A stretch of DNA of 47,488 nt from Bacteroidales bacterium (GTDB lineage Bacteria > Bacteroidota > Bacteroidia > Bacteroidales > Bacteroidaceae). This document shows positions 1-47,488 of this stretch, in pieces (the first letter of the stretch is position 1; every line of letters starts with the position of its first letter). The notes beneath the pieces were generated by a model. The model did not search any database. It was not told the origin of the DNA and worked only from the letters and a program-made list of their open reading frames with translations. Made by a program: the position numbers and the translations under genes. The stretch covers positions 10,100-57,587 of the forward strand of contig JAUMYJ010000010.1 of assembly GCA_030528715.1 (NCBI GenBank), read 5' to 3'.

Positions 1-1147
1 CTACGGCCTCGGCAATGCGGGCTTCGGTGGCACAGAGTGATATGCGAATGTAGCGGCTACCATTGCTGCCGAAGATAAATCCTGGTGTGAGAAAGATATG
101 TGCGTGTTGCAATACATGCTCTGTCAGTGTCTCAGCCGTATCAATATGGTCGGGGATACGCCCCCATAGAAACATGCCTACTTGCTTCGGGTCGAATGCA
201 CAACCTAGCAGTTGCATGGCCTCTTCTGCCAATGCACGGCGGCGGCTATACACACCAATGTTGGCCTCTTCGTGCCATGCGGCTGTATTGTTATAAGCCT
301 CAGCCGCTGCAAGTTGTAAGGCACGGAATGTGCCAGAGTCAATGTTGCTCTTTACCTTCAATAGCCAACTGATAAATTCGGCTTTACCCGCTACCAGGCC
401 CACACGCCAGCCTGGCATATTGTGGCTTTTACTCATAGAGTTAAATTCGAGGCAGCAATCTTTGGCGCCTGCTATTTGTAGCAGGCTGAGCGGCTCATGA
501 TTGAGGATAAGGCTATAAGGGTTGTCGTTGATAATGACGATGCCGTGATGCTTGCCAAAGGCCACTAGCCGTTCAAATGTAGCACGCTGTGCGGCTGCTC
601 CCGTAGGCATGTGTGGATAATTGACCCACATCAAGCGTACGCGAGAGAGGTCTAGCTCTTCTAACGCATCAAAGTTAGGCTGCCAGCCTAGCTCGGGGGT
701 AAGGTCGTAGTGCACTACCTCGGCGCCAAGCAGTTGGCTTAGTGCCGTGTAAGTAGGGTAGCCTGGGTTGGGTACTAGCACTTGTTCGCCTGGATTGACA
801 AAGGCGAGTGTCGTATGTAGAATACCTTCTTTTGAGCCAATGAGTGGCTGTATCTCACAGGTGGCATCGAGTGATACGCCATAGGTGCGGCTATACCATG
901 TAGCCATGGCGTGGCGTAGCTCGGGTGTACCGATGGTGGGCTGATAGCCATGCGCATCGGGGCGTTGGGCTTCGCGGCAGAGTGTCTCTATGGTTGCCTC
1001 CGAGGGAGGTAGGTCAGGGCTGCCAATGGCTAAGCTAATCACGTCAACACCAGCAGCACGCATGGCGGCTACTTCCTTGCCTTTGCGGCTAAAATAGTAT
1101 TCGTTGACCAAGCTTAAACGCTCGGCAGGGGCAATCGTTTTTGTCAT
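1..1147 (-). CDS. PLP-dependent class I/II aminotransferase (partial, 3' end outside window)
   Basis: Reading the reverse strand from the ATG at 1147 gives 382 codons with no stop before the window edge, so the C-terminus is missing. The protein starts MTKTIAPAERLSLVNEYYFS. It shows the fold-type I aminotransferase pattern: a substrate-loop region SLAIGSPDLP near residue 40, a VNYPHMPTGA segment, and the PLP-binding lysine in SMSKSHNMPGWR (K240). It follows pheA by 37 nt on the same strand, which suggests it performs the final transamination of phenylpyruvate or hydroxyphenylpyruvate to Phe or Tyr. The substrate is inferred from that context; sequence alone would also allow an aspartate or LL-diaminopimelate type enzyme. 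It should share the pheA attenuator upstream. Confidence 0.88.
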   Translation of the reverse strand, partial: MTKTIAPAERLSLVNEYYFSRKGKEVAAMRAAGVDVISLAIGSPDLPPSEATIETLCREAQRPDAHGYQPTIGTPELRHAMATWYSRTYGVSLDATCEIQPLIGSKEGILHTTLAFVNPGEQVLVPNPGYPTYTALSQLLGAEVVHYDLTPELGWQPNFDALEELDLSRVRLMWVNYPHMPTGAAAQRATFERLVAFGKHHGIVIINDNPYSLILNHEPLSLLQIAGAKDCCLEFNSMSKSHNMPGWRVGLVAGKAEFISWLLKVKSNIDSGTFRALQLAAAEAYNNTAAWHEEANIGVYSRRRALAEEAMQLLGCAFDPKQVGMFLWGRIPDHIDTAETLTEHVLQHAHIFLTPGFIFGSNGSRYIRISLCATEARIAEAV

Positions 1148-1184
1148 ACACCTATGGTTGTTCATATTTGTTGCGTTTCAGCTA

Positions 1185-2030
1185 TTACAAGGCTGGTGAT
1201 GCCTTGCTCTCGTAGTGGCCTAGTACGCGGATTTCACGTGTTAAAGGCGACACAGCATCAAGGCTTTGCTTAAAGCGTAAATAGTCTTCATACTGTACAT
1301 CTACGTAAAACAGATACTCCCATTCGCGCCCTACGATGGGCAGCGATTGTATCTTTGTGAGGTTGATGTGATAGAAGCTAAATACACTCAATACTTGTGA
1401 TAAGCAGCCTGCGTCATGAGACAACGAAAACACTAAGCTGGCTTTATTGCAGTGGCGCACCTCGCGTAAGTCGTCTGCACGCCATTGGTCGGCTACGAGC
1501 AAAAAGCGTGTAAAGTTATGCTTGTTGTCCTCTATACTGCGTGCAAGTACTTTTAGTCCGTATAGTTCGGCTGCGTTGGCATGACAGATGGCTGCATGCC
1601 CATGTAGCTGTTCGGTAGCGATGCGTTCAGCCGCTCCAGCCGTGTCGTAGGCTTCTACTTTTTTGAGCATTGGGTGTCCCTCCAAAAAGGTTTGGCATTG
1701 TGCCAAAGCTACGGGGTGCGAATTGACCTCCGTGAGTGTCTCCCAGTTGTCACTCGGCAGGCACATGATGCTGTGCTCGATGTGTAGTTTGTGTTCGGCT
1801 GCTATGGTTAGCCCACTCTTGCGTAGCAGCTCATAGTTGGGCAGTAGGCTCCCAGCAATGGTGTTTTCGATGGCTACGAGACCCAACACGTTGCTATCAC
1901 GTGCCACCGCAGCAAATACTTCGGCAAAGGTTTCGCAACAGATGAGGTCAATGGTCTCGTCTGCAAAGAGCTGCTGAGCGGCGATATGATGAAAGGCACC
2001 TTCGATACCTTGTATGGCGATTTGCTTCAT
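1185..2030 (-). CDS. pheA: Prephenate dehydratase with ACT domain
   Basis: Converts prephenate to phenylpyruvate, the committed step of phenylalanine synthesis, in the cytoplasm. The 281 residues match the stand-alone dehydratase length. The N-terminal half has the family landmarks: IQGIEGAFHHIAA at the start, VAIENTIAGSLLPNYELL near residue 55, and the catalytic TRF motif in NFTRFLLV. The C-terminal third is an ACT regulatory domain (SLVFSLSHDAGCLSQVLSVF, then INLTKIQSLPI where ESRP is usual), which in this family binds Phe for feedback inhibition. There is no chorismate mutase domain. It is the first structural gene of the operon; the 235-nt leader upstream carries a Tyr/Phe-rich peptide and terminator, so transcription is probably controlled by aminoacyl-tRNA supply as well. 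Confidence 0.95.
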   Translation of the reverse strand: MKQIAIQGIEGAFHHIAAQQLFADETIDLICCETFAEVFAAVARDSNVLGLVAIENTIAGSLLPNYELLRKSGLTIAAEHKLHIEHSIMCLPSDNWETLTEVNSHPVALAQCQTFLEGHPMLKKVEAYDTAGAAERIATEQLHGHAAICHANAAELYGLKVLARSIEDNKHNFTRFLLVADQWRADDLREVRHCNKASLVFSLSHDAGCLSQVLSVFSFYHINLTKIQSLPIVGREWEYLFYVDVQYEDYLRFKQSLDAVSPLTREIRVLGHYESKASPAL

Positions 2031-2075
2031 GGGTGGTGATACATCAGTGGTTGTTGCTAAGACTTTAAAATAGGC

Positions 2076-2106
2076 AAAACCTGCTCACGTACTCGGAGCA
2101 GGTTTT
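2076..2106 (-). terminator. Attenuator terminator hairpin of the pheA operon
   Basis: A perfect 11-bp inverted repeat (AAAACCTGCTC / GAGCAGGTTTT) with a 9-nt loop, 45 nt upstream of the pheA ATG. In the pheA direction the right arm ends in a run of four U. It lies downstream of the aromatic-rich leader peptide. Its 5' arm overlaps a segment that can instead pair with a sequence just after the leader stop codon. Position and alternatives fit an attenuator terminator better than the end of dnaA transcription 900 bp away. Confidence 0.75.
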
Positions 2107-2163
2107 CATGTGTTGTCTTTGTGCTTGCCTTGGGCAGGCTCATGGCCATGTACGACTGCTCCG
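2094..2163 (-). promoter_or_regulatory. Predicted antiterminator (region 2:3) of the pheA attenuator
   Basis: On the transcribed strand CGGAGCAG (2163 to 2156) is perfectly complementary to CTGCTCCG (2101 to 2094), the 5' arm of the terminator hairpin. The two foldings exclude each other. The upstream arm begins three nt after the leader stop codon. A ribosome that finishes the leader would cover it and allow termination; one stalled on the Tyr/Phe codons would leave it free. I see no convincing region 1:2 hairpin. Confidence 0.65.
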
Positions 2164-2165
2164 CT

Positions 2166-2225
2166 CTACGCTGGGGTAAAGAAGTAAAAGTAGCCGTAAA
2201 AGTAGGTAGCCATGGCAGCGTTCAT
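2166..2225 (-). CDS. Tyr/Phe-rich leader peptide of the pheA operon
   Basis: A 19-codon open reading frame, MNAAMATYFYGYFYFFTPA, with codons 8-16 reading Tyr Phe Tyr Gly Tyr Phe Tyr Phe Phe. Eight of nine consecutive residues are aromatic end products of the pathway it precedes. It begins about 33 nt after the expected transcription start set by a TAnnTTTG element and ends three nt before the antiterminator arm. In known attenuators such a peptide senses charged tRNA rather than acting as a protein. A second in-frame ATG (codon 5) could also serve as the start. The composition and placement make chance unlikely, but expression is not shown. Confidence 0.75.
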   Translation of the reverse strand: MNAAMATYFYGYFYFFTPA

Positions 2226-2264
2226 AAGGCTTGCAATGTTTAAGAGGTTAGCTTATCTTGAGTA

Positions 2265-2272
2265 CAAAGTTA
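2265..2272 (-). promoter_or_regulatory. Probable pheA operon promoter (-7 element)
   Basis: TAACTTTG on the minus strand matches the Bacteroidota -7 consensus TAnnTTTG. It would start transcription near 2258, ahead of the leader peptide. No TTG or TTTG is seen at the usual 20-nt spacing upstream, so the -33 element is weak or absent. Confidence 0.5.
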
Positions 2273-3005
2273 AGCATTATCTACGAATAAGCCGCTCTTG
2301 TAAGTGTTTTTTTTAGCTCATGGGTGTGTTTTTGTTATTTCAGAGACTATTAACCGATAATGTATCTTAGGTGTCTCCCTCCCCTATGGTGCTGGCATGG
2401 CTTTTGGGGTAAGCCATAGGTAAAGCGTATTGCCATCGGTTAATGTCAGTAGGAGGGGTGTGGTGCGCTCGGGGCACGTGGCTGCGGTGGCTGTGATGGT
2501 GGTGTGGCTGTGATGGTGGATCCTATGACTAAAAGCCCACTGACACACCGTGTGGTTGCACGTTGTGAGCGGCTGAGTATGTGCTTGGCTTCTTGGCTAA
2601 GGCGAGGTATCTTGCGCATAAAGTCTTCAACATCCGTGTAGCTTAGCAGGTAGTGTGCCGATACGTCTATCGGTTCTCTGGGGCATCGCGTTGCATCATG
2701 TGTACGCGTTCGATGTTGACATAAAAAGCACAAAAAACGCCCGAGCTAATATGCATACAATCTTATGCGCTCGCCATTATATATGGCGTAGGCTGTCATG
2801 GTGCTCGCGAGGTGCGTATGGCTAAGTATTGTTTGGTATTTAGCTCAATGCTGCCAGAATGTTGATGGTCTATCGCGACGCTACGTGCTTCAAAAAGTGC
2901 ATGATAGTATATCCTTTGCTCATGTCTACTTTTGGTTTATAAGTGTTCTCCTGATGTATATGCATAGTATAGCTCTACGAGTGCACGAGCAACATGTACC
3001 TTGGT
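2273..3005. other. Intergenic region between dnaA and the pheA promoter
   Basis: About 730 nt with no gene I can support. It holds a T8 run near 2310, a 17-bp-period direct repeat (2487-2519) and a short AT palindrome near 2775. A 95-codon minus-strand frame (2446-2733) has a non-ATG start and a Pro/Thr/Ser-rich tail and resembles no family I know. I see no cluster of DnaA boxes, tRNA or clear dnaA terminator. Confidence 0.5.
2487..2519. repeat. Two-copy 17-bp direct repeat
   Basis: GTGGCTGTGATGGTGG occurs at 2487-2502 and again at 2504-2519, one base apart. No function is evident. Confidence 0.7.
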
Positions 3006-4424
3006 TTACAGCGTTTGCTCAAACGCTTCAAACGCGTGGCGATAGGCTTCGTTGGTACTGAGTTGTAGGCGCACCTGTTTTACGGCATGGCTGATGGTGG
3101 AGTGATCTTTGACACCGAAACGGCGAGCTAGCTCTGTGGCTGAGAGTTTGGTGTGTTTTTGACACAGGTAGATGGCAATGTGGCGAGGGCGTACTAAGTC
3201 TTTGGTGCGTTTTTTGCTTAGCAGGTCAGCGCGTTTTACGTCAAAGTGTTCGCATGTTCGGGCGATGATGCCTTCGGGGGTTAGGTTGTGACTCTTGATT
3301 TTTACGACACGTGCAATGACGTTGCGTGCCATATCTATCGTAAAGGTTGCGTTGTCTTGTATACTATATGCCAATAGGCTTGTCACTACACCCTCAATGG
3401 CACGCACGTTTTCGCACACATGCTCTACGATGAAGTCAATAACTTCTTCGGGAAAGGTGATGCCGTTGCGACGCATCTTGGCCATAAGCACAGCGCGACG
3501 TAGTGCAGTGTCGGGGCGCTGAATGTCTACCGTAAGGCCTTGCGAAAAGCGGTAGCGCAGGCGGTCGTCAAAGCCTTCAAGCTCGGCAGGCGGTGTGTCT
3601 GAGGCTAAGACAACGTGGCAGCGGCGTTTTGTGAGGTCGTTGAGTACATGGAAAAGTGAGTTTTGGGTCTTGGTCTTTTTGCCTCCTCCCAGCTCTTGTA
3701 TGTCGTCCACGATGAGCAAGTCTACGCCTTGATAGTAGGCATAAAATTCGTCCGAACGACTTTTTTTCTCAGCCATTGAGGCTGCTACAAATTCTTCTAA
3801 AAACTGATGAGCCGACACATAACGCACTTTTTTCTCAGGGTATAGCTCGCGCATTTTGTGACCTAAGGCGTTGATGAGGTGTGTCTTGCCTGTACCCGAT
3901 GCTCCAAAAAGGAAGAAGGGGTTAAACACTGTCTGCTCTGGCCGTGTCGCAATGTCGAGTGCTGTGCGATAGGCCATGTCGTTGGCTTGGCTTTGTATGT
4001 AGGTGTCAAAGGTGTACTGGGGGTAGAGTCCAGTGTCAAATTTAGCCGCTTCGGCCACGCGCTCTTGGTACGTGAGGGTGCGTTGCCCCGTGAGCCGTTG
4101 TTGTAGGGCAGCTTTGGCTTTGTCTTCGGCCTCTTGACGCTCGCGCGCTTCCTCTTCCTCTTGTACGATGACAAATTTAAGTTTAACCTCACGCCCAAAA
4201 CAATGCTGCACAGCTGCCCAAAGCAGTGCGTTATAGTGCTGGGCAAGGTGTTCGAGCACATAGCGTGTGGGCACGGCAAACGTGAGCTCGTGACCCTCGA
4301 AGCTGCGCAAAGATAGCCCTAAAAACCAACGCTCGTATTCGGCTGGGTCGCTCACACCTTGCTTAAACAAGGCTTTGCATTGCTGCCAAAGCTGCTCGTG
4401 GGTGGGGGGAGTAAGTGTGTTCAT
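3006..4424 (-). CDS. dnaA: Chromosomal replication initiator protein DnaA
   Basis: AAA+ ATPase that binds DnaA boxes and opens the replication origin. The 472 residues cover all four domains: an N-terminal helicase-loading domain (about 1-80), an acidic, Lys/Glu-rich linker (about 88-115), the ATPase domain with Walker A GASGTGKT at 174-181 and Walker B LLIVDDIQEL (Asp 240-241), and a C-terminal DNA-binding domain with the DnaA signature DHSTISHAVKQV near 440-451. The ATG at 4424 gives a normal N-terminus. It stands alone: dnaN and recF are not adjacent, and the flanks show no DnaA-box cluster, so the origin may lie elsewhere. The minus-strand promoter at 4478-4508 is well placed. Confidence 0.97.
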   Translation of the reverse strand: MNTLTPPTHEQLWQQCKALFKQGVSDPAEYERWFLGLSLRSFEGHELTFAVPTRYVLEHLAQHYNALLWAAVQHCFGREVKLKFVIVQEEEEARERQEAEDKAKAALQQRLTGQRTLTYQERVAEAAKFDTGLYPQYTFDTYIQSQANDMAYRTALDIATRPEQTVFNPFFLFGASGTGKTHLINALGHKMRELYPEKKVRYVSAHQFLEEFVAASMAEKKSRSDEFYAYYQGVDLLIVDDIQELGGGKKTKTQNSLFHVLNDLTKRRCHVVLASDTPPAELEGFDDRLRYRFSQGLTVDIQRPDTALRRAVLMAKMRRNGITFPEEVIDFIVEHVCENVRAIEGVVTSLLAYSIQDNATFTIDMARNVIARVVKIKSHNLTPEGIIARTCEHFDVKRADLLSKKRTKDLVRPRHIAIYLCQKHTKLSATELARRFGVKDHSTISHAVKQVRLQLSTNEAYRHAFEAFEQTL

Positions 4425-4477
4425 GCTGTGTGAGGCGGTTAGGGCGGTTAAGGGTAGAAGGTAAACTATCTAAGGTG

Positions 4478-4508
4478 CAAAATTGCGTATTTTTTTTGAA
4501 ATAAGCAA
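4478..4508 (-). promoter_or_regulatory. dnaA promoter (-33 TTG, -7 CAATTTTG)
   Basis: On the minus strand TTG (4508-4506) and CAATTTTG (4485-4478) are separated by exactly 20 nt, the spacing seen at other promoters in this window. The -7 element departs from TAnnTTTG at its first base. The start site would be near 4471, about 47 nt before the dnaA ATG. Confidence 0.5.
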
Positions 4509-4576
4509 GCCTAGCGTTTGATGGGGCAGGTGTTGTGTCGTGACAATCGCGTAAAAGCTAGCTCAAAATAACTGCA

Positions 4577-4610
4577 TCATCGTGACGAAGTAGCTACGCC
4601 ATCACGATGA
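4577..4610. repeat. Inverted repeat between divergent dnaA and membrane protein genes
   Basis: TCATCGTGA at 4577-4585 and its exact complement TCACGATGA at 4602-4610, separated by 16 nt. As it lies between divergent promoters it is not an obvious terminator; it could be a protein-binding site. Confidence 0.55.
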
Positions 4611-4719
4611 CTTGTGTCGGGAACCACTACGTGTGTGAAAAGTAGCTATGTGGTATGACGAAAAGGCTAAAAAGCGCGAAAACGCGTGCGCACGATGCAC
4701 GCACTTGACGATTTAGTTG

Positions 4720-4740
4720 TAAATTTGCATGATACATTTG
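4720..4740 (+). promoter_or_regulatory. Candidate -7 elements for the 4768 gene
   Basis: TAAATTTG (4720-4727) and TACATTTG (4733-4740) both match TAnnTTTG upstream of the ATG at 4768. Neither has a TTG at 20-nt spacing, so which is used is unclear. Confidence 0.4.
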
Positions 4741-4767
4741 GCGTAATGCCTCATTTACACGATACCT

Positions 4768-5553
4768 ATGCAATATACCTACCTTGCTTTTGATTTGCTG
4801 TGGCTGCTGTTTTGGAAACTGCCGTTTAAGGGTACGACCAAAATGGCCGTAGCAGCCATTATAGACGTGCTCTCTCGGGCGCGTCGCTATACCGATGTGT
4901 CGGTGCTGCGTCAAGAGGTAGCGCTTGTGCGTGCCTTGCCATCGCCCTTTGTGCTGAGTGCGGCATGGCATTTCGGGGCTACGTTGGGTGGTACGCTAGG
5001 GCGTATCTTTTGCGTAGGGCTGGTGTTACTGCCCAATCTTTTGTTGGGGTTACTTTTTGCTGGGCTTTATTGGGTGCTGTGTCAGTTTGACGTGTTTTCG
5101 CCTCTCTTGCTAGCTACCCAAACTACGAGCATGGCTGTGCTGGCTGTGAAAGCCCTTGGCCTCTTTTCTGGCAAGCGTGCTTTGCCCTATACGTTGTCGC
5201 TTGGTAGGCTCATGGGCATAATTGTTTTTGCTGGTTGCCCCTTGCGCTATGTTTTTCTTGTTGTGCCGCTTTTGGTTGTGTTTTTTACGGCCACAAGCTA
5301 CTATTTGCGTTACGAGTCGCGGGCTGTATTGCGTACGTGGCAAGTGCTCTCTGGGGGAGCGTTTGCTGTGGGTGTGGCACTCCTTGGTTTGCGCTGGGCT
5401 GTGGCTAGTGCCTTCTTTGAGCCTACATTCTTTTGGCGGAATGTGGTATTGTGTGTGCTTTTTGCTCTCGTACTGCTAGGGCATGGGGTGTGGCGGCTTA
5501 GTCCTGGCTTCTTGTTTGCGTTAACTATTGTGTCGGCATATGTTTTACTTTGA
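4768..5553 (+). CDS. Integral membrane protein of unknown function
   Basis: 261 residues that I do not assign to a family. After a cytoplasmic-looking N-terminal part (about 1-65) the protein is mostly hydrophobic, with roughly six to seven possible membrane segments, for example LLGLLFAGLYWVLCQF, YVFLVVPLLVVFFTATSYYL and VVLCVLFALVLLGHGVW. Charged residues are few outside short loops. It lacks a signal peptidase site and conserved catalytic motifs that I can see. It lies 21 nt upstream of the NADH dehydrogenase gene on the same strand, so the two are likely cotranscribed; a link to respiration is only suggested by that position. The ATG at 4768 is the first in frame after the candidate promoters. 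Confidence 0.75.
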   Translation: MQYTYLAFDLLWLLFWKLPFKGTTKMAVAAIIDVLSRARRYTDVSVLRQEVALVRALPSPFVLSAAWHFGATLGGTLGRIFCVGLVLLPNLLLGLLFAGLYWVLCQFDVFSPLLLATQTTSMAVLAVKALGLFSGKRALPYTLSLGRLMGIIVFAGCPLRYVFLVVPLLVVFFTATSYYLRYESRAVLRTWQVLSGGAFAVGVALLGLRWAVASAFFEPTFFWRNVVLCVLFALVLLGHGVWRLSPGFLFALTIVSAYVLL

Positions 5554-5574
5554 TGTTTTGTTATAGCGTGTGTT

Positions 5575-6963
5575 ATGAGTTTTAATCTTCCATCGCTCCG
5601 TGAGGGGCAGCGGCGTGTAGTCATTGTAGGTGGTGGCTTTGCTGGGCTTAAAGTTGCTGGTAGCCTAGCTGGCAGGGGTGTCCAAGTGGTGTTGGTAGAC
5701 CGCAATAACTACCATCAGTTTCCTCCGCTCATATACCAAATAGCTTCTGCAGGCTTGGAGCCTAGCTCAATCGCCTTCCCGTTTCGCAAATTGTTTCAAG
5801 GCAAACGCGATGTGTATTTTCGCAAGGCTGAGGTGCGTCACATCTTTCACGATAAAAAGCTCATTCAGACCTCTATTGGCAAGCTGCCCTACGATTATCT
5901 TGTGCTAGCCGCAGGAGCTACGACGAATTACTTTGGCAATGCTGCCATTGCCGAGGAGAGTATCCCGATGAAAACGCTGAGCGAAGCCATGGGCTTGCGT
6001 AATGCTCTGCTTGACAATTTTGAGCGTGCCGTGACCTGCTCTACCGAGCAAGAACGTCAAGAGTTGCTTAACATCGTTATCGTGGGTGGTGGTGCTACGG
6101 GGGTAGAAATAGCGGGTGCCATAGCCGAGATGAAGCGACACATCATTCCTAAGGACTACCCTGAGCTTGATGTAAATCACTTAAACATCATCTTGCTCGA
6201 AGCGAGCGACCGCTTGCTCTCAGCTATGCATACGGATAACTCGGCCAAAGTGCGCGAATACCTTGAAGGTTTAGGCGTAGAGGTGCGTACGGGTGCTTTT
6301 GTGACGGGCTATGAGGAGCATCAAGTGCGTTTACGTGATGGAACAAGTATACCCACGCGAACCTTTATTTGGGTAAGTGGCATCACGGCCAACCAAATTG
6401 CAGGTGTGGAAGGCGACTTCTTAGGGCGTGGCGCACGTATTAAGGTAGATGCATACAATCGTGTTGTGGGGCTTGATGGTGTTTTTGCTATCGGTGACCA
6501 ATGCCTTATGGAGGGTGCAGATCCAGCCTATCCACAAGGACACCCACAGGTGGCACAGGTGGCCATTCAACAGGGAGTCCTTTTGGCTAAAAATATAAGT
6601 CGCCTTGTGGTGGGAGAACAGCTTGTTGCATTTCGCTATAAGGATCTTGGCAGTATGGCTACGGTGGGCCGCAATAAGGCAGTGGCCGAGCTGCCTCGAG
6701 GAGTGCGTTTTCGTGGTTGGCTGGCTTGGGTGGTGTGGCTGGTGGTGCACCTGAGAAGTATCTTGGGGGTGCGCAATAAGCTGGCCGTATTGCTCAATTG
6801 GATTTGGAATTACTTCTCTTACGGTCAATCGCTACGTCTTATTATCTATGCGCAAAAGGCTAAAGAAGTGCGCAATCGCGAAGCATTGCTTGCTAGCACG
6901 CACTGGGGGCACGACCTACGGGAGGAAGGGCTTGAGCATATAGATGCAGGTCACTCGTCATAA
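5575..6963 (+). CDS. ndh: Type II NADH:quinone oxidoreductase (NDH-2)
   Basis: Single-subunit, non-proton-pumping enzyme that passes electrons from NADH through FAD to membrane quinone. The 462 residues carry two dinucleotide-binding folds: VIVGGGFAGLK (FAD, about 17-26) and IVIVGGGATGVEIAG (NADH, about 167-181). GVFAIGDQC near 302-310 is the second FAD contact. LPYDYLVLAAGATTNYFG is the usual ATG-type linker. The C-terminal hydrophobic and amphipathic stretch (about 380-425, GWLAWVVWLVVHLRSI) fits membrane association. It probably shares a transcript with the membrane protein upstream and is followed by a strong hairpin. Confidence 0.93.
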   Translation: MSFNLPSLREGQRRVVIVGGGFAGLKVAGSLAGRGVQVVLVDRNNYHQFPPLIYQIASAGLEPSSIAFPFRKLFQGKRDVYFRKAEVRHIFHDKKLIQTSIGKLPYDYLVLAAGATTNYFGNAAIAEESIPMKTLSEAMGLRNALLDNFERAVTCSTEQERQELLNIVIVGGGATGVEIAGAIAEMKRHIIPKDYPELDVNHLNIILLEASDRLLSAMHTDNSAKVREYLEGLGVEVRTGAFVTGYEEHQVRLRDGTSIPTRTFIWVSGITANQIAGVEGDFLGRGARIKVDAYNRVVGLDGVFAIGDQCLMEGADPAYPQGHPQVAQVAIQQGVLLAKNISRLVVGEQLVAFRYKDLGSMATVGRNKAVAELPRGVRFRGWLAWVVWLVVHLRSILGVRNKLAVLLNWIWNYFSYGQSLRLIIYAQKAKEVRNREALLASTHWGHDLREEGLEHIDAGHSS

Positions 6964-7033
6964 CATGGCTATGTGAGCATTTGATAAGTGATACACAGGC
7001 CTTATAGGTGTTGTGAAATAAACGTTTTGGTAT

Positions 7034-7070
7034 CCAAGGGCTGACTTCTTTTTCGGAGGTCAGCCCTTGG
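7034..7070 (+). terminator. Terminator hairpin after ndh
   Basis: A stem of about 15 bp with one G-U pair: CCAAGGGCTGAC on the left, GTCAGCCCTTGG on the right, with an 8-nt loop. It lies 70 nt after the ndh stop. No long U-run follows. Confidence 0.7.
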
Positions 7071-7516
7071 TAGTACTTAATAAACGAAGCAATGGCCACG
7101 TCTAAAATTAGTGTGAAGTGTTTGACTATGGGTCTTGCCTCTGTGTGTGGGCGAGTTGTGGAGGAAAAAGGCTCGTGTGTATGTACATGATCTTGTTTTA
7201 TTATTTATATTATATTAGTGGTGTGTCTATGGGGTGTAAATTGCAAATAGAGTTATTCTCGTGGTGAGCTGTTGTTGACTTCTCTTGTGTTAATAGTCAG
7301 GTATGGCTAGTCTGCGCCGTGGCTTTGGTAGCAGCTTTTGCTGGTATCGGTAGGCTTGTAATCTTTTGAGTGGCTTATATAAAATAGATATTCAAGGAGG
7401 AGGCTGTATCTTAGAGCGTGTAGGGAAAATAAGAAGTGTGTGAAGTGTGTGAAGTGATGCCTTTTTGAAGGGCTGAGACTATTTTTGCTCTAAAAGTGCC
7501 AATTTTGGTGTTTTTG
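7071..7516. other. Intergenic region upstream of the exb operon promoter
   Basis: About 450 nt with no supportable gene. It contains an AT-rich stretch near 7195-7217 and a 9-bp tandem repeat (GAAGTGTGT, 2.7 copies, 7433-7456). No tRNA or recognisable riboswitch. Confidence 0.5.
7433..7456. repeat. Short tandem repeat, unit GAAGTGTGT
   Basis: Two full and one partial perfect copies of a 9-bp unit, about 60 nt upstream of the exb promoter. Function unknown. Confidence 0.7.
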
Positions 7517-7548
7517 TTTGGCTTTGTCGTGCTTTCTAATTATATTTG
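7517..7548 (+). promoter_or_regulatory. Promoter of the exbB-exbD-exbD-tonB operon
   Basis: TTTG at 7517-7520, 20 nt spacer, TATATTTG at 7541-7548: a full match to the Bacteroidota -33/-7 consensus. Transcription should start near 7554, leaving a leader of about 100 nt. Confidence 0.75.
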
Positions 7549-7651
7549 CAGTAGCATTGTAATACTCGCTTTGTTGAGAAGTCGGTAATGGCATGCTAGA
7601 TGTCTCAAAGAGAATCAAAATAATAATAATAACATCACAATTCTAAAAACA

Positions 7652-8521
7652 ATGGGAACAACTCCTTCTAAAGCTGCCGCTCCTAAGAAGAGCCAAGGCT
7701 TCACTGGTATTCAGTCTGCTGGTCTTGTCATTCTAGCTTGTATGGCCGTAGCCGTAGCTATCTACCTCTTTATCTATGGTAACGCTAACAACTTTGAGGG
7801 TGGCCCTGAGGCCGTAGGCGCACCATTTGCCTTCCTCTCACCTAACGAAACATTACCTCACCCAGATGGTGGTAACCTTCTAGGTACAATCTATATGGGT
7901 GGCTTCGTAGTGCCTATTATCCAAGGTCTTATTCTCGTGGTAGTAGCTCTTTCTATTGAGCGTTACTTTGCTATCCGTACAGCTTATGGCAAGTATAGTT
8001 TGGCTAAGTTTGTGGCTGAAATCAAGGCTGCGCTTACTAAGGGCGACATTGCCGCTGCTCAAGCTGTGTGTGACAAACAACGTGGCTCTGTGGCCAACGT
8101 GGTAAGTGCTACGCTCATCAAGTATAAAGAAGTAGAGGCTGATAACTCGCTTACGAAGGAGCAAAAGATTTTGGCTATCCAGAAGGAGCTTGAAGAGGCT
8201 ACAGCACTCGAAATGCCTATGATGCAAGAAAACTTGCCTATCCTCGGTACGACGACTACGCTTGGTACGCTGCTCGGTCTGCTCGGTACGGTAATGGGTA
8301 TGATCAAGTCGTTTGCCGCTCTTGCTGCTGGTGGTGGTGCTGACTCTACGCAGCTCTCTATCGGTATTTCTGAGGCTCTTGTAAATACGGCTTCGGGTAT
8401 TCTTTGTGGTACATTGGCTGTTATCTCTTACAACTACTATACCAACAAGATTGACAAGTTGACATTTAGCTTGGACGAAGTAGGTTTCTCTATCGTACAG
8501 ACATTCTCAGCTACTCACTAA
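7652..8521 (+). CDS. exbB: ExbB/TolQ/MotA-family proton channel protein
   Basis: Inner-membrane proton channel subunit that, with ExbD, powers TonB and so the outer-membrane receptors. The 289 residues contain an N-terminal membrane segment (about 20-45), a second at about 85-108 ahead of the long cytoplasmic loop, and the two conserved C-terminal segments LPILGTTTTLGTLLGLLGTVMGMI and ISEALVNTASGILCGTLAVISYN, which are the most conserved part of the MotA/TolQ/ExbB family. The extra N-terminal membrane helix is common in Bacteroidota versions. It heads the operon, 24 nt before the first exbD. Confidence 0.93.
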   Translation: MGTTPSKAAAPKKSQGFTGIQSAGLVILACMAVAVAIYLFIYGNANNFEGGPEAVGAPFAFLSPNETLPHPDGGNLLGTIYMGGFVVPIIQGLILVVVALSIERYFAIRTAYGKYSLAKFVAEIKAALTKGDIAAAQAVCDKQRGSVANVVSATLIKYKEVEADNSLTKEQKILAIQKELEEATALEMPMMQENLPILGTTTTLGTLLGLLGTVMGMIKSFAALAAGGGADSTQLSIGISEALVNTASGILCGTLAVISYNYYTNKIDKLTFSLDEVGFSIVQTFSATH

Positions 8522-8545
8522 TAATAAGTAAGGTAACTCTAAAAC

Positions 8546-9163
8546 ATGGGACGTTTTAAAGTAAAAAAACAAAGTACGTTCATCGACATGACGGCGATGA
8601 GCGACGTGACGGTCCTGTTGCTTACCTTCTTTATGCTTACTTCACAGTTCGTAAAGCCTGAGCCTATAAAGGTGAACGCTCCTCAATCGGTATCAGATAT
8701 TAAGATACCAGAAACGAACTTAGTAACAGTCGTAATTGAGTCTACTGGCCGTGTAGTAATGGGCACGAGTACACCACAAGAGATGAAAGCCATTCTCGAT
8801 GGAATGAACAGCAAATATCAGCTGGGGCTTTCGGCTAATGAGGTAATACAGCTCGCACAAGATCCAATGATTGGCGTACCTCTCTCGCAAATCAAGGCCT
8901 ATGCCAAGAACGACAAAGATGAGCGCGATAAGCTCTTGCAGCATGCTTCTAATCGAGGCATTCTCTGCGACAGTACCAACAATGAGTTTAAGGAGTGGAT
9001 AAAGGTGATGCGTGAGGCACATCCTGATATGCGCATTGCTATTAAGGCAGATGCTACGACACCCTATGCCACGATTAAACATGTCATGAACTCGCTTCAA
9101 GACTTGCAAGAAAACAGGTATAACCTGATTACTGCACTCAAGGGCGAAGAACCAGTAGAATAA
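8546..9163 (+). CDS. exbD: ExbD/TolR-family biopolymer transport protein (first copy)
   Basis: ExbD partners with ExbB as the proton-responsive stator. The 205 residues have a short basic N-terminus, then FIDMTAMSDVTVLLLTFFML, a single membrane helix with Asp20 in the position of the essential membrane aspartate of ExbD, then a periplasmic domain longer than in proteobacterial ExbD (about 140 residues) because of an inserted helical region. It is separated by one base from the second exbD. Paired, non-identical exbD genes are usual in Bacteroidota exb operons. Confidence 0.9.
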   Translation: MGRFKVKKQSTFIDMTAMSDVTVLLLTFFMLTSQFVKPEPIKVNAPQSVSDIKIPETNLVTVVIESTGRVVMGTSTPQEMKAILDGMNSKYQLGLSANEVIQLAQDPMIGVPLSQIKAYAKNDKDERDKLLQHASNRGILCDSTNNEFKEWIKVMREAHPDMRIAIKADATTPYATIKHVMNSLQDLQENRYNLITALKGEEPVE

Positions 9164-9164
9164 G

Positions 9165-9812
9165 ATGCAAGGTCCAGATTTATCACAACAAAAAGGTGGC
9201 AAAGGCAAGCAGAAGAAAATGAATCTCCTCGTGGACTTTACGCCCATGGTGGACATGAACATGCTTCTCATCTGCTTCTTCATGCTCTGTACCTCAATGC
9301 TCAAACCCCAGACGATGGAAATCGCGCTGCCTTCAAACAGCGAAAACATTAAGGACGAAGAGCGTAATAAGGTAAAAGAGTCTGAAGCATTTACCATCTT
9401 GCTTCACGAAGACAATAAGGTATATTACTTTGAAGGTATGCCTGATGAAAAAAGCGTGAAGTCTACTGTCTATGGCAAGGAAGGCCTGCGTAAACTCTTA
9501 CTCGCTAAAAATGCCAAGGGTATGCAAGCGGCAAAGAAGGTGCGTGAGGAGTTTAATGCCAAGGCTGCTAACGCCAAAAGCGAAGATGCTCGCCAAAAGA
9601 TTAAAGCTGAGATGATGGAAAAACTAAAGGAAGTGAAAAACGCCGATGGCGTGCCTAATGTTATCATCAAAGCTTCGGATAAGGCGACTTATACTAACCT
9701 AATTGATGCACTCGATGAGATGCAAATCTGTAACATCGGCAAGTACGTAATAGATAAGTATACCGACAAAGAGGAAGCCATGGTACAGTATGCTATCAAA
9801 GCAGGCGTATAA
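9165..9812 (+). CDS. exbD: ExbD/TolR-family biopolymer transport protein (second copy)
   Basis: 215 residues. The motif LLVDFTPMVDMNMLLICFFML matches ExbD more closely than the first copy and places the membrane aspartate at D30. The N-terminus is basic and glutamine-rich (about residues 8-18). The periplasmic part contains a long Lys/Ala/Glu-rich helical insert (about 105-155). It lies between exbD1 and tonB, with 21 nt before tonB, and presumably forms a heteromeric stator with exbD1. Confidence 0.9.
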   Translation: MQGPDLSQQKGGKGKQKKMNLLVDFTPMVDMNMLLICFFMLCTSMLKPQTMEIALPSNSENIKDEERNKVKESEAFTILLHEDNKVYYFEGMPDEKSVKSTVYGKEGLRKLLLAKNAKGMQAAKKVREEFNAKAANAKSEDARQKIKAEMMEKLKEVKNADGVPNVIIKASDKATYTNLIDALDEMQICNIGKYVIDKYTDKEEAMVQYAIKAGV

Positions 9813-9833
9813 CCTCGTAACACGAATAAGTAT

Positions 9834-10670
9834 ATGGCAAAAATAGATCTTATTGCGAAAGATTGGTGCGACATGATCTTTGAAGGTCGCAACAAGGCAT
9901 ACGGGGCTTATTATCTGCGCTCAAAGCAAGGTATTCGCCAACTGAAAGCCGTAATATCGGTGATGATTGGTGTGGTAGTGATTATCACTCTGCCTTTGCT
10001 GATTGAGGCTGCAACACCTGAAAAAACCATCGTCGAAGAAGAAACCATCGTAGAAATGGCTGCGCTGGAAGAGGCTAAGGTGGAGGAAAAGGTGCAGAAA
10101 AAGTATCAAGAAGCTACAAAGGAGACCCAACCACAACAAATCAAGAGTTCGATAAAGTTTACTGCTCCTAAAATTGCTAAGGACAGCGAAGTAACCAAGG
10201 AAGACCAAGTTAAGAGTCAAGACGAGCTCGCTCAGATCAAAACTCAAATTGGTCGTTTGACGGTAGGAGGTAACTCTGAACGTGGTGTAAGTATCGATGA
10301 CGTCAAGGATATCATCACGAGCGACAAATCTGCTAAGCCCAAGGAAGAAGCACCTAAGGTGTATGATGTCGTAGAGCAAAGACCCGAGTTTCCTGGTGGT
10401 GAGGCTGCACTCTTGGCGTTCATAAATAAAAATCTACGCTATCCAGAAACGGCAGCAGAACAAGAAGTACAAGGTACTGTAAAGCTGCGTTTTGTGGTGC
10501 TACCCAATGGTAGTGTAGGTGATGTGCGTGTGATACAATCGCTACACAAAGATTGTGATAAGGCTGCTGTTGAGGTAGTAAAAAAATTGCCACGCTTTAC
10601 ACCTGGACGTCAGCAAGGTAAGGCGGTGTCGGTATGGTACACATTGCCTATCCGCTTCCGCTTGCAGTAA
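9834..10670 (+). CDS. tonB: TonB energy transducer
   Basis: Carries energy from the ExbB-ExbD complex across the periplasm to TonB-dependent receptors. The 278 residues show a cytoplasmic N-terminus with the Bacteroidota FEGRNKAYGAYYLR motif (about 17-30), a membrane anchor at about 34-56 (VISVMIGVVVIITLPLLIEA), a charged Glu/Lys-rich spacer instead of a Pro-rich one, and a C-terminal TonB domain (about 180-278) with EFPGGEAAL, YPETAAEQEVQGTVKLRFVV and PRFTPGRQQGKAVSVWYTLP. Its likely clients in this window are the three receptors at 12041, 15980 and 37512. Confidence 0.93.
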   Translation: MAKIDLIAKDWCDMIFEGRNKAYGAYYLRSKQGIRQLKAVISVMIGVVVIITLPLLIEAATPEKTIVEEETIVEMAALEEAKVEEKVQKKYQEATKETQPQQIKSSIKFTAPKIAKDSEVTKEDQVKSQDELAQIKTQIGRLTVGGNSERGVSIDDVKDIITSDKSAKPKEEAPKVYDVVEQRPEFPGGEAALLAFINKNLRYPETAAEQEVQGTVKLRFVVLPNGSVGDVRVIQSLHKDCDKAAVEVVKKLPRFTPGRQQGKAVSVWYTLPIRFRLQ

Positions 10671-10742
10671 ACTGACTGTGTCTTTTGTGTGCGGTGGGCA
10701 GGGATATACCTTGCACCTCACATGAAAGTATCTCAATAGTTG

Positions 10743-10775
10743 AGCCAAGCCCTGCCGTTGTGCATGGGCTTGGCT
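10743..10775 (+). terminator. Terminator hairpin after tonB
   Basis: AGCCAAGCCC at 10743-10752 and GGGCTTGGCT at 10766-10775: a perfect 10-bp stem with a 13-nt loop, 72 nt past the tonB stop and followed by an AT-rich stretch. Confidence 0.7.
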
Positions 10776-10929
10776 TGATTATTATATAGCTGATGAAGGT
10801 TTGACCTATTGTCAAACAATAATAGGCGTTTTCAGAGTATAGGCTAGCCTGCTGTGGTGGCTGTCACTATGCTGTCTTTAGTGAAGGCAGTAGTTGATTA
10901 TTGCATATTTGCAAACAAAACTGATTGAT

Positions 10930-11451
10930 ATGAAGTACTTCTCTATTTTTCGTGCTATGGTACTCGTGCTTTTAGTATGGGTTACTATGCCTGTAATGGC
11001 ACAAGATGACAATGAGCATGTGAGTGAGACTTATGATGCTGAACGTACTTATGTGGGGCATCTTGATATGACTACACCACTAGCCCTATCGGATACATCG
11101 CGTGAAGCACGTAGGATCGCAGCTTTTAAGAACCCTAGGCAACGTCCAATCTATGTGGGTGGTGAGGTCGCACTCCAACAGCAATTGGCTAAGAATTTAC
11201 AAGCTCCTCTTACGCAAACGAAAAAGAATAGGGCAGTGCCTACTAGTGATAATGCTCGTGGTATAGTAGTCGTTCGCTTTGTCGTAAGTGCTAAGGGCAA
11301 GGTCACTCATGCTTTTATACAGCAAGGAGTATCGCCTTATCGTAATGCGCAAGCGGTACAAGCTGTCTTGGGGCTTGGTAAGTTTATACCAGCGGTGCAT
11401 GACGGCCAAAAAGTAGCTGCTTGGGTCGTATTACCTATTCGCTTTGACTAG
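10930..11451 (+). CDS. Secreted TonB C-terminal domain protein without a clear membrane anchor
   Basis: I chose the ATG at 10930 because it begins a typical signal peptide, MKYFSIFRAMVLVLLVWVTM with cleavage after MAQ near residue 25; the open frame extends 12 codons further upstream. The mature 148 residues have a linker and a TonB-C-like domain: YVGGEVALQQQLAKNL, ARGIVVVRFVVSAKGKVTHA and GKFIPAVHDGQKVAAWVVLP. These line up with the C-terminus of the TonB encoded just upstream (PGGEAALLAF, VKLRFVVLPNGSV). If the leader is cleaved the protein cannot couple to ExbB-ExbD, so it may bind receptors or act as a decoy; an uncleaved leader would make it a small TonB. Confidence 0.8.
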   Translation: MKYFSIFRAMVLVLLVWVTMPVMAQDDNEHVSETYDAERTYVGHLDMTTPLALSDTSREARRIAAFKNPRQRPIYVGGEVALQQQLAKNLQAPLTQTKKNRAVPTSDNARGIVVVRFVVSAKGKVTHAFIQQGVSPYRNAQAVQAVLGLGKFIPAVHDGQKVAAWVVLPIRFD

Positions 11452-11476
11452 GTTTGCGTGTAAAAGTGGGGGTGTA

Positions 11477-11508
11477 TTTGGCTATCTCGTTACTTTTGTG
11501 TATCTTTG
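11477..11508 (+). promoter_or_regulatory. rpsO promoter
   Basis: TTTG at 11477-11480, 20 nt, TATCTTTG at 11501-11508. Start expected near 11514, about 68 nt before the rpsO ATG. Confidence 0.75.
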
Positions 11509-11581
11509 TACCGATTTTAGGCAGGTAGATGTATTGTACGTTTGCGGCCGAATAATAACTTATTAAATATAGATATTTTCC

Positions 11582-11860
11582 ATGTCATACTTGGATTCAG
11601 CTAAGAAGCAAGAGCTTTTCGCTCAGTTTAGTCATGGCCAAAAGGCTACTGATACGGGTTCTCCTGAGAGTCAAATCGCATTGTTCTCACACCGTATTGC
11701 TCACCTTACACAACACATGCGTACTAATCGTAAGGACGTGAGTACAGAGCGCGCGCTCGTTCGCTTGGTAGGTAAGCGTCGTGGCTTACTCAATTATTTG
11801 AAGAAGCGTGACATTGAGCGTTATCGTGCAATTGTAAAGGCACTTGGCTTGCGTAAGTAA
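11582..11860 (+). CDS. rpsO: 30S ribosomal protein S15
   Basis: Primary-binding ribosomal protein that contacts helices of 16S rRNA early in small-subunit assembly. 92 residues against a usual 89. It shows the family signature: the TGSPESQIALFSHRIAHLT stretch and the basic LVGKRRGLLNYLKKRD near the C-terminus. It is a single-gene unit with its own promoter and a strong terminator. In other bacteria S15 represses its own mRNA by binding the leader; the 68-nt leader here is available for that but no known structure is evident. Confidence 0.97.
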   Translation: MSYLDSAKKQELFAQFSHGQKATDTGSPESQIALFSHRIAHLTQHMRTNRKDVSTERALVRLVGKRRGLLNYLKKRDIERYRAIVKALGLRK

Positions 11861-11887
11861 GTCTAGGATCTTTGAATAGTCAGCTTA

Positions 11888-11937
11888 CTCTCCTAAGTAC
11901 TCGACGAATGTCGGTATTTAGGAGAGATTTTGTTTTT
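11888..11937 (+). terminator. rpsO terminator
   Basis: A 13-bp stem with one G-U pair (CTCTCCTAAGTAC / GTATTTAGGAGAG), a 13-nt loop holding a further 4-bp stem, then ATTTTGTTTTTT. The U-rich tail makes this the most classical intrinsic terminator in the window. Confidence 0.85.
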
Positions 11938-11972
11938 TGTGTCGCATTGGCATCGGAAGGCTGCAAAAGAGG

Positions 11973-12003
11973 TTGTCTACGTGAGGTAAAAACTGTAATT
12001 TTG
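11973..12003 (+). promoter_or_regulatory. Promoter of the 12041 receptor gene
   Basis: TTG at 11973-11975, 20 nt, TAATTTTG at 11996-12003. The expected start is near 12009, about 32 nt before the ATG. Confidence 0.65.
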
Positions 12004-12040
12004 CCAATCATGGACATAACAATTTAATAGATAAGATGCA

Positions 12041-15013
12041 ATGAGGAAATCAATGCTTTTTTTTATTGCCTTGGGCTTGATGGTAATACCTGCTATGGCA
12101 CAGACCATTACAGTACGTGGTGTGGCAGTATCGGCTACAGGTGCAACTGGTGTTGAGGCGGCTAATGTACGCTTACTTCATGGGGGAGATAGTACTGTTG
12201 TCACTTCTAGTACAACTGACGTTGGTGGACGATTTGTGCTTAAAGCTCCCATAGGGCACTATATTCTTCATATCAGCAGTATTGGTTTCGCGCCTTATCG
12301 CGAAAGTCTAAAGTTGGCAACTACACAGCCAGAATTGATACTTGACACCATTCGTATTGCTTCAATAGATATGCAGCTGAGTGAAGCCGAAGTGGTGCAT
12401 ACGTTGGCTCGTATGGAGCAACTGGCAGACACGACTGTATACAATACTGGCGCTTTTCGAGTGCCTGAGGGTAGTACGCTAGAAACCCTTATTGCACAAT
12501 TGCCAGGTGTAGTTGTTCAAGAAGATGGTACTATCAAGTGGAATGGCAAGACAGTAAAGGAGTTTCGTACGAATGGTAAGGACTTCTTTAAAGGAAATAC
12601 TACGGTGGCTATGAAAAATGTTCCTGCCGACATTGTAAGCAAAGTGAAAGCTTACGATAAAAAGAGTGATTTTTCAGAGCAAACAGGTATTGATGATGGC
12701 GAAGAAACTACCGTGCTTGACCTCACGCTTAAACGTGAATTAAACGAGACTATCTTTGCTAACTTTGACCTTGCTGGGGGAACTCAAAAACGTCACACGA
12801 ACCGTCTTTTTGGCAATTACTTTAACGACCGTTCGCGTGTAACACTATATGCTGGCTTGAACAATACGAATGACCGAGGCTTTATGGGGGGGGGAGGACG
12901 TATCATGCGCACAGGTGGCGCAGGTGCTTCGGAAGGCGATATCGGCTTTACGACCCGTAAGTCTGTGGGGGGAGACTTCGTCTGGGAGAATGGTAAGCAG
13001 CATTTTGAAATGGGGCGTTTAGAAGTAGGAGGTGATTGGCGCTGGACTTATTCAGATCGTGACTTGATAACAATGTCTACGACTGAACGCTTTTTGACCA
13101 CAGGTGCGAGTAGTGCGTTTGGCAATAGTTGGAGCCGTACCGATCGCCGTAACTTAGGTGCGGCCATTAACTTACGTGTCTTTTGGAGTCCTGACTCTAT
13201 GACAAGTGTTTTTTTGCGTCCGAGTTTAATGTTGAGGAATGGTAATAATGCAGGCAACACACAGACAGCTACGTTTAGCAGTAATCCCTACGAGTTGGGG
13301 GCAAATCCACTAGATGCCCTTTTAGCGGGTAATACGACTTATCAGAGTATCTTGGTGAATACGAATTGGGCACAGAATATGAGTAAGAGTAAAAGTGCTG
13401 ATGTTGACGTGCACTTAGGGGTAACGCGCCGACTTAATCGTTTAGGGCGTAGTGTGTCGCTACGTGCAAACTATGCCTTTTCACATGCAACTTCGCGTAG
13501 TTATAGTTGGGCAGATATTAAGTATTACAACGTTTCATCTGCTACTGATAGGTTTAACAATCAGTATAGCTATTTACCCGCAGATACTTGGAAGTATTCG
13601 GTTCAGCTGGCTTATACTGAGCCCATCGTGCGGGGGTGGCTGCTACAAGGAAACTATCAGTATGCTTATACGCGTAGTACTAGTGAGCGTAGCCTATATA
13701 GCTTAGATTCGTTGGCAGGTTGGGACAGTCGTTTTTACCATCCTCTTGGCACGTTGCCAACTACGGCTGACTCTCTGATGCTGGCTTACAATATGCGCAA
13801 TAGTAATCGAGCCGTTTATAGCTATCACGACCATAGTGCAGGCCTTGGAGTCCAGTATAATAGCAAGCAACTCTGGATGCGTGTAGGTGCTGAGGTACGT
13901 CCACAATATACTATACTCGACTATTTATACCAAGGTAAGAATTTGCGTGTGACGCGTCAGGTGGTCAATCTTGCTCCCAATGTGCGTATCACGTATAGGC
14001 CTAATGAAACGACACATTTGCAAGCCACTTATCGTGGCCGCACTGCGCAGCCTTCGATGACCAATTTGCTTGAAATCATAGACGATAGCAATCCGCTTAA
14101 TATTGTCGTGGGTAATCCTGAATTAAAGCCATCGTGGACACATTCGGCAGATTTGGTTTATAACACTTATAACACACTTTCGCAGCGAGGTTTTACAGCT
14201 GCTTGGCAATTCTATCATATCACTAATGGTACGGCCAATCGTACCTTCTACAATCAGCATACAGGTGTTACTACGACTAAGCCTGTTAATGTGACGGGAA
14301 ATTGGAGTACTGCGATAGACCTTGCCTTCAATACACCTCTCACGTCTGATAAACGTTTTACGCTGTCTAATAATACGCGCTCAGGATATGAGCAAACGAT
14401 TGGTTTTGTGACGGAAAATAACATTGCTGATGCTGGCATACGTAGCCACACTCGTACGTTTAATGTTTACGATAAACTCAGTGTTAACTATCGTCGCGAA
14501 CAGTATGATGTCGAGGTGTTTGGTTCGCTAGACTACCACACCTCTACTAATGCGCTTTATACAATGGCTAATATGAATACCTATGCTTTTGTGTATGGTG
14601 CAAGTGTTAATGTCACGCTGCCTTGGAATATCTCATTGAGTACAGATGTGGCTATGAATAGTCGCCGTGGTTATACAGAGTCGGCGATGAATACCAATGA
14701 GCTGATTTGGAACGCTAAGATTAGTAAGGCGTTTTTACGTAATAAGGCGGCTACGTTGAGTTTAGAGTTCTTCGATATACTTGATCGCGAGAGTAATGTA
14801 TCTCGACTGGTAACTTCTGCCATGCGTCGTGATACTTATAATAGTAATCTTGGTACTTATATGATGCTGCACTTTACGTATCGCTTGACCTTCTTGGGAG
14901 GTGGCGCTGCTAGTGTACGTAAATCTTCTGGTAGTGATATGTCTAAACCAAGTAGTCCACATCGTCAAGGTCGCTATGGTAGTGGCTTTGGGGGGTATCG
15001 TGGTGGACTTTAA
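12041..15013 (+). CDS. TonB-dependent outer-membrane receptor (outer-membrane beta-barrel family)
   Basis: 990 residues: a signal peptide ending in MAQ at residue 21, a carboxypeptidase-regulatory-like beta-sandwich domain (about 22-110, with GRFVLKAPIGHYILHISSIGF), a plug region (about 130-215, with GSTLETLIAQLPGVVVQEDG and VKEFRTNGKDFFKGN), and a long barrel. It lacks the SusC TAIYGSRA-type signature, so it belongs to the outer-membrane beta-barrel receptor group rather than SusC; the cargo is unknown. The C-terminus is rich in Gly, Ser and Arg (GRYGSGFGGYRGGL) instead of ending in the aromatic residue of a final barrel strand. Codons near 282-285 contain a run of nine G, a candidate for phase variation. 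A membrane protein gene follows after 36 nt. Confidence 0.9.
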   Translation: MRKSMLFFIALGLMVIPAMAQTITVRGVAVSATGATGVEAANVRLLHGGDSTVVTSSTTDVGGRFVLKAPIGHYILHISSIGFAPYRESLKLATTQPELILDTIRIASIDMQLSEAEVVHTLARMEQLADTTVYNTGAFRVPEGSTLETLIAQLPGVVVQEDGTIKWNGKTVKEFRTNGKDFFKGNTTVAMKNVPADIVSKVKAYDKKSDFSEQTGIDDGEETTVLDLTLKRELNETIFANFDLAGGTQKRHTNRLFGNYFNDRSRVTLYAGLNNTNDRGFMGGGGRIMRTGGAGASEGDIGFTTRKSVGGDFVWENGKQHFEMGRLEVGGDWRWTYSDRDLITMSTTERFLTTGASSAFGNSWSRTDRRNLGAAINLRVFWSPDSMTSVFLRPSLMLRNGNNAGNTQTATFSSNPYELGANPLDALLAGNTTYQSILVNTNWAQNMSKSKSADVDVHLGVTRRLNRLGRSVSLRANYAFSHATSRSYSWADIKYYNVSSATDRFNNQYSYLPADTWKYSVQLAYTEPIVRGWLLQGNYQYAYTRSTSERSLYSLDSLAGWDSRFYHPLGTLPTTADSLMLAYNMRNSNRAVYSYHDHSAGLGVQYNSKQLWMRVGAEVRPQYTILDYLYQGKNLRVTRQVVNLAPNVRITYRPNETTHLQATYRGRTAQPSMTNLLEIIDDSNPLNIVVGNPELKPSWTHSADLVYNTYNTLSQRGFTAAWQFYHITNGTANRTFYNQHTGVTTTKPVNVTGNWSTAIDLAFNTPLTSDKRFTLSNNTRSGYEQTIGFVTENNIADAGIRSHTRTFNVYDKLSVNYRREQYDVEVFGSLDYHTSTNALYTMANMNTYAFVYGASVNVTLPWNISLSTDVAMNSRRGYTESAMNTNELIWNAKISKAFLRNKAATLSLEFFDILDRESNVSRLVTSAMRRDTYNSNLGTYMMLHFTYRLTFLGGGAASVRKSSGSDMSKPSSPHRQGRYGSGFGGYRGGL
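12886..12894 (+). repeat. Nine-base poly-G tract inside the receptor gene
   Basis: G9 in the coding strand, read as the end of ATG followed by Gly codons in the segment MGGGGR. A change by one base shifts the frame early in the barrel. Confidence 0.9.
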
Positions 15014-15049
15014 TATGTTATGTGTATAATTCTTTCAAAAGTTAATTAC

Positions 15050-15898
15050 ATGAGAGCTGTTAAATTAATGGAATGGGCGATTGTTCCTATTCTAGCTGTG
15101 CTTATTTTGAGTACACTGATCAATGGTGCTACGTTACTTTATGGAGGCACTGATGCTATAATTAAGTTTTTGAGCTTTTATGGCAAGGAGCCATTAACGT
15201 ATGTACCCGATTATATTCAGATTACTACATTGGCTTTTGGGTTTAGTTTTGTAGTGGCGGCAGTACTCTTGATTATCGCACTTGCTAAGCGTGAGTTTCT
15301 GGCTCATCACGCTACGCCATTCTTACGCTGGGGACTCCTAGCTACAATCGTAGGGCTTACATGTTATGCTTTCGGGGTGCGTATGCTTGCAAACCATCAA
15401 GCAGCGGCTCAAGCTTATTTTTACCTTGTGCTGGTGTATGGCATCTTATGGTATGTTGAGCGTCGCAATGTCGTGGTCAATAGTGTGCGTTGGCATGCCG
15501 CGAAGCTCTTGCCTATCTATTTGATGCTTATGATTACGATGGGACTTCCTGGCTTTCAAAAGATCTTTAATGCGGCTGGGAGCATGCCGATGTATGTTGC
15601 CATGTTTGAAGGAAGCATTTTAGCGCACTTGCCAGGTGGTGTCGCTCCATTGGTTTATGTGTTGGGTGTTGCCGAGCTTGCTATTTGTGTCTTGATGCTT
15701 GTTGGGCTAGTGCGTGGTGAACTCTCACCAAAGAGCCCTAAGCCTTTTTTACTATGGGGGTTGGGTTTGGCTTTAATTACTTTTGTGATGTTGCTATTTG
15801 GGCTTAGCATATTGCTTAATTTCCCAGGAGCCACGGGCTTGGTATTCTATGCTATTCTGACATTTGGCTTGATGCTGTATGTCGGGCAAGAGGCTTAA
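15050..15898 (+). CDS. DoxX-like integral membrane protein with two similar halves
   Basis: 282 residues from the ATG at 15050 (MRAVKLMEWAIVPI); an earlier non-ATG frame start adds ten poor residues. Eight or so hydrophobic segments. The two halves align by eye: PFLRWGLLATIVGLTCYAFGV followed by YFYLVLVYGILWYVERR in the first, PFLLWGLGLALITFVMLLFGL followed by VFYAILTFGLMLYVGQEA in the second. That suggests duplication of a four-helix unit. The segment LMITMGLPGFQKIFNAAGSM is reminiscent of DoxX/DoxD-type proteins, but this assignment is weak. It follows the receptor gene closely on the same strand and ends at a strong terminator, so the two probably form one unit; its function is not known. 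Confidence 0.75.
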   Translation: MRAVKLMEWAIVPILAVLILSTLINGATLLYGGTDAIIKFLSFYGKEPLTYVPDYIQITTLAFGFSFVVAAVLLIIALAKREFLAHHATPFLRWGLLATIVGLTCYAFGVRMLANHQAAAQAYFYLVLVYGILWYVERRNVVVNSVRWHAAKLLPIYLMLMITMGLPGFQKIFNAAGSMPMYVAMFEGSILAHLPGGVAPLVYVLGVAELAICVLMLVGLVRGELSPKSPKPFLLWGLGLALITFVMLLFGLSILLNFPGATGLVFYAILTFGLMLYVGQEA

Positions 15899-15921
15899 TA
15901 GATCGTACCTCTATATCGTTT

Positions 15922-15961
15922 AAGGGATTGTGCATCGCCATGAAGCGTTGCACAATCCCTT
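15922..15961. terminator. Bidirectional terminator between convergent genes
   Basis: Perfect 13-bp stem AAGGGATTGTGCA / TGCACAATCCCTT, with a further 3-bp CGC/GCG pair in the loop. It lies between the 15898 stop (plus) and the 15980 stop (minus). Both strands end with A/T-rich flanks. Confidence 0.8.
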
Positions 15962-15979
15962 GCCTTTTGAATAGTGAGT

Positions 15980-18109
15980 TTATCTAAACTCGAAACGTAG
16001 TGTTACCCCCCAATGGGCTGGTGTTCCTCGCTGGCCTAATATCTGCTTGGCATAGATAAATTGGTATGCATAGTAGTAGCTGTTGAGTATGTTTTTCCCC
16101 CATAGCTCTAAGGTGGCGTATTTGGTCTCCAAAGCAACCTGTGCATTGAGTGTTCCATAGAACGGCTGATGGAGTGTGTTGGCATCGTTCCAAAATGTTT
16201 TGTCGAGTGCACGGTATTGTGCTGCAAGACGTATTTTTTGCATTATATGATGGTGAAGCACAGTTTGGTATTCAGCACCTAGGCTTGCAGTATGGCGTGG
16301 CACGAAAGGGATATAATGTCCAGTATAGTCACTAGTGCCATTGGTGTATTGTTGGAAAGTAGCTCGCGTAAATCCATAGGTGGCTGTTAAGGTCAAGGCA
16401 TCAAAGGGGCGATAAGCCACAGAGCCTTCTGCACCAATACTACGTGAGCGACCTGCATTGTTGTAGAAACTCCCCATATTTGAGGGTAAAATGCGCTGCA
16501 CTTGCTGCTGACGCCAGTCTATGTAAAACGTACTAGCTTCTGCTGTGAGGCGCTGATTATTCGAGCTCCAACGTATCCCAATTTCATAGTTCCAGCTGTA
16601 CTCAGGTGAGTAAGTGCGTTGATCTTCTTGTTCAAATGAGGTGTTGAAACCCCCTGCATTGTAGCCTCGACTTATAGTGGCATAAATCCGACTAGATTGG
16701 CTAGGGGTGTAGATGAATGAGGCTTTGGGTGATAGTTGTAGATAGTTTTGCCCTATGTCGCTTGTGCCATTGCTAATGGTTCGTCCAAGAGCCGTTGTGA
16801 GATGTGTGTATCGCTGTGTGATGCGCTCCCAGTCAAGGCGTGTGCCTACTTCGAGTGTTAGCTGTGGCCATAGGCGTAGTCTGCTTTGATGGAATACGGC
16901 ACCTCCCCATTGTGGCTCATTGTAGCCGTAGTAGATGTGTGTGGTTCCACGAGGGGTATTAGCGTCCATATGCATATTGCGCGAGCCATTGTTGTAGTAG
17001 CCCGAAATGCCAATAAGCCAGTGATAAGATGGTGTAAGGTGTCCTGAGAGTATAGTCTCTTGGGTGACTACACGTTTGCGTGTACGCTGTGAGGCTTCAA
17101 AGCTAGGTATAGCTGTAAAGTCTTGGTCAATGGTCATACGGTCTTTTAGGCTTTGGTAGCTTGTAGCCATTCGTAGCTCTATGCCTTGGTGCCATTGTTT
17201 ACGTATGCTTATGCCTGTTGTAAATAGGCTACGTAGATAACCGCTAGGGGTATTGTAGTTGATAGTGACTTTTCTTAGTGAGTCAATGTGTCCATAAGCA
17301 TATCCGCCTTGGTCTTTGTACTGATAGTGTGCAAAGGCGTTAATGTGCCAGTTAAGGGCGGTGTGATGCTCTATGGCAATTTGGGAGGATAAATTATGCT
17401 TGTGATCGATAGCTTTGCCGTTATAGGCATTTGTAAAGAAACCACGTTGGTAATCATAGGCCATATGGGCACTAATGCCCGTACGCTCGGCTACTTTCCG
17501 ATAGAGTGCACCATGTGTACCACGCTGGCTATAACTGCCACCATAGAGTGTCAATGATGTGCCTTCATGGCTTAAGGGTGAGCGGGGTACGAGGCTTATC
17601 ACTCCTCCCATGCCACCACGACCATAGAGCGTGCCTTGTGGCCCACGCAACACCTCTACACTTGCCAACTCACCCAGGTCACCATCATAGGCTGCTTGTT
17701 CCATCAGCGGTATTCCGGCATAGTAGACACCTACTGCTGCAGAGCGGTCAGACCGGCGTGACCCGATACCGCGGATGTAAATAGGCGTAGATAATGCACT
17801 GCCGTAATCGGGCATATATAGGTTGGGTATGCTAGCATTGAGTTCTTTAATGCCTCGTACTTGTTGCTGTTCGAGGGTATGTCCTGCCACGATGCTCACG
17901 CTTGAAGGTAGATTGCGCCGTAGTGTGGCCGTGCGTGTCGTAGTTACAAAAGCTTCATCAAGTAGTACGCTAAGTCGTGTGGTGTCGTTCTCGGGCTGGT
18001 TAGGGAGAGTCTTTGCTGTCAATGCTGCTGGTATAACCAGCAATAACACTGCCATCAAGCGGTATTGATGGTGTTGTTTTTTAGAGTGTATCATTAAGTC
18101 TATGTTCAT
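15980..18109 (-). CDS. TonB-dependent outer-membrane receptor
   Basis: Ligand-gated outer-membrane channel of the classic siderophore/vitamin type. From the ATG at 18109 it has 709 residues; 18094 (MIHSKKQHHQ) is an equally good start, and an upstream GTG at 18136 is unlikely. A signal peptide ends at about LTAKT. A probable TonB box (DEAFVTTTR) is followed by the plug domain with NLPSSVSIV, NLYMPDYGSALSTPIYIRGIG and VEVLRGPQGTLYGRGGMGGVI, then a barrel ending in VTLRFEFR with a terminal aromatic-rich strand. It has no carboxypeptidase-like N-terminal domain, unlike the 12041 receptor. The substrate cannot be read from sequence; no uptake genes sit beside it. Strong promoter at 18191-18221. 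Confidence 0.92.
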   Translation of the reverse strand: MNIDLMIHSKKQHHQYRLMAVLLLVIPAALTAKTLPNQPENDTTRLSVLLDEAFVTTTRTATLRRNLPSSVSIVAGHTLEQQQVRGIKELNASIPNLYMPDYGSALSTPIYIRGIGSRRSDRSAAVGVYYAGIPLMEQAAYDGDLGELASVEVLRGPQGTLYGRGGMGGVISLVPRSPLSHEGTSLTLYGGSYSQRGTHGALYRKVAERTGISAHMAYDYQRGFFTNAYNGKAIDHKHNLSSQIAIEHHTALNWHINAFAHYQYKDQGGYAYGHIDSLRKVTINYNTPSGYLRSLFTTGISIRKQWHQGIELRMATSYQSLKDRMTIDQDFTAIPSFEASQRTRKRVVTQETILSGHLTPSYHWLIGISGYYNNGSRNMHMDANTPRGTTHIYYGYNEPQWGGAVFHQSRLRLWPQLTLEVGTRLDWERITQRYTHLTTALGRTISNGTSDIGQNYLQLSPKASFIYTPSQSSRIYATISRGYNAGGFNTSFEQEDQRTYSPEYSWNYEIGIRWSSNNQRLTAEASTFYIDWRQQQVQRILPSNMGSFYNNAGRSRSIGAEGSVAYRPFDALTLTATYGFTRATFQQYTNGTSDYTGHYIPFVPRHTASLGAEYQTVLHHHIMQKIRLAAQYRALDKTFWNDANTLHQPFYGTLNAQVALETKYATLELWGKNILNSYYYAYQFIYAKQILGQRGTPAHWGVTLRFEFR

Positions 18110-18190
18110 GATATAGCAACCGAAACCCACTATCACTCATGATAAGTATAGCATAGGGACAGCCACTATAAAGGTAATTTTTAGTACCCG

Positions 18191-18221
18191 CAAAGTTACG
18201 CCTTTCTAGCTTATTATACAA
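18191..18221 (-). promoter_or_regulatory. Promoter of the 15980-18109 receptor gene
   Basis: On the minus strand TTG (18221-18219), 20 nt, TAACTTTG (18198-18191). The start is expected near 18185, giving a leader of about 75 nt. Confidence 0.7.
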
Positions 18222-18373
18222 TCCTAATTTATAAGGGTAAATGCCCTCTTTGTACTTCGCTTTCTGTTAATTATACTTTTTTCGAGTAGTTGTCGATGTA
18301 AGATGTATTTAAGAATGCTTAAAGCACGTATCCTAAGAAAAAATATGCTATCTGCCAAAAAAACAGTCCGAAA

Positions 18374-18405
18374 TTTGGTTGTTGTATAAAAAAATCGTAC
18401 CTTTG
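18374..18405 (+). promoter_or_regulatory. Promoter of the rimP-nusA-infB operon
   Basis: TTTG at 18374-18377, 20 nt, TACCTTTG at 18398-18405, a full consensus match. It leaves a leader of about 145 nt before rimP. Confidence 0.75.
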
Positions 18406-18411
18406 CATTGT

Positions 18412-18465
18412 ATGAAAGTAGTGAGGGGCTCGGGAGAGAGGCTCTCACACTTCGTTTTAACGTAG
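18412..18465 (+). promoter_or_regulatory. Structured start of the rimP leader with a 17-codon open frame
   Basis: The first ATG after the promoter is at 18412, at or within a base or two of the predicted transcription start, and opens a 17-codon frame (MKVVRGSGERLSHFVLT). Inside it GTGAGGG (18421-18427) can pair with CTCTCAC (18442-18448), seven pairs with one G-U. Whether this is translated or structural RNA is unknown. Confidence 0.3.
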
Positions 18466-18555
18466 GTAATACAATAATTTAATGCGAAAGCCTTGTGCCA
18501 CATACATAGCGTTAAGGGTTCAGGCAATTGTTTTTACACACGCATAACGTAATAG

Positions 18556-19023
18556 ATGATAGATAAAAGTAAAATCGAAGCATTGGCTGCCGAGTGGCTG
18601 GCCGATAAGGCGTATTTTCTCACCGATATTACGGTCTCGGCTGATGGGCGTATTGTGGTAGAGATAGACCACGAAGAGGGTGTATGGATAGAGGATTGTG
18701 TTGCACTTAGTAAGCATATCGAAGCTGGGTTAGATCGTGAGGTCGAAGATTTTGAACTAGAAGTCGGTAGTGCTGGTATTGGGCAGCCTTTCAAAGTGCA
18801 GCGTCAATACGCCATAAATGTTGGGCGTGATGTCGAAGTACTTACACTTGAAGGTGTAAAATATGCTGGTGTCTTAGAGGAAGTTGCCGATGATAGATTT
18901 GTGATTATTTCTCGTCAAAAGCAACGCATCGAAGGCAAAAAGCGCCCGCAGATGGTAGACGTTGCAATTACTTTTACCTACAAGGAAGTAAAGAGTACTA
19001 AACGCATTATTTCGTTTAAGTAA
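18556..19023 (+). CDS. rimP: Ribosome maturation factor RimP
   Basis: Needed for maturation of the 30S subunit. 155 residues, the usual length, with the N-terminal alpha/beta domain (about 1-80, including GRIVVEIDHEEGVWIEDCVALSKHI and the GSAGIGQPFK hinge, equivalent to the family's SSPGLDRPL) and a C-terminal Sm-like beta domain. It is the first gene of the conserved rimP-nusA-infB order, which supports the identification. 67 nt separate it from nusA. Confidence 0.93.
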   Translation: MIDKSKIEALAAEWLADKAYFLTDITVSADGRIVVEIDHEEGVWIEDCVALSKHIEAGLDREVEDFELEVGSAGIGQPFKVQRQYAINVGRDVEVLTLEGVKYAGVLEEVADDRFVIISRQKQRIEGKKRPQMVDVAITFTYKEVKSTKRIISFK

Positions 19024-19090
19024 CAAGTACTGTACCCTCACTTAGATTGTGGAAAATTGAAAAACAAGATAGCGTAAGAATTCACGGAAA

Positions 19091-20356
19091 ATGGCAAAAA
19101 AACAAGAGATACAAAGCATGGTGGAAAGCCTCGCTGAGTTTAAGATGACCAAAAATATAGATAGCGCTACGCTCATTGGTGTACTCGAAGAGAGTTTCCG
19201 TAGCGTGATAGCTAAGCATTTCGGTACAGACGAAAATTTCAGTGTGGTAGTCAATCCTAACAATGGTGACCTCGAAATTTATCAAAGCCTCGAAGTCGTG
19301 GCCGATGGTGAGGTGGTAGACCCAGCCAAGCAAATCGCCCTAAGCCAATTGCCCGAGGACGATAATGATTTTGAAATCGGCGAAGAATATGTGAAGAGTA
19401 TTGATTTTAGCCGTGATCTTGGTGGCCGACGCAATATTCTCACGCTACGCCAAACGCTGCAAAGCAAAGTGCTTGAACTCGAACACGAAAATGTTTATAA
19501 CCACTTTGTCGCACGCAAAGGGCAGCTTGTATCAGCCAAGGTTTATCAGATTTGGAAAAGTGAGGTGCTCCTCATTGATGATGAAGAACACGAACTGCAT
19601 CTGCGCAAAGAGCACCAAATCCCCTCTGATTTTTATAAAAAAGGAGAGACCGTGCGTTGTGTGATCTACGATGTAGATTATCGTAACAACAACCCTAAAA
19701 TATATGTTAGCCGCACGCACGAAGACTTCTTGCGTCGCTTACTCGAAAATGAAGTTCCTGAGATACAAGATGGTATCATTACCATACAAAATGTTGCTCG
19801 TATCCCTGGTGAGCGTGCCAAAATAACCGTAGAAACTGACGACGAACGTATTGACCCCGTAGGGGCTTGTGTCGGACAGCAAGGTAGCCGTATCCGTAGT
19901 ATTGTACGCGAGTTGCGTAATGAGAACATTGACGTGATACCACATACCAGCAATAAGCTACTCTTGATGCAGCGTGCACTCTCACCTGCACAAATTACGC
20001 GTGTAGATTTCGATGAAGAGCGCCACTTGGCCAACGTCTTTATGCCTGCTGACCAAGTTGCTGTTGCGATAGGTAAGGGAGGAATGAATATAAAGCTAGC
20101 AGCCAAACTTACAGGCTACGAGATTGACGTTTACCGCGATGGCATGGAGGCACAAGTCGTAGATGATATTCGTCTTGACGAGTTTGCAGACGAGATTGAT
20201 CAATGGGTGATAGATGCCATTAAGGGGATAGGCTTTGAAACTGCACGTGCTGTGCTGGGTGCACCACGCCAAATGCTCGTTGACAAGGCCGACCTCGAAG
20301 AAGAGCAGGTAGACGACATCATCCGTATATTAAAAGCCGAATTTGACGAAGAATAA
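19091..20356 (+). CDS. nusA: Transcription termination/antitermination factor NusA
   Basis: RNA-polymerase-associated factor that modulates pausing, termination and antitermination. 421 residues with the N-terminal polymerase-binding domain (about 1-130), an S1 RNA-binding domain (about 135-205), and two KH domains marked by [21 protein letters not shown] and [20 protein letters not shown]. The C-terminus has only one short helix-hairpin-helix-like part ([14 protein letters not shown]) and an acidic tail, so it lacks the tandem acidic repeats of enterobacterial NusA, as is common outside that group. It ends five nt before infB. Confidence 0.97.
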
Positions 20357-20361
20357 TAAGC

Positions 20362-23160
20362 ATGGGGATTAGAATCAGTAAAGCAGCCAAAGAATTTAAC
20401 GTAAGCCACGCGACCATTGTAGAGTACCTTAATAGCAATGGTCACGAAGTGGACAATAGTCCCAATGTAAAGCTTACCGAAGAGCAGTATAATGCTGTAA
20501 GCCAGGCATTTGGAAAGGATAAGGCTACGCGCGATCAAGCCGACAAACTCTTCCACGACCGTGCGCAAGAAAAACGAGAAGAGAAGAAGGAAAAGAAAGA
20601 AAAGAAGGAGGGGCAGAAGCGTGAAAAGCAAACAGCCGTAGCTACGCCAGTTGAAACGACCGAAGTGCTACCTACACCACAGCCCGAGCAACCTACTGCA
20701 CCGCAGGTCACCGAGCCCGAAGTTTTTCGCCTTGATAGCGAAAAGACAGAAGGCCCACAGCTCAAACCCGTAGGTCATATAAACCTTGACGCTAAGGGCA
20801 ATCCTATACCTGAAAAGTCTACCAAAGAAGTCCCAGCTACCGAGCAGCCTCAACCGCAGGTGGCAGATAGCCTTGATGTGCAGCTGCCAGAGCAACCAGA
20901 AACCCCGCAGGAAGCTACTGCGGCAGAAGTTAGCAACGAGCCATTTCGTCTACACCCAGCCCCCGAAGTCGCGGGGCCTAAGGTGCTTGGAAAGATAGAC
21001 TTGGCCGCTATCAATGCTAAGACACATCCAGCTCGAAAAACCAAAGAAGAAAAGCGTAAAGAGCGTGCTCAAAGTGGAGACAAAAAGAAACGCCAGCGTA
21101 TAGGTAGTGAGGCCGTAGATATCAATGCCGTAGCTCAGCAAAATAGTGGTGCTAAGGCTGGTGCACAAGGTCGAAATCAGCAAGCCAACCAGCAAAATAC
21201 GGGCAAGCGCAAGGATAATAAAAAGCGTAATAATACGCCAGTTAATACTGCACCTGTAAGCGAAGAGGACATTGCTAAGCAGGTTAAAGAAACCCTTGCA
21301 CGTCTTACACAAAAGGGCAAGCCACAAAAGGGAGCTAAGTACCGCAAAGAAAAGCGTGAGAGTGCACGTGCACAGATGGACGAGCAACTCCGTGAACAAA
21401 GTGCTGATAGTAAAGTGCTAAAACTCACAGAGTTCGTAACAGCTAACGAGCTAGCCAGCATGATGGACGTGCCCGTGACACAAGTTATAGGCACTTGTAT
21501 GACTATCGGCGTTATGGTAAGTATCAATCAACGTCTAGACGCTGAGACTATCAATATCGTAGCCGAAGAATTTGGCTTTACCACCGAGTACGTTAGTGCT
21601 GAGGTAAGTGATGCGGTTATTGAAGAGCCAGATGCCGAAGAAGACCTCCAACCACGTGCCCCTATTATCACAGTTATGGGACACGTAGACCATGGCAAAA
21701 CATCCTTGCTAGACTATATCCGAAAGGCCAACGTGATTGCCGGAGAGGCTGGCGGTATTACACAGCACATCGGTGCATATAATGTAACGCTTGACGATGG
21801 GCGTCGTATAACATTCCTTGATACACCAGGCCACGAAGCCTTTACTGCGATGCGTGCACGTGGTGCACAAGCTACCGATATCGCTATCATTATCATTGCC
21901 GCAGATGATGATATCATGCCACAAACTAAAGAGGCTATCAATCATGCCCAAGCAGCCGGTGTACCTATCGTATTTGCGATTAACAAGGTAGACAAGCCAG
22001 CTGCCAACCCCGATAAAATCAAAGAGGGCTTGGCTAACTTAAACTTCCTCGTGGAAGAGTGGGGCGGTAAATACCAAAGCCAAGATATCTCAGCTAAGCA
22101 GGGCTTAGGTGTCAAAGAGCTACTCGAAAAGGTGCTGCTCGAAGCTGAAATGCTCGAACTTCGTGCCAATCCAAACCGCAAGGCTACTGGTACGATTGTA
22201 GAGTCATCGCTTGATAAGGGACGAGGCTATGTTGCTAATATTCTTGTGAGCAATGGTACTTTGAGGCAAGGTGATGTTGTACTCGCTGGCACACACTTTG
22301 GCCGTGTTAAGGCACTTTCTAATGAGCGTAATCAACGCATACAAGAAGTAGGCCCATCAGAGGCGGCCGTATTACTGGGCTTTAATGGGGCACCACAAGC
22401 AGGCGACACATTCCATGTGATGGAGAGCGAGCAAGCCGCTCGTGAGCTGGCCAACAAACGCGAACAGCTACAACGTGAGCAAGGCTTACGTACGCAAAAG
22501 ATGCTCACCCTAGATGAAGTAGGTCGTCGTATCGCATTGGGCAACTTCCAAGAGCTCAACGTCATCGTAAAGGGTGACGTAGACGGATCTGTAGAGGCAT
22601 TGAGTGACTCACTCATTCGTCTTTCTACTGAGAAGATTGCGGTGAATGTGATTAATAAGAGTGTAGGTCAGATTTCAGAAAACGATGTAACGCTAGCCGC
22701 TACATCAGGCGCTATCATCATAGGTTTCCAGGTACGTCCAAGTCTTCCTGCACGCCGCTTGGCAGAGCAGCATGGTGTAGACATTCGTATGTATTCCATC
22801 ATTTATGATGCAATCGAAGAGGTGCGTGATGCTATGGAAGGTATGCTTGCCCCCGTACTTAAAGAAGAGCAAACTGCCACGATCGAAGTGCGTCAGGTTT
22901 ACAACATTACTAAGGTAGGCCTTGTAGCTGGTGCCTATGTGATAGATGGTAAGGTAAAACGCTCAGACAAGGCACGTCTTATTCGCGATGGTATCGTGAT
23001 CTTTACGGGCGAAATCAATGCACTCAAACGCTTCAAGGACGATGTTAAGGAAGTGGCCACCAATTTTGAGTGTGGTATCAGTCTCCATGGCTGTAACGAT
23101 ATGCAAGAGGGAGACATCATTGAGACCTTTACCGAGATAGAAGTTAAGCAAAAGCTGTAA
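20362..23160 (+). CDS. infB: Translation initiation factor IF-2
   Basis: GTPase that places initiator tRNA on the small subunit and promotes subunit joining. 932 residues. The N-terminal IF2_N module ([20 protein letters not shown]) is followed by a long low-complexity linker rich in Lys, Glu, Gln and Pro (about 70-345), a second IF2_N-type module, then the G domain: G1 GHVDHGKT at 440-447, G3 DTPGHEAF, G4 NKVDKP. Domains II-IV follow ([41 protein letters not shown]; tail with [20 protein letters not shown]). Last gene of the operon before a hairpin. Confidence 0.98.
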
Positions 23161-23171
23161 ATCAAACCAAG

Positions 23172-23212
23172 CATAAGTGGCGGCAGCGGTAGCTCGCTTG
23201 TCGCCACTTATG
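23172..23212 (+). terminator. Terminator hairpin after infB
   Basis: CATAAGTGGCG (23172-23182) and CGCCACTTATG (23202-23212), a perfect 11-bp stem with a 19-nt loop, 11 nt after the infB stop. It is followed by GGCTTTGTTTG. It lies only 36 nt before cvpA, so read-through is possible. Confidence 0.65.
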
Positions 23213-23247
23213 GGCTTTGTTTGAGTATCTCAAATTATTTAGCTTTT

Positions 23248-23787
23248 ATGTTACTAGATATATTTATCATAGCCACGCTCCTATGGGGGGCTATTACTGG
23301 GTGGAGCGTAGGCTTTATCAAGCAGCTGGTATCTTTGGGCGGATTTATAGTGGGCTTGCTTGTGGCAGCTACGTGCTATGCCACACTAGGCGAATACCTC
23401 TTGCCTTTTATGGGCATAAGCATTACTGCTACCAACTTGATTGCCTTTCTCTTGCTGTGGATAGTCATACCAATATTTCTAGGTTTCTTAGCCAACCGAC
23501 TTACTGAGGCCTTCAACAGCTCTGTTATCCTTAGTTTGCCCAATCGCTTGTTGGGTGCCATCGTAGGTGTGGCCAAGTTTGCTATCCTCCTAAGCTGTAT
23601 TTTTAATATGGCCAACCTACTAGGCTTGGTTAGCGAAACGCGCCGCAGTGAAATGCATCTTTATGAGCCGATAACGCATGTCTTAGGTGTTATCTTTGAT
23701 AATGCCCCTCGTCTTATGCCCCCTACCGATGCCGCCGATACCACATGGGTGCATTTTGACCGTACTGCCGACACCACTATCGATTAA
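23248..23787 (+). CDS. CvpA family membrane protein
   Basis: 179 residues from the ATG at 23248 (MLLDIFIIATLLWGAITGWS); an in-frame TTG 27 nt upstream is possible but gives a poorer start. Four hydrophobic segments and the CvpA hallmarks: GAITGWSVGFIKQLVSLGGFIVGLL near the start, LPNRLLGAIVGVAKFAILLSC in the second half. The family is named for colicin V production, but its general role is unclear; roles in envelope homeostasis have been proposed in other species. It sits between infB and sufB. Confidence 0.87.
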   Translation: MLLDIFIIATLLWGAITGWSVGFIKQLVSLGGFIVGLLVAATCYATLGEYLLPFMGISITATNLIAFLLLWIVIPIFLGFLANRLTEAFNSSVILSLPNRLLGAIVGVAKFAILLSCIFNMANLLGLVSETRRSEMHLYEPITHVLGVIFDNAPRLMPPTDAADTTWVHFDRTADTTID

Positions 23788-23881
23788 GTGCATTCTTTGC
23801 CATATTGACTCATTGGTAATAGATGTGCTATACTACTACTTACAATTATAAAAACTTACACTAATTTTCCTACCATACCTT

Positions 23882-25357
23882 ATGGCAGAAGAAAAAATCT
23901 CAATCTCGCTCGAAGAAAAGGCCGAGAAAAATCAGCTCGTCAAAGACGTAGCCGACCGCAAGTATGAGCATGGCTTCGTGACCGATGTAGAAACTGAAAT
24001 CATACCTAAGGGGCTCAATGAAGATGTCGTACGCCTCATCTCATCTAAAAAAGGAGAGCCACAATGGCTTTTAGATTATCGCCTCGAAGCATTCCGCCAC
24101 TGGCAAACCATGAAGCAGCCCAAGTGGGCACATGTCCATCTGCCCGATATTGACTATCAAGATATGTCGTACTATGCCGACCCTACTAAGAAAAAAAATG
24201 AGAAGAAGGAAATCGATCCTGAACTCATGAAAACTTTCGATAAGCTCGGCATACCTCTTGAAGAGCGTATGGCACTTGCTGGCGTAGCCGTAGATGCTGT
24301 GATGGATTCCGTGTCGGTTAAAACAACTTTTAAGGAAAAGCTGAGTGAAAAAGGCATCATCTTTTCTTCTATGAGTGAAGCCGTACGCGAGCATCCTGAG
24401 CTTGTACGTCAATACCTTGGTACAGTAGTGCCTTATAAAGACAACTTCTTTGCTGCTCTCAATGCAGCTGTCTTTTCCGACGGCTCATTCGTATATATCC
24501 CCAAGGGGGTACGTTGTCCTATGGAGCTTAGCACCTATTTTCGTATAAATGCGGCTAATACGGGGCAATTCGAGCGTACACTTATCGTTTGTGACGATGG
24601 TGGTTATGTAAGTTATCTTGAAGGTTGTACGGCTCCGATGCGCGATGAAAACCAGTTGCATGCTGCTGTTGTCGAAATCATTGTCAATGATGAGGCAGAA
24701 GTCAAGTACTCTACCGTACAAAACTGGTATCCTGGCGATGAGCAAGGGCGTGGAGGGGTTTATAACCTGGTGACCAAGCGTGGCCAGTTGCGTGGTAAAA
24801 ATTCAAAGCTGTCGTGGACACAAGTCGAGACTGGCTCTGCCATTACGTGGAAATACCCTAGCTGTATGTTGATGGGTGATGGCTCTGTGGCTGAGTTTTA
24901 TTCTGTCGCTGTGACCAATAACCACCAAATGGCCGACACGGGTACCAAGATGATACATACGGGTAAGAATACTAGCTCTACCATCATTAGTAAGGGTATT
25001 TCTGCTGGACACAGCCAAAACTCTTATCGTGGCCTTGTTAAGATGGCTAAGCGTGCCGAAGGTGCGCGTAATTACTCCTCGTGCGACTCCCTCTTGCTGT
25101 CTAGCACGAGCGGTGCGCACACTTACCCTTATATTGATGTGGCCAACGACTCTGCTGTACTCGAACACGAGGCCTCAACAAGCAAGATTTCCGAAGACCA
25201 ACTCTTCTATTGCAACCAGCGTGGCATTCCTACCGAAGAGGCCGTAGGGCTCATTGTCAACGGCTATGCCAAAGAAGTGCTTAACAAGCTCCCTATGGAG
25301 TTTGCCGTAGAGGCACAAAAACTATTGGCTGTATCTCTCGAAGGTTCGGTAGGTTAA
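23882..25357 (+). CDS. sufB: Fe-S cluster assembly scaffold protein SufB
   Basis: Scaffold subunit of the SUF iron-sulfur cluster system, working as SufBC2D with the ATPase SufC. 491 residues, the usual SufB length. Recognisable segments are [41 protein letters not shown]-like [38 protein letters not shown] and [19 protein letters not shown], where Cys and acidic residues linked to cluster assembly lie, and the SufD-contact region [21 protein letters not shown]. What is unusual is the neighbourhood: the next genes are xseB and trmB, not sufC, sufD and sufS, so the partners must be elsewhere. Confidence 0.96.
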
Positions 25358-25479
25358 TCAAACAGTTTTTTTCATGCACCACTGCTCCGCAAGCTCTAGT
25401 TGCTGAGTGGTGGTGTTTGTGCTGCTTGATAAGGTTATGAATACTTAATAGCGTGCTATGTGCTTAGGATTGTTACGGG

Positions 25480-25569
25480 GTTTTGTCCGAAGTCTTCAGC
25501 CGTTTGTTTGAGCACTGTGGATAATCGTCCGAGGTCGTCCGACAAATGGCTGACGACCTCGGACAAAAC
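25480..25569. repeat. Three-arm inverted repeat with two exclusive foldings (sufB/xseB gap)
   Basis: The arm 25543-25569 can pair with 25480-25506 (27 positions, 24 Watson-Crick and one G-U). It can instead pair in part (25552-25564) with 25527-25539, a perfect 13-bp stem GTCCGAGGTCGTC with a 12-nt loop. The two foldings exclude each other. A perfect DnaA-box 9-mer TGTGGATAA lies at 25516-25524 between the arms. The right arm is followed by CTTTT. It may be the sufB terminator, but three arms are more than a terminator needs. Confidence 0.75.
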
Positions 25570-25579
25570 TTTTGAGCCA

Positions 25580-25614
25580 TTTGGTGCTGCTCTCACAAAA
25601 AAATGCTACCTTTG
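25580..25614 (+). promoter_or_regulatory. Promoter of xseB-trmB
   Basis: TACCTTTG at 25607-25614 matches the -7 consensus. The nearest TTTG (25580-25583) is 23 nt away, longer than the 20 nt seen elsewhere here. The start near 25620 leaves a leader of about 24 nt. Confidence 0.6.
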
Positions 25615-25643
25615 TACCCATCAAATACCTTTTCTTTGTTAAT

Positions 25644-25853
25644 ATGGCAGCTGCTAAAAAACTATCGTATAATGAGGCTGTGGCACGTCTTGATGCCATT
25701 ATAGCCGAGACCGAGAGTGGTACGCTTGATATCGACCTGCTAGCTACGCGGCTAAAAGAAGCGCAAGAACTCATTGCACTGTGCCAAGCTAAACTTTTTG
25801 CTGCCAAGACTACTGTTGATAGACTACTTGACACCTCGAACACTGAACCCTAA
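25644..25853 (+). CDS. xseB: Exodeoxyribonuclease VII small subunit
   Basis: Small subunit of the single-strand DNA exonuclease that trims DNA to oligonucleotides. From the ATG at 25644 it has 69 residues (MAAAKKLSYNEAVARLDAII); the longer frame upstream would begin before the promoter start and is rejected. The family pattern YNEAVARLDAIIAETESGTLDIDLL, followed by a heptad-rich helix (LKEAQELIALCQAKLFAA), is clear. xseA is not adjacent. It lies 14 nt before trmB and shares its promoter. Confidence 0.9.
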   Translation: MAAAKKLSYNEAVARLDAIIAETESGTLDIDLLATRLKEAQELIALCQAKLFAAKTTVDRLLDTSNTEP

Positions 25854-25867
25854 TACCTCGTTGATTG

Positions 25868-26635
25868 ATGAGCAAAAATAAGCTAGCAAAATTTGCCGAT
25901 ATGGCTACCTATCCACACGTATTTGAAGTGCCTTATGCCATTTTAGATACGGGCGAGTTTCCTGGCCGTGGCCAGTGGCACACGTTCTTTGGCAATACTA
26001 ACCCTATTGTGCTAGAATTAGGCTGTGGTCGTGGCGAATATACCGTAGGCTTAGCGCGTCGTTACCCTGATATGAACTTTATCGGGGTAGATATCAAAGG
26101 CTCGCGCATGTGGAGTGGTGCTACCGAGTCGTTACAAGAGGGTTTAAAAAATGTGGCTTTTTTGCGTACGAGCATTGAGTTTATCGATCATTTTTTTGCG
26201 CCCGAAGAAGTCAGTGCTCTATGGCTCACGTTTAGCGATCCACAGATGCGCAAAGTCAATAAACGACTTACGGGTACACGCTTTTTGGCGCGCTATGCCA
26301 AGTTTCTTAAAGCCGACGGCCTTGTGCATGTCAAGACCGATAGCAACTTTCTCTACACCTATACGCGCTTGATGCTCGAACACAATGGTATCTCACCCGT
26401 GGTCATTGTAGAAGATATCGATGCTGTAAACCCTACATTGCCACAAGATTTGGTCGATATTTTACAAATACAGACTTACTACGAGTCGCAATGGCGTGGC
26501 CGTGGTAAAACGATCAAATACCTTGCATTTAAGCTCCCTCCTAAGGTGCTTGAAGAGCCTGATGTAGAAATCGAAATGGACGACTATCGAAGCTATAATC
26601 GCCACAAGCGCAGTGAGCTAAGTACATCTAAATAG
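25868..26635 (+). CDS. trmB: tRNA (guanine-N7-)-methyltransferase
   Basis: Methylates G46 in the variable loop of tRNA, using S-adenosylmethionine. From the ATG at 25868 it has 255 residues. The SAM site is [20 protein letters not shown] with the acidic [12 protein letters not shown]. The substrate motif that reads FPDPW in many species is [13 protein letters not shown] here, a form I recall from Bacteroidota homologues. [10 protein letters not shown] further on is also typical. The C-terminal extension is rich in Glu/Asp and Arg ([17 protein letters not shown]). Confidence 0.92.
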
Positions 26636-26692
26636 CTTAGCTCGTGGTATAGGCAACTAAAAACACTCGTGTGTGATGTTTTTTACTCCTAT

Positions 26693-26726
26693 TTTGTGTG
26701 TAATTGCTCAGAAATTGCTATTTTTG
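26693..26726 (+). promoter_or_regulatory. Promoter of the TPR protein gene
   Basis: TATTTTTG at 26719-26726 with TTTG at 26693-26696, spacing 22 nt. Start near 26732, about 56 nt before the chosen ATG at 26788. Confidence 0.5.
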
Positions 26727-26787
26727 CAAGATAGACAATTTGGGCTATAGTAGCTCATATATCAATGCAATAAAGAAGATAATATAT

Positions 26788-28233
26788 ATGAAGAAGAACC
26801 TGTTCAAAACGACCTTGCTGGCTCTATTATTGGCCGCTGCCCCCTCGGTATTTGCACAAAACGACCCCTTGGCCACCAAGCCACTATCGGCAGAGCTTCA
26901 AGCTAAGGCAGAGCGTGTCATCAGTCTTAATACCCAAGATCCTGATAAGGCTAATAAAGAGGTGGTGGCACTTGTGAAAAAGTATAAGCAAGAAGACCTT
27001 GCTGCGCTTGGCCGCTTCTTCATGGAGCAAGAGCAACCACAGATGGCTGTGTTTATTGCCAATCAAGTGTATCGTATGGCACCAACCTACTTGCCAGGCC
27101 TAAGCTTGCGTGGCGATGTCTATGCTAAGATGGGGGCAATGGACCGCGCTGGACAAATGTATGATGCCATTGTGCAGCAAATGCCCGATGAAACACGTAC
27201 GCTCCAAAAAATCGTGACGACGTATTGGGATATTAACCCCGAAGTTGCCAAAGAAACACTGCTCAAAATCAAAGAAAGCGACCCCCAAAATGTAGAGGCC
27301 GATCGTCAGCTTGCAGCACTCTATTTTAAGGAAAACGATAGCGAAAACTCGCTCAAACACGGCAAAGTATATCTCGCAGCTAAGCCCAATGGCGATGAAA
27401 CAACGGTTCAAAATCAAGCCATCTTGCTCTTTGCCACTGACAAAACGGATGAGTTGCTGCTTCTTGTAGCAGAAGGTCTTAAAAAATGGCCACAAAACCT
27501 GCCACTCAACCGCATGAATTTCTATGCCAAGATGGTTTCAGGAAACTATGAAGAGGCAACCGTAGCTGCTGAGACTTTCTTTAAGCTCCGTCACGATACA
27601 GCCTACAATCACCTAGACTACAATTTCTTAGGTCAGCTCAATGACGAGCTAGGCAAAGAGGACGAAAGCCTCGCTGCCTACGAGCGTGCTGTGAAAATTA
27701 AGCCCGACTACGAAGACGGCTATGCGCAGCTTTATCGTGCCTACCAACGTGCAAAAATGTACGATAAGGCCATCGAAGCCTACGGAAAGCTTATGGCACT
27801 CAAAGGTGACAAGGCTGGTGTGCGCGACCTCAACTCGTTTGCTATCTTGTATTACAACGCAGCTGCCAATAGCGAAGATGCTGCAACCAAAGAAACTTAC
27901 TTGGTTCATGCCGTAGAGAAGTTTAAGAAAGTAGCCGAACTAAATCCTACTGCTTCTACGCCTATCGTATTCCTTGCGCGTATTGAGAGCTTACGTGCCA
28001 ACAATGAAGTGAGCGAAACTGCCTATACTTACTATAAGCAAGCGGCCGATATGCTTGATAAGGAAGAGGGCCAAACGTATAACCGCGTAGAAGCCTATAA
28101 CTACATCTCGTATTACGCCCTACAAAAGAACGATTTGGCCACAGCACGCGCCTACAATGCTAAGGCTATTGCCGTAGATGCCGAAAACGAGCTTGCACAA
28201 CAGATAGCAGGTGTACTCAAAAAGCTGAAATAA
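26788..28233 (+). CDS. Periplasmic tetratricopeptide-repeat protein
   Basis: 481 residues from the ATG at 26788, chosen because it begins a clean signal peptide (MKKNLFKTTLLALLLAAAPS, cleavage after FAQ near 24); the frame upstream lies over the promoter. The mature part is almost wholly helical TPR-like repeats, for example DRAGQMYDAIVQQMPDETRT, EDESLAAYERAVKIKPDYED and YDKAIEAYGKLMALKGDKAG, with a late unit NDLATARAYNAKAIAVDAEN. Such proteins scaffold other proteins in the envelope; no enzyme domain is present. The partner is unknown. It sits between trmB and mrp with its own promoter and terminator. Confidence 0.85.
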   Translation: MKKNLFKTTLLALLLAAAPSVFAQNDPLATKPLSAELQAKAERVISLNTQDPDKANKEVVALVKKYKQEDLAALGRFFMEQEQPQMAVFIANQVYRMAPTYLPGLSLRGDVYAKMGAMDRAGQMYDAIVQQMPDETRTLQKIVTTYWDINPEVAKETLLKIKESDPQNVEADRQLAALYFKENDSENSLKHGKVYLAAKPNGDETTVQNQAILLFATDKTDELLLLVAEGLKKWPQNLPLNRMNFYAKMVSGNYEEATVAAETFFKLRHDTAYNHLDYNFLGQLNDELGKEDESLAAYERAVKIKPDYEDGYAQLYRAYQRAKMYDKAIEAYGKLMALKGDKAGVRDLNSFAILYYNAAANSEDAATKETYLVHAVEKFKKVAELNPTASTPIVFLARIESLRANNEVSETAYTYYKQAADMLDKEEGQTYNRVEAYNYISYYALQKNDLATARAYNAKAIAVDAENELAQQIAGVLKKLK

Positions 28234-28252
28234 GGCTCGCGCCATAATTCAA

Positions 28253-28289
28253 ATGCCCCACCGCAGTGCTGCTGTTGGTGGGGTATTTT
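28253..28289 (+). terminator. Terminator after the TPR protein gene
   Basis: CCCCACC (28256-28262) and GGTGGGG (28277-28283), extended by flanking A-T and G-U pairs, followed by TATTTTG. It lies 20 nt past the stop codon and about 45 nt before the mrp ATG. Confidence 0.65.
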
Positions 28290-28335
28290 GAACACAGCTG
28301 TATCGCACAGCAAAACCATTAAAACGACACAACCT

Positions 28336-29439
28336 ATGGCATTATACCCTAAACTTATTACCGATGCACTTGAAAAGGTACGCTATCCTGGCAATGGCAA
28401 AAACTTGCTCGAGGCCAACATGGTGGAGGACGACATGCGTATCGATGGCATGAAAGTCAGCTTTTCGCTCATTTTTGAAAAAAGCACCGACCCCTTCATC
28501 AAATCGGTCGTTAAATCAGCCGAAGCTGCCATTCACGCTTTTGCCGATGAAAAGGCCGAAGTGACAATCAATATTATTGCCAACCAGCAGCCACGCCCCG
28601 AAGTTGGTAAGTTGCTTCCCGAGGTCAAAAACGTTATTGCCGTAAGCTCGGGCAAAGGTGGTGTAGGCAAAAGCACCATAGCAGCCAACTTGGCCGTGGC
28701 CTTAGCCCGTCTAGGCTATGCTGTGGGTTTGCTTGATACAGACATCTTTGGCCCCTCGGCACCTAAAATGTTTGCACTCGAAGACGAAAAGATATATAGC
28801 GAGCACAAATACGGCCGTGACCTCATCATTCCTGCCGAAAAATATGGCGTAAAAATTCTTTCTATGGGCTTTTTTGTAGAGCCCGATCAGGCTACCTTAT
28901 GGCGTGGCTCAATGGCTTCTAACGCAGTGAAACAGCTAGCGGGCGATGCAGACTGGGGAGCACTCGATTACCTCATTCTTGATACCCCCCCTGGCACAAG
29001 TGATATTCATTTGACACTCATGCAAACCTTGGCTATCACAGGGGCTGTTATCGTAAGTACGCCACAGCAGGTAGCGTTGGCTGATGCCCGTAAGGGGATA
29101 GCTATGTATCTTAACGAGCAGATCAATGTGCCTATTCTAGGGCTTGTAGAAAATATGGCGTGGTTTACACCAGCCGAGCTCCCCGAAAATCGCTACTATC
29201 TCTTTGGTCGAGAAGGTGTAAAGCAGCTGGCCGAAGCCATGCAAGTGCCACTACTTGGCCAAATCCCTATCGTGCAGAGTATTTGTGATAGTGGGGATAG
29301 TGGACAGCCTGTGGCTGCTAACGAAGCTACGGCTACGGGAGAGGCTTTCCTGCAGTTGGCACGGAATGTTGTGGCAGAGACCGAGCAGCGTAATGCCAAC
29401 TTACCACCAACAAGTATCATCGAAATTACGACAAAATAA
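28336..29439 (+). CDS. Mrp/NBP35-family ATP-binding protein (Fe-S carrier)
   Basis: P-loop NTPase of the Mrp/ApbC family, members of which carry and deliver iron-sulfur clusters. The ATG at 28336 gives 367 residues; the open frame upstream starts with TTG. The N-terminal MIP18/DUF59 domain covers about 1-90. The deviant Walker A motif GKGGVGKST lies at 106-114, with LDTDIFGPSAPKMF and LILDTPPGTSDIHLTLMQTL downstream. The CPxC cluster-binding motif of many Mrp proteins is absent: after GLVENMAWF the sequence reads TPAELPENRYYLFG with no Cys, a form I recall from Bacteroidota homologues. Its presence near sufB is compatible with Fe-S work but they are separate units. Confidence 0.9.
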   Translation: MALYPKLITDALEKVRYPGNGKNLLEANMVEDDMRIDGMKVSFSLIFEKSTDPFIKSVVKSAEAAIHAFADEKAEVTINIIANQQPRPEVGKLLPEVKNVIAVSSGKGGVGKSTIAANLAVALARLGYAVGLLDTDIFGPSAPKMFALEDEKIYSEHKYGRDLIIPAEKYGVKILSMGFFVEPDQATLWRGSMASNAVKQLAGDADWGALDYLILDTPPGTSDIHLTLMQTLAITGAVIVSTPQQVALADARKGIAMYLNEQINVPILGLVENMAWFTPAELPENRYYLFGREGVKQLAEAMQVPLLGQIPIVQSICDSGDSGQPVAANEATATGEAFLQLARNVVAETEQRNANLPPTSIIEITTK

Positions 29440-29447
29440 GCCTATGC

Positions 29448-29479
29448 TTTGGCATTCTGCGCAAAAATGCGTAATTTTG
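29448..29479 (+). promoter_or_regulatory. efp promoter
   Basis: TTTG at 29448-29451, 20 nt, TAATTTTG at 29472-29479. It begins nine nt after the mrp stop. Start near 29485, about 38 nt before the efp ATG. Confidence 0.72.
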
Positions 29480-29522
29480 TGCCATCGCAATACATTGCTA
29501 ACAAATAACAGAGATATATCCA

Positions 29523-30089
29523 ATGATCAATTCACAAGACATCAAGAATGGTACCTGCATTCGCTTAGATGGTAAGTTGTACTTCGTTATCGAGTTCCTC
29601 CATGTAAAGCCAGGTAAAGGTAATACTTTTATGCGCACGAAGCTCAAAGACGTGGTAGATGGCTACGTGCTCGAACGCCGCTTTAACATTGGCGAAAAAC
29701 TCGAAGATGTGCGCGTAGAGCGTCGTCCACACCAGTTTCTCTATAAGGAGGGCGAAGACTATATCTTCATGAACAACGAAACGTTCGACCAATCACCTAT
29801 CGCTCACGATCAAATCACAGGTGTAGACTTCCTTACTGAGGGAATGAGTGTAGACGTGATAGTAGATGCTTCGACTGAAACGGTGCTCTACGCCGAGCTC
29901 CCCGTAAAGGTGCAACTTAAAATTACCTATACCGAGCCAGGTATCAAGGGCGATACAGCTACCAACTCCACCAAGCCTGCTACTGTAGAAAGTGGTGCCA
30001 CGGTGCGTGTGCCGCTCTTTATTAACGATGGCGAAACGATCGAAATAGACACACGTGATGGCTCTTACCTGAACCGTGTGAAAGCCTAA
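29523..30089 (+). CDS. efp: Translation elongation factor P
   Basis: Rescues ribosomes stalled at consecutive prolines by entering between the P and E sites. 188 residues, the normal length, with three beta-barrel domains. The tip loop of domain I reads KPGKGNTFMRTKLKDV with Lys32 in the position modified in species with EpmA; no modification gene is visible here, and the Pro-Gly-Lys-Gly form is common. The C-terminal signature region reads VRVPLFINDGETIEIDTRDG. It is a single-gene unit with a strong promoter and a very long terminator palindrome. Confidence 0.97.
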   Translation: MINSQDIKNGTCIRLDGKLYFVIEFLHVKPGKGNTFMRTKLKDVVDGYVLERRFNIGEKLEDVRVERRPHQFLYKEGEDYIFMNNETFDQSPIAHDQITGVDFLTEGMSVDVIVDASTETVLYAELPVKVQLKITYTEPGIKGDTATNSTKPATVESGATVRVPLFINDGETIEIDTRDGSYLNRVKA

Positions 30090-30108
30090 GTCTCTATTGA
30101 TGAACTTA

Positions 30109-30173
30109 CCCTTTAGCATTTCCCCCTTGCTACGCTGTTTATACGGGCGTAGCAAGGGGGAAATGCTAAAGGG
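30109..30173. terminator. 27-bp perfect palindrome between efp and the M48 gene
   Basis: Arms 30109-30135 and 30147-30173 are exact complements over 27 bp, with an 11-nt loop. Each arm includes a run of five C or G. It lies between convergent genes, 20 nt past the efp stop and 22 nt from the M48 stop, so it most likely ends both transcripts. Confidence 0.8.
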
Positions 30174-30195
30174 GCGTTTCTTGACGTTTGTGCAA

Positions 30196-31101
30196 TTATT
30201 TTTTTGATGGACGTATTCTTCGTTGTACGGGTGTACGCTTGGTGGGGGTGTTAGGGCGCGTTTGTGGTGTATAGAGGTGTCGGTATTGCTCGTAAATTTT
30301 CACAGCTTCGGGCATGAGAGCAGCTAGCTGTGCTGCCCGCTTTTCATCACTGGGGTGTGTGCTAAAAAAGTCGTTGCCATTACCCTCGCTGCCTTTGACA
30401 GCTGCCATACGTTTCCAAAAGTCTACGGCTACTTGTGGGTTGTAGCCAGCCATAGCCATGAGTATGAGACCCATTTTGTCGGCTTCGAGCTCGTGTTTGC
30501 GCTCAAAGGGTTTGAGGTAAACTAGGTCTGTGCCGATATTAAAGAGCTGGTTTACGATTGCTTTTGTGGTGACACTGCCTTCAAGTGTGCCTTGTAGTAC
30601 CTGTGCACCATAGTTGGCCATTATACTTTGGCTGATACGTTCGTTGCCGTGTTTGGCTACTGCGTGGGCTATTTCGTGCCCCATGACTACCGCGAGGTCA
30701 TCATCGGTAGGGGTTAGGGCGAGGATACCATCATAAACTGCGATTTTTCCGCCTGGCATACAAAATGCGTTGATTTGGTCGTCTTTTATGACGTTAAACT
30801 CCCATGCCATACGTTTGGCTTCGTGTTCACGGCTATTGGCTTTGAGGTAGGCCTCGGTAGCACGAGCGATACGCTGGCCTACTGTGGTCACACGTGCCGA
30901 CTGCACACGATTGGTAGAGCGCACAGCACCAGCTATCAATTGGTTGTAGCTTGCAGCACTGCTTTGTAGTACCTCGTCGTCACTGACTAAGAGCAGCTGT
31001 TTGCGTCCTGTCATGGCTACGCTACTACAGCCGCTAAGTACCACCAAAATGCTTAGGGCTATGGGGAGGGTAAGGTGATAAAGGTAAGTACGTTTGAACA
31101 T
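30196..31101 (-). CDS. M48-family zinc metalloprotease, lipoprotein
   Basis: 301 residues with a type II signal peptide: hydrophobic segment then LSGC, making Cys25 the lipidated residue. The peptidase M48 motif GHEIAHAVAKH gives zinc ligands His142 and His146 and catalytic Glu143; the third ligand lies in HELEADKMG (Glu204). This resembles BepA/LoiP-type envelope proteases that handle outer-membrane protein quality control, but the tetratricopeptide domain of BepA is missing. The C-terminal tail is basic and rich in Thr/Pro/Arg (TPTKRTPVQRRIRPSKK). It is 61 nt downstream of the MlaD-like gene and probably the last gene of that operon. Confidence 0.92.
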   Translation of the reverse strand: MFKRTYLYHLTLPIALSILVVLSGCSSVAMTGRKQLLLVSDDEVLQSSAASYNQLIAGAVRSTNRVQSARVTTVGQRIARATEAYLKANSREHEAKRMAWEFNVIKDDQINAFCMPGGKIAVYDGILALTPTDDDLAVVMGHEIAHAVAKHGNERISQSIMANYGAQVLQGTLEGSVTTKAIVNQLFNIGTDLVYLKPFERKHELEADKMGLILMAMAGYNPQVAVDFWKRMAAVKGSEGNGNDFFSTHPSDEKRAAQLAALMPEAVKIYEQYRHLYTPQTRPNTPTKRTPVQRRIRPSKK

Positions 31102-31162
31102 GATGTAGACGTGGTGTGTATGGTGGATTAGGCGTATGATGTGCGTCTATTGGTTCGAGGCA

Positions 31163-32101
31163 TTATTTGCCTTTGTTACTATCGGTAGGGCTAGCTTTGT
31201 CTTTACGCCCAAAGATAGAGAAGTGCACGTAGCGTTTTGGGTGTTGCTTGAAGTCCATGAGCAAGGCATTGGCACTTCCCATGGTGTTTGAGAGGTTGTC
31301 GTAGAGTGTGCGGTCATTGAGCATGAGCCCGAGTGAGTTGTCGGTGCTGCTGAGGCGTTGGTGGAGTAGGTCGCTTGTTGCCGTAGCCTTCGTTAGGAGT
31401 GCATTGGTGTTGTCGAGTGTGGGTTGCACGTCTATTTTGGCCAGTTTGGCTGTCATTTGTTCGGCATTGTCGGCTACGCGTACAAGCTTGTTTGTAAGGT
31501 TTGGCACATCTTTGCTTAGGAGTGCATTGACATGTTTCGTTGTTTGTGTGAGGTCTGCTGTGATTTGCTCGGTATTTTTGAGCGTTTGTGCAAGTGCGGG
31601 GTCACTTGTTAGACGGTTGAGGTTGTTTAGGATAGAGTCTAGCTTGGGCAGCATCGCAGCTACTACGGGTACCATTTTAGCTGCCTCGGTTACCATGCTT
31701 ACGGCTTCGCGTCCACGAATGGTGTCGCCTGCCGTGAGGTGGTTCAAAGGGTCTTTACCTAGTATGAGGTTTACTTTGGCTTCGCCCAGCATGCTGGTTT
31801 CTACTTCTGCGCTTGTGCCTTGTGGTACGACCATACCTTCGTGTAGCTCAACGGTAAGTACGAAGTCGCCTGTGCCATTAGTAGGGTAGGCGATGTGTCG
31901 CACGTTGCCCACTGCATAGCCGTTGGCAAATATGGGGTTGGCCGAGGCTAGTCCAGCCACGTTGGGCAGGGTGATGTAGTACTCGTGTGACGATTGAAAG
32001 ACGTTAATACCTTTCAAAAACTTGATGCCTATAAATACGCAGACAATGGCGACAACGCCCGAGAGGCCTATAAGTACCTCTTTACTGAAAATCTTCTTCA
32101 T
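31163..32101 (-). CDS. MlaD/MCE-domain substrate-binding protein
   Basis: 312 residues from the ATG at 32101, which starts the usual MCE layout: MKKIFSKEVLIGLSGVVAIVCVFIGIKFLKG, a single N-terminal membrane anchor (about 8-27), then the MCE/MlaD barrel domain (about 38-115, VGNVRHIAYP, TSMLGEAKVNLILG) and a long C-terminal helical or coiled-coil part with repeated L/N/T-rich segments. In Mla systems such a protein forms a ring that passes phospholipids between the membranes. The ABC permease and ATPase partners (MlaE, MlaF) are not in this window. The frame extends 29 codons upstream over the end of the amidase gene, but that part is implausible. Confidence 0.9.
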   Translation of the reverse strand: MKKIFSKEVLIGLSGVVAIVCVFIGIKFLKGINVFQSSHEYYITLPNVAGLASANPIFANGYAVGNVRHIAYPTNGTGDFVLTVELHEGMVVPQGTSAEVETSMLGEAKVNLILGKDPLNHLTAGDTIRGREAVSMVTEAAKMVPVVAAMLPKLDSILNNLNRLTSDPALAQTLKNTEQITADLTQTTKHVNALLSKDVPNLTNKLVRVADNAEQMTAKLAKIDVQPTLDNTNALLTKATATSDLLHQRLSSTDNSLGLMLNDRTLYDNLSNTMGSANALLMDFKQHPKRYVHFSIFGRKDKASPTDSNKGK

Positions 32102-32118
32102 ATGTTGTGAATGCTGTT

Positions 32119-33513
32119 TTAGTGATGTGTGGCACGTGCCTCGGCTAAGCTGATGCGTTTGCCATCGCGTAGTGCGATAACGAAGCATTGTGGAAATCGT
32201 GCAGTAAGTGTTTTGCGTAGCTTGATAGCCTCATGTTCGCTTGTGGCGTGCCCTATGGTATATTTGTAGAGGCCTCCCTCTTCGTAATAGGCTAGTGCTT
32301 CTAAGCCAGCGATACGCCTATCGGTAGCTGTTAGGCGTGTAGAGGTCGCAAAAATCTGTACGCGGTATTCGATGGCTGTCGTTGAGGAGGTCGGTGTAGC
32401 AGTGAGTGGTACTTCTGCTGGTTTTATTTCGGTCGTAGGTATGCTGGTGGTGTCGGTCGGTGTAGTGAAGAGACCTTGTGAGGCGGTGTCGTCACGTATT
32501 GGTAGCTTTTGCTGTTCTGGCAGTGTCGCTTGCTTTGCTAGGCTAGGTGGTGTTATGGCTATTAGTGTACCTCTTGTGCTGTCAATAGGCGTAGGTTGCC
32601 AGCGGAGTGAGTCGTTAGTCGTTGCTAGGCTAGCGTTTGGGTCTATTTCTTTTTTTTTTGAAGTGGGGGCTTTGGGGGCTTCTTCACCCTTGGCTGTGTT
32701 TTTAGTTGTACGGCGTGTATGCTTGCCAAGCTGCTCGTTTTTGTAGGCTACAAAGGCGTTGTAAAGGCTTTGTGCGAGTTTTTTTACGCCGTCAGCAGAG
32801 TGTAAGAAATGCTCCTCATCGGGGGTCGATATGAAGCCAAGCTCTGTGAGTACGGCTGGCATAGAAGTGGCGCGTAGCACGAGAAATCCAGCTTGGTGTA
32901 CACCTTTGTTCTTGCGCTTAGCTACGCTGCTATATTGCTGCTGTATCTTACGTGCAAAGTCTACACTCTGCTTCATGTATTGGTCTTGCATCAGCTCAAA
33001 GATGATGTAGCTTTCGGCTTTAGATGGGTCAAAGCCTGCGTAGTTGGTCTTGTAGTCTTTTTCGTAGAGGATAACGCTGTTTTCGCGCTTGGCTACATCA
33101 AGGTTATCTTTGGCGCGGTGCATACCTAGGGTGTAGGTTTCTGCACCTCGTGCGGTAGAGCCAGCTGGTGCGGCGTTTGTGTGTATGGAAATGAACAGAT
33201 CTGCTTTGGCTTCGTTGGCCACTTTGGCACGTTGGTCAAGGGTTAAGAATACGTCTGTCTTGCGTGTGTACACCACTTTTACGTCTTTTTGCTCTTGCTC
33301 AATGAGGTGCCCGAGTGCGAGTGCTACGTTGAGGTTGATGGCTTTCTCGGTGGTAACCTTGCCTACTGCTCCTGCATCTTTACCTCCATGGCCAGCATCA
33401 AGCACTACGGTAAAGGTTTTCTTTTGTGCCATAAGGGGAGCTGCCACACTCCATGTAAGGAGGCAGCATAGCCAAGCCCAGTTGCGTAAATGCCAAGTTG
33501 TTGTTCCCATCAT
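32119..33513 (-). CDS. N-acetylmuramoyl-L-alanine amidase with C-terminal SPOR-like domain
   Basis: Cleaves the bond between MurNAc and the stem peptide in peptidoglycan, in the periplasm, probably at cell division. 464 residues (ATGATG at the start, so 463 is possible). A signal peptide ends at MAQ near 30. The Amidase_3 domain (about 32-250) holds VLDAGHGGKDAGAVG (zinc His42), TEKAINL (Glu56), SIHTNA (His111) and the catalytic TELGFIS (Glu224). A Ser/Thr/Pro/Lys-rich linker contains KKK encoded in a run of ten A. The last 90 residues (EYRVQIFATSTRL..., YKYTIGHATSEHEAIKLRKTL) look like a SPOR domain, which binds denuded septal glycan. It begins the operon with the MlaD and M48 genes. Confidence 0.93.
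   Translation of the reverse strand: MMGTTTWHLRNWAWLCCLLTWSVAAPLMAQKKTFTVVLDAGHGGKDAGAVGKVTTEKAINLNVALALGHLIEQEQKDVKVVYTRKTDVFLTLDQRAKVANEAKADLFISIHTNAAPAGSTARGAETYTLGMHRAKDNLDVAKRENSVILYEKDYKTNYAGFDPSKAESYIIFELMQDQYMKQSVDFARKIQQQYSSVAKRKNKGVHQAGFLVLRATSMPAVLTELGFISTPDEEHFLHSADGVKKLAQSLYNAFVAYKNEQLGKHTRRTTKNTAKGEEAPKAPTSKKKEIDPNASLATTNDSLRWQPTPIDSTRGTLIAITPPSLAKQATLPEQQKLPIRDDTASQGLFTTPTDTTSIPTTEIKPAEVPLTATPTSSTTAIEYRVQIFATSTRLTATDRRIAGLEALAYYEEGGLYKYTIGHATSEHEAIKLRKTLTARFPQCFVIALRDGKRISLAEARATHH
32650..32659 (-). repeat. Ten-base poly-A tract in the amidase linker (coding strand)
   Basis: T10 on the plus strand, read as Ser Lys Lys Lys on the minus strand in the low-complexity linker between the amidase and SPOR-like domains. 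Slippage there would remove the SPOR domain while keeping the catalytic one. Confidence 0.85.
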
Positions 33514-33524
33514 TGTTGTTTAGG

Positions 33525-33532
33525 CAAAGTTA
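33525..33532 (-). promoter_or_regulatory. Promoter -7 element of the amidase operon
   Basis: TAACTTTG on the minus strand; no good -33 at 20 nt. The predicted start, near 33519, is only about six nt before the ATG, so the mRNA may be almost leaderless. Confidence 0.5.
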
Positions 33533-33584
33533 GCAATTTATGGGTAGATAGCTGTGAATAGGCGTGTTAAAAAAGCACCAGTTT

Positions 33585-33618
33585 GCCACAAAAGCACACG
33601 TTTGGCTGCTTTTGTGGC
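33585..33618. repeat. 12-bp perfect inverted repeat between divergent promoters
   Basis: GCCACAAAAGCA (33585-33596) and TGCTTTTGTGGC (33607-33618), loop of 10 nt. Placed between the amidase and S8 protease promoters, where a terminator would serve neither gene. It could be a shared operator. Confidence 0.7.
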
Positions 33619-33661
33619 GTAATCGTAGGCTTCATGTGTGCATGTTCTCACATTAAATCGC

Positions 33662-33669
33662 TATCTTTG
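33662..33669 (+). promoter_or_regulatory. Promoter -7 element of the S8 protease gene
   Basis: TATCTTTG, matching TAnnTTTG. No TTG at 20 nt; TGTG at 33637-33640 is the nearest, 21 nt away. Start near 33675, about 42 nt before the chosen ATG. Confidence 0.55.
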
Positions 33670-33716
33670 CACCCATACACGTGAATTCTAATATTATATA
33701 TATACTGAACCTAAAC

Positions 33717-35129
33717 ATGAAGAAAACCCTCCTCGCACTTGTAGCTGGCCTATGTGCCGTAGCTACTACTGCCACTGCGCAGAAGCCCGAGCTCTTCCCC
33801 ACGGGCGAAAAGACCTATAAGTATCGCCTTTACCTCAAAGACAAGAAGCACTCACCCTATAAGGTGAGCAAGCCCGAAGCATTTCTATCGGCCAAGGCTA
33901 TTGAGCGTCGTCGCAATAATGGTGTTAAGGTAGACCATTACGACTTGCCCATTTCGCCTGCTTATCTCGAACAGCTCCGTAGCACTGGAGCCGAAGTGGT
34001 TAATATGAGTAAGTGGAACAACACCGTTGTCGTGGCTAGCACCAATGAAGCCCTCTTACAAGGGCTTACATCGCTTAGCTTTGTAGACAGCGTGCTGCGT
34101 GTGTATGCTACTCCTGACTCTCTGCCAGCCCTTTTTACAGACAATCGCTTTGCTATTGAGCAAAAGGTAAGCAATGAGAAACGCAACAATTACTATGGTG
34201 CAGCCTATGGCCAAAACGCCATGCTAGGTGTAGATGCCATGCACACCAAGGGCTATCGTGGTGAGGGAGTTACCATTGCTATCATTGATGGTGGCTTTTA
34301 CAACGCTGACCGCATCAACGGCTTGCGCCATGCTTATGGCAACGTGCTTAGCACCAAAAACTTTGTCCGTCCTGACACGAGTGTTTATGCCGAAGACCCA
34401 CATGGCATGAATGTGCTGGCTTGTATCGCAGGTTTTGAGCCAGGGGCTTTGGTAGGCGTAGCACCAAATGCTAAGTTTCATCTTTTGGTAAGTGAGCAGG
34501 GCGAAAGCGAGTTTATGATTGAGGAAGATAACTACTGCGCTGCACTCGAATACGCCGATAGTGTGGGAGCCGATGTCGTGACGGTGTCGCTAGGCTATAC
34601 TACTTACGATGACTCACCTAAGTTTGCTAAGTATCACGAGCTCGATGGCAAAACGCACATCAATAGTCGCTCGGCTTCGTTGGCACACAGCCGCGGTATC
34701 ATTTTGGTCAATAGTGGTGGCAATAGTTCAGATGCGCCTTACAAACTCATTGGTTTCCCTGCCGATGCTACCAACATCTTGGCCGTAGGTGCTGTGCGTG
34801 CCGATAGTATGAATACCAACTTTTCGTCAATAGGCTTTACCACTGATGGCCGTATCAAGCCCGATGTGACTGCACAAGGTCAGCGTGCAGCTTCGTTTGG
34901 CACAGATGGCCGTATTGTGTTTATCAATGGCACGTCTTTCTCAGGGCCTATTACGGCAGGTGCTGTGGCATTGCTGCGCCAGCAGTTCCCTAAGGCTTCG
35001 GCCAAGGCTATCATGGATGCTGTGCGCCAGAGTGGGCATAAAGCTACACACCCCGATAACGTGTATGGCTATGGTATTCCTAACATGCCACGTGCAGCCG
35101 AGATACTCAAGCGTCACGGCCACAAGTAA
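33717..35129 (+). CDS. Secreted subtilisin-family (S8) serine protease
   Basis: 470 residues from the ATG at 33717, which starts a clear signal peptide (MKKTLLALVAGLCAVATTATA, cleavage near 21-22); the frame upstream overlaps the leader. After a pro-region of about 150 residues comes the subtilase domain with the catalytic triad: Asp191 in IAIIDGGFYN, His229 in DPHGMNVLACIAG, Ser407 in NGTSFSGPITAGAVALL. The oxyanion-hole Asn is probably in VNSGGNSS. HGMNVL replaces the usual HGTxVA. There is no C-terminal type IX sorting domain, so the enzyme probably stays in the periplasm or is released otherwise. Single gene with promoter and terminator. Confidence 0.93.
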   Translation: MKKTLLALVAGLCAVATTATAQKPELFPTGEKTYKYRLYLKDKKHSPYKVSKPEAFLSAKAIERRRNNGVKVDHYDLPISPAYLEQLRSTGAEVVNMSKWNNTVVVASTNEALLQGLTSLSFVDSVLRVYATPDSLPALFTDNRFAIEQKVSNEKRNNYYGAAYGQNAMLGVDAMHTKGYRGEGVTIAIIDGGFYNADRINGLRHAYGNVLSTKNFVRPDTSVYAEDPHGMNVLACIAGFEPGALVGVAPNAKFHLLVSEQGESEFMIEEDNYCAALEYADSVGADVVTVSLGYTTYDDSPKFAKYHELDGKTHINSRSASLAHSRGIILVNSGGNSSDAPYKLIGFPADATNILAVGAVRADSMNTNFSSIGFTTDGRIKPDVTAQGQRAASFGTDGRIVFINGTSFSGPITAGAVALLRQQFPKASAKAIMDAVRQSGHKATHPDNVYGYGIPNMPRAAEILKRHGHK

Positions 35130-35156
35130 TCTCACGTGTTAAGATATATTTTACGT

Positions 35157-35196
35157 GCAGGCAGTGCCACTAGCGTTATGCTAGAGCACTGCCTGC
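35157..35196 (+). terminator. Terminator after the S8 protease gene
   Basis: GCAGGCAGTGC / GCACTGCCTGC, a perfect 11-bp stem, continued after a small bulge by CTAGC / GCTAG with a 5-nt loop, then GTTTTA. Lies 27 nt past the stop codon. Confidence 0.82.
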
Positions 35197-35228
35197 GTTT
35201 TACAAGTCTAGCTTAGGCAAAAGGTGGT

Positions 35229-35312
35229 GTTGCGTGTCGTGATACGTTTGTGCCGTGGCGTGGTACATATGTGTCGTGACGCGAGACAAGTGTGCCACGA
35301 CATGGCACAATG
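35229..35312. repeat. Four tandem 21-bp imperfect repeats, each near-palindromic
   Basis: Units start at 35229, 35250, 35271 and 35292. They share a pattern beginning GTG or GTT and reading roughly GTGYCGTGRCGYGRYACA; units 1 and 2 agree at 16 of 21 positions. Each unit is close to a palindrome, e.g. TGTGCCA...TGGCACA in the last. The units abut, with no spacers. Confidence 0.75.
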
Positions 35313-35384
35313 CCTTGGGCGTTGTATCGTGCAACTTGGTCTTATCTCTTGCTTGTTGGCTACAAAGAAAGGAGTGCAGTTATA

Positions 35385-35434
35385 ATACATTTTGAGGCAC
35401 GTAGGTCATATAGCCTACGTGCCTCAAAATGTAT
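35385..35434. terminator. 21-bp perfect palindrome after cdaA
   Basis: Arms 35385-35405 and 35414-35434 are exact complements over 21 bp with an 8-nt loop (TCATATAG). It begins 15 nt past the cdaA stop on the minus strand and ends in A/T-rich sequence on both sides, fitting a terminator for cdaA and perhaps for the opposite strand. Confidence 0.8.
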
Positions 35435-35449
35435 GGTGGTTGGGAGTCG

Positions 35450-36232
35450 TTAGCTTTTCTCAAAGGCTTTGGCAGCAGTGTCAGAGAGTAGGCGTTCGAG
35501 TTCTTCGGACGATAGACGTAGGCGGAAGTGGCCATCTATGGCTGCGGAGATGTTGCCCGTCTCTTCGCTCACGATGATGGCTAGGGCATCGGTCTTTTGG
35601 GCAATGCCTAGGGCTGAGCGGTGGCGTAGACCGAGGGATTTAGGTATGTCTATATCGTGCGATACGGGTAATATACAGCCAGCAGCACGTAGGCGGCCAC
35701 GCTGAATGATGAGTGCGCCATCGTGTAGCGGTGAGTTCTTAAAAAAGATGTTCTCAATGAGCCGCTGTGATAGATTAGCATTGATGAGTTCGCCCGAGCG
35801 TGCATATTCGCCTAGACTATCGTTGCGCTCTAAGACAATGAGTGCACCCTCTTTGCGCTTGCTCATGCTCAATACGGCAATGACGAGGGGCATGATGAGC
35901 TCGCGCGATACACCCTCTTTGTCTTTCTTTGGGCGAAAGAGACCAAACCAATTGAGGTTGCGCTGAGTGCCAAGTGTGGTAAGAAAACGGCGTAGATCGT
36001 CTTGAAAGAGTATGATGAGTGCTATCCCCCCGATGCTGATGATGTGGTCGAGGATAGAGGCTAGCAGACGCATCTTAAACACCTGAGACACCAAGAGCCA
36101 CGTGATGACAAAGATGATGATGCCCACAAAGAGCTTGCCCGAGCTACTGCCACGCATGATGCGGTAGGTATAATACAGCAGCACAGCTACGGCCACGATG
36201 TCGAGTATGTCAATAATGCGAAAGTCTATCAT
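35450..36232 (-). CDS. cdaA: Diadenylate cyclase, CdaA type
   Basis: Makes the second messenger c-di-AMP from two ATP. 260 residues from the ATG at 36232; a GTG two codons upstream is less likely. Three N-terminal membrane helices (about 8-24, 34-51, 58-78) are followed by the DAC domain with both catalytic motifs intact: DGA at 171-173 (LHDGALIIQRGRLRAAGCIL) and RHR at 203-205 (LGLRHRSALGI). Partner genes of the Firmicutes operon (cdaR, glmM) are absent. It follows folP by ten nt, an arrangement I recall as frequent in Bacteroidota; why folate and c-di-AMP genes are paired is not clear. Confidence 0.95.
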   Translation of the reverse strand: MIDFRIIDILDIVAVAVLLYYTYRIMRGSSSGKLFVGIIIFVITWLLVSQVFKMRLLASILDHIISIGGIALIILFQDDLRRFLTTLGTQRNLNWFGLFRPKKDKEGVSRELIMPLVIAVLSMSKRKEGALIVLERNDSLGEYARSGELINANLSQRLIENIFFKNSPLHDGALIIQRGRLRAAGCILPVSHDIDIPKSLGLRHRSALGIAQKTDALAIIVSEETGNISAAIDGHFRLRLSSEELERLLSDTAAKAFEKS

Positions 36233-36242
36233 AAGCACAAGG

Positions 36243-37103
36243 TTAAGAGGTTAGGCTGTGGGTGTGTTGCCATAAGCATACAGCCTCTACTGCTGGGCGC
36301 ACATCGTGCACGCGCAGGAAGTGTGCACCACGTTCTAAGGCCAGTGTGTGTAGCACGGTAGAGCCATTGAGAGCCTCTTGGGGGGTAGTGCCTAGGGGTT
36401 GGTAAATCATTGATTTGCGCGAGATGCCCACGAGCACTGGGCAGTGTAGTTGATGTAGCTCGGCTAAATGCCGTAGGAGTGTATAGTTGTGTGCTAGTGT
36501 CTTGCCAAACCCAAAGCCTGGGTCTACGATGATATCGGCCACGCCTAGCTGATGTAGCTCGTCTACACGCTGGGCCAAGTGGCGTAGCACATCGGCGGCT
36601 ACATCGGTGTAGTGAGGGGCTTGCTGCATGGTTTGTGGTGTACCTTGTAGGTGCATGAGTACGTAGGGCACGCCTAAACGAGCTACTGTGGCATACATGT
36701 TGGGGTCGAGTGTGCCACCTGCTATATCGTTGATAATAGCTACGCCAAGCTCCTCTATACAAGCTTGGGCTACTTCGGCTCGAAAGGTGTCTACCGAAAG
36801 TGGTATGGTGGGGGCACCTGCACGTATGGCTGCAATACCTGCGCGCAAGCGTGCTAGCTCTTCGTGGGTACTTACATCGGTAGCACCTGGGCGCGACGAG
36901 TAAGCACCGACGTCTATGAAATCTGCACCCTCGGCTACAAGCTGCGCTGCGCGTGTAGCAATGGCAGTGTGTGCCGCAGCTGGTGTGCGACTCTCGGCAT
37001 AAAACGAGTCGGGTGTAAGATTGATGATGCCCATCACTTGTGGGCGGTTTATGGTATATAGCTGCCCACAGAGATTGAGTGAGTAGGGGGTAAAAGGAGG
37101 CAT
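36243..37103 (-). CDS. folP: Dihydropteroate synthase
   Basis: Joins p-aminobenzoate to the pterin pyrophosphate in folate synthesis; the target of sulfonamides. 286 residues. The two family signatures are present: MGIINLTPDSFYAE near residue 24 and the pterin-binding DVGAYSSRPGATDV near 63. INDIAGGTLDPNMYATVARL and VDPGFGFGKTLAHNYTLLRHL follow, and the C-terminal RVHDVRPAVEAVCL is the usual end. It is the first gene of the folP-cdaA pair, with a promoter overlapped by a 12-bp palindrome. Confidence 0.96.
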   Translation of the reverse strand: MPPFTPYSLNLCGQLYTINRPQVMGIINLTPDSFYAESRTPAAAHTAIATRAAQLVAEGADFIDVGAYSSRPGATDVSTHEELARLRAGIAAIRAGAPTIPLSVDTFRAEVAQACIEELGVAIINDIAGGTLDPNMYATVARLGVPYVLMHLQGTPQTMQQAPHYTDVAADVLRHLAQRVDELHQLGVADIIVDPGFGFGKTLAHNYTLLRHLAELHQLHCPVLVGISRKSMIYQPLGTTPQEALNGSTVLHTLALERGAHFLRVHDVRPAVEAVCLWQHTHSLTS

Positions 37104-37125
37104 AGGCTAGGTATATGTGCTGCTG

Positions 37126-37158
37126 CAAAGTTAGCATTTTATATCGAAATGCTAACTT
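37126..37158 (-). promoter_or_regulatory. folP promoter covered by a 12-bp perfect palindrome
   Basis: Minus-strand TAACTTTG (37133-37126) is a full -7 match and TTA at the -33 position is 20 nt upstream. AAGTTAGCATTT (37128-37139) and AAATGCTAACTT (37147-37158) form a perfect inverted repeat with a 7-nt centre that runs from -33 to -7. Its placement is what an operator would have. Confidence 0.6.
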
Positions 37159-37511
37159 GCCGCTTATCATAAAAATATAAAGCCTAGGGTACTTTATGCT
37201 ATGGCAATCTGTGTTGGTGGCTGTATTGAGGACGTTTTGTCGTTTTGGGTGTATGGAGAAGTCGCTTTTTATGCGCCTTTCTATGCTTTAATGTTTCGTT
37301 TTTGTGAAAATGATGCTGTATTTTGTGTTAAAGTGGGTGTTTTGCTTGCACAAATGGCAGCTTTGATGTATTTTTGCAATTCACTTTATTGCGTCATTAG
37401 ACCGTATTGTATGGAGAGGCCTTGGGTTTTCCCGCTAGCGCAATTGATAGCGATGGGTTTGTGTCGTGATAAAGGTGTAATACTAATAACAATTTAATAG
37501 GTAGAATTCGC
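37159..37511. other. Intergenic region upstream of the SusC-like gene
   Basis: About 350 nt with the susC promoter (37346-37376) and a leader of roughly 130 nt. A 98-codon plus-strand frame (37201-37497) crosses the promoter and is Cys/aromatic-rich without family resemblance; I do not call it a gene. Confidence 0.5.
37346..37376 (+). promoter_or_regulatory. Promoter of the susC-susD pair
   Basis: TTG at 37346-37348, 20 nt, TATTTTTG at 37369-37376. Start near 37382. No sigma/anti-sigma or hybrid two-component gene, the usual regulators of such loci, is adjacent. Confidence 0.7.
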
Positions 37512-40484
37512 ATGAAGAAAAGACTACTTTTATCGCTGTTGCTCCTTTCGGGAGCAAGTGCCTTCGCCCAGACGCGTGTGACGGGTGTGGTAACATCGGC
37601 AGTAGACGGTAGCCCTATGGCAGGTGCCCACATTCTTGATGGCACCAAAGTAGTGGCCATTACCGATGCCCAAGGCCGTTTTACGATAGCTTCGGTACCT
37701 GCCAATCATAAAACGCTGACTGTGTCGTACCTCGGCATGAAAACACAGCGCGTAGACGTGGCCAGCAACATCAGCGTGGCACTCGAAGAAGATTCTGACT
37801 TGCTCGGCGAAGCCGTGATTACTGGTGCCTATGGCTCTGGCCAAAAGGTAGGCTCGGTAACGGGTGCAGTGGCTGTGGTATCTTCTGCGGCTATTGAAAA
37901 CAAACCTGTGGCCAACATCGTAGATGCTATTCAAGGTAAGGTGGCAGGTGTCAACGTTATGACATCGACGGGGGAACCTTCGGCTACGTCATCCGTGACA
38001 ATACGTGGTGTTGGGACACTTAATGGTAGCTCATCGCCCTTGTACATCCTTGATGGGCAGTTTGTGACCTCGGGCACGATACTCGCGATAAACCCTAACG
38101 ACTTCGAGAGCGTTCAGGTACTAAAAGACGCTTCGGCTACAGCCATCTATGGCTCGCGTGCTGCCAATGGTGTCATCATCTACACCACTAAGCGTGGTAA
38201 GCGTGGCGAGGCAGGTCGTATCGCGCTCGATTTGACTTATTCGGTAAGCAATATGGCTAGCACGCGCCAGTATGACAACATGGCTTCGTCGCAAGAGCTG
38301 TTTAACTTTTGGCGCGAAACTGGGATTAAAGACGCTAGCCAGCTTAAACAATTGTCAACAGCGTTTGACACGCTAAGTAACTTTAACTGGCGCAAGTATG
38401 TTTATAGAGAAAATGCACCTACGTATCAAGCCACCCTTTCTTATTCAGGAGGAACAGAAACGACCGATTACTTCGTGTCGCTCGGCTTGCTCGATGCTAC
38501 GGGCTTGGCCTATCGCTCGCACTACACGCGCTATGCTTTTCGCTCGACTGTCAATACGACTCTGCGTCCTTGGCTCACTGCTGGCTTCGCGCTCTCTACC
38601 TCGTATGAAGATTTAGCAGACAACCCTTATGGCCAAACCAATCTGCTAACGGGCTCTGCTTACTCACTAAACCCCATGTATACGCCCTACGACAAGGAGG
38701 GGAAAGAGTACTACGAGAAGCGTATCCCTGGCTTTAACACGTATAGCCTACGCTACCGTCGCGACAAGTTCTTCTACGATAATACGTTTGCTAACCTCAT
38801 CGGTAGTGTATATTTCGAGCTACGCCCTATCAAGGGCTTGCGCTTGCGTACGTTTAACTCTGTGGACGCGAGTGACCGCCGCTATACGCAAGGACGCTAT
38901 GCGAGCCACGTGGCTGCACTTAATGATGGCTATACCAAAGAGTATTTTGCTCGCGCTACGAACATCCAGTCTACCAATACGGCCGAATACAAGTTTACTA
39001 TAAACAACGATCACCACGTCACTGCGCTCATGGGGCAGGAGTATCGCAAGGGCTTTACTAATGCCTTCTCGGCCTCTGTGGATGCGATTGAAGACGACCG
39101 CTTGATCTTGATCTCAGCAGGTGTGGGTACGAAAGAGCTCGAAAGCGCTAAGCAAGAGTCGGCAGCCCTCTCGTGGTTTGGCCGTGTGAGCTATGACTTT
39201 TTAGAGCGCTATTTCTTTGACGCCACCCTGCGCAATGACAATAGCTCGCTCTTCTCTAGCCGAAACCGTAGCGGTACGTTCTTCTCACTAGGTGCTCGCT
39301 GGAAGATGAAAGAAGAGCACTTTATGCAAACCCTAGACTGGGTCAATGGCCTTGACTTGCGCTTGAGCTATGGTACACAAGGACGCTCGGCAGTGTTAGC
39401 TTATCAATACTTGACGCGCTTGGGCAGTAAACAGTATCAAAATGCTACGAGCTACGCTATTAACACTATAGGTAATAGCGACTTGACTTGGGAAACTCAA
39501 GGCCAAGCCTCTATCGGCTTTGACCTCTTGGCCTTGAACAACCGCTTGAAGGTCACTTTTGACTATTACGACAAGCGTAGCTATGACCTTTTATTAGCTG
39601 TGCCTCAGCCAGGTAGTAAGGGCTTTCCTACGTTGACACGCAATACGGCTGAACTCAAAAATACGGGTGTAGAGCTTACAGCCTCTTACGATGTATTTGG
39701 TCGTGCCAGTGAATGGTTTTTAGAGCCTTATGCTAACTTTAGTGTTAATAATCAAAGCGTAACAAAACTTTTCGATGAGGCTAATGGTAACGGCACATAC
39801 TGGCTTCCACCTGGACAAGCAATACTTTATGCCGTAGGTGAGAAAATGGGCTTTGCAATGCCTATTTGGGCTGGTGTGAATAAGGCTACAGGAGAGCCAC
39901 AATGGTACCTCCCTGGAGACAACCCTGCTAAGACGACCATGGACCCAACACGTGTGACCTCAGTGTTTAGCGAAGCGTTGGCACAGAATACAGGGAAGTC
40001 TCTACATGCTAGCATCAATGGTGGCTTTGGCTTTGATGCTGGCTATAAGGGCTTTGGTCTACAAGTAGATTTTGCTTATCAGCTAGGTAAATACCTGATG
40101 AATAACGATAGCTACTTTACTCACAACCCGACACAGTTTCCAGATGAGAACATAGATCGTAGCCTGATAGGCAACTATTGGACACCTACCAACACCAATG
40201 CAGCCTATCCTAGCATGGATCATCAGACGATGCAATTCGATACACGCTTGCTTCAAAATGCTTCATTCCTTCGCCTCAAAAATATCACACTGAGCTATAC
40301 CCTGCCTAAGGCTTGGATCGACAAGACCAACCTCTTGAGCTCGGCACGTGTGTATATCACAGGGCGTAATTTGCTCACTGCTACGGGCTATAAGGGCAAT
40401 GACCCCGAAATAAACGAAAACCTAACCATGGGTGATTATCCTGCAACGAAGCAAATCTCGGTGGGTCTTAACGTAACATTCTAA
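37512..40484 (+). CDS. SusC/RagA-family TonB-linked outer-membrane protein
   Basis: Forms the outer-membrane barrel that imports glycans or peptides with its SusD lid. 990 residues: signal peptide ending FAQ at about 20, a carboxypeptidase-regulatory-like domain (about 22-100), the plug with the SusC signatures TSSVTIRGVGTLNGSSSPLY and LKDASATAIYGSRAANGVII, and a barrel ending VGLNVTF with terminal Phe. It lacks an N-terminal secretin/TonB short domain. No glycoside hydrolase, sulfatase or lyase gene is near, so this is not a typical polysaccharide utilisation locus; a RagAB-like peptide importer is a fair alternative. susD follows after 14 nt. Confidence 0.95.
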   Translation: MKKRLLLSLLLLSGASAFAQTRVTGVVTSAVDGSPMAGAHILDGTKVVAITDAQGRFTIASVPANHKTLTVSYLGMKTQRVDVASNISVALEEDSDLLGEAVITGAYGSGQKVGSVTGAVAVVSSAAIENKPVANIVDAIQGKVAGVNVMTSTGEPSATSSVTIRGVGTLNGSSSPLYILDGQFVTSGTILAINPNDFESVQVLKDASATAIYGSRAANGVIIYTTKRGKRGEAGRIALDLTYSVSNMASTRQYDNMASSQELFNFWRETGIKDASQLKQLSTAFDTLSNFNWRKYVYRENAPTYQATLSYSGGTETTDYFVSLGLLDATGLAYRSHYTRYAFRSTVNTTLRPWLTAGFALSTSYEDLADNPYGQTNLLTGSAYSLNPMYTPYDKEGKEYYEKRIPGFNTYSLRYRRDKFFYDNTFANLIGSVYFELRPIKGLRLRTFNSVDASDRRYTQGRYASHVAALNDGYTKEYFARATNIQSTNTAEYKFTINNDHHVTALMGQEYRKGFTNAFSASVDAIEDDRLILISAGVGTKELESAKQESAALSWFGRVSYDFLERYFFDATLRNDNSSLFSSRNRSGTFFSLGARWKMKEEHFMQTLDWVNGLDLRLSYGTQGRSAVLAYQYLTRLGSKQYQNATSYAINTIGNSDLTWETQGQASIGFDLLALNNRLKVTFDYYDKRSYDLLLAVPQPGSKGFPTLTRNTAELKNTGVELTASYDVFGRASEWFLEPYANFSVNNQSVTKLFDEANGNGTYWLPPGQAILYAVGEKMGFAMPIWAGVNKATGEPQWYLPGDNPAKTTMDPTRVTSVFSEALAQNTGKSLHASINGGFGFDAGYKGFGLQVDFAYQLGKYLMNNDSYFTHNPTQFPDENIDRSLIGNYWTPTNTNAAYPSMDHQTMQFDTRLLQNASFLRLKNITLSYTLPKAWIDKTNLLSSARVYITGRNLLTATGYKGNDPEINENLTMGDYPATKQISVGLNVTF

Positions 40485-40498
40485 AACCTGACACAACG

Positions 40499-42022
40499 AT
40501 GAAACTGTATAACATACTTGCAACGGTAGCTATAGCTTTCTCGCTCACGGCATGTGAGTTGGATTATGTACCGCATAGCTCTATTACCGAGGAGCAATCT
40601 ATTCTCTCGCCTGTCGATATCAAGCGCATGAGTAACGGCATCTATGACAACTTGCGTGCGTGCTCGTATGGTGTCCACGATATCTTTGCCGACTTGTGTA
40701 CCGAAGACTTTGCAGCTACCTTAACATCAGGAAACCACTACTTTGGTGCCTCTAACTGGACTATCCGTACAAGCTCTGACCCTGAAATTACCGAGATTTG
40801 GGATAACTATTATGCGCTAATAGCCAAGACCAATTACCTCATCAATGAGCATACGCGCACGACGTATACCACTGATGCAGATACGCTCATCCTTTTCGAG
40901 GCATTGGGCACAGCACACCTCTCACGTGCATGGGCTTATACGAAGCTGGTAAACTACTTTGCCTTACCTTATTATAGCGATAAGGATGGAGGTACGGTAA
41001 ATGCCGATGCGCTCGGCCTACCTATAGAGCTGACCATAAACCTCAAAACGCGCTTGCCACGCGCCACCGTAGGTCAAGTGTATGCGCAAATAAATGCTGA
41101 TATTGACTCGGCCTATAAGTACTTTGCAGAGCTGCGTGAAGCAGGTGTAAAAACACCTCAATACAAAGCTAGCTCATCGCGCTTCAACCTTGATGCCGTA
41201 AACATGCTTCGTGCGCGTGTCAAGCTCTATCAAGGTCAGTGGGCAGAAGCCCTCAAGGCTGCTGAGGAGGTGCTCAATACGGGTGCTTATCCTCTAAGCA
41301 CTACGCAAGAGGAGCTCGAGGCACTCTGGGCCACAGACGAAGGTACAGAAATCATTACACACCTTTTCATCAGTGCAGATGAAAAACCTCTGTCTAATAG
41401 TACCTACCGCAGATTGTTAGGATGGTCAGGAAAAATACCTATTTATCAGGCAGACTTCCTACCTACGATTGCAGCCCTCGACTTGTATGAGGCTACCGAC
41501 TATCGCTACGATGCTTATTATTCAACGGACTATCTTGAGATGGGTGACGACTACTATACCTTTGAAGTATTTAATAAATACCCCCTTACGACGGAATTTG
41601 TTGCTTCGGGTAATATCGCTCACTCGCCCATCCTCTTCCGCTCGGCCGAGGCTCACCTCATAGCTGCAGAAGCTGCTGCACGCTTGGGCGATGACGCTAA
41701 ATCGCAAGCACAGATAAATGCCTTACGTGTGAGCCGTGGCTTGGCAGCCACAACGGCTACTGGCACTGCATTGCTCGACATTATCAAGCTTGAACGTCGT
41801 AAAGAGTTTATGGGCGAAGGCTTTAACCTCATTGACAAGAAGCGTTGGCACGAAGGTGTAGACCGTACCAACGTAGGTGGCCAAGTGAAGCCAGAGATGA
41901 CGCCTAGCATGCCAAGTGCGCTCCAACAAAAGTATGAGGCTGGCCATCCACGCTTCGTATGGCCTATCCCTGGCAGCGAAGTGCAAAATAACACTCAAGC
42001 CGTGCAAAATCCTAACTACTAA
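40499..42022 (+). CDS. SusD/RagB-family outer-membrane lipoprotein
   Basis: Surface substrate-binding lid that docks on the SusC barrel. 507 residues. The type II signal peptide has lipobox LTAC with Cys19 as the lipidated residue, followed by ELDYVPHSS. The SusD N-terminal TPR-like region contains NYLINEHTRTTY and GTAHLSRAWAYTKLVNYFALPYY, a family hallmark. The C-terminal part ends with LRVSRGLAAT, IKLERRKEFMGEGFNLIDKKRW and HPRFVWPIPGSEVQNN, the usual SusD finish. The ligand cannot be told from sequence. Confidence 0.95.
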   Translation: MKLYNILATVAIAFSLTACELDYVPHSSITEEQSILSPVDIKRMSNGIYDNLRACSYGVHDIFADLCTEDFAATLTSGNHYFGASNWTIRTSSDPEITEIWDNYYALIAKTNYLINEHTRTTYTTDADTLILFEALGTAHLSRAWAYTKLVNYFALPYYSDKDGGTVNADALGLPIELTINLKTRLPRATVGQVYAQINADIDSAYKYFAELREAGVKTPQYKASSSRFNLDAVNMLRARVKLYQGQWAEALKAAEEVLNTGAYPLSTTQEELEALWATDEGTEIITHLFISADEKPLSNSTYRRLLGWSGKIPIYQADFLPTIAALDLYEATDYRYDAYYSTDYLEMGDDYYTFEVFNKYPLTTEFVASGNIAHSPILFRSAEAHLIAAEAAARLGDDAKSQAQINALRVSRGLAATTATGTALLDIIKLERRKEFMGEGFNLIDKKRWHEGVDRTNVGGQVKPEMTPSMPSALQQKYEAGHPRFVWPIPGSEVQNNTQAVQNPNY

Positions 42023-42049
42023 ATCATAGTAGTCATATCACGTCAATAC

Positions 42050-42091
42050 CTTCCGCCTGCTCTACTGATTACTAAGTAGAGCAGGCGGAAG
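42050..42091. terminator. Bidirectional terminator between susD and asparaginase genes
   Basis: CTTCCGCCTGCTCTACT (42050-42066) and AGTAGAGCAGGCGGAAG (42075-42091), a perfect 17-bp stem with an 8-nt loop, followed by ATGTTTTAT. The flanking genes converge on it. Confidence 0.85.
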
Positions 42092-42128
42092 ATGTTTTAT
42101 GCTACTAGGAGGGGCTGTGTAGCCAGGT

Positions 42129-43193
42129 TTAGTAGTGCTGGTTTAGAGTAATCTCTCCAGCTATACTTTGACCAAGTAGCATGATGGTATGCTCACGTGG
42201 TGAGTCTTGCCCTAGCAGCACCATAAGTTTGGTTACCATGCTCTCAATAGTGCTATCGTAGCCATTGACTACGCCTGCTTTGAGCAGTTGTAGCCCTGTG
42301 CCGTAACGCTCCATCTCTACACGCCCTTGTAGGCATTGCGTGTTGTTTACCACGATTACCCCTTTGGTTTGTAGCGCATTGAGCAGCTCTACGAGCCAGG
42401 CTTGCTGTGGGGCATTGCCCGAACCATAGGTTTTGAGGATTACAGCCCGTAGATTGGGCGTGGCCAGTAAGTGCTCTACATTTTGGCGGCGAATGCCAGG
42501 AAAGAGGGGTATCACGAGGATGTTATTATCGAGTCTATCGTGCACGATGAGCGGAGCAGCAGCATTGTTGGGAGGAAGGGCATATTCGGGGTGATAGATA
42601 AGGTGTGTGCCAGCTTCGACAATGGCAGGGTGATTGTAGCTTTTGAAAGCATTGAAGCCCTGTGCGTTGACCTTTGTCGTGCGATTGCCACGCATGAGTT
42701 TTCGCTCGAAAAACACGCAAACCTCACGCACGAGCGGCAGATTAGCAGCAGTGCGTGTGGCGGCTATCTCGATAGAGGTGAGGAGGTTTTCCTTACCATC
42801 GGTGCGTATCTGCCCTATGGGGAGCTGTGAACCTGTGAGTATGATGGGTTTCGAGAGGTTTTCGAGCATGAAGCTCAGGGCAGAGGCTGTGTAAGACATT
42901 GTGTCTGTACCATGTAGGATGACGAAGCCATCGTAGCGGTCGTAGTGGTCGCGAACGATGTGTGCTAACTGCACCCAGCACTCGGGAGAAATGTCGGACG
43001 AATCGATGGGAGGGGCAAACGAATAATGGTCTATGTTGTAGCCAAACTTAACCACTTCGGGCACGTAGTGAATGAGCTGGTTAAAGTCGAAGTTTTCGAG
43101 TGCTCCCGTACGAGGGTTTTCGTACATACCGATAGTGCCACCTGTATAAATTAACAGAATGGAGGGTGTATGTTGTTGTGCGATATTAGCCAT
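42129..43193 (-). CDS. ansA: Type I L-asparaginase
   Basis: Hydrolyses L-asparagine to aspartate and ammonia. 354 residues from the ATG at 43193; a TTG two codons upstream is less likely. The first catalytic Thr lies in LLIYTGGTIGMYENP (17-22) and the second pair in FVILHGTDTMSYTASAL (Thr96, Asp97). ILTGSQLPIGQIRTDGKENLL is also typical. No signal peptide is seen, which favours a cytoplasmic type I enzyme. A TATTTTTG -7 element lies 38 nt upstream. It converges with susD. Confidence 0.93.
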   Translation of the reverse strand: MANIAQQHTPSILLIYTGGTIGMYENPRTGALENFDFNQLIHYVPEVVKFGYNIDHYSFAPPIDSSDISPECWVQLAHIVRDHYDRYDGFVILHGTDTMSYTASALSFMLENLSKPIILTGSQLPIGQIRTDGKENLLTSIEIAATRTAANLPLVREVCVFFERKLMRGNRTTKVNAQGFNAFKSYNHPAIVEAGTHLIYHPEYALPPNNAAAPLIVHDRLDNNILVIPLFPGIRRQNVEHLLATPNLRAVILKTYGSGNAPQQAWLVELLNALQTKGVIVVNNTQCLQGRVEMERYGTGLQLLKAGVVNGYDSTIESMVTKLMVLLGQDSPREHTIMLLGQSIAGEITLNQHY

Positions 43194-43230
43194 AAGCAAA
43201 AAAAGAGAGGCGTAAAAACATAAGTGACTA

Positions 43231-43238
43231 CAAAAATA
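43231..43238 (-). promoter_or_regulatory. Promoter -7 element of the asparaginase gene
   Basis: TATTTTTG on the minus strand matches TAnnTTTG. At 20 nt upstream the sequence is TTC rather than TTG. Start near 43225, about 32 nt before the ATG. Confidence 0.5.
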
Positions 43239-43274
43239 CGAAGAAAAGCCGAAAGCGAACTTTACAAGTTTCTT

Positions 43275-44621
43275 TTATAGCTCTATGCCTAGGAATACTT
43301 CCGTAAGGTCTGCTTTGGTGCCGTGTGCCTTGACGCCTGCACCAATGGCAATGCCTTTGCACCATGGTAGGCGATATTTGAGACCGATGCGTTCGTAATA
43401 GCGTGTTTCTTCGCTTTGTGCAGTAAACCCCATATGGCGGTAGAGGTAATAGCCTAAAGCCATATAGAGTGATAGGCGGCCGTAAAAGGCTTCGTGCTTG
43501 GCAGCTAAACCCACAGACCAAGCTTTGTGTCGCAACTGCTTACCTAGGGGGTGTGTGGCGTCTAAGGCTTGCACACGTTTAGCGTAGCTAGCATAAAAGA
43601 GGTCTATCCCGATGCCCGATGCCCAACGGCGCTCATAGCGACGCATTACATCGGCTTGTAAGCCCAAAGCGGGGCGAATGCGAAAGTGGCTCGTGCGGTA
43701 GTCTGTGGCGTGTGGTGGCGTATGAAATTGTGTGATGAGCCACTCTTCCAATAGGGCCTTACCTCCCAAAGTAGCCGCCAGCGTGGTGTACCAATAGGGC
43801 TTAAATGCTCTAGGAGTAGGGTGTGTGTAGTGTTGTGGGGTGTAAGGGGTGAGGTCGTATTGCAGGGCAAAGGTCGGTGCTAGGGTATTTGCACCTTTGT
43901 TTGGTCTATCTAACGCACCATTGCTTACGTGGCGAAAGGCAAAGTCTGCACGTAGGCTCCATTGACGATGAAATCGATAACTCGCCCAAAGTGATGCACC
44001 AAAGTGTATAAGTAGGTGTGAGCCCGTGAGCTCGTTGTCACTATTCGTGTGGGGATGATAAGGGTGTGTATTATAAGCTAGGCCTACCTCCATAGCATAG
44101 CCCATTGCCCAGCGTGTGTGTCGCAGCAGCAGACGAGAGAAGCTAGCATAGCCCGAAAATACGTGTCCCATGCTTGATGTGTAGTCTACTGGCTGTAATA
44201 ATCCCCATGCAGGGTCTCGTTTTTTCTGCATATGTACGCCAGAATAATCGCCCCATAGGAGTGTGGCTGTCCATTCGGGATAGTTATAGGCTTCGGCTAT
44301 CGTATCGGTAGGGTGAGCCTGTGTACGGTAGCGATAGGCTAGGTGGAGTGTACGCATAGCTCGTGCTACGAGCCAGCGACGAATGTATTGGTCGGCAATA
44401 ATAACCTTGCCAAAAGACATACCCACTTCCACCGCACCTGTGCTAATCGATGTGGCAGAAGTGGGAGGAAGTGGACAGCTGTCGTGTACGATAGGGATAT
44501 CGGGCGGAAGGCTATCTTGTACAAGTGGAAATGTTGCGTACTCAGCAGCTGCATGTGCCATAGTAGGAGGTATAGCTCCCACTAGCATCACGAGTATGGC
44601 TACTATCATACGTTGTTGCAT
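43275..44621 (-). CDS. PagL-like acyloxyacyl hydrolase / lipid A deacylase family outer-membrane protein
   Basis: 448 residues with a signal peptide (MQQRMIVAILVMLVGAIPPT, cleavage near AHA) and alternating beta-strand-like sequence to the end. The key motif is RHVSNGALDRPNKGANTL, giving a His231/Ser233 pair spaced as in PagL, the lipid A 3-O-deacylase, where the dyad attacks the ester-linked acyl chain. The N-terminal extension (about 60-215) is longer than in proteobacterial PagL, as in the Bacteroidota acyloxyacyl hydrolase family. By inference it trims lipid A in the outer membrane. It is the last gene of a group with two glycosyltransferases and an N-acyltransferase, 28 nt after the GT2 gene. 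Confidence 0.78.
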   Translation of the reverse strand: MQQRMIVAILVMLVGAIPPTMAHAAAEYATFPLVQDSLPPDIPIVHDSCPLPPTSATSISTGAVEVGMSFGKVIIADQYIRRWLVARAMRTLHLAYRYRTQAHPTDTIAEAYNYPEWTATLLWGDYSGVHMQKKRDPAWGLLQPVDYTSSMGHVFSGYASFSRLLLRHTRWAMGYAMEVGLAYNTHPYHPHTNSDNELTGSHLLIHFGASLWASYRFHRQWSLRADFAFRHVSNGALDRPNKGANTLAPTFALQYDLTPYTPQHYTHPTPRAFKPYWYTTLAATLGGKALLEEWLITQFHTPPHATDYRTSHFRIRPALGLQADVMRRYERRWASGIGIDLFYASYAKRVQALDATHPLGKQLRHKAWSVGLAAKHEAFYGRLSLYMALGYYLYRHMGFTAQSEETRYYERIGLKYRLPWCKGIAIGAGVKAHGTKADLTEVFLGIEL

Positions 44622-44649
44622 GGCCTAAGAATAGTTTATGAGCCTTAGC

Positions 44650-45462
44650 CTAGCGAAATAAAAAGCCCACGTGACGCCATAATGTATTCCATAGGCCATA
44701 GTAGCGGCGCATGATAGCAAAGCGTTCGCGCAGTGAGCGCCAATGGTGGCGTGTCGTAGCTCCTTCGTATAGGTAATTGGCAACTACTGTTCCGCTGTTG
44801 GTTATAGCACGCTTTTCTTTGGCTGCACGGCGCAATAAGCGCACGCACCAATCATAGTCTGCACTTAGGCGATAGCGGCGGTCGTAGGGCATAGTCTTAG
44901 CCCATTCGGTAAAGGCAAAAAAAGCTTGATGGCACACGAGCATACCTCGCTTATAATCTTGCCAATGCAGGCCTGCTACGGGGGGAGTCAAATGGCGAGG
45001 CCGCAAAAAATGGCCAGCATGGTCTACCAAATGGGTTAGGCCATAGAGCACAGCCGGCCATTCGCCTGTGGCAGCGCGGCTGGCTTCGGCTCGTGCCACG
45101 ACTTCGGCCAGTACTTCGGCATGGTGAAAGCTGTCGCCAGCGTTCATAAAGACGATGTAGTCGCCCTTGGCCATGCGTAGCGCCTTGTTCATAGCATCGT
45201 AGATGCCTTCATCGGGTTCACTTAGAGCATTGAGCCGTATGGGCGTGTCGCGTAGCGAGTTGCGTTTTTGGTATTCGTGTAGTGTGTGTAGTGTATTGTC
45301 GGTAGAGTTGCCGTCTACTACGATATGCTCAATGTAAGGGTAGGTTTGTGCCTCGACACTAGCAATAGTATTGGCTAAGTGTGCTGCGGCATTGAATGTC
45401 ACTGTGGCCACCGAGATGACAATGGGCATCTGCGATGGCACGACCGGAGGTTCGTCTGCCAT
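44650..45462 (-). CDS. Family 2 glycosyltransferase
   Basis: 270 residues, cytoplasmic or membrane-peripheral. The GT-A domain begins VISVATVTFNAAAHLANTI, followed by the nucleotide-sugar motif HIVVDGNSTDNTLHTL, ALSEPDEGIYDAMNKALRMA and FMNAGDSFHH, which places the metal/sugar-contact Asp, then SADYDWCVRLL in the acceptor region. This pattern (DEGIYDAMNKG-type) is common in transferases for O-antigen or capsule. The sugar and acceptor are unknown. An internal ATG (45429) is a possible alternative start. It sits 24 nt after the GT4-type gene. Confidence 0.9.
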   Translation of the reverse strand: MADEPPVVPSQMPIVISVATVTFNAAAHLANTIASVEAQTYPYIEHIVVDGNSTDNTLHTLHEYQKRNSLRDTPIRLNALSEPDEGIYDAMNKALRMAKGDYIVFMNAGDSFHHAEVLAEVVARAEASRAATGEWPAVLYGLTHLVDHAGHFLRPRHLTPPVAGLHWQDYKRGMLVCHQAFFAFTEWAKTMPYDRRYRLSADYDWCVRLLRRAAKEKRAITNSGTVVANYLYEGATTRHHWRSLRERFAIMRRYYGLWNTLWRHVGFLFR

Positions 45463-45486
45463 GTATGGTTGCGTTTTTTAGAGAGG

Positions 45487-46782
45487 TTATTTGTGCTGTT
45501 GTTGTGCTGCTGTGATGGCTGCTGTATAGGCTGCCATATATTGTTTTGTCACGCTAGTCTCGCCAAAGAGCTCTTCGGCACGTTGCCGTGCTACTCTCGC
45601 TAAAAGGGGGTGTAGGTGGGCATCGCTCGTTAGGGCTATGCCACGTGCAAAGTCAAGGGCATTCTCTGGCTCGGCTAGGTAGCCAGTAGTCAAGTGTTCT
45701 ACCATCTCAGGCACACCACCCACGCGAGTACTTATTACAGGCAAGCCACAAGCCATAGCCTCAGCAATGCAGTTGGGTAAGTTGTCAAAGCGTGTCGGCA
45801 TTACGAGGGTATCGGCAGCTTGGTAGAGGCTTATCATAGCGTCTGTATCGTTGATAAACTCATGTGCAAAGGTAGGTACGTTTGATTGGCTAGCCATCGT
45901 GTGTGCCGTTTTGCCTACCAGAATGAGACCCAGCTCATTGTGTAGCTCAGGGTTTTCGTCTTGGAGTAGTGTTAAGGCTTTACATAGTAGGTCATAGCCT
46001 TTGTGGTGGTCTGACACGTTATAAGCCACAAAGAGCAACAAAAGTTTGTCTTCGGGCAAATTCCAGCGTTGGCGTGCTTCCTGTTGATTACCTGGCTTAA
46101 AGTGTGTTGTGTCAAGTGTGTTGGGAATGTGATGTACTGTGTGCTTACTGAGCAATGTACTTCGTTGGGCAAGTTGTGTTATCCAACTGCTACACCCTAC
46201 AAACTGCCAATGTGGGCATTGTGCAAATAAGGCTTTCTTGCGTGCAAATGTGGTGTGAGCTAGCCAGCGTAAGCCCCTGTGTGTGTGTTGCTCGGGACAA
46301 TCGTCTAGACCTTGGCTATCGGCCGCTGTCGTAAGGTAATAGTCCACGGGGCGTATCGCTGCAAATGGCCAAGTATCGTGCATAGTCCATACCACGGGCT
46401 TGCCCGAGGCGGCTAGTTTTTTGAGACTTTTCAAGCTCATAAATCCCTGATTTATCCAGTGTAGATGCACGACATCGGCCGTAGTAAATTCAGGGAGTGT
46501 AGTCACGTCTATACCAGCTACAGCAGGAGCGTACCGAAACACTGCACTGCGCTTAAAACCACTACACAGATATACGACTAAGGCTTCTACAACGAAAAGC
46601 AAGCGGAGCCACCACCATGGGCGTGCTACACGCACTACACCATCGGTTGAGGGGGGGAGTGTCGTGTCGCGTACGATGAGTTGTGCTGCTTGCCCTGCAC
46701 CGCGCAAAGCACGTAGCAGGCGCAGGGCTGCTATGGCTGCGCCACCTATGGTATCGGAGGTGTTGAGCAAAAGTATGTTCAT
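45487..46782 (-). CDS. Family 4 (GT-B) glycosyltransferase
   Basis: 431 residues from the ATG at 46782 (MNILLLNTSDTIGGAAIAAL); the open frame upstream runs into the acyltransferase gene and is rejected. The N-terminal half has the glycogen-synthase-like GGAAIAALRLLRAL and an acceptor-side segment VVHLHWINQGFMSLKSLKKL, VWTMHDTWPF. The C-terminal half has the retaining GT4 sugar-nucleotide motif PTRFDNLPNCIAEAMACGLPVI followed by STRVGGVPEMVEH, with the EX7E-type acidic pair. WTMHDTWPF and the preceding HLHWIN are typical of Bacteroidota surface-polysaccharide enzymes. Seven nt separate it from the acyltransferase gene. Confidence 0.9.
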   Translation of the reverse strand: MNILLLNTSDTIGGAAIAALRLLRALRGAGQAAQLIVRDTTLPPSTDGVVRVARPWWWLRLLFVVEALVVYLCSGFKRSAVFRYAPAVAGIDVTTLPEFTTADVVHLHWINQGFMSLKSLKKLAASGKPVVWTMHDTWPFAAIRPVDYYLTTAADSQGLDDCPEQHTHRGLRWLAHTTFARKKALFAQCPHWQFVGCSSWITQLAQRSTLLSKHTVHHIPNTLDTTHFKPGNQQEARQRWNLPEDKLLLLFVAYNVSDHHKGYDLLCKALTLLQDENPELHNELGLILVGKTAHTMASQSNVPTFAHEFINDTDAMISLYQAADTLVMPTRFDNLPNCIAEAMACGLPVISTRVGGVPEMVEHLTTGYLAEPENALDFARGIALTSDAHLHPLLARVARQRAEELFGETSVTKQYMAAYTAAITAAQQQHK

Positions 46783-46789
46783 CGTAGGC

Positions 46790-47488
46790 TTAGGGTGTGG
46801 GCTTATGTACGGCTGGGCGTAGCAAGTTGCGTAGCGTCTCAATAGCATCGGGGTGTGCCTTGACAAAGCTGTCAATGTGGCGCACGCGCTTTTCGGCCAA
46901 AATCTCATCAATATTGATAAGGATACCAGTCTCTTCTACTGCTCCAAAGTCGTCATTGACTGCTGTGCCAAAGACACGCATCGTAGGGCTTAGGCTCATG
47001 TAAGCATTGACTAGCGGGGGGATATTGAAGCCTAGCTTGCGCACCTCGGTGTTGAGCACTTTATAGTCTGTCTTAAAATCTTCGTGGCAAAAAAGGCGTT
47101 TGAGCAGCTCAGGATCGCTCTCAATAGCTACTGCTGTGAGTGGTGTTACGAGGTTTTCACAATCGCCAAAGTGCTTGTTTAGGAAGTATAAAATCATATC
47201 GCGTCCTAAGCGGTCAAAGCTAGGGTACATCGTCATCTTGCCAAAGAAAAATTGCAGGTTGGGCACTACGCAAGTCAGTGCACCAAGGCCGTCCCAAAGG
47301 TTATCTAGGGCAAAGAGTCCTTTGCTGTTGGCGCGTGAGCTTTGGTATTCGAGTGTCACAAACGAGCGACCTAGCTCTACCGTCTGATTGACATACTCGC
47401 GCTTAAAGGTTTCTGAGAAGTGAAACATGTGTGCCGTAGCCAAGTCGGGCTGTCCATCGGGGCGGTAGGTAAACTCTGAGCCTGGCAA
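46790..47488 (-). CDS. GNAT/OlsB-like N-acyltransferase (partial, 5' end outside window)
   Basis: At least 232 residues are visible; the first codon at the edge is TTG but the frame is open to the window end, so the real start is outside. The segment VELGRSFVTLEYQSSRANSK followed by GLFALDNLWDGLGALTCVV matches the hemolysin-like acyltransferase family that includes OlsB. It also resembles the Bacteroidota GlsB N-acyltransferase, which makes the acyl-glycine of glycine lipids. I infer that role from memory of Bacteroides homologues and have not verified it. It heads a minus-strand group with two glycosyltransferases and a PagL-like deacylase. Confidence 0.72.
   Translation of the reverse strand: MPGSEFTYRPDGQPDLATAHMFHFSETFKREYVNQTVELGRSFVTLEYQSSRANSKGLFALDNLWDGLGALTCVVPNLQFFFGKMTMYPSFDRLGRDMILYFLNKHFGDCENLVTPLTAVAIESDPELLKRLFCHEDFKTDYKVLNTEVRKLGFNIPPLVNAYMSLSPTMRVFGTAVNDDFGAVEETGILINIDEILAEKRVRHIDSFVKAHPDAIETLRNLLRPAVHKPTP

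Follow-up and report, generated by a model that had tools for sequence, protein, structure and literature searches.

A predicted Phe/Tyr-responsive transcription attenuator upstream of pheA in Bacteroidia

Introduction

A short open reading frame rich in phenylalanine and tyrosine codons precedes pheA in a 47,488-nucleotide stretch of a Bacteroidales genome (hereafter the window, meaning the whole stretch that was analysed), raising the question of whether, and by what mechanism, this frame controls the genes behind it. In the enteric pheA and trp leaders, ribosome stalling at codons for the end product favours an antiterminator, and such ribosome-mediated attenuation requires a leading ribosome that keeps pace with RNA polymerase; in the thr (Thr, Ile) and ilvGMEDA attenuators, one leader serves several amino acids. 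Within the same phylum, work on Flavobacterium psychrophilum has yielded strong indications that leader peptides attenuate amino-acid operons, and has described a structured 5′ element, also found in other Flavobacteriaceae, at both pheA and hisG (PMC9723704), and short ORFs reminiscent of leader peptides have been noted in Bacteroides thetaiotaomicron (PMC7366714).

An earlier note on this DNA read the locus as a ribosome-mediated attenuator of pheA and its aminotransferase. Our analysis upholds that reading: because leader anatomy, conservation, stem covariation and operon content agree, we put the probability of classic ribosome-mediated transcription attenuation, with Phe and Tyr as its two inputs, at roughly 0.9.

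Results

Leader, hairpins and operon in the window

The features of the locus are collected in Table 1. The leader runs on the minus strand from an ATG at 2225-2223 to a TAG at 2168-2166 and encodes a peptide of 19 aa. The earlier note was right about the 19-codon frame with YFYGYFYFF as codons 8–16, but the interval it quoted, 2225-2166, is that of the whole frame, codons 8–16 occupying 2204-2178; it also correctly placed CGGAGCAG past the leader stop, but at a gap of three nt where there are two. Its TAACTTTG box at 2272-2265 of the minus strand agrees with the sequence, and its 11-bp terminator at 2106-2076, with a 5′ arm complementary to CGGAGCAG and pheA behind it, is present in all its parts.

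Table 1 Features of the pheA leader, its operon and a related leader
Feature	Position	Strand	Basis
Predicted promoter −7 element TAACTTTG, TAnnTTTG type of Bacteroidota	2265..2272	−	Read from sequence
Leader mini-ORF MNAAMATYFYGYFYFFTPA, stop included	2166..2225	−	Read from sequence; ORF kind kept in relatives
Regulatory codons 8–16, YFYGYFYFF (4 Tyr, 4 Phe)	2178..2204	−	Read from sequence
Segment 1:2 hairpin (predicted anti-antiterminator), aromatic codons and antiterminator region	2152..2197	−	Folds, −11.3 kcal/mol; covariation in relatives
Segment 2, predicted antiterminator arm CGGAGCAG	2156..2163	−	8-bp complementarity to 2101-2094; duplex −14.7 kcal/mol
Segment 3, CTGCTCCG, alternative partner of segment 2 or segment 4	2094..2101	−	Sequence and swap tests
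Predicted terminator hairpin (segments 3:4), 11 bp, weak U tract	2076..2106	−	Folds, −17.2 kcal/mol
pheA, prephenate dehydratase, 281 aa	1185..2030	−	PF00800, E 2.4e-55
Class I/II aminotransferase, second gene	2..1165, runs on past window edge	−	Profile matches
Tyr-run leader and terminator-like hairpin upstream of symporter-like gene	L241 1945-2134 (G006:C94)	−	Covariance match

When ATG frames of 8–45 codons were scanned on both strands of the window, with the nested ATG of the leader counted as the same frame, the leader was the single frame to reach 8 Phe/Tyr per 10 codons. The runner-up, the short frame MYMILFYYLYYISGVSMGCKLQIELFSW at 7181-7267 of the plus strand, has 6, and none of 100 one-strand shuffles of the window exceeded this number. 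A chance ORF is ruled out by these shuffles together with the shuffle and reverse-complement controls in relatives given below.

A second in-frame ATG (2213) renders the start codon ambiguous. The promoter box starts 47 nt upstream of the first ATG and 59 nt upstream of the second, and in the relatives listed it lies 36–44 nt upstream in 20 of 23 and within 110 nt in 22 of 23; because 47 nt is nearer to the spacing of the relatives than 59 nt, the first ATG would fit better as the leader start. A box of the TAnnTTTG type, the promoter consensus reported for the phylum (PMC9723704), is found at most 110 nt upstream of 97 of 101 leaders, compared with 119 of 2020 mononucleotide shuffles.

The terminator stem is formed by AAAACCTGCTC and GAGCAGGTTTT around a 9-nt loop. 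Its U tract consists of UUUU inside the stem only, followed by GCC, and a consensus terminator scan of the window did not list the hairpin; U runs after the stem are longer in relatives than in the window. A known Rfam element was ruled out by a scan of the window that returned 0 families at gathering score, Phe_leader included.

Further aromatic genes in the operon had been anticipated, and they were found downstream. The pheA product, which also matches NF008865 slightly under the cut-off (E 1e-61), is followed by an aminotransferase that scores highest against the NCBIfam models for LL-diaminopimelate and aspartate aminotransferases; because the listed models (25 of 70) all score under their cut-offs, any substrate assigned to it would be tentative. 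Four unknown residues lie close to its end at the genome locus (L111). Beyond the window, on the minus strand of L111, the third gene encodes a DAHP synthase/chorismate mutase (355 aa, PF00793 and PF01817) and the fourth, tyrA, a prephenate dehydrogenase (257 aa, PF02153), the successive gaps between the four genes being 19, 19 and 8 nt. Because these two genes follow, the operon is predicted to supply both Phe and Tyr, an output that the mixed leader codons would predict.

The leader is conserved in relatives

We searched upstream of pheA in relatives for an ATG frame of 8–45 codons with at least 7 (or at least 6) Phe/Tyr per 10 codons. The named loci are the best 80 of 563, of which 78 have enough upstream sequence, L012 and L075 being too short. 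The conserved Tyr/Phe mini-ORF that the earlier note had proposed looking for was recovered at the threshold of 7 in 73 of these 78, as against 1 of 1560 dinucleotide shuffles and 2 of 78 reverse complements. At the threshold of 6 the count is 74 of 78, the loci below it being L038, L052, L055 and L078; the L052 leader scores 5 and has a decayed appearance. Frames with at least 7 were also present at 27 of 29 family loci (controls: 0/580 shuffled, 1/29 reverse complement) and at 25 of the 29 best phylum loci (2/580 and 0/29). Permitting non-ATG starts added L105 and L139. The laboratory strain Phocaeicola vulgatus ATCC 8482 (L005) carries the same leader, in which the stop is located past arm 2.

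The retained set comprises 135 leaders with at least 6 Phe/Tyr per 10 codons, and none of the 135 contains fewer than two Phe or fewer than two Tyr. A 6-Phe/Tyr ORF at L154 ends 591 nt short of the end of the sequence upstream of pheA and was dropped as a chance occurrence. We also considered, and rejected, a broken pheA at L082 (one internal stop): the match there extends to residue 278 and that of the tree-identical L004 to residue 276, so the stop looks like a normal gene end.

In the aromatic runs, all 1131 of 1131 TTn/TAn codons have T or C as third base, a pattern that would be as Phe/Tyr coding demands and is partly circular, as the runs were preselected by their Phe/Tyr content. Of 96 leaders, 51 read the block behind the aromatic codons that contains arm 2 (GAAGCGGGA-like) in frame 0, 19 in frame 1 and 10 in frame 2; in the other 16, window included, the block lies past the leader stop. 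Because the arm persists while the reading frame shifts, selection at arm 2 acts on the RNA and not on the peptide. The spacing of arm 2 after the last aromatic codon (median 11 nt, range 2–16, n=135) rests on computed duplex ends and is merely suggestive.

One arm covaries with two partners

Covariation was examined in an alignment (A1) of the 96 leaders left after identical stretches had been removed from the 102 family leaders that have 6 or more Phe/Tyr; in the window row, arm 2 is placed about three bases off, so that the pairing of the window itself is invisible there. Compensatory changes, which the earlier note had suggested seeking in both stems, occur in each: the antiterminator stem (2:3) is paired in 93.0% of cells, with five pairs showing double changes and 20 double-change cells, and the terminator stem (3:4) in 92.6%, with eight such pairs and 39 such cells. 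For both stems, 0 of 500 shuffles matched the paired cells, the double-change cells or the covariation score. As many doubly changed antiterminator pairs arose in 4 of 500 shuffles, and the count of further antiterminator pair types was reached in 406 of 500, making that last measure uninformative. Slid versions of the stems were only 33–59% paired. At columns 51/140/162, a joint change across the three arms, from C-G-C to U-A-U, is seen in two sequences. Left unaided, RNAalifold drew the inner 1:2 stem and the terminator on A1, and a 1:2 hairpin pairing the aromatic codons appeared in 93 of 96 folds.

We further compared the pairing of arms from the same locus with that of arms exchanged between loci, the 1:2 combination here joining the pre-aromatic codons to the bases that follow arm 2 (outer 1:2). 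Among 59 representatives, own-locus pairing was stronger for all three combinations (z −7.2 for 2:3, −14.8 for 3:4 and −7.9 for 1:2; 0 of 5000 permutations matched), with three controls at z +2.5, 0.0 and −1.0. The motif search had misplaced arm 2 in at least L033 and L048 of this set, and fixed windows were used in the wider one: 68 representatives of the 135 leaders (<60% identity) gave z −12.6, −19.3 and −6.5, and 27 representatives outside the family gave −9.4, −11.5 and −4.9, in the same order. One fixed-window control gave z −0.4 and −1.6; the other, pairing the post-aromatic stretch with the terminator 3′ arm, was not clean (−3.1 and −3.7). Common descent inflates swap tests of this kind, though by less than the signal, as the controls suggest. 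As judged from these alignments, the 5′ arm of the terminator covaries with both of its rival partners, and antiterminator and terminator are predicted to be mutually exclusive through this shared arm. An RNA-polymerase pause site after arm 2 (A1 columns 59–64) was considered and set aside, the conservation there coming at least partly from pairing with the pre-aromatic codons (z −7.9 above).

Ribosome position and the predicted switch

Leaders were folded through arm 3 while the ribosome footprint was masked at set positions. In the window, the model formed 0 antiterminator (2:3) pairs without a ribosome, 8 with a ribosome stalled midway, 9 with one on the last Phe codon and 0 with one at the stop, which in the model is the switch expected of an attenuator. 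The antiterminator, scored as formed at 5 or more pairs, appeared in 130 of 135 leaders at the midway position, in 119 at the last codon, in 98 without a ribosome and in 67 at the stop. The proposal that the arm is free under a stalled ribosome and covered once the ribosome has reached the stop is thus reproduced in the window, but in 67 of the 135 leaders a ribosome placed at the stop does not keep the arm from pairing. As modelled, stalling would free arm 2 nearly everywhere, and its hiding otherwise is reproduced for part of the leaders. Because the antiterminator forms in so many leaders without a ribosome or with one at the stop, equilibrium folding does not reproduce the switch generally and kinetics must be assumed, chiefly where the stop is distant. 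Where it lies far past arm 2 (for example L002, Phocaeicola), basal termination is beyond what equilibrium folding can account for and would need ribosome release and re-forming of 1:2, or timing, which has to be assumed.

On the evidence of a conserved ORF, of conserved and covarying arms and of the order of the genes, the leader would be translated, its ribosome would stall and the operon would respond to amino acids as follows. The Tyr/Phe codons would be sequestered in the 1:2 hairpin, concealing the antiterminator arm. With ample charged tRNA-Phe and tRNA-Tyr, the ribosome would reach the stop, arm 2 would be concealed and 3:4 would end transcription before pheA. With either charged tRNA scarce, the ribosome would stall on the Tyr/Phe codons and open 1:2; arm 2, left free, would pair with arm 3 and block the terminator, and transcription would proceed through all four genes, from pheA to tyrA.

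Other readings of the leader were weighed against the same observations. TnaC is an example of nascent-peptide arrest, there responding to Trp, and the retention of a short aromatic peptide, in kind, would be in line with a leader peptide that arrests the ribosome on free Phe or Tyr and not through slow decoding. The order of Phe and Tyr, the length and the flanking residues of the peptide nevertheless vary, F and Y interchange, and the C-terminal part shifts its reading frame, all of which fits codon counting and makes peptide sensing very improbable. We regard as equally improbable that the leader governs the translation of pheA, or couples to it by reinitiation, in place of transcription termination: the weak U tract of the window terminator speaks for this, but a U run commonly follows the stem in relatives, stem 3:4 stops 45 nt short of the pheA start and leaves it outside the stem, and the leader stop lies 135 nt from pheA, whereas leader-to-gene distances reported for the phylum peak at 11–14 nt (PMC4833913).

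Least probable of all, and barely credible to us, is that the U-rich stretch is a protein-bound RNA element in which Tyr/Phe coding is incidental. The pairing of the aromatic codons in the 1:2 hairpin of most folds would suit such an element; the third-base pattern of these codons (partly circular, in Phe/Tyr-selected runs), an open frame that keeps its start and stop in most relatives and the match of the codons to the products of the operon argue against it.

Distribution and descent

PheA was found in 138 of 158 genomes of a phylum sample. Upstream DNA was inspected in all 34 other genomes of the same class that have PheA (four further genomes of the class lack it) and in 35 of the 103 PheA genomes of other classes, a non-random choice in which four came via the 30 best PheA matches and the rest were chosen by hand. 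A leader with at least 6 Phe/Tyr is present in 29 of the 34, being missing at L114, L116, L147, L148 and L139 (the last by ATG alone), and in 5 of the 35, one of which is the apparently fortuitous L154. The other four (L118, L119, L126 and L138) carry leaders with matching arms.

In a PheA tree of 69 rows, these four fall within a 42-row group (support 100/99) together with leader-bearing members of the class, their placement inside it being partly weakly supported and L138 forming a long branch. The 25 other-class rows labelled leaderless fall outside the group; upstream DNA was inspected for 21 of them, L224–L227 not being among these, and G184 bears the dropped L154 ORF. The leader thus apparently tracks the pheA gene lineage across class borders, and joint transfer of pheA with its leader would be the simplest reading. 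L114 and L116 (G171 and G136) have a PheA within the leader-bearing group yet are leaderless, an apparent loss in one family. In the same tree, the pheA of G015, which belongs to the genus of the genome analysed here, is identical to that of Alloprevotella rava (L004); the genus is therefore probably Alloprevotella and, judged by such named kin, the class Bacteroidia.

Of 41 family genomes searched with a covariance model built from A1, 30 gave a match, and never more than one, a result that shows a single copy and not detection, as many leaders of these genomes trained the model. Twenty-eight matches sit at a PheA match, and that of G019 lies at a contig end, beyond which pheA would begin. 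Nine of the 11 family genomes without a covariance match are also without a PheA match, and the other two (G020 and G024) have a distant one. G043, of the same genus and 99% complete, has no PheA match at E 0.001, which may mean that Phe synthesis has been lost inside this genus.

A Tyr-run leader at a symporter-like gene

The remaining match, in G006 (E 0.009), lies at a gene other than pheA. Its leader, MTTISHTASYYYYYYRTPLWGWEVYV, has six consecutive Tyr codons and is followed by a hairpin and a gene for a 525-aa sodium/solute symporter-like protein (best models under cut-off); by eye, a GTGGGG is able to pair with CCCCAC of the hairpin. Examination of 30 symporter loci, from 39 genomes with a match, revealed a Tyr-run leader at four (L242, L243, L245 and L249; count made without shuffle control), with runs of up to seven Tyr codons, and all four are among the ten symporter loci at 78% identity or more. 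We consider it a candidate attenuator that would sense Tyr and control a putative tyrosine importer.

Taking these lines together, we lean slightly towards a bivalent Phe/Tyr attenuator that predates the diversification of Bacteroidia, has been inherited and transferred with pheA, keeps its arm under a sliding frame and has Tyr-run kin on a sodium/solute symporter.

Discussion

The leader described here resembles the enterobacterial pheA leader (Phe_leader) in its end-product-rich peptide, its 1:2, 2:3 and 3:4 stems and a terminator before pheA, and differs from it in mixing Tyr with Phe codons ahead of an operon that also serves Tyr; common descent was compared by the Rfam scan alone, which gave no gathering-score match to Phe_leader in the window. 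Like the thr and ilvGMEDA attenuators, it would have a single leader respond to several amino acids from one pathway, the amino acids and the phyla being different.

The attenuation reported in F. psychrophilum is alike in phylum and in its proposed use of leader peptides, and for pheA the section of that report on 5′ cis-regulatory RNAs names neither a leader peptide nor its codons, and neither alternative stems nor input from both Phe and Tyr (PMC9723704). The uORFC-13-1 motif, with at least one Phe codon in an upstream ORF before a terminator, likewise stands upstream of an aromatic pathway gene, but this gene is aroF, and “Bacteroides” is absent from the main text of the report (PMC8632094). 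A Phe/Tyr leader with these stems is described in none of the phylum papers found, in the parts of them available to us, and Lopatovskaya et al. 2010 may bear on the question. The earlier note's description of the mechanism as rarely described in Bacteroidota is therefore fair, but to call it undescribed would be wrong (PMC9723704, PMC7366714). Because leader-peptide attenuation in the phylum has already been hinted at in print (PMC9723704), we regard the locus not as a new kind of regulator but as a well-supported two-input variant of textbook attenuation, shared by many relatives and seldom described.

If the attenuator works as predicted, tight coupling of transcription and translation would be a working regulator in a phylum for which the absence of Shine-Dalgarno sequences has been noted (PMC9723704). 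Were aromatic synthesis so controlled through much of the class, which comprises abundant gut and environmental bacteria, this coupling would be directly testable in cultured strains; a two-input amino-acid sensor would be on offer, and an RNA family without an Rfam match in the window would be gained. The distribution of the leader deserves a test at the bench.

Short frames of comparable kind were also observed at other amino-acid genes. In the genome analysed here, hisG (L187, G000:C8) is preceded by a leader (reverse complement of 1160-1234 and the hairpin that follows). It reads MPLYNIIFHHTHDPFGYRVGKFAV, a TACCTTTG box is present, the hairpin is strong, and by eye CGAGTAGGC is able to pair with GGCTTACTCG. 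Among 11 hisG loci, frames with at least 4 His per 10 codons occur in four relatives (L181, L182 with HHHHHH, L185 and L191; no shuffle control). Upstream of a trpE-like gene (L193), the short frame MQLFSNIWWWQSLIIFVERSY contains three consecutive Trp codons and is a possible trp leader.
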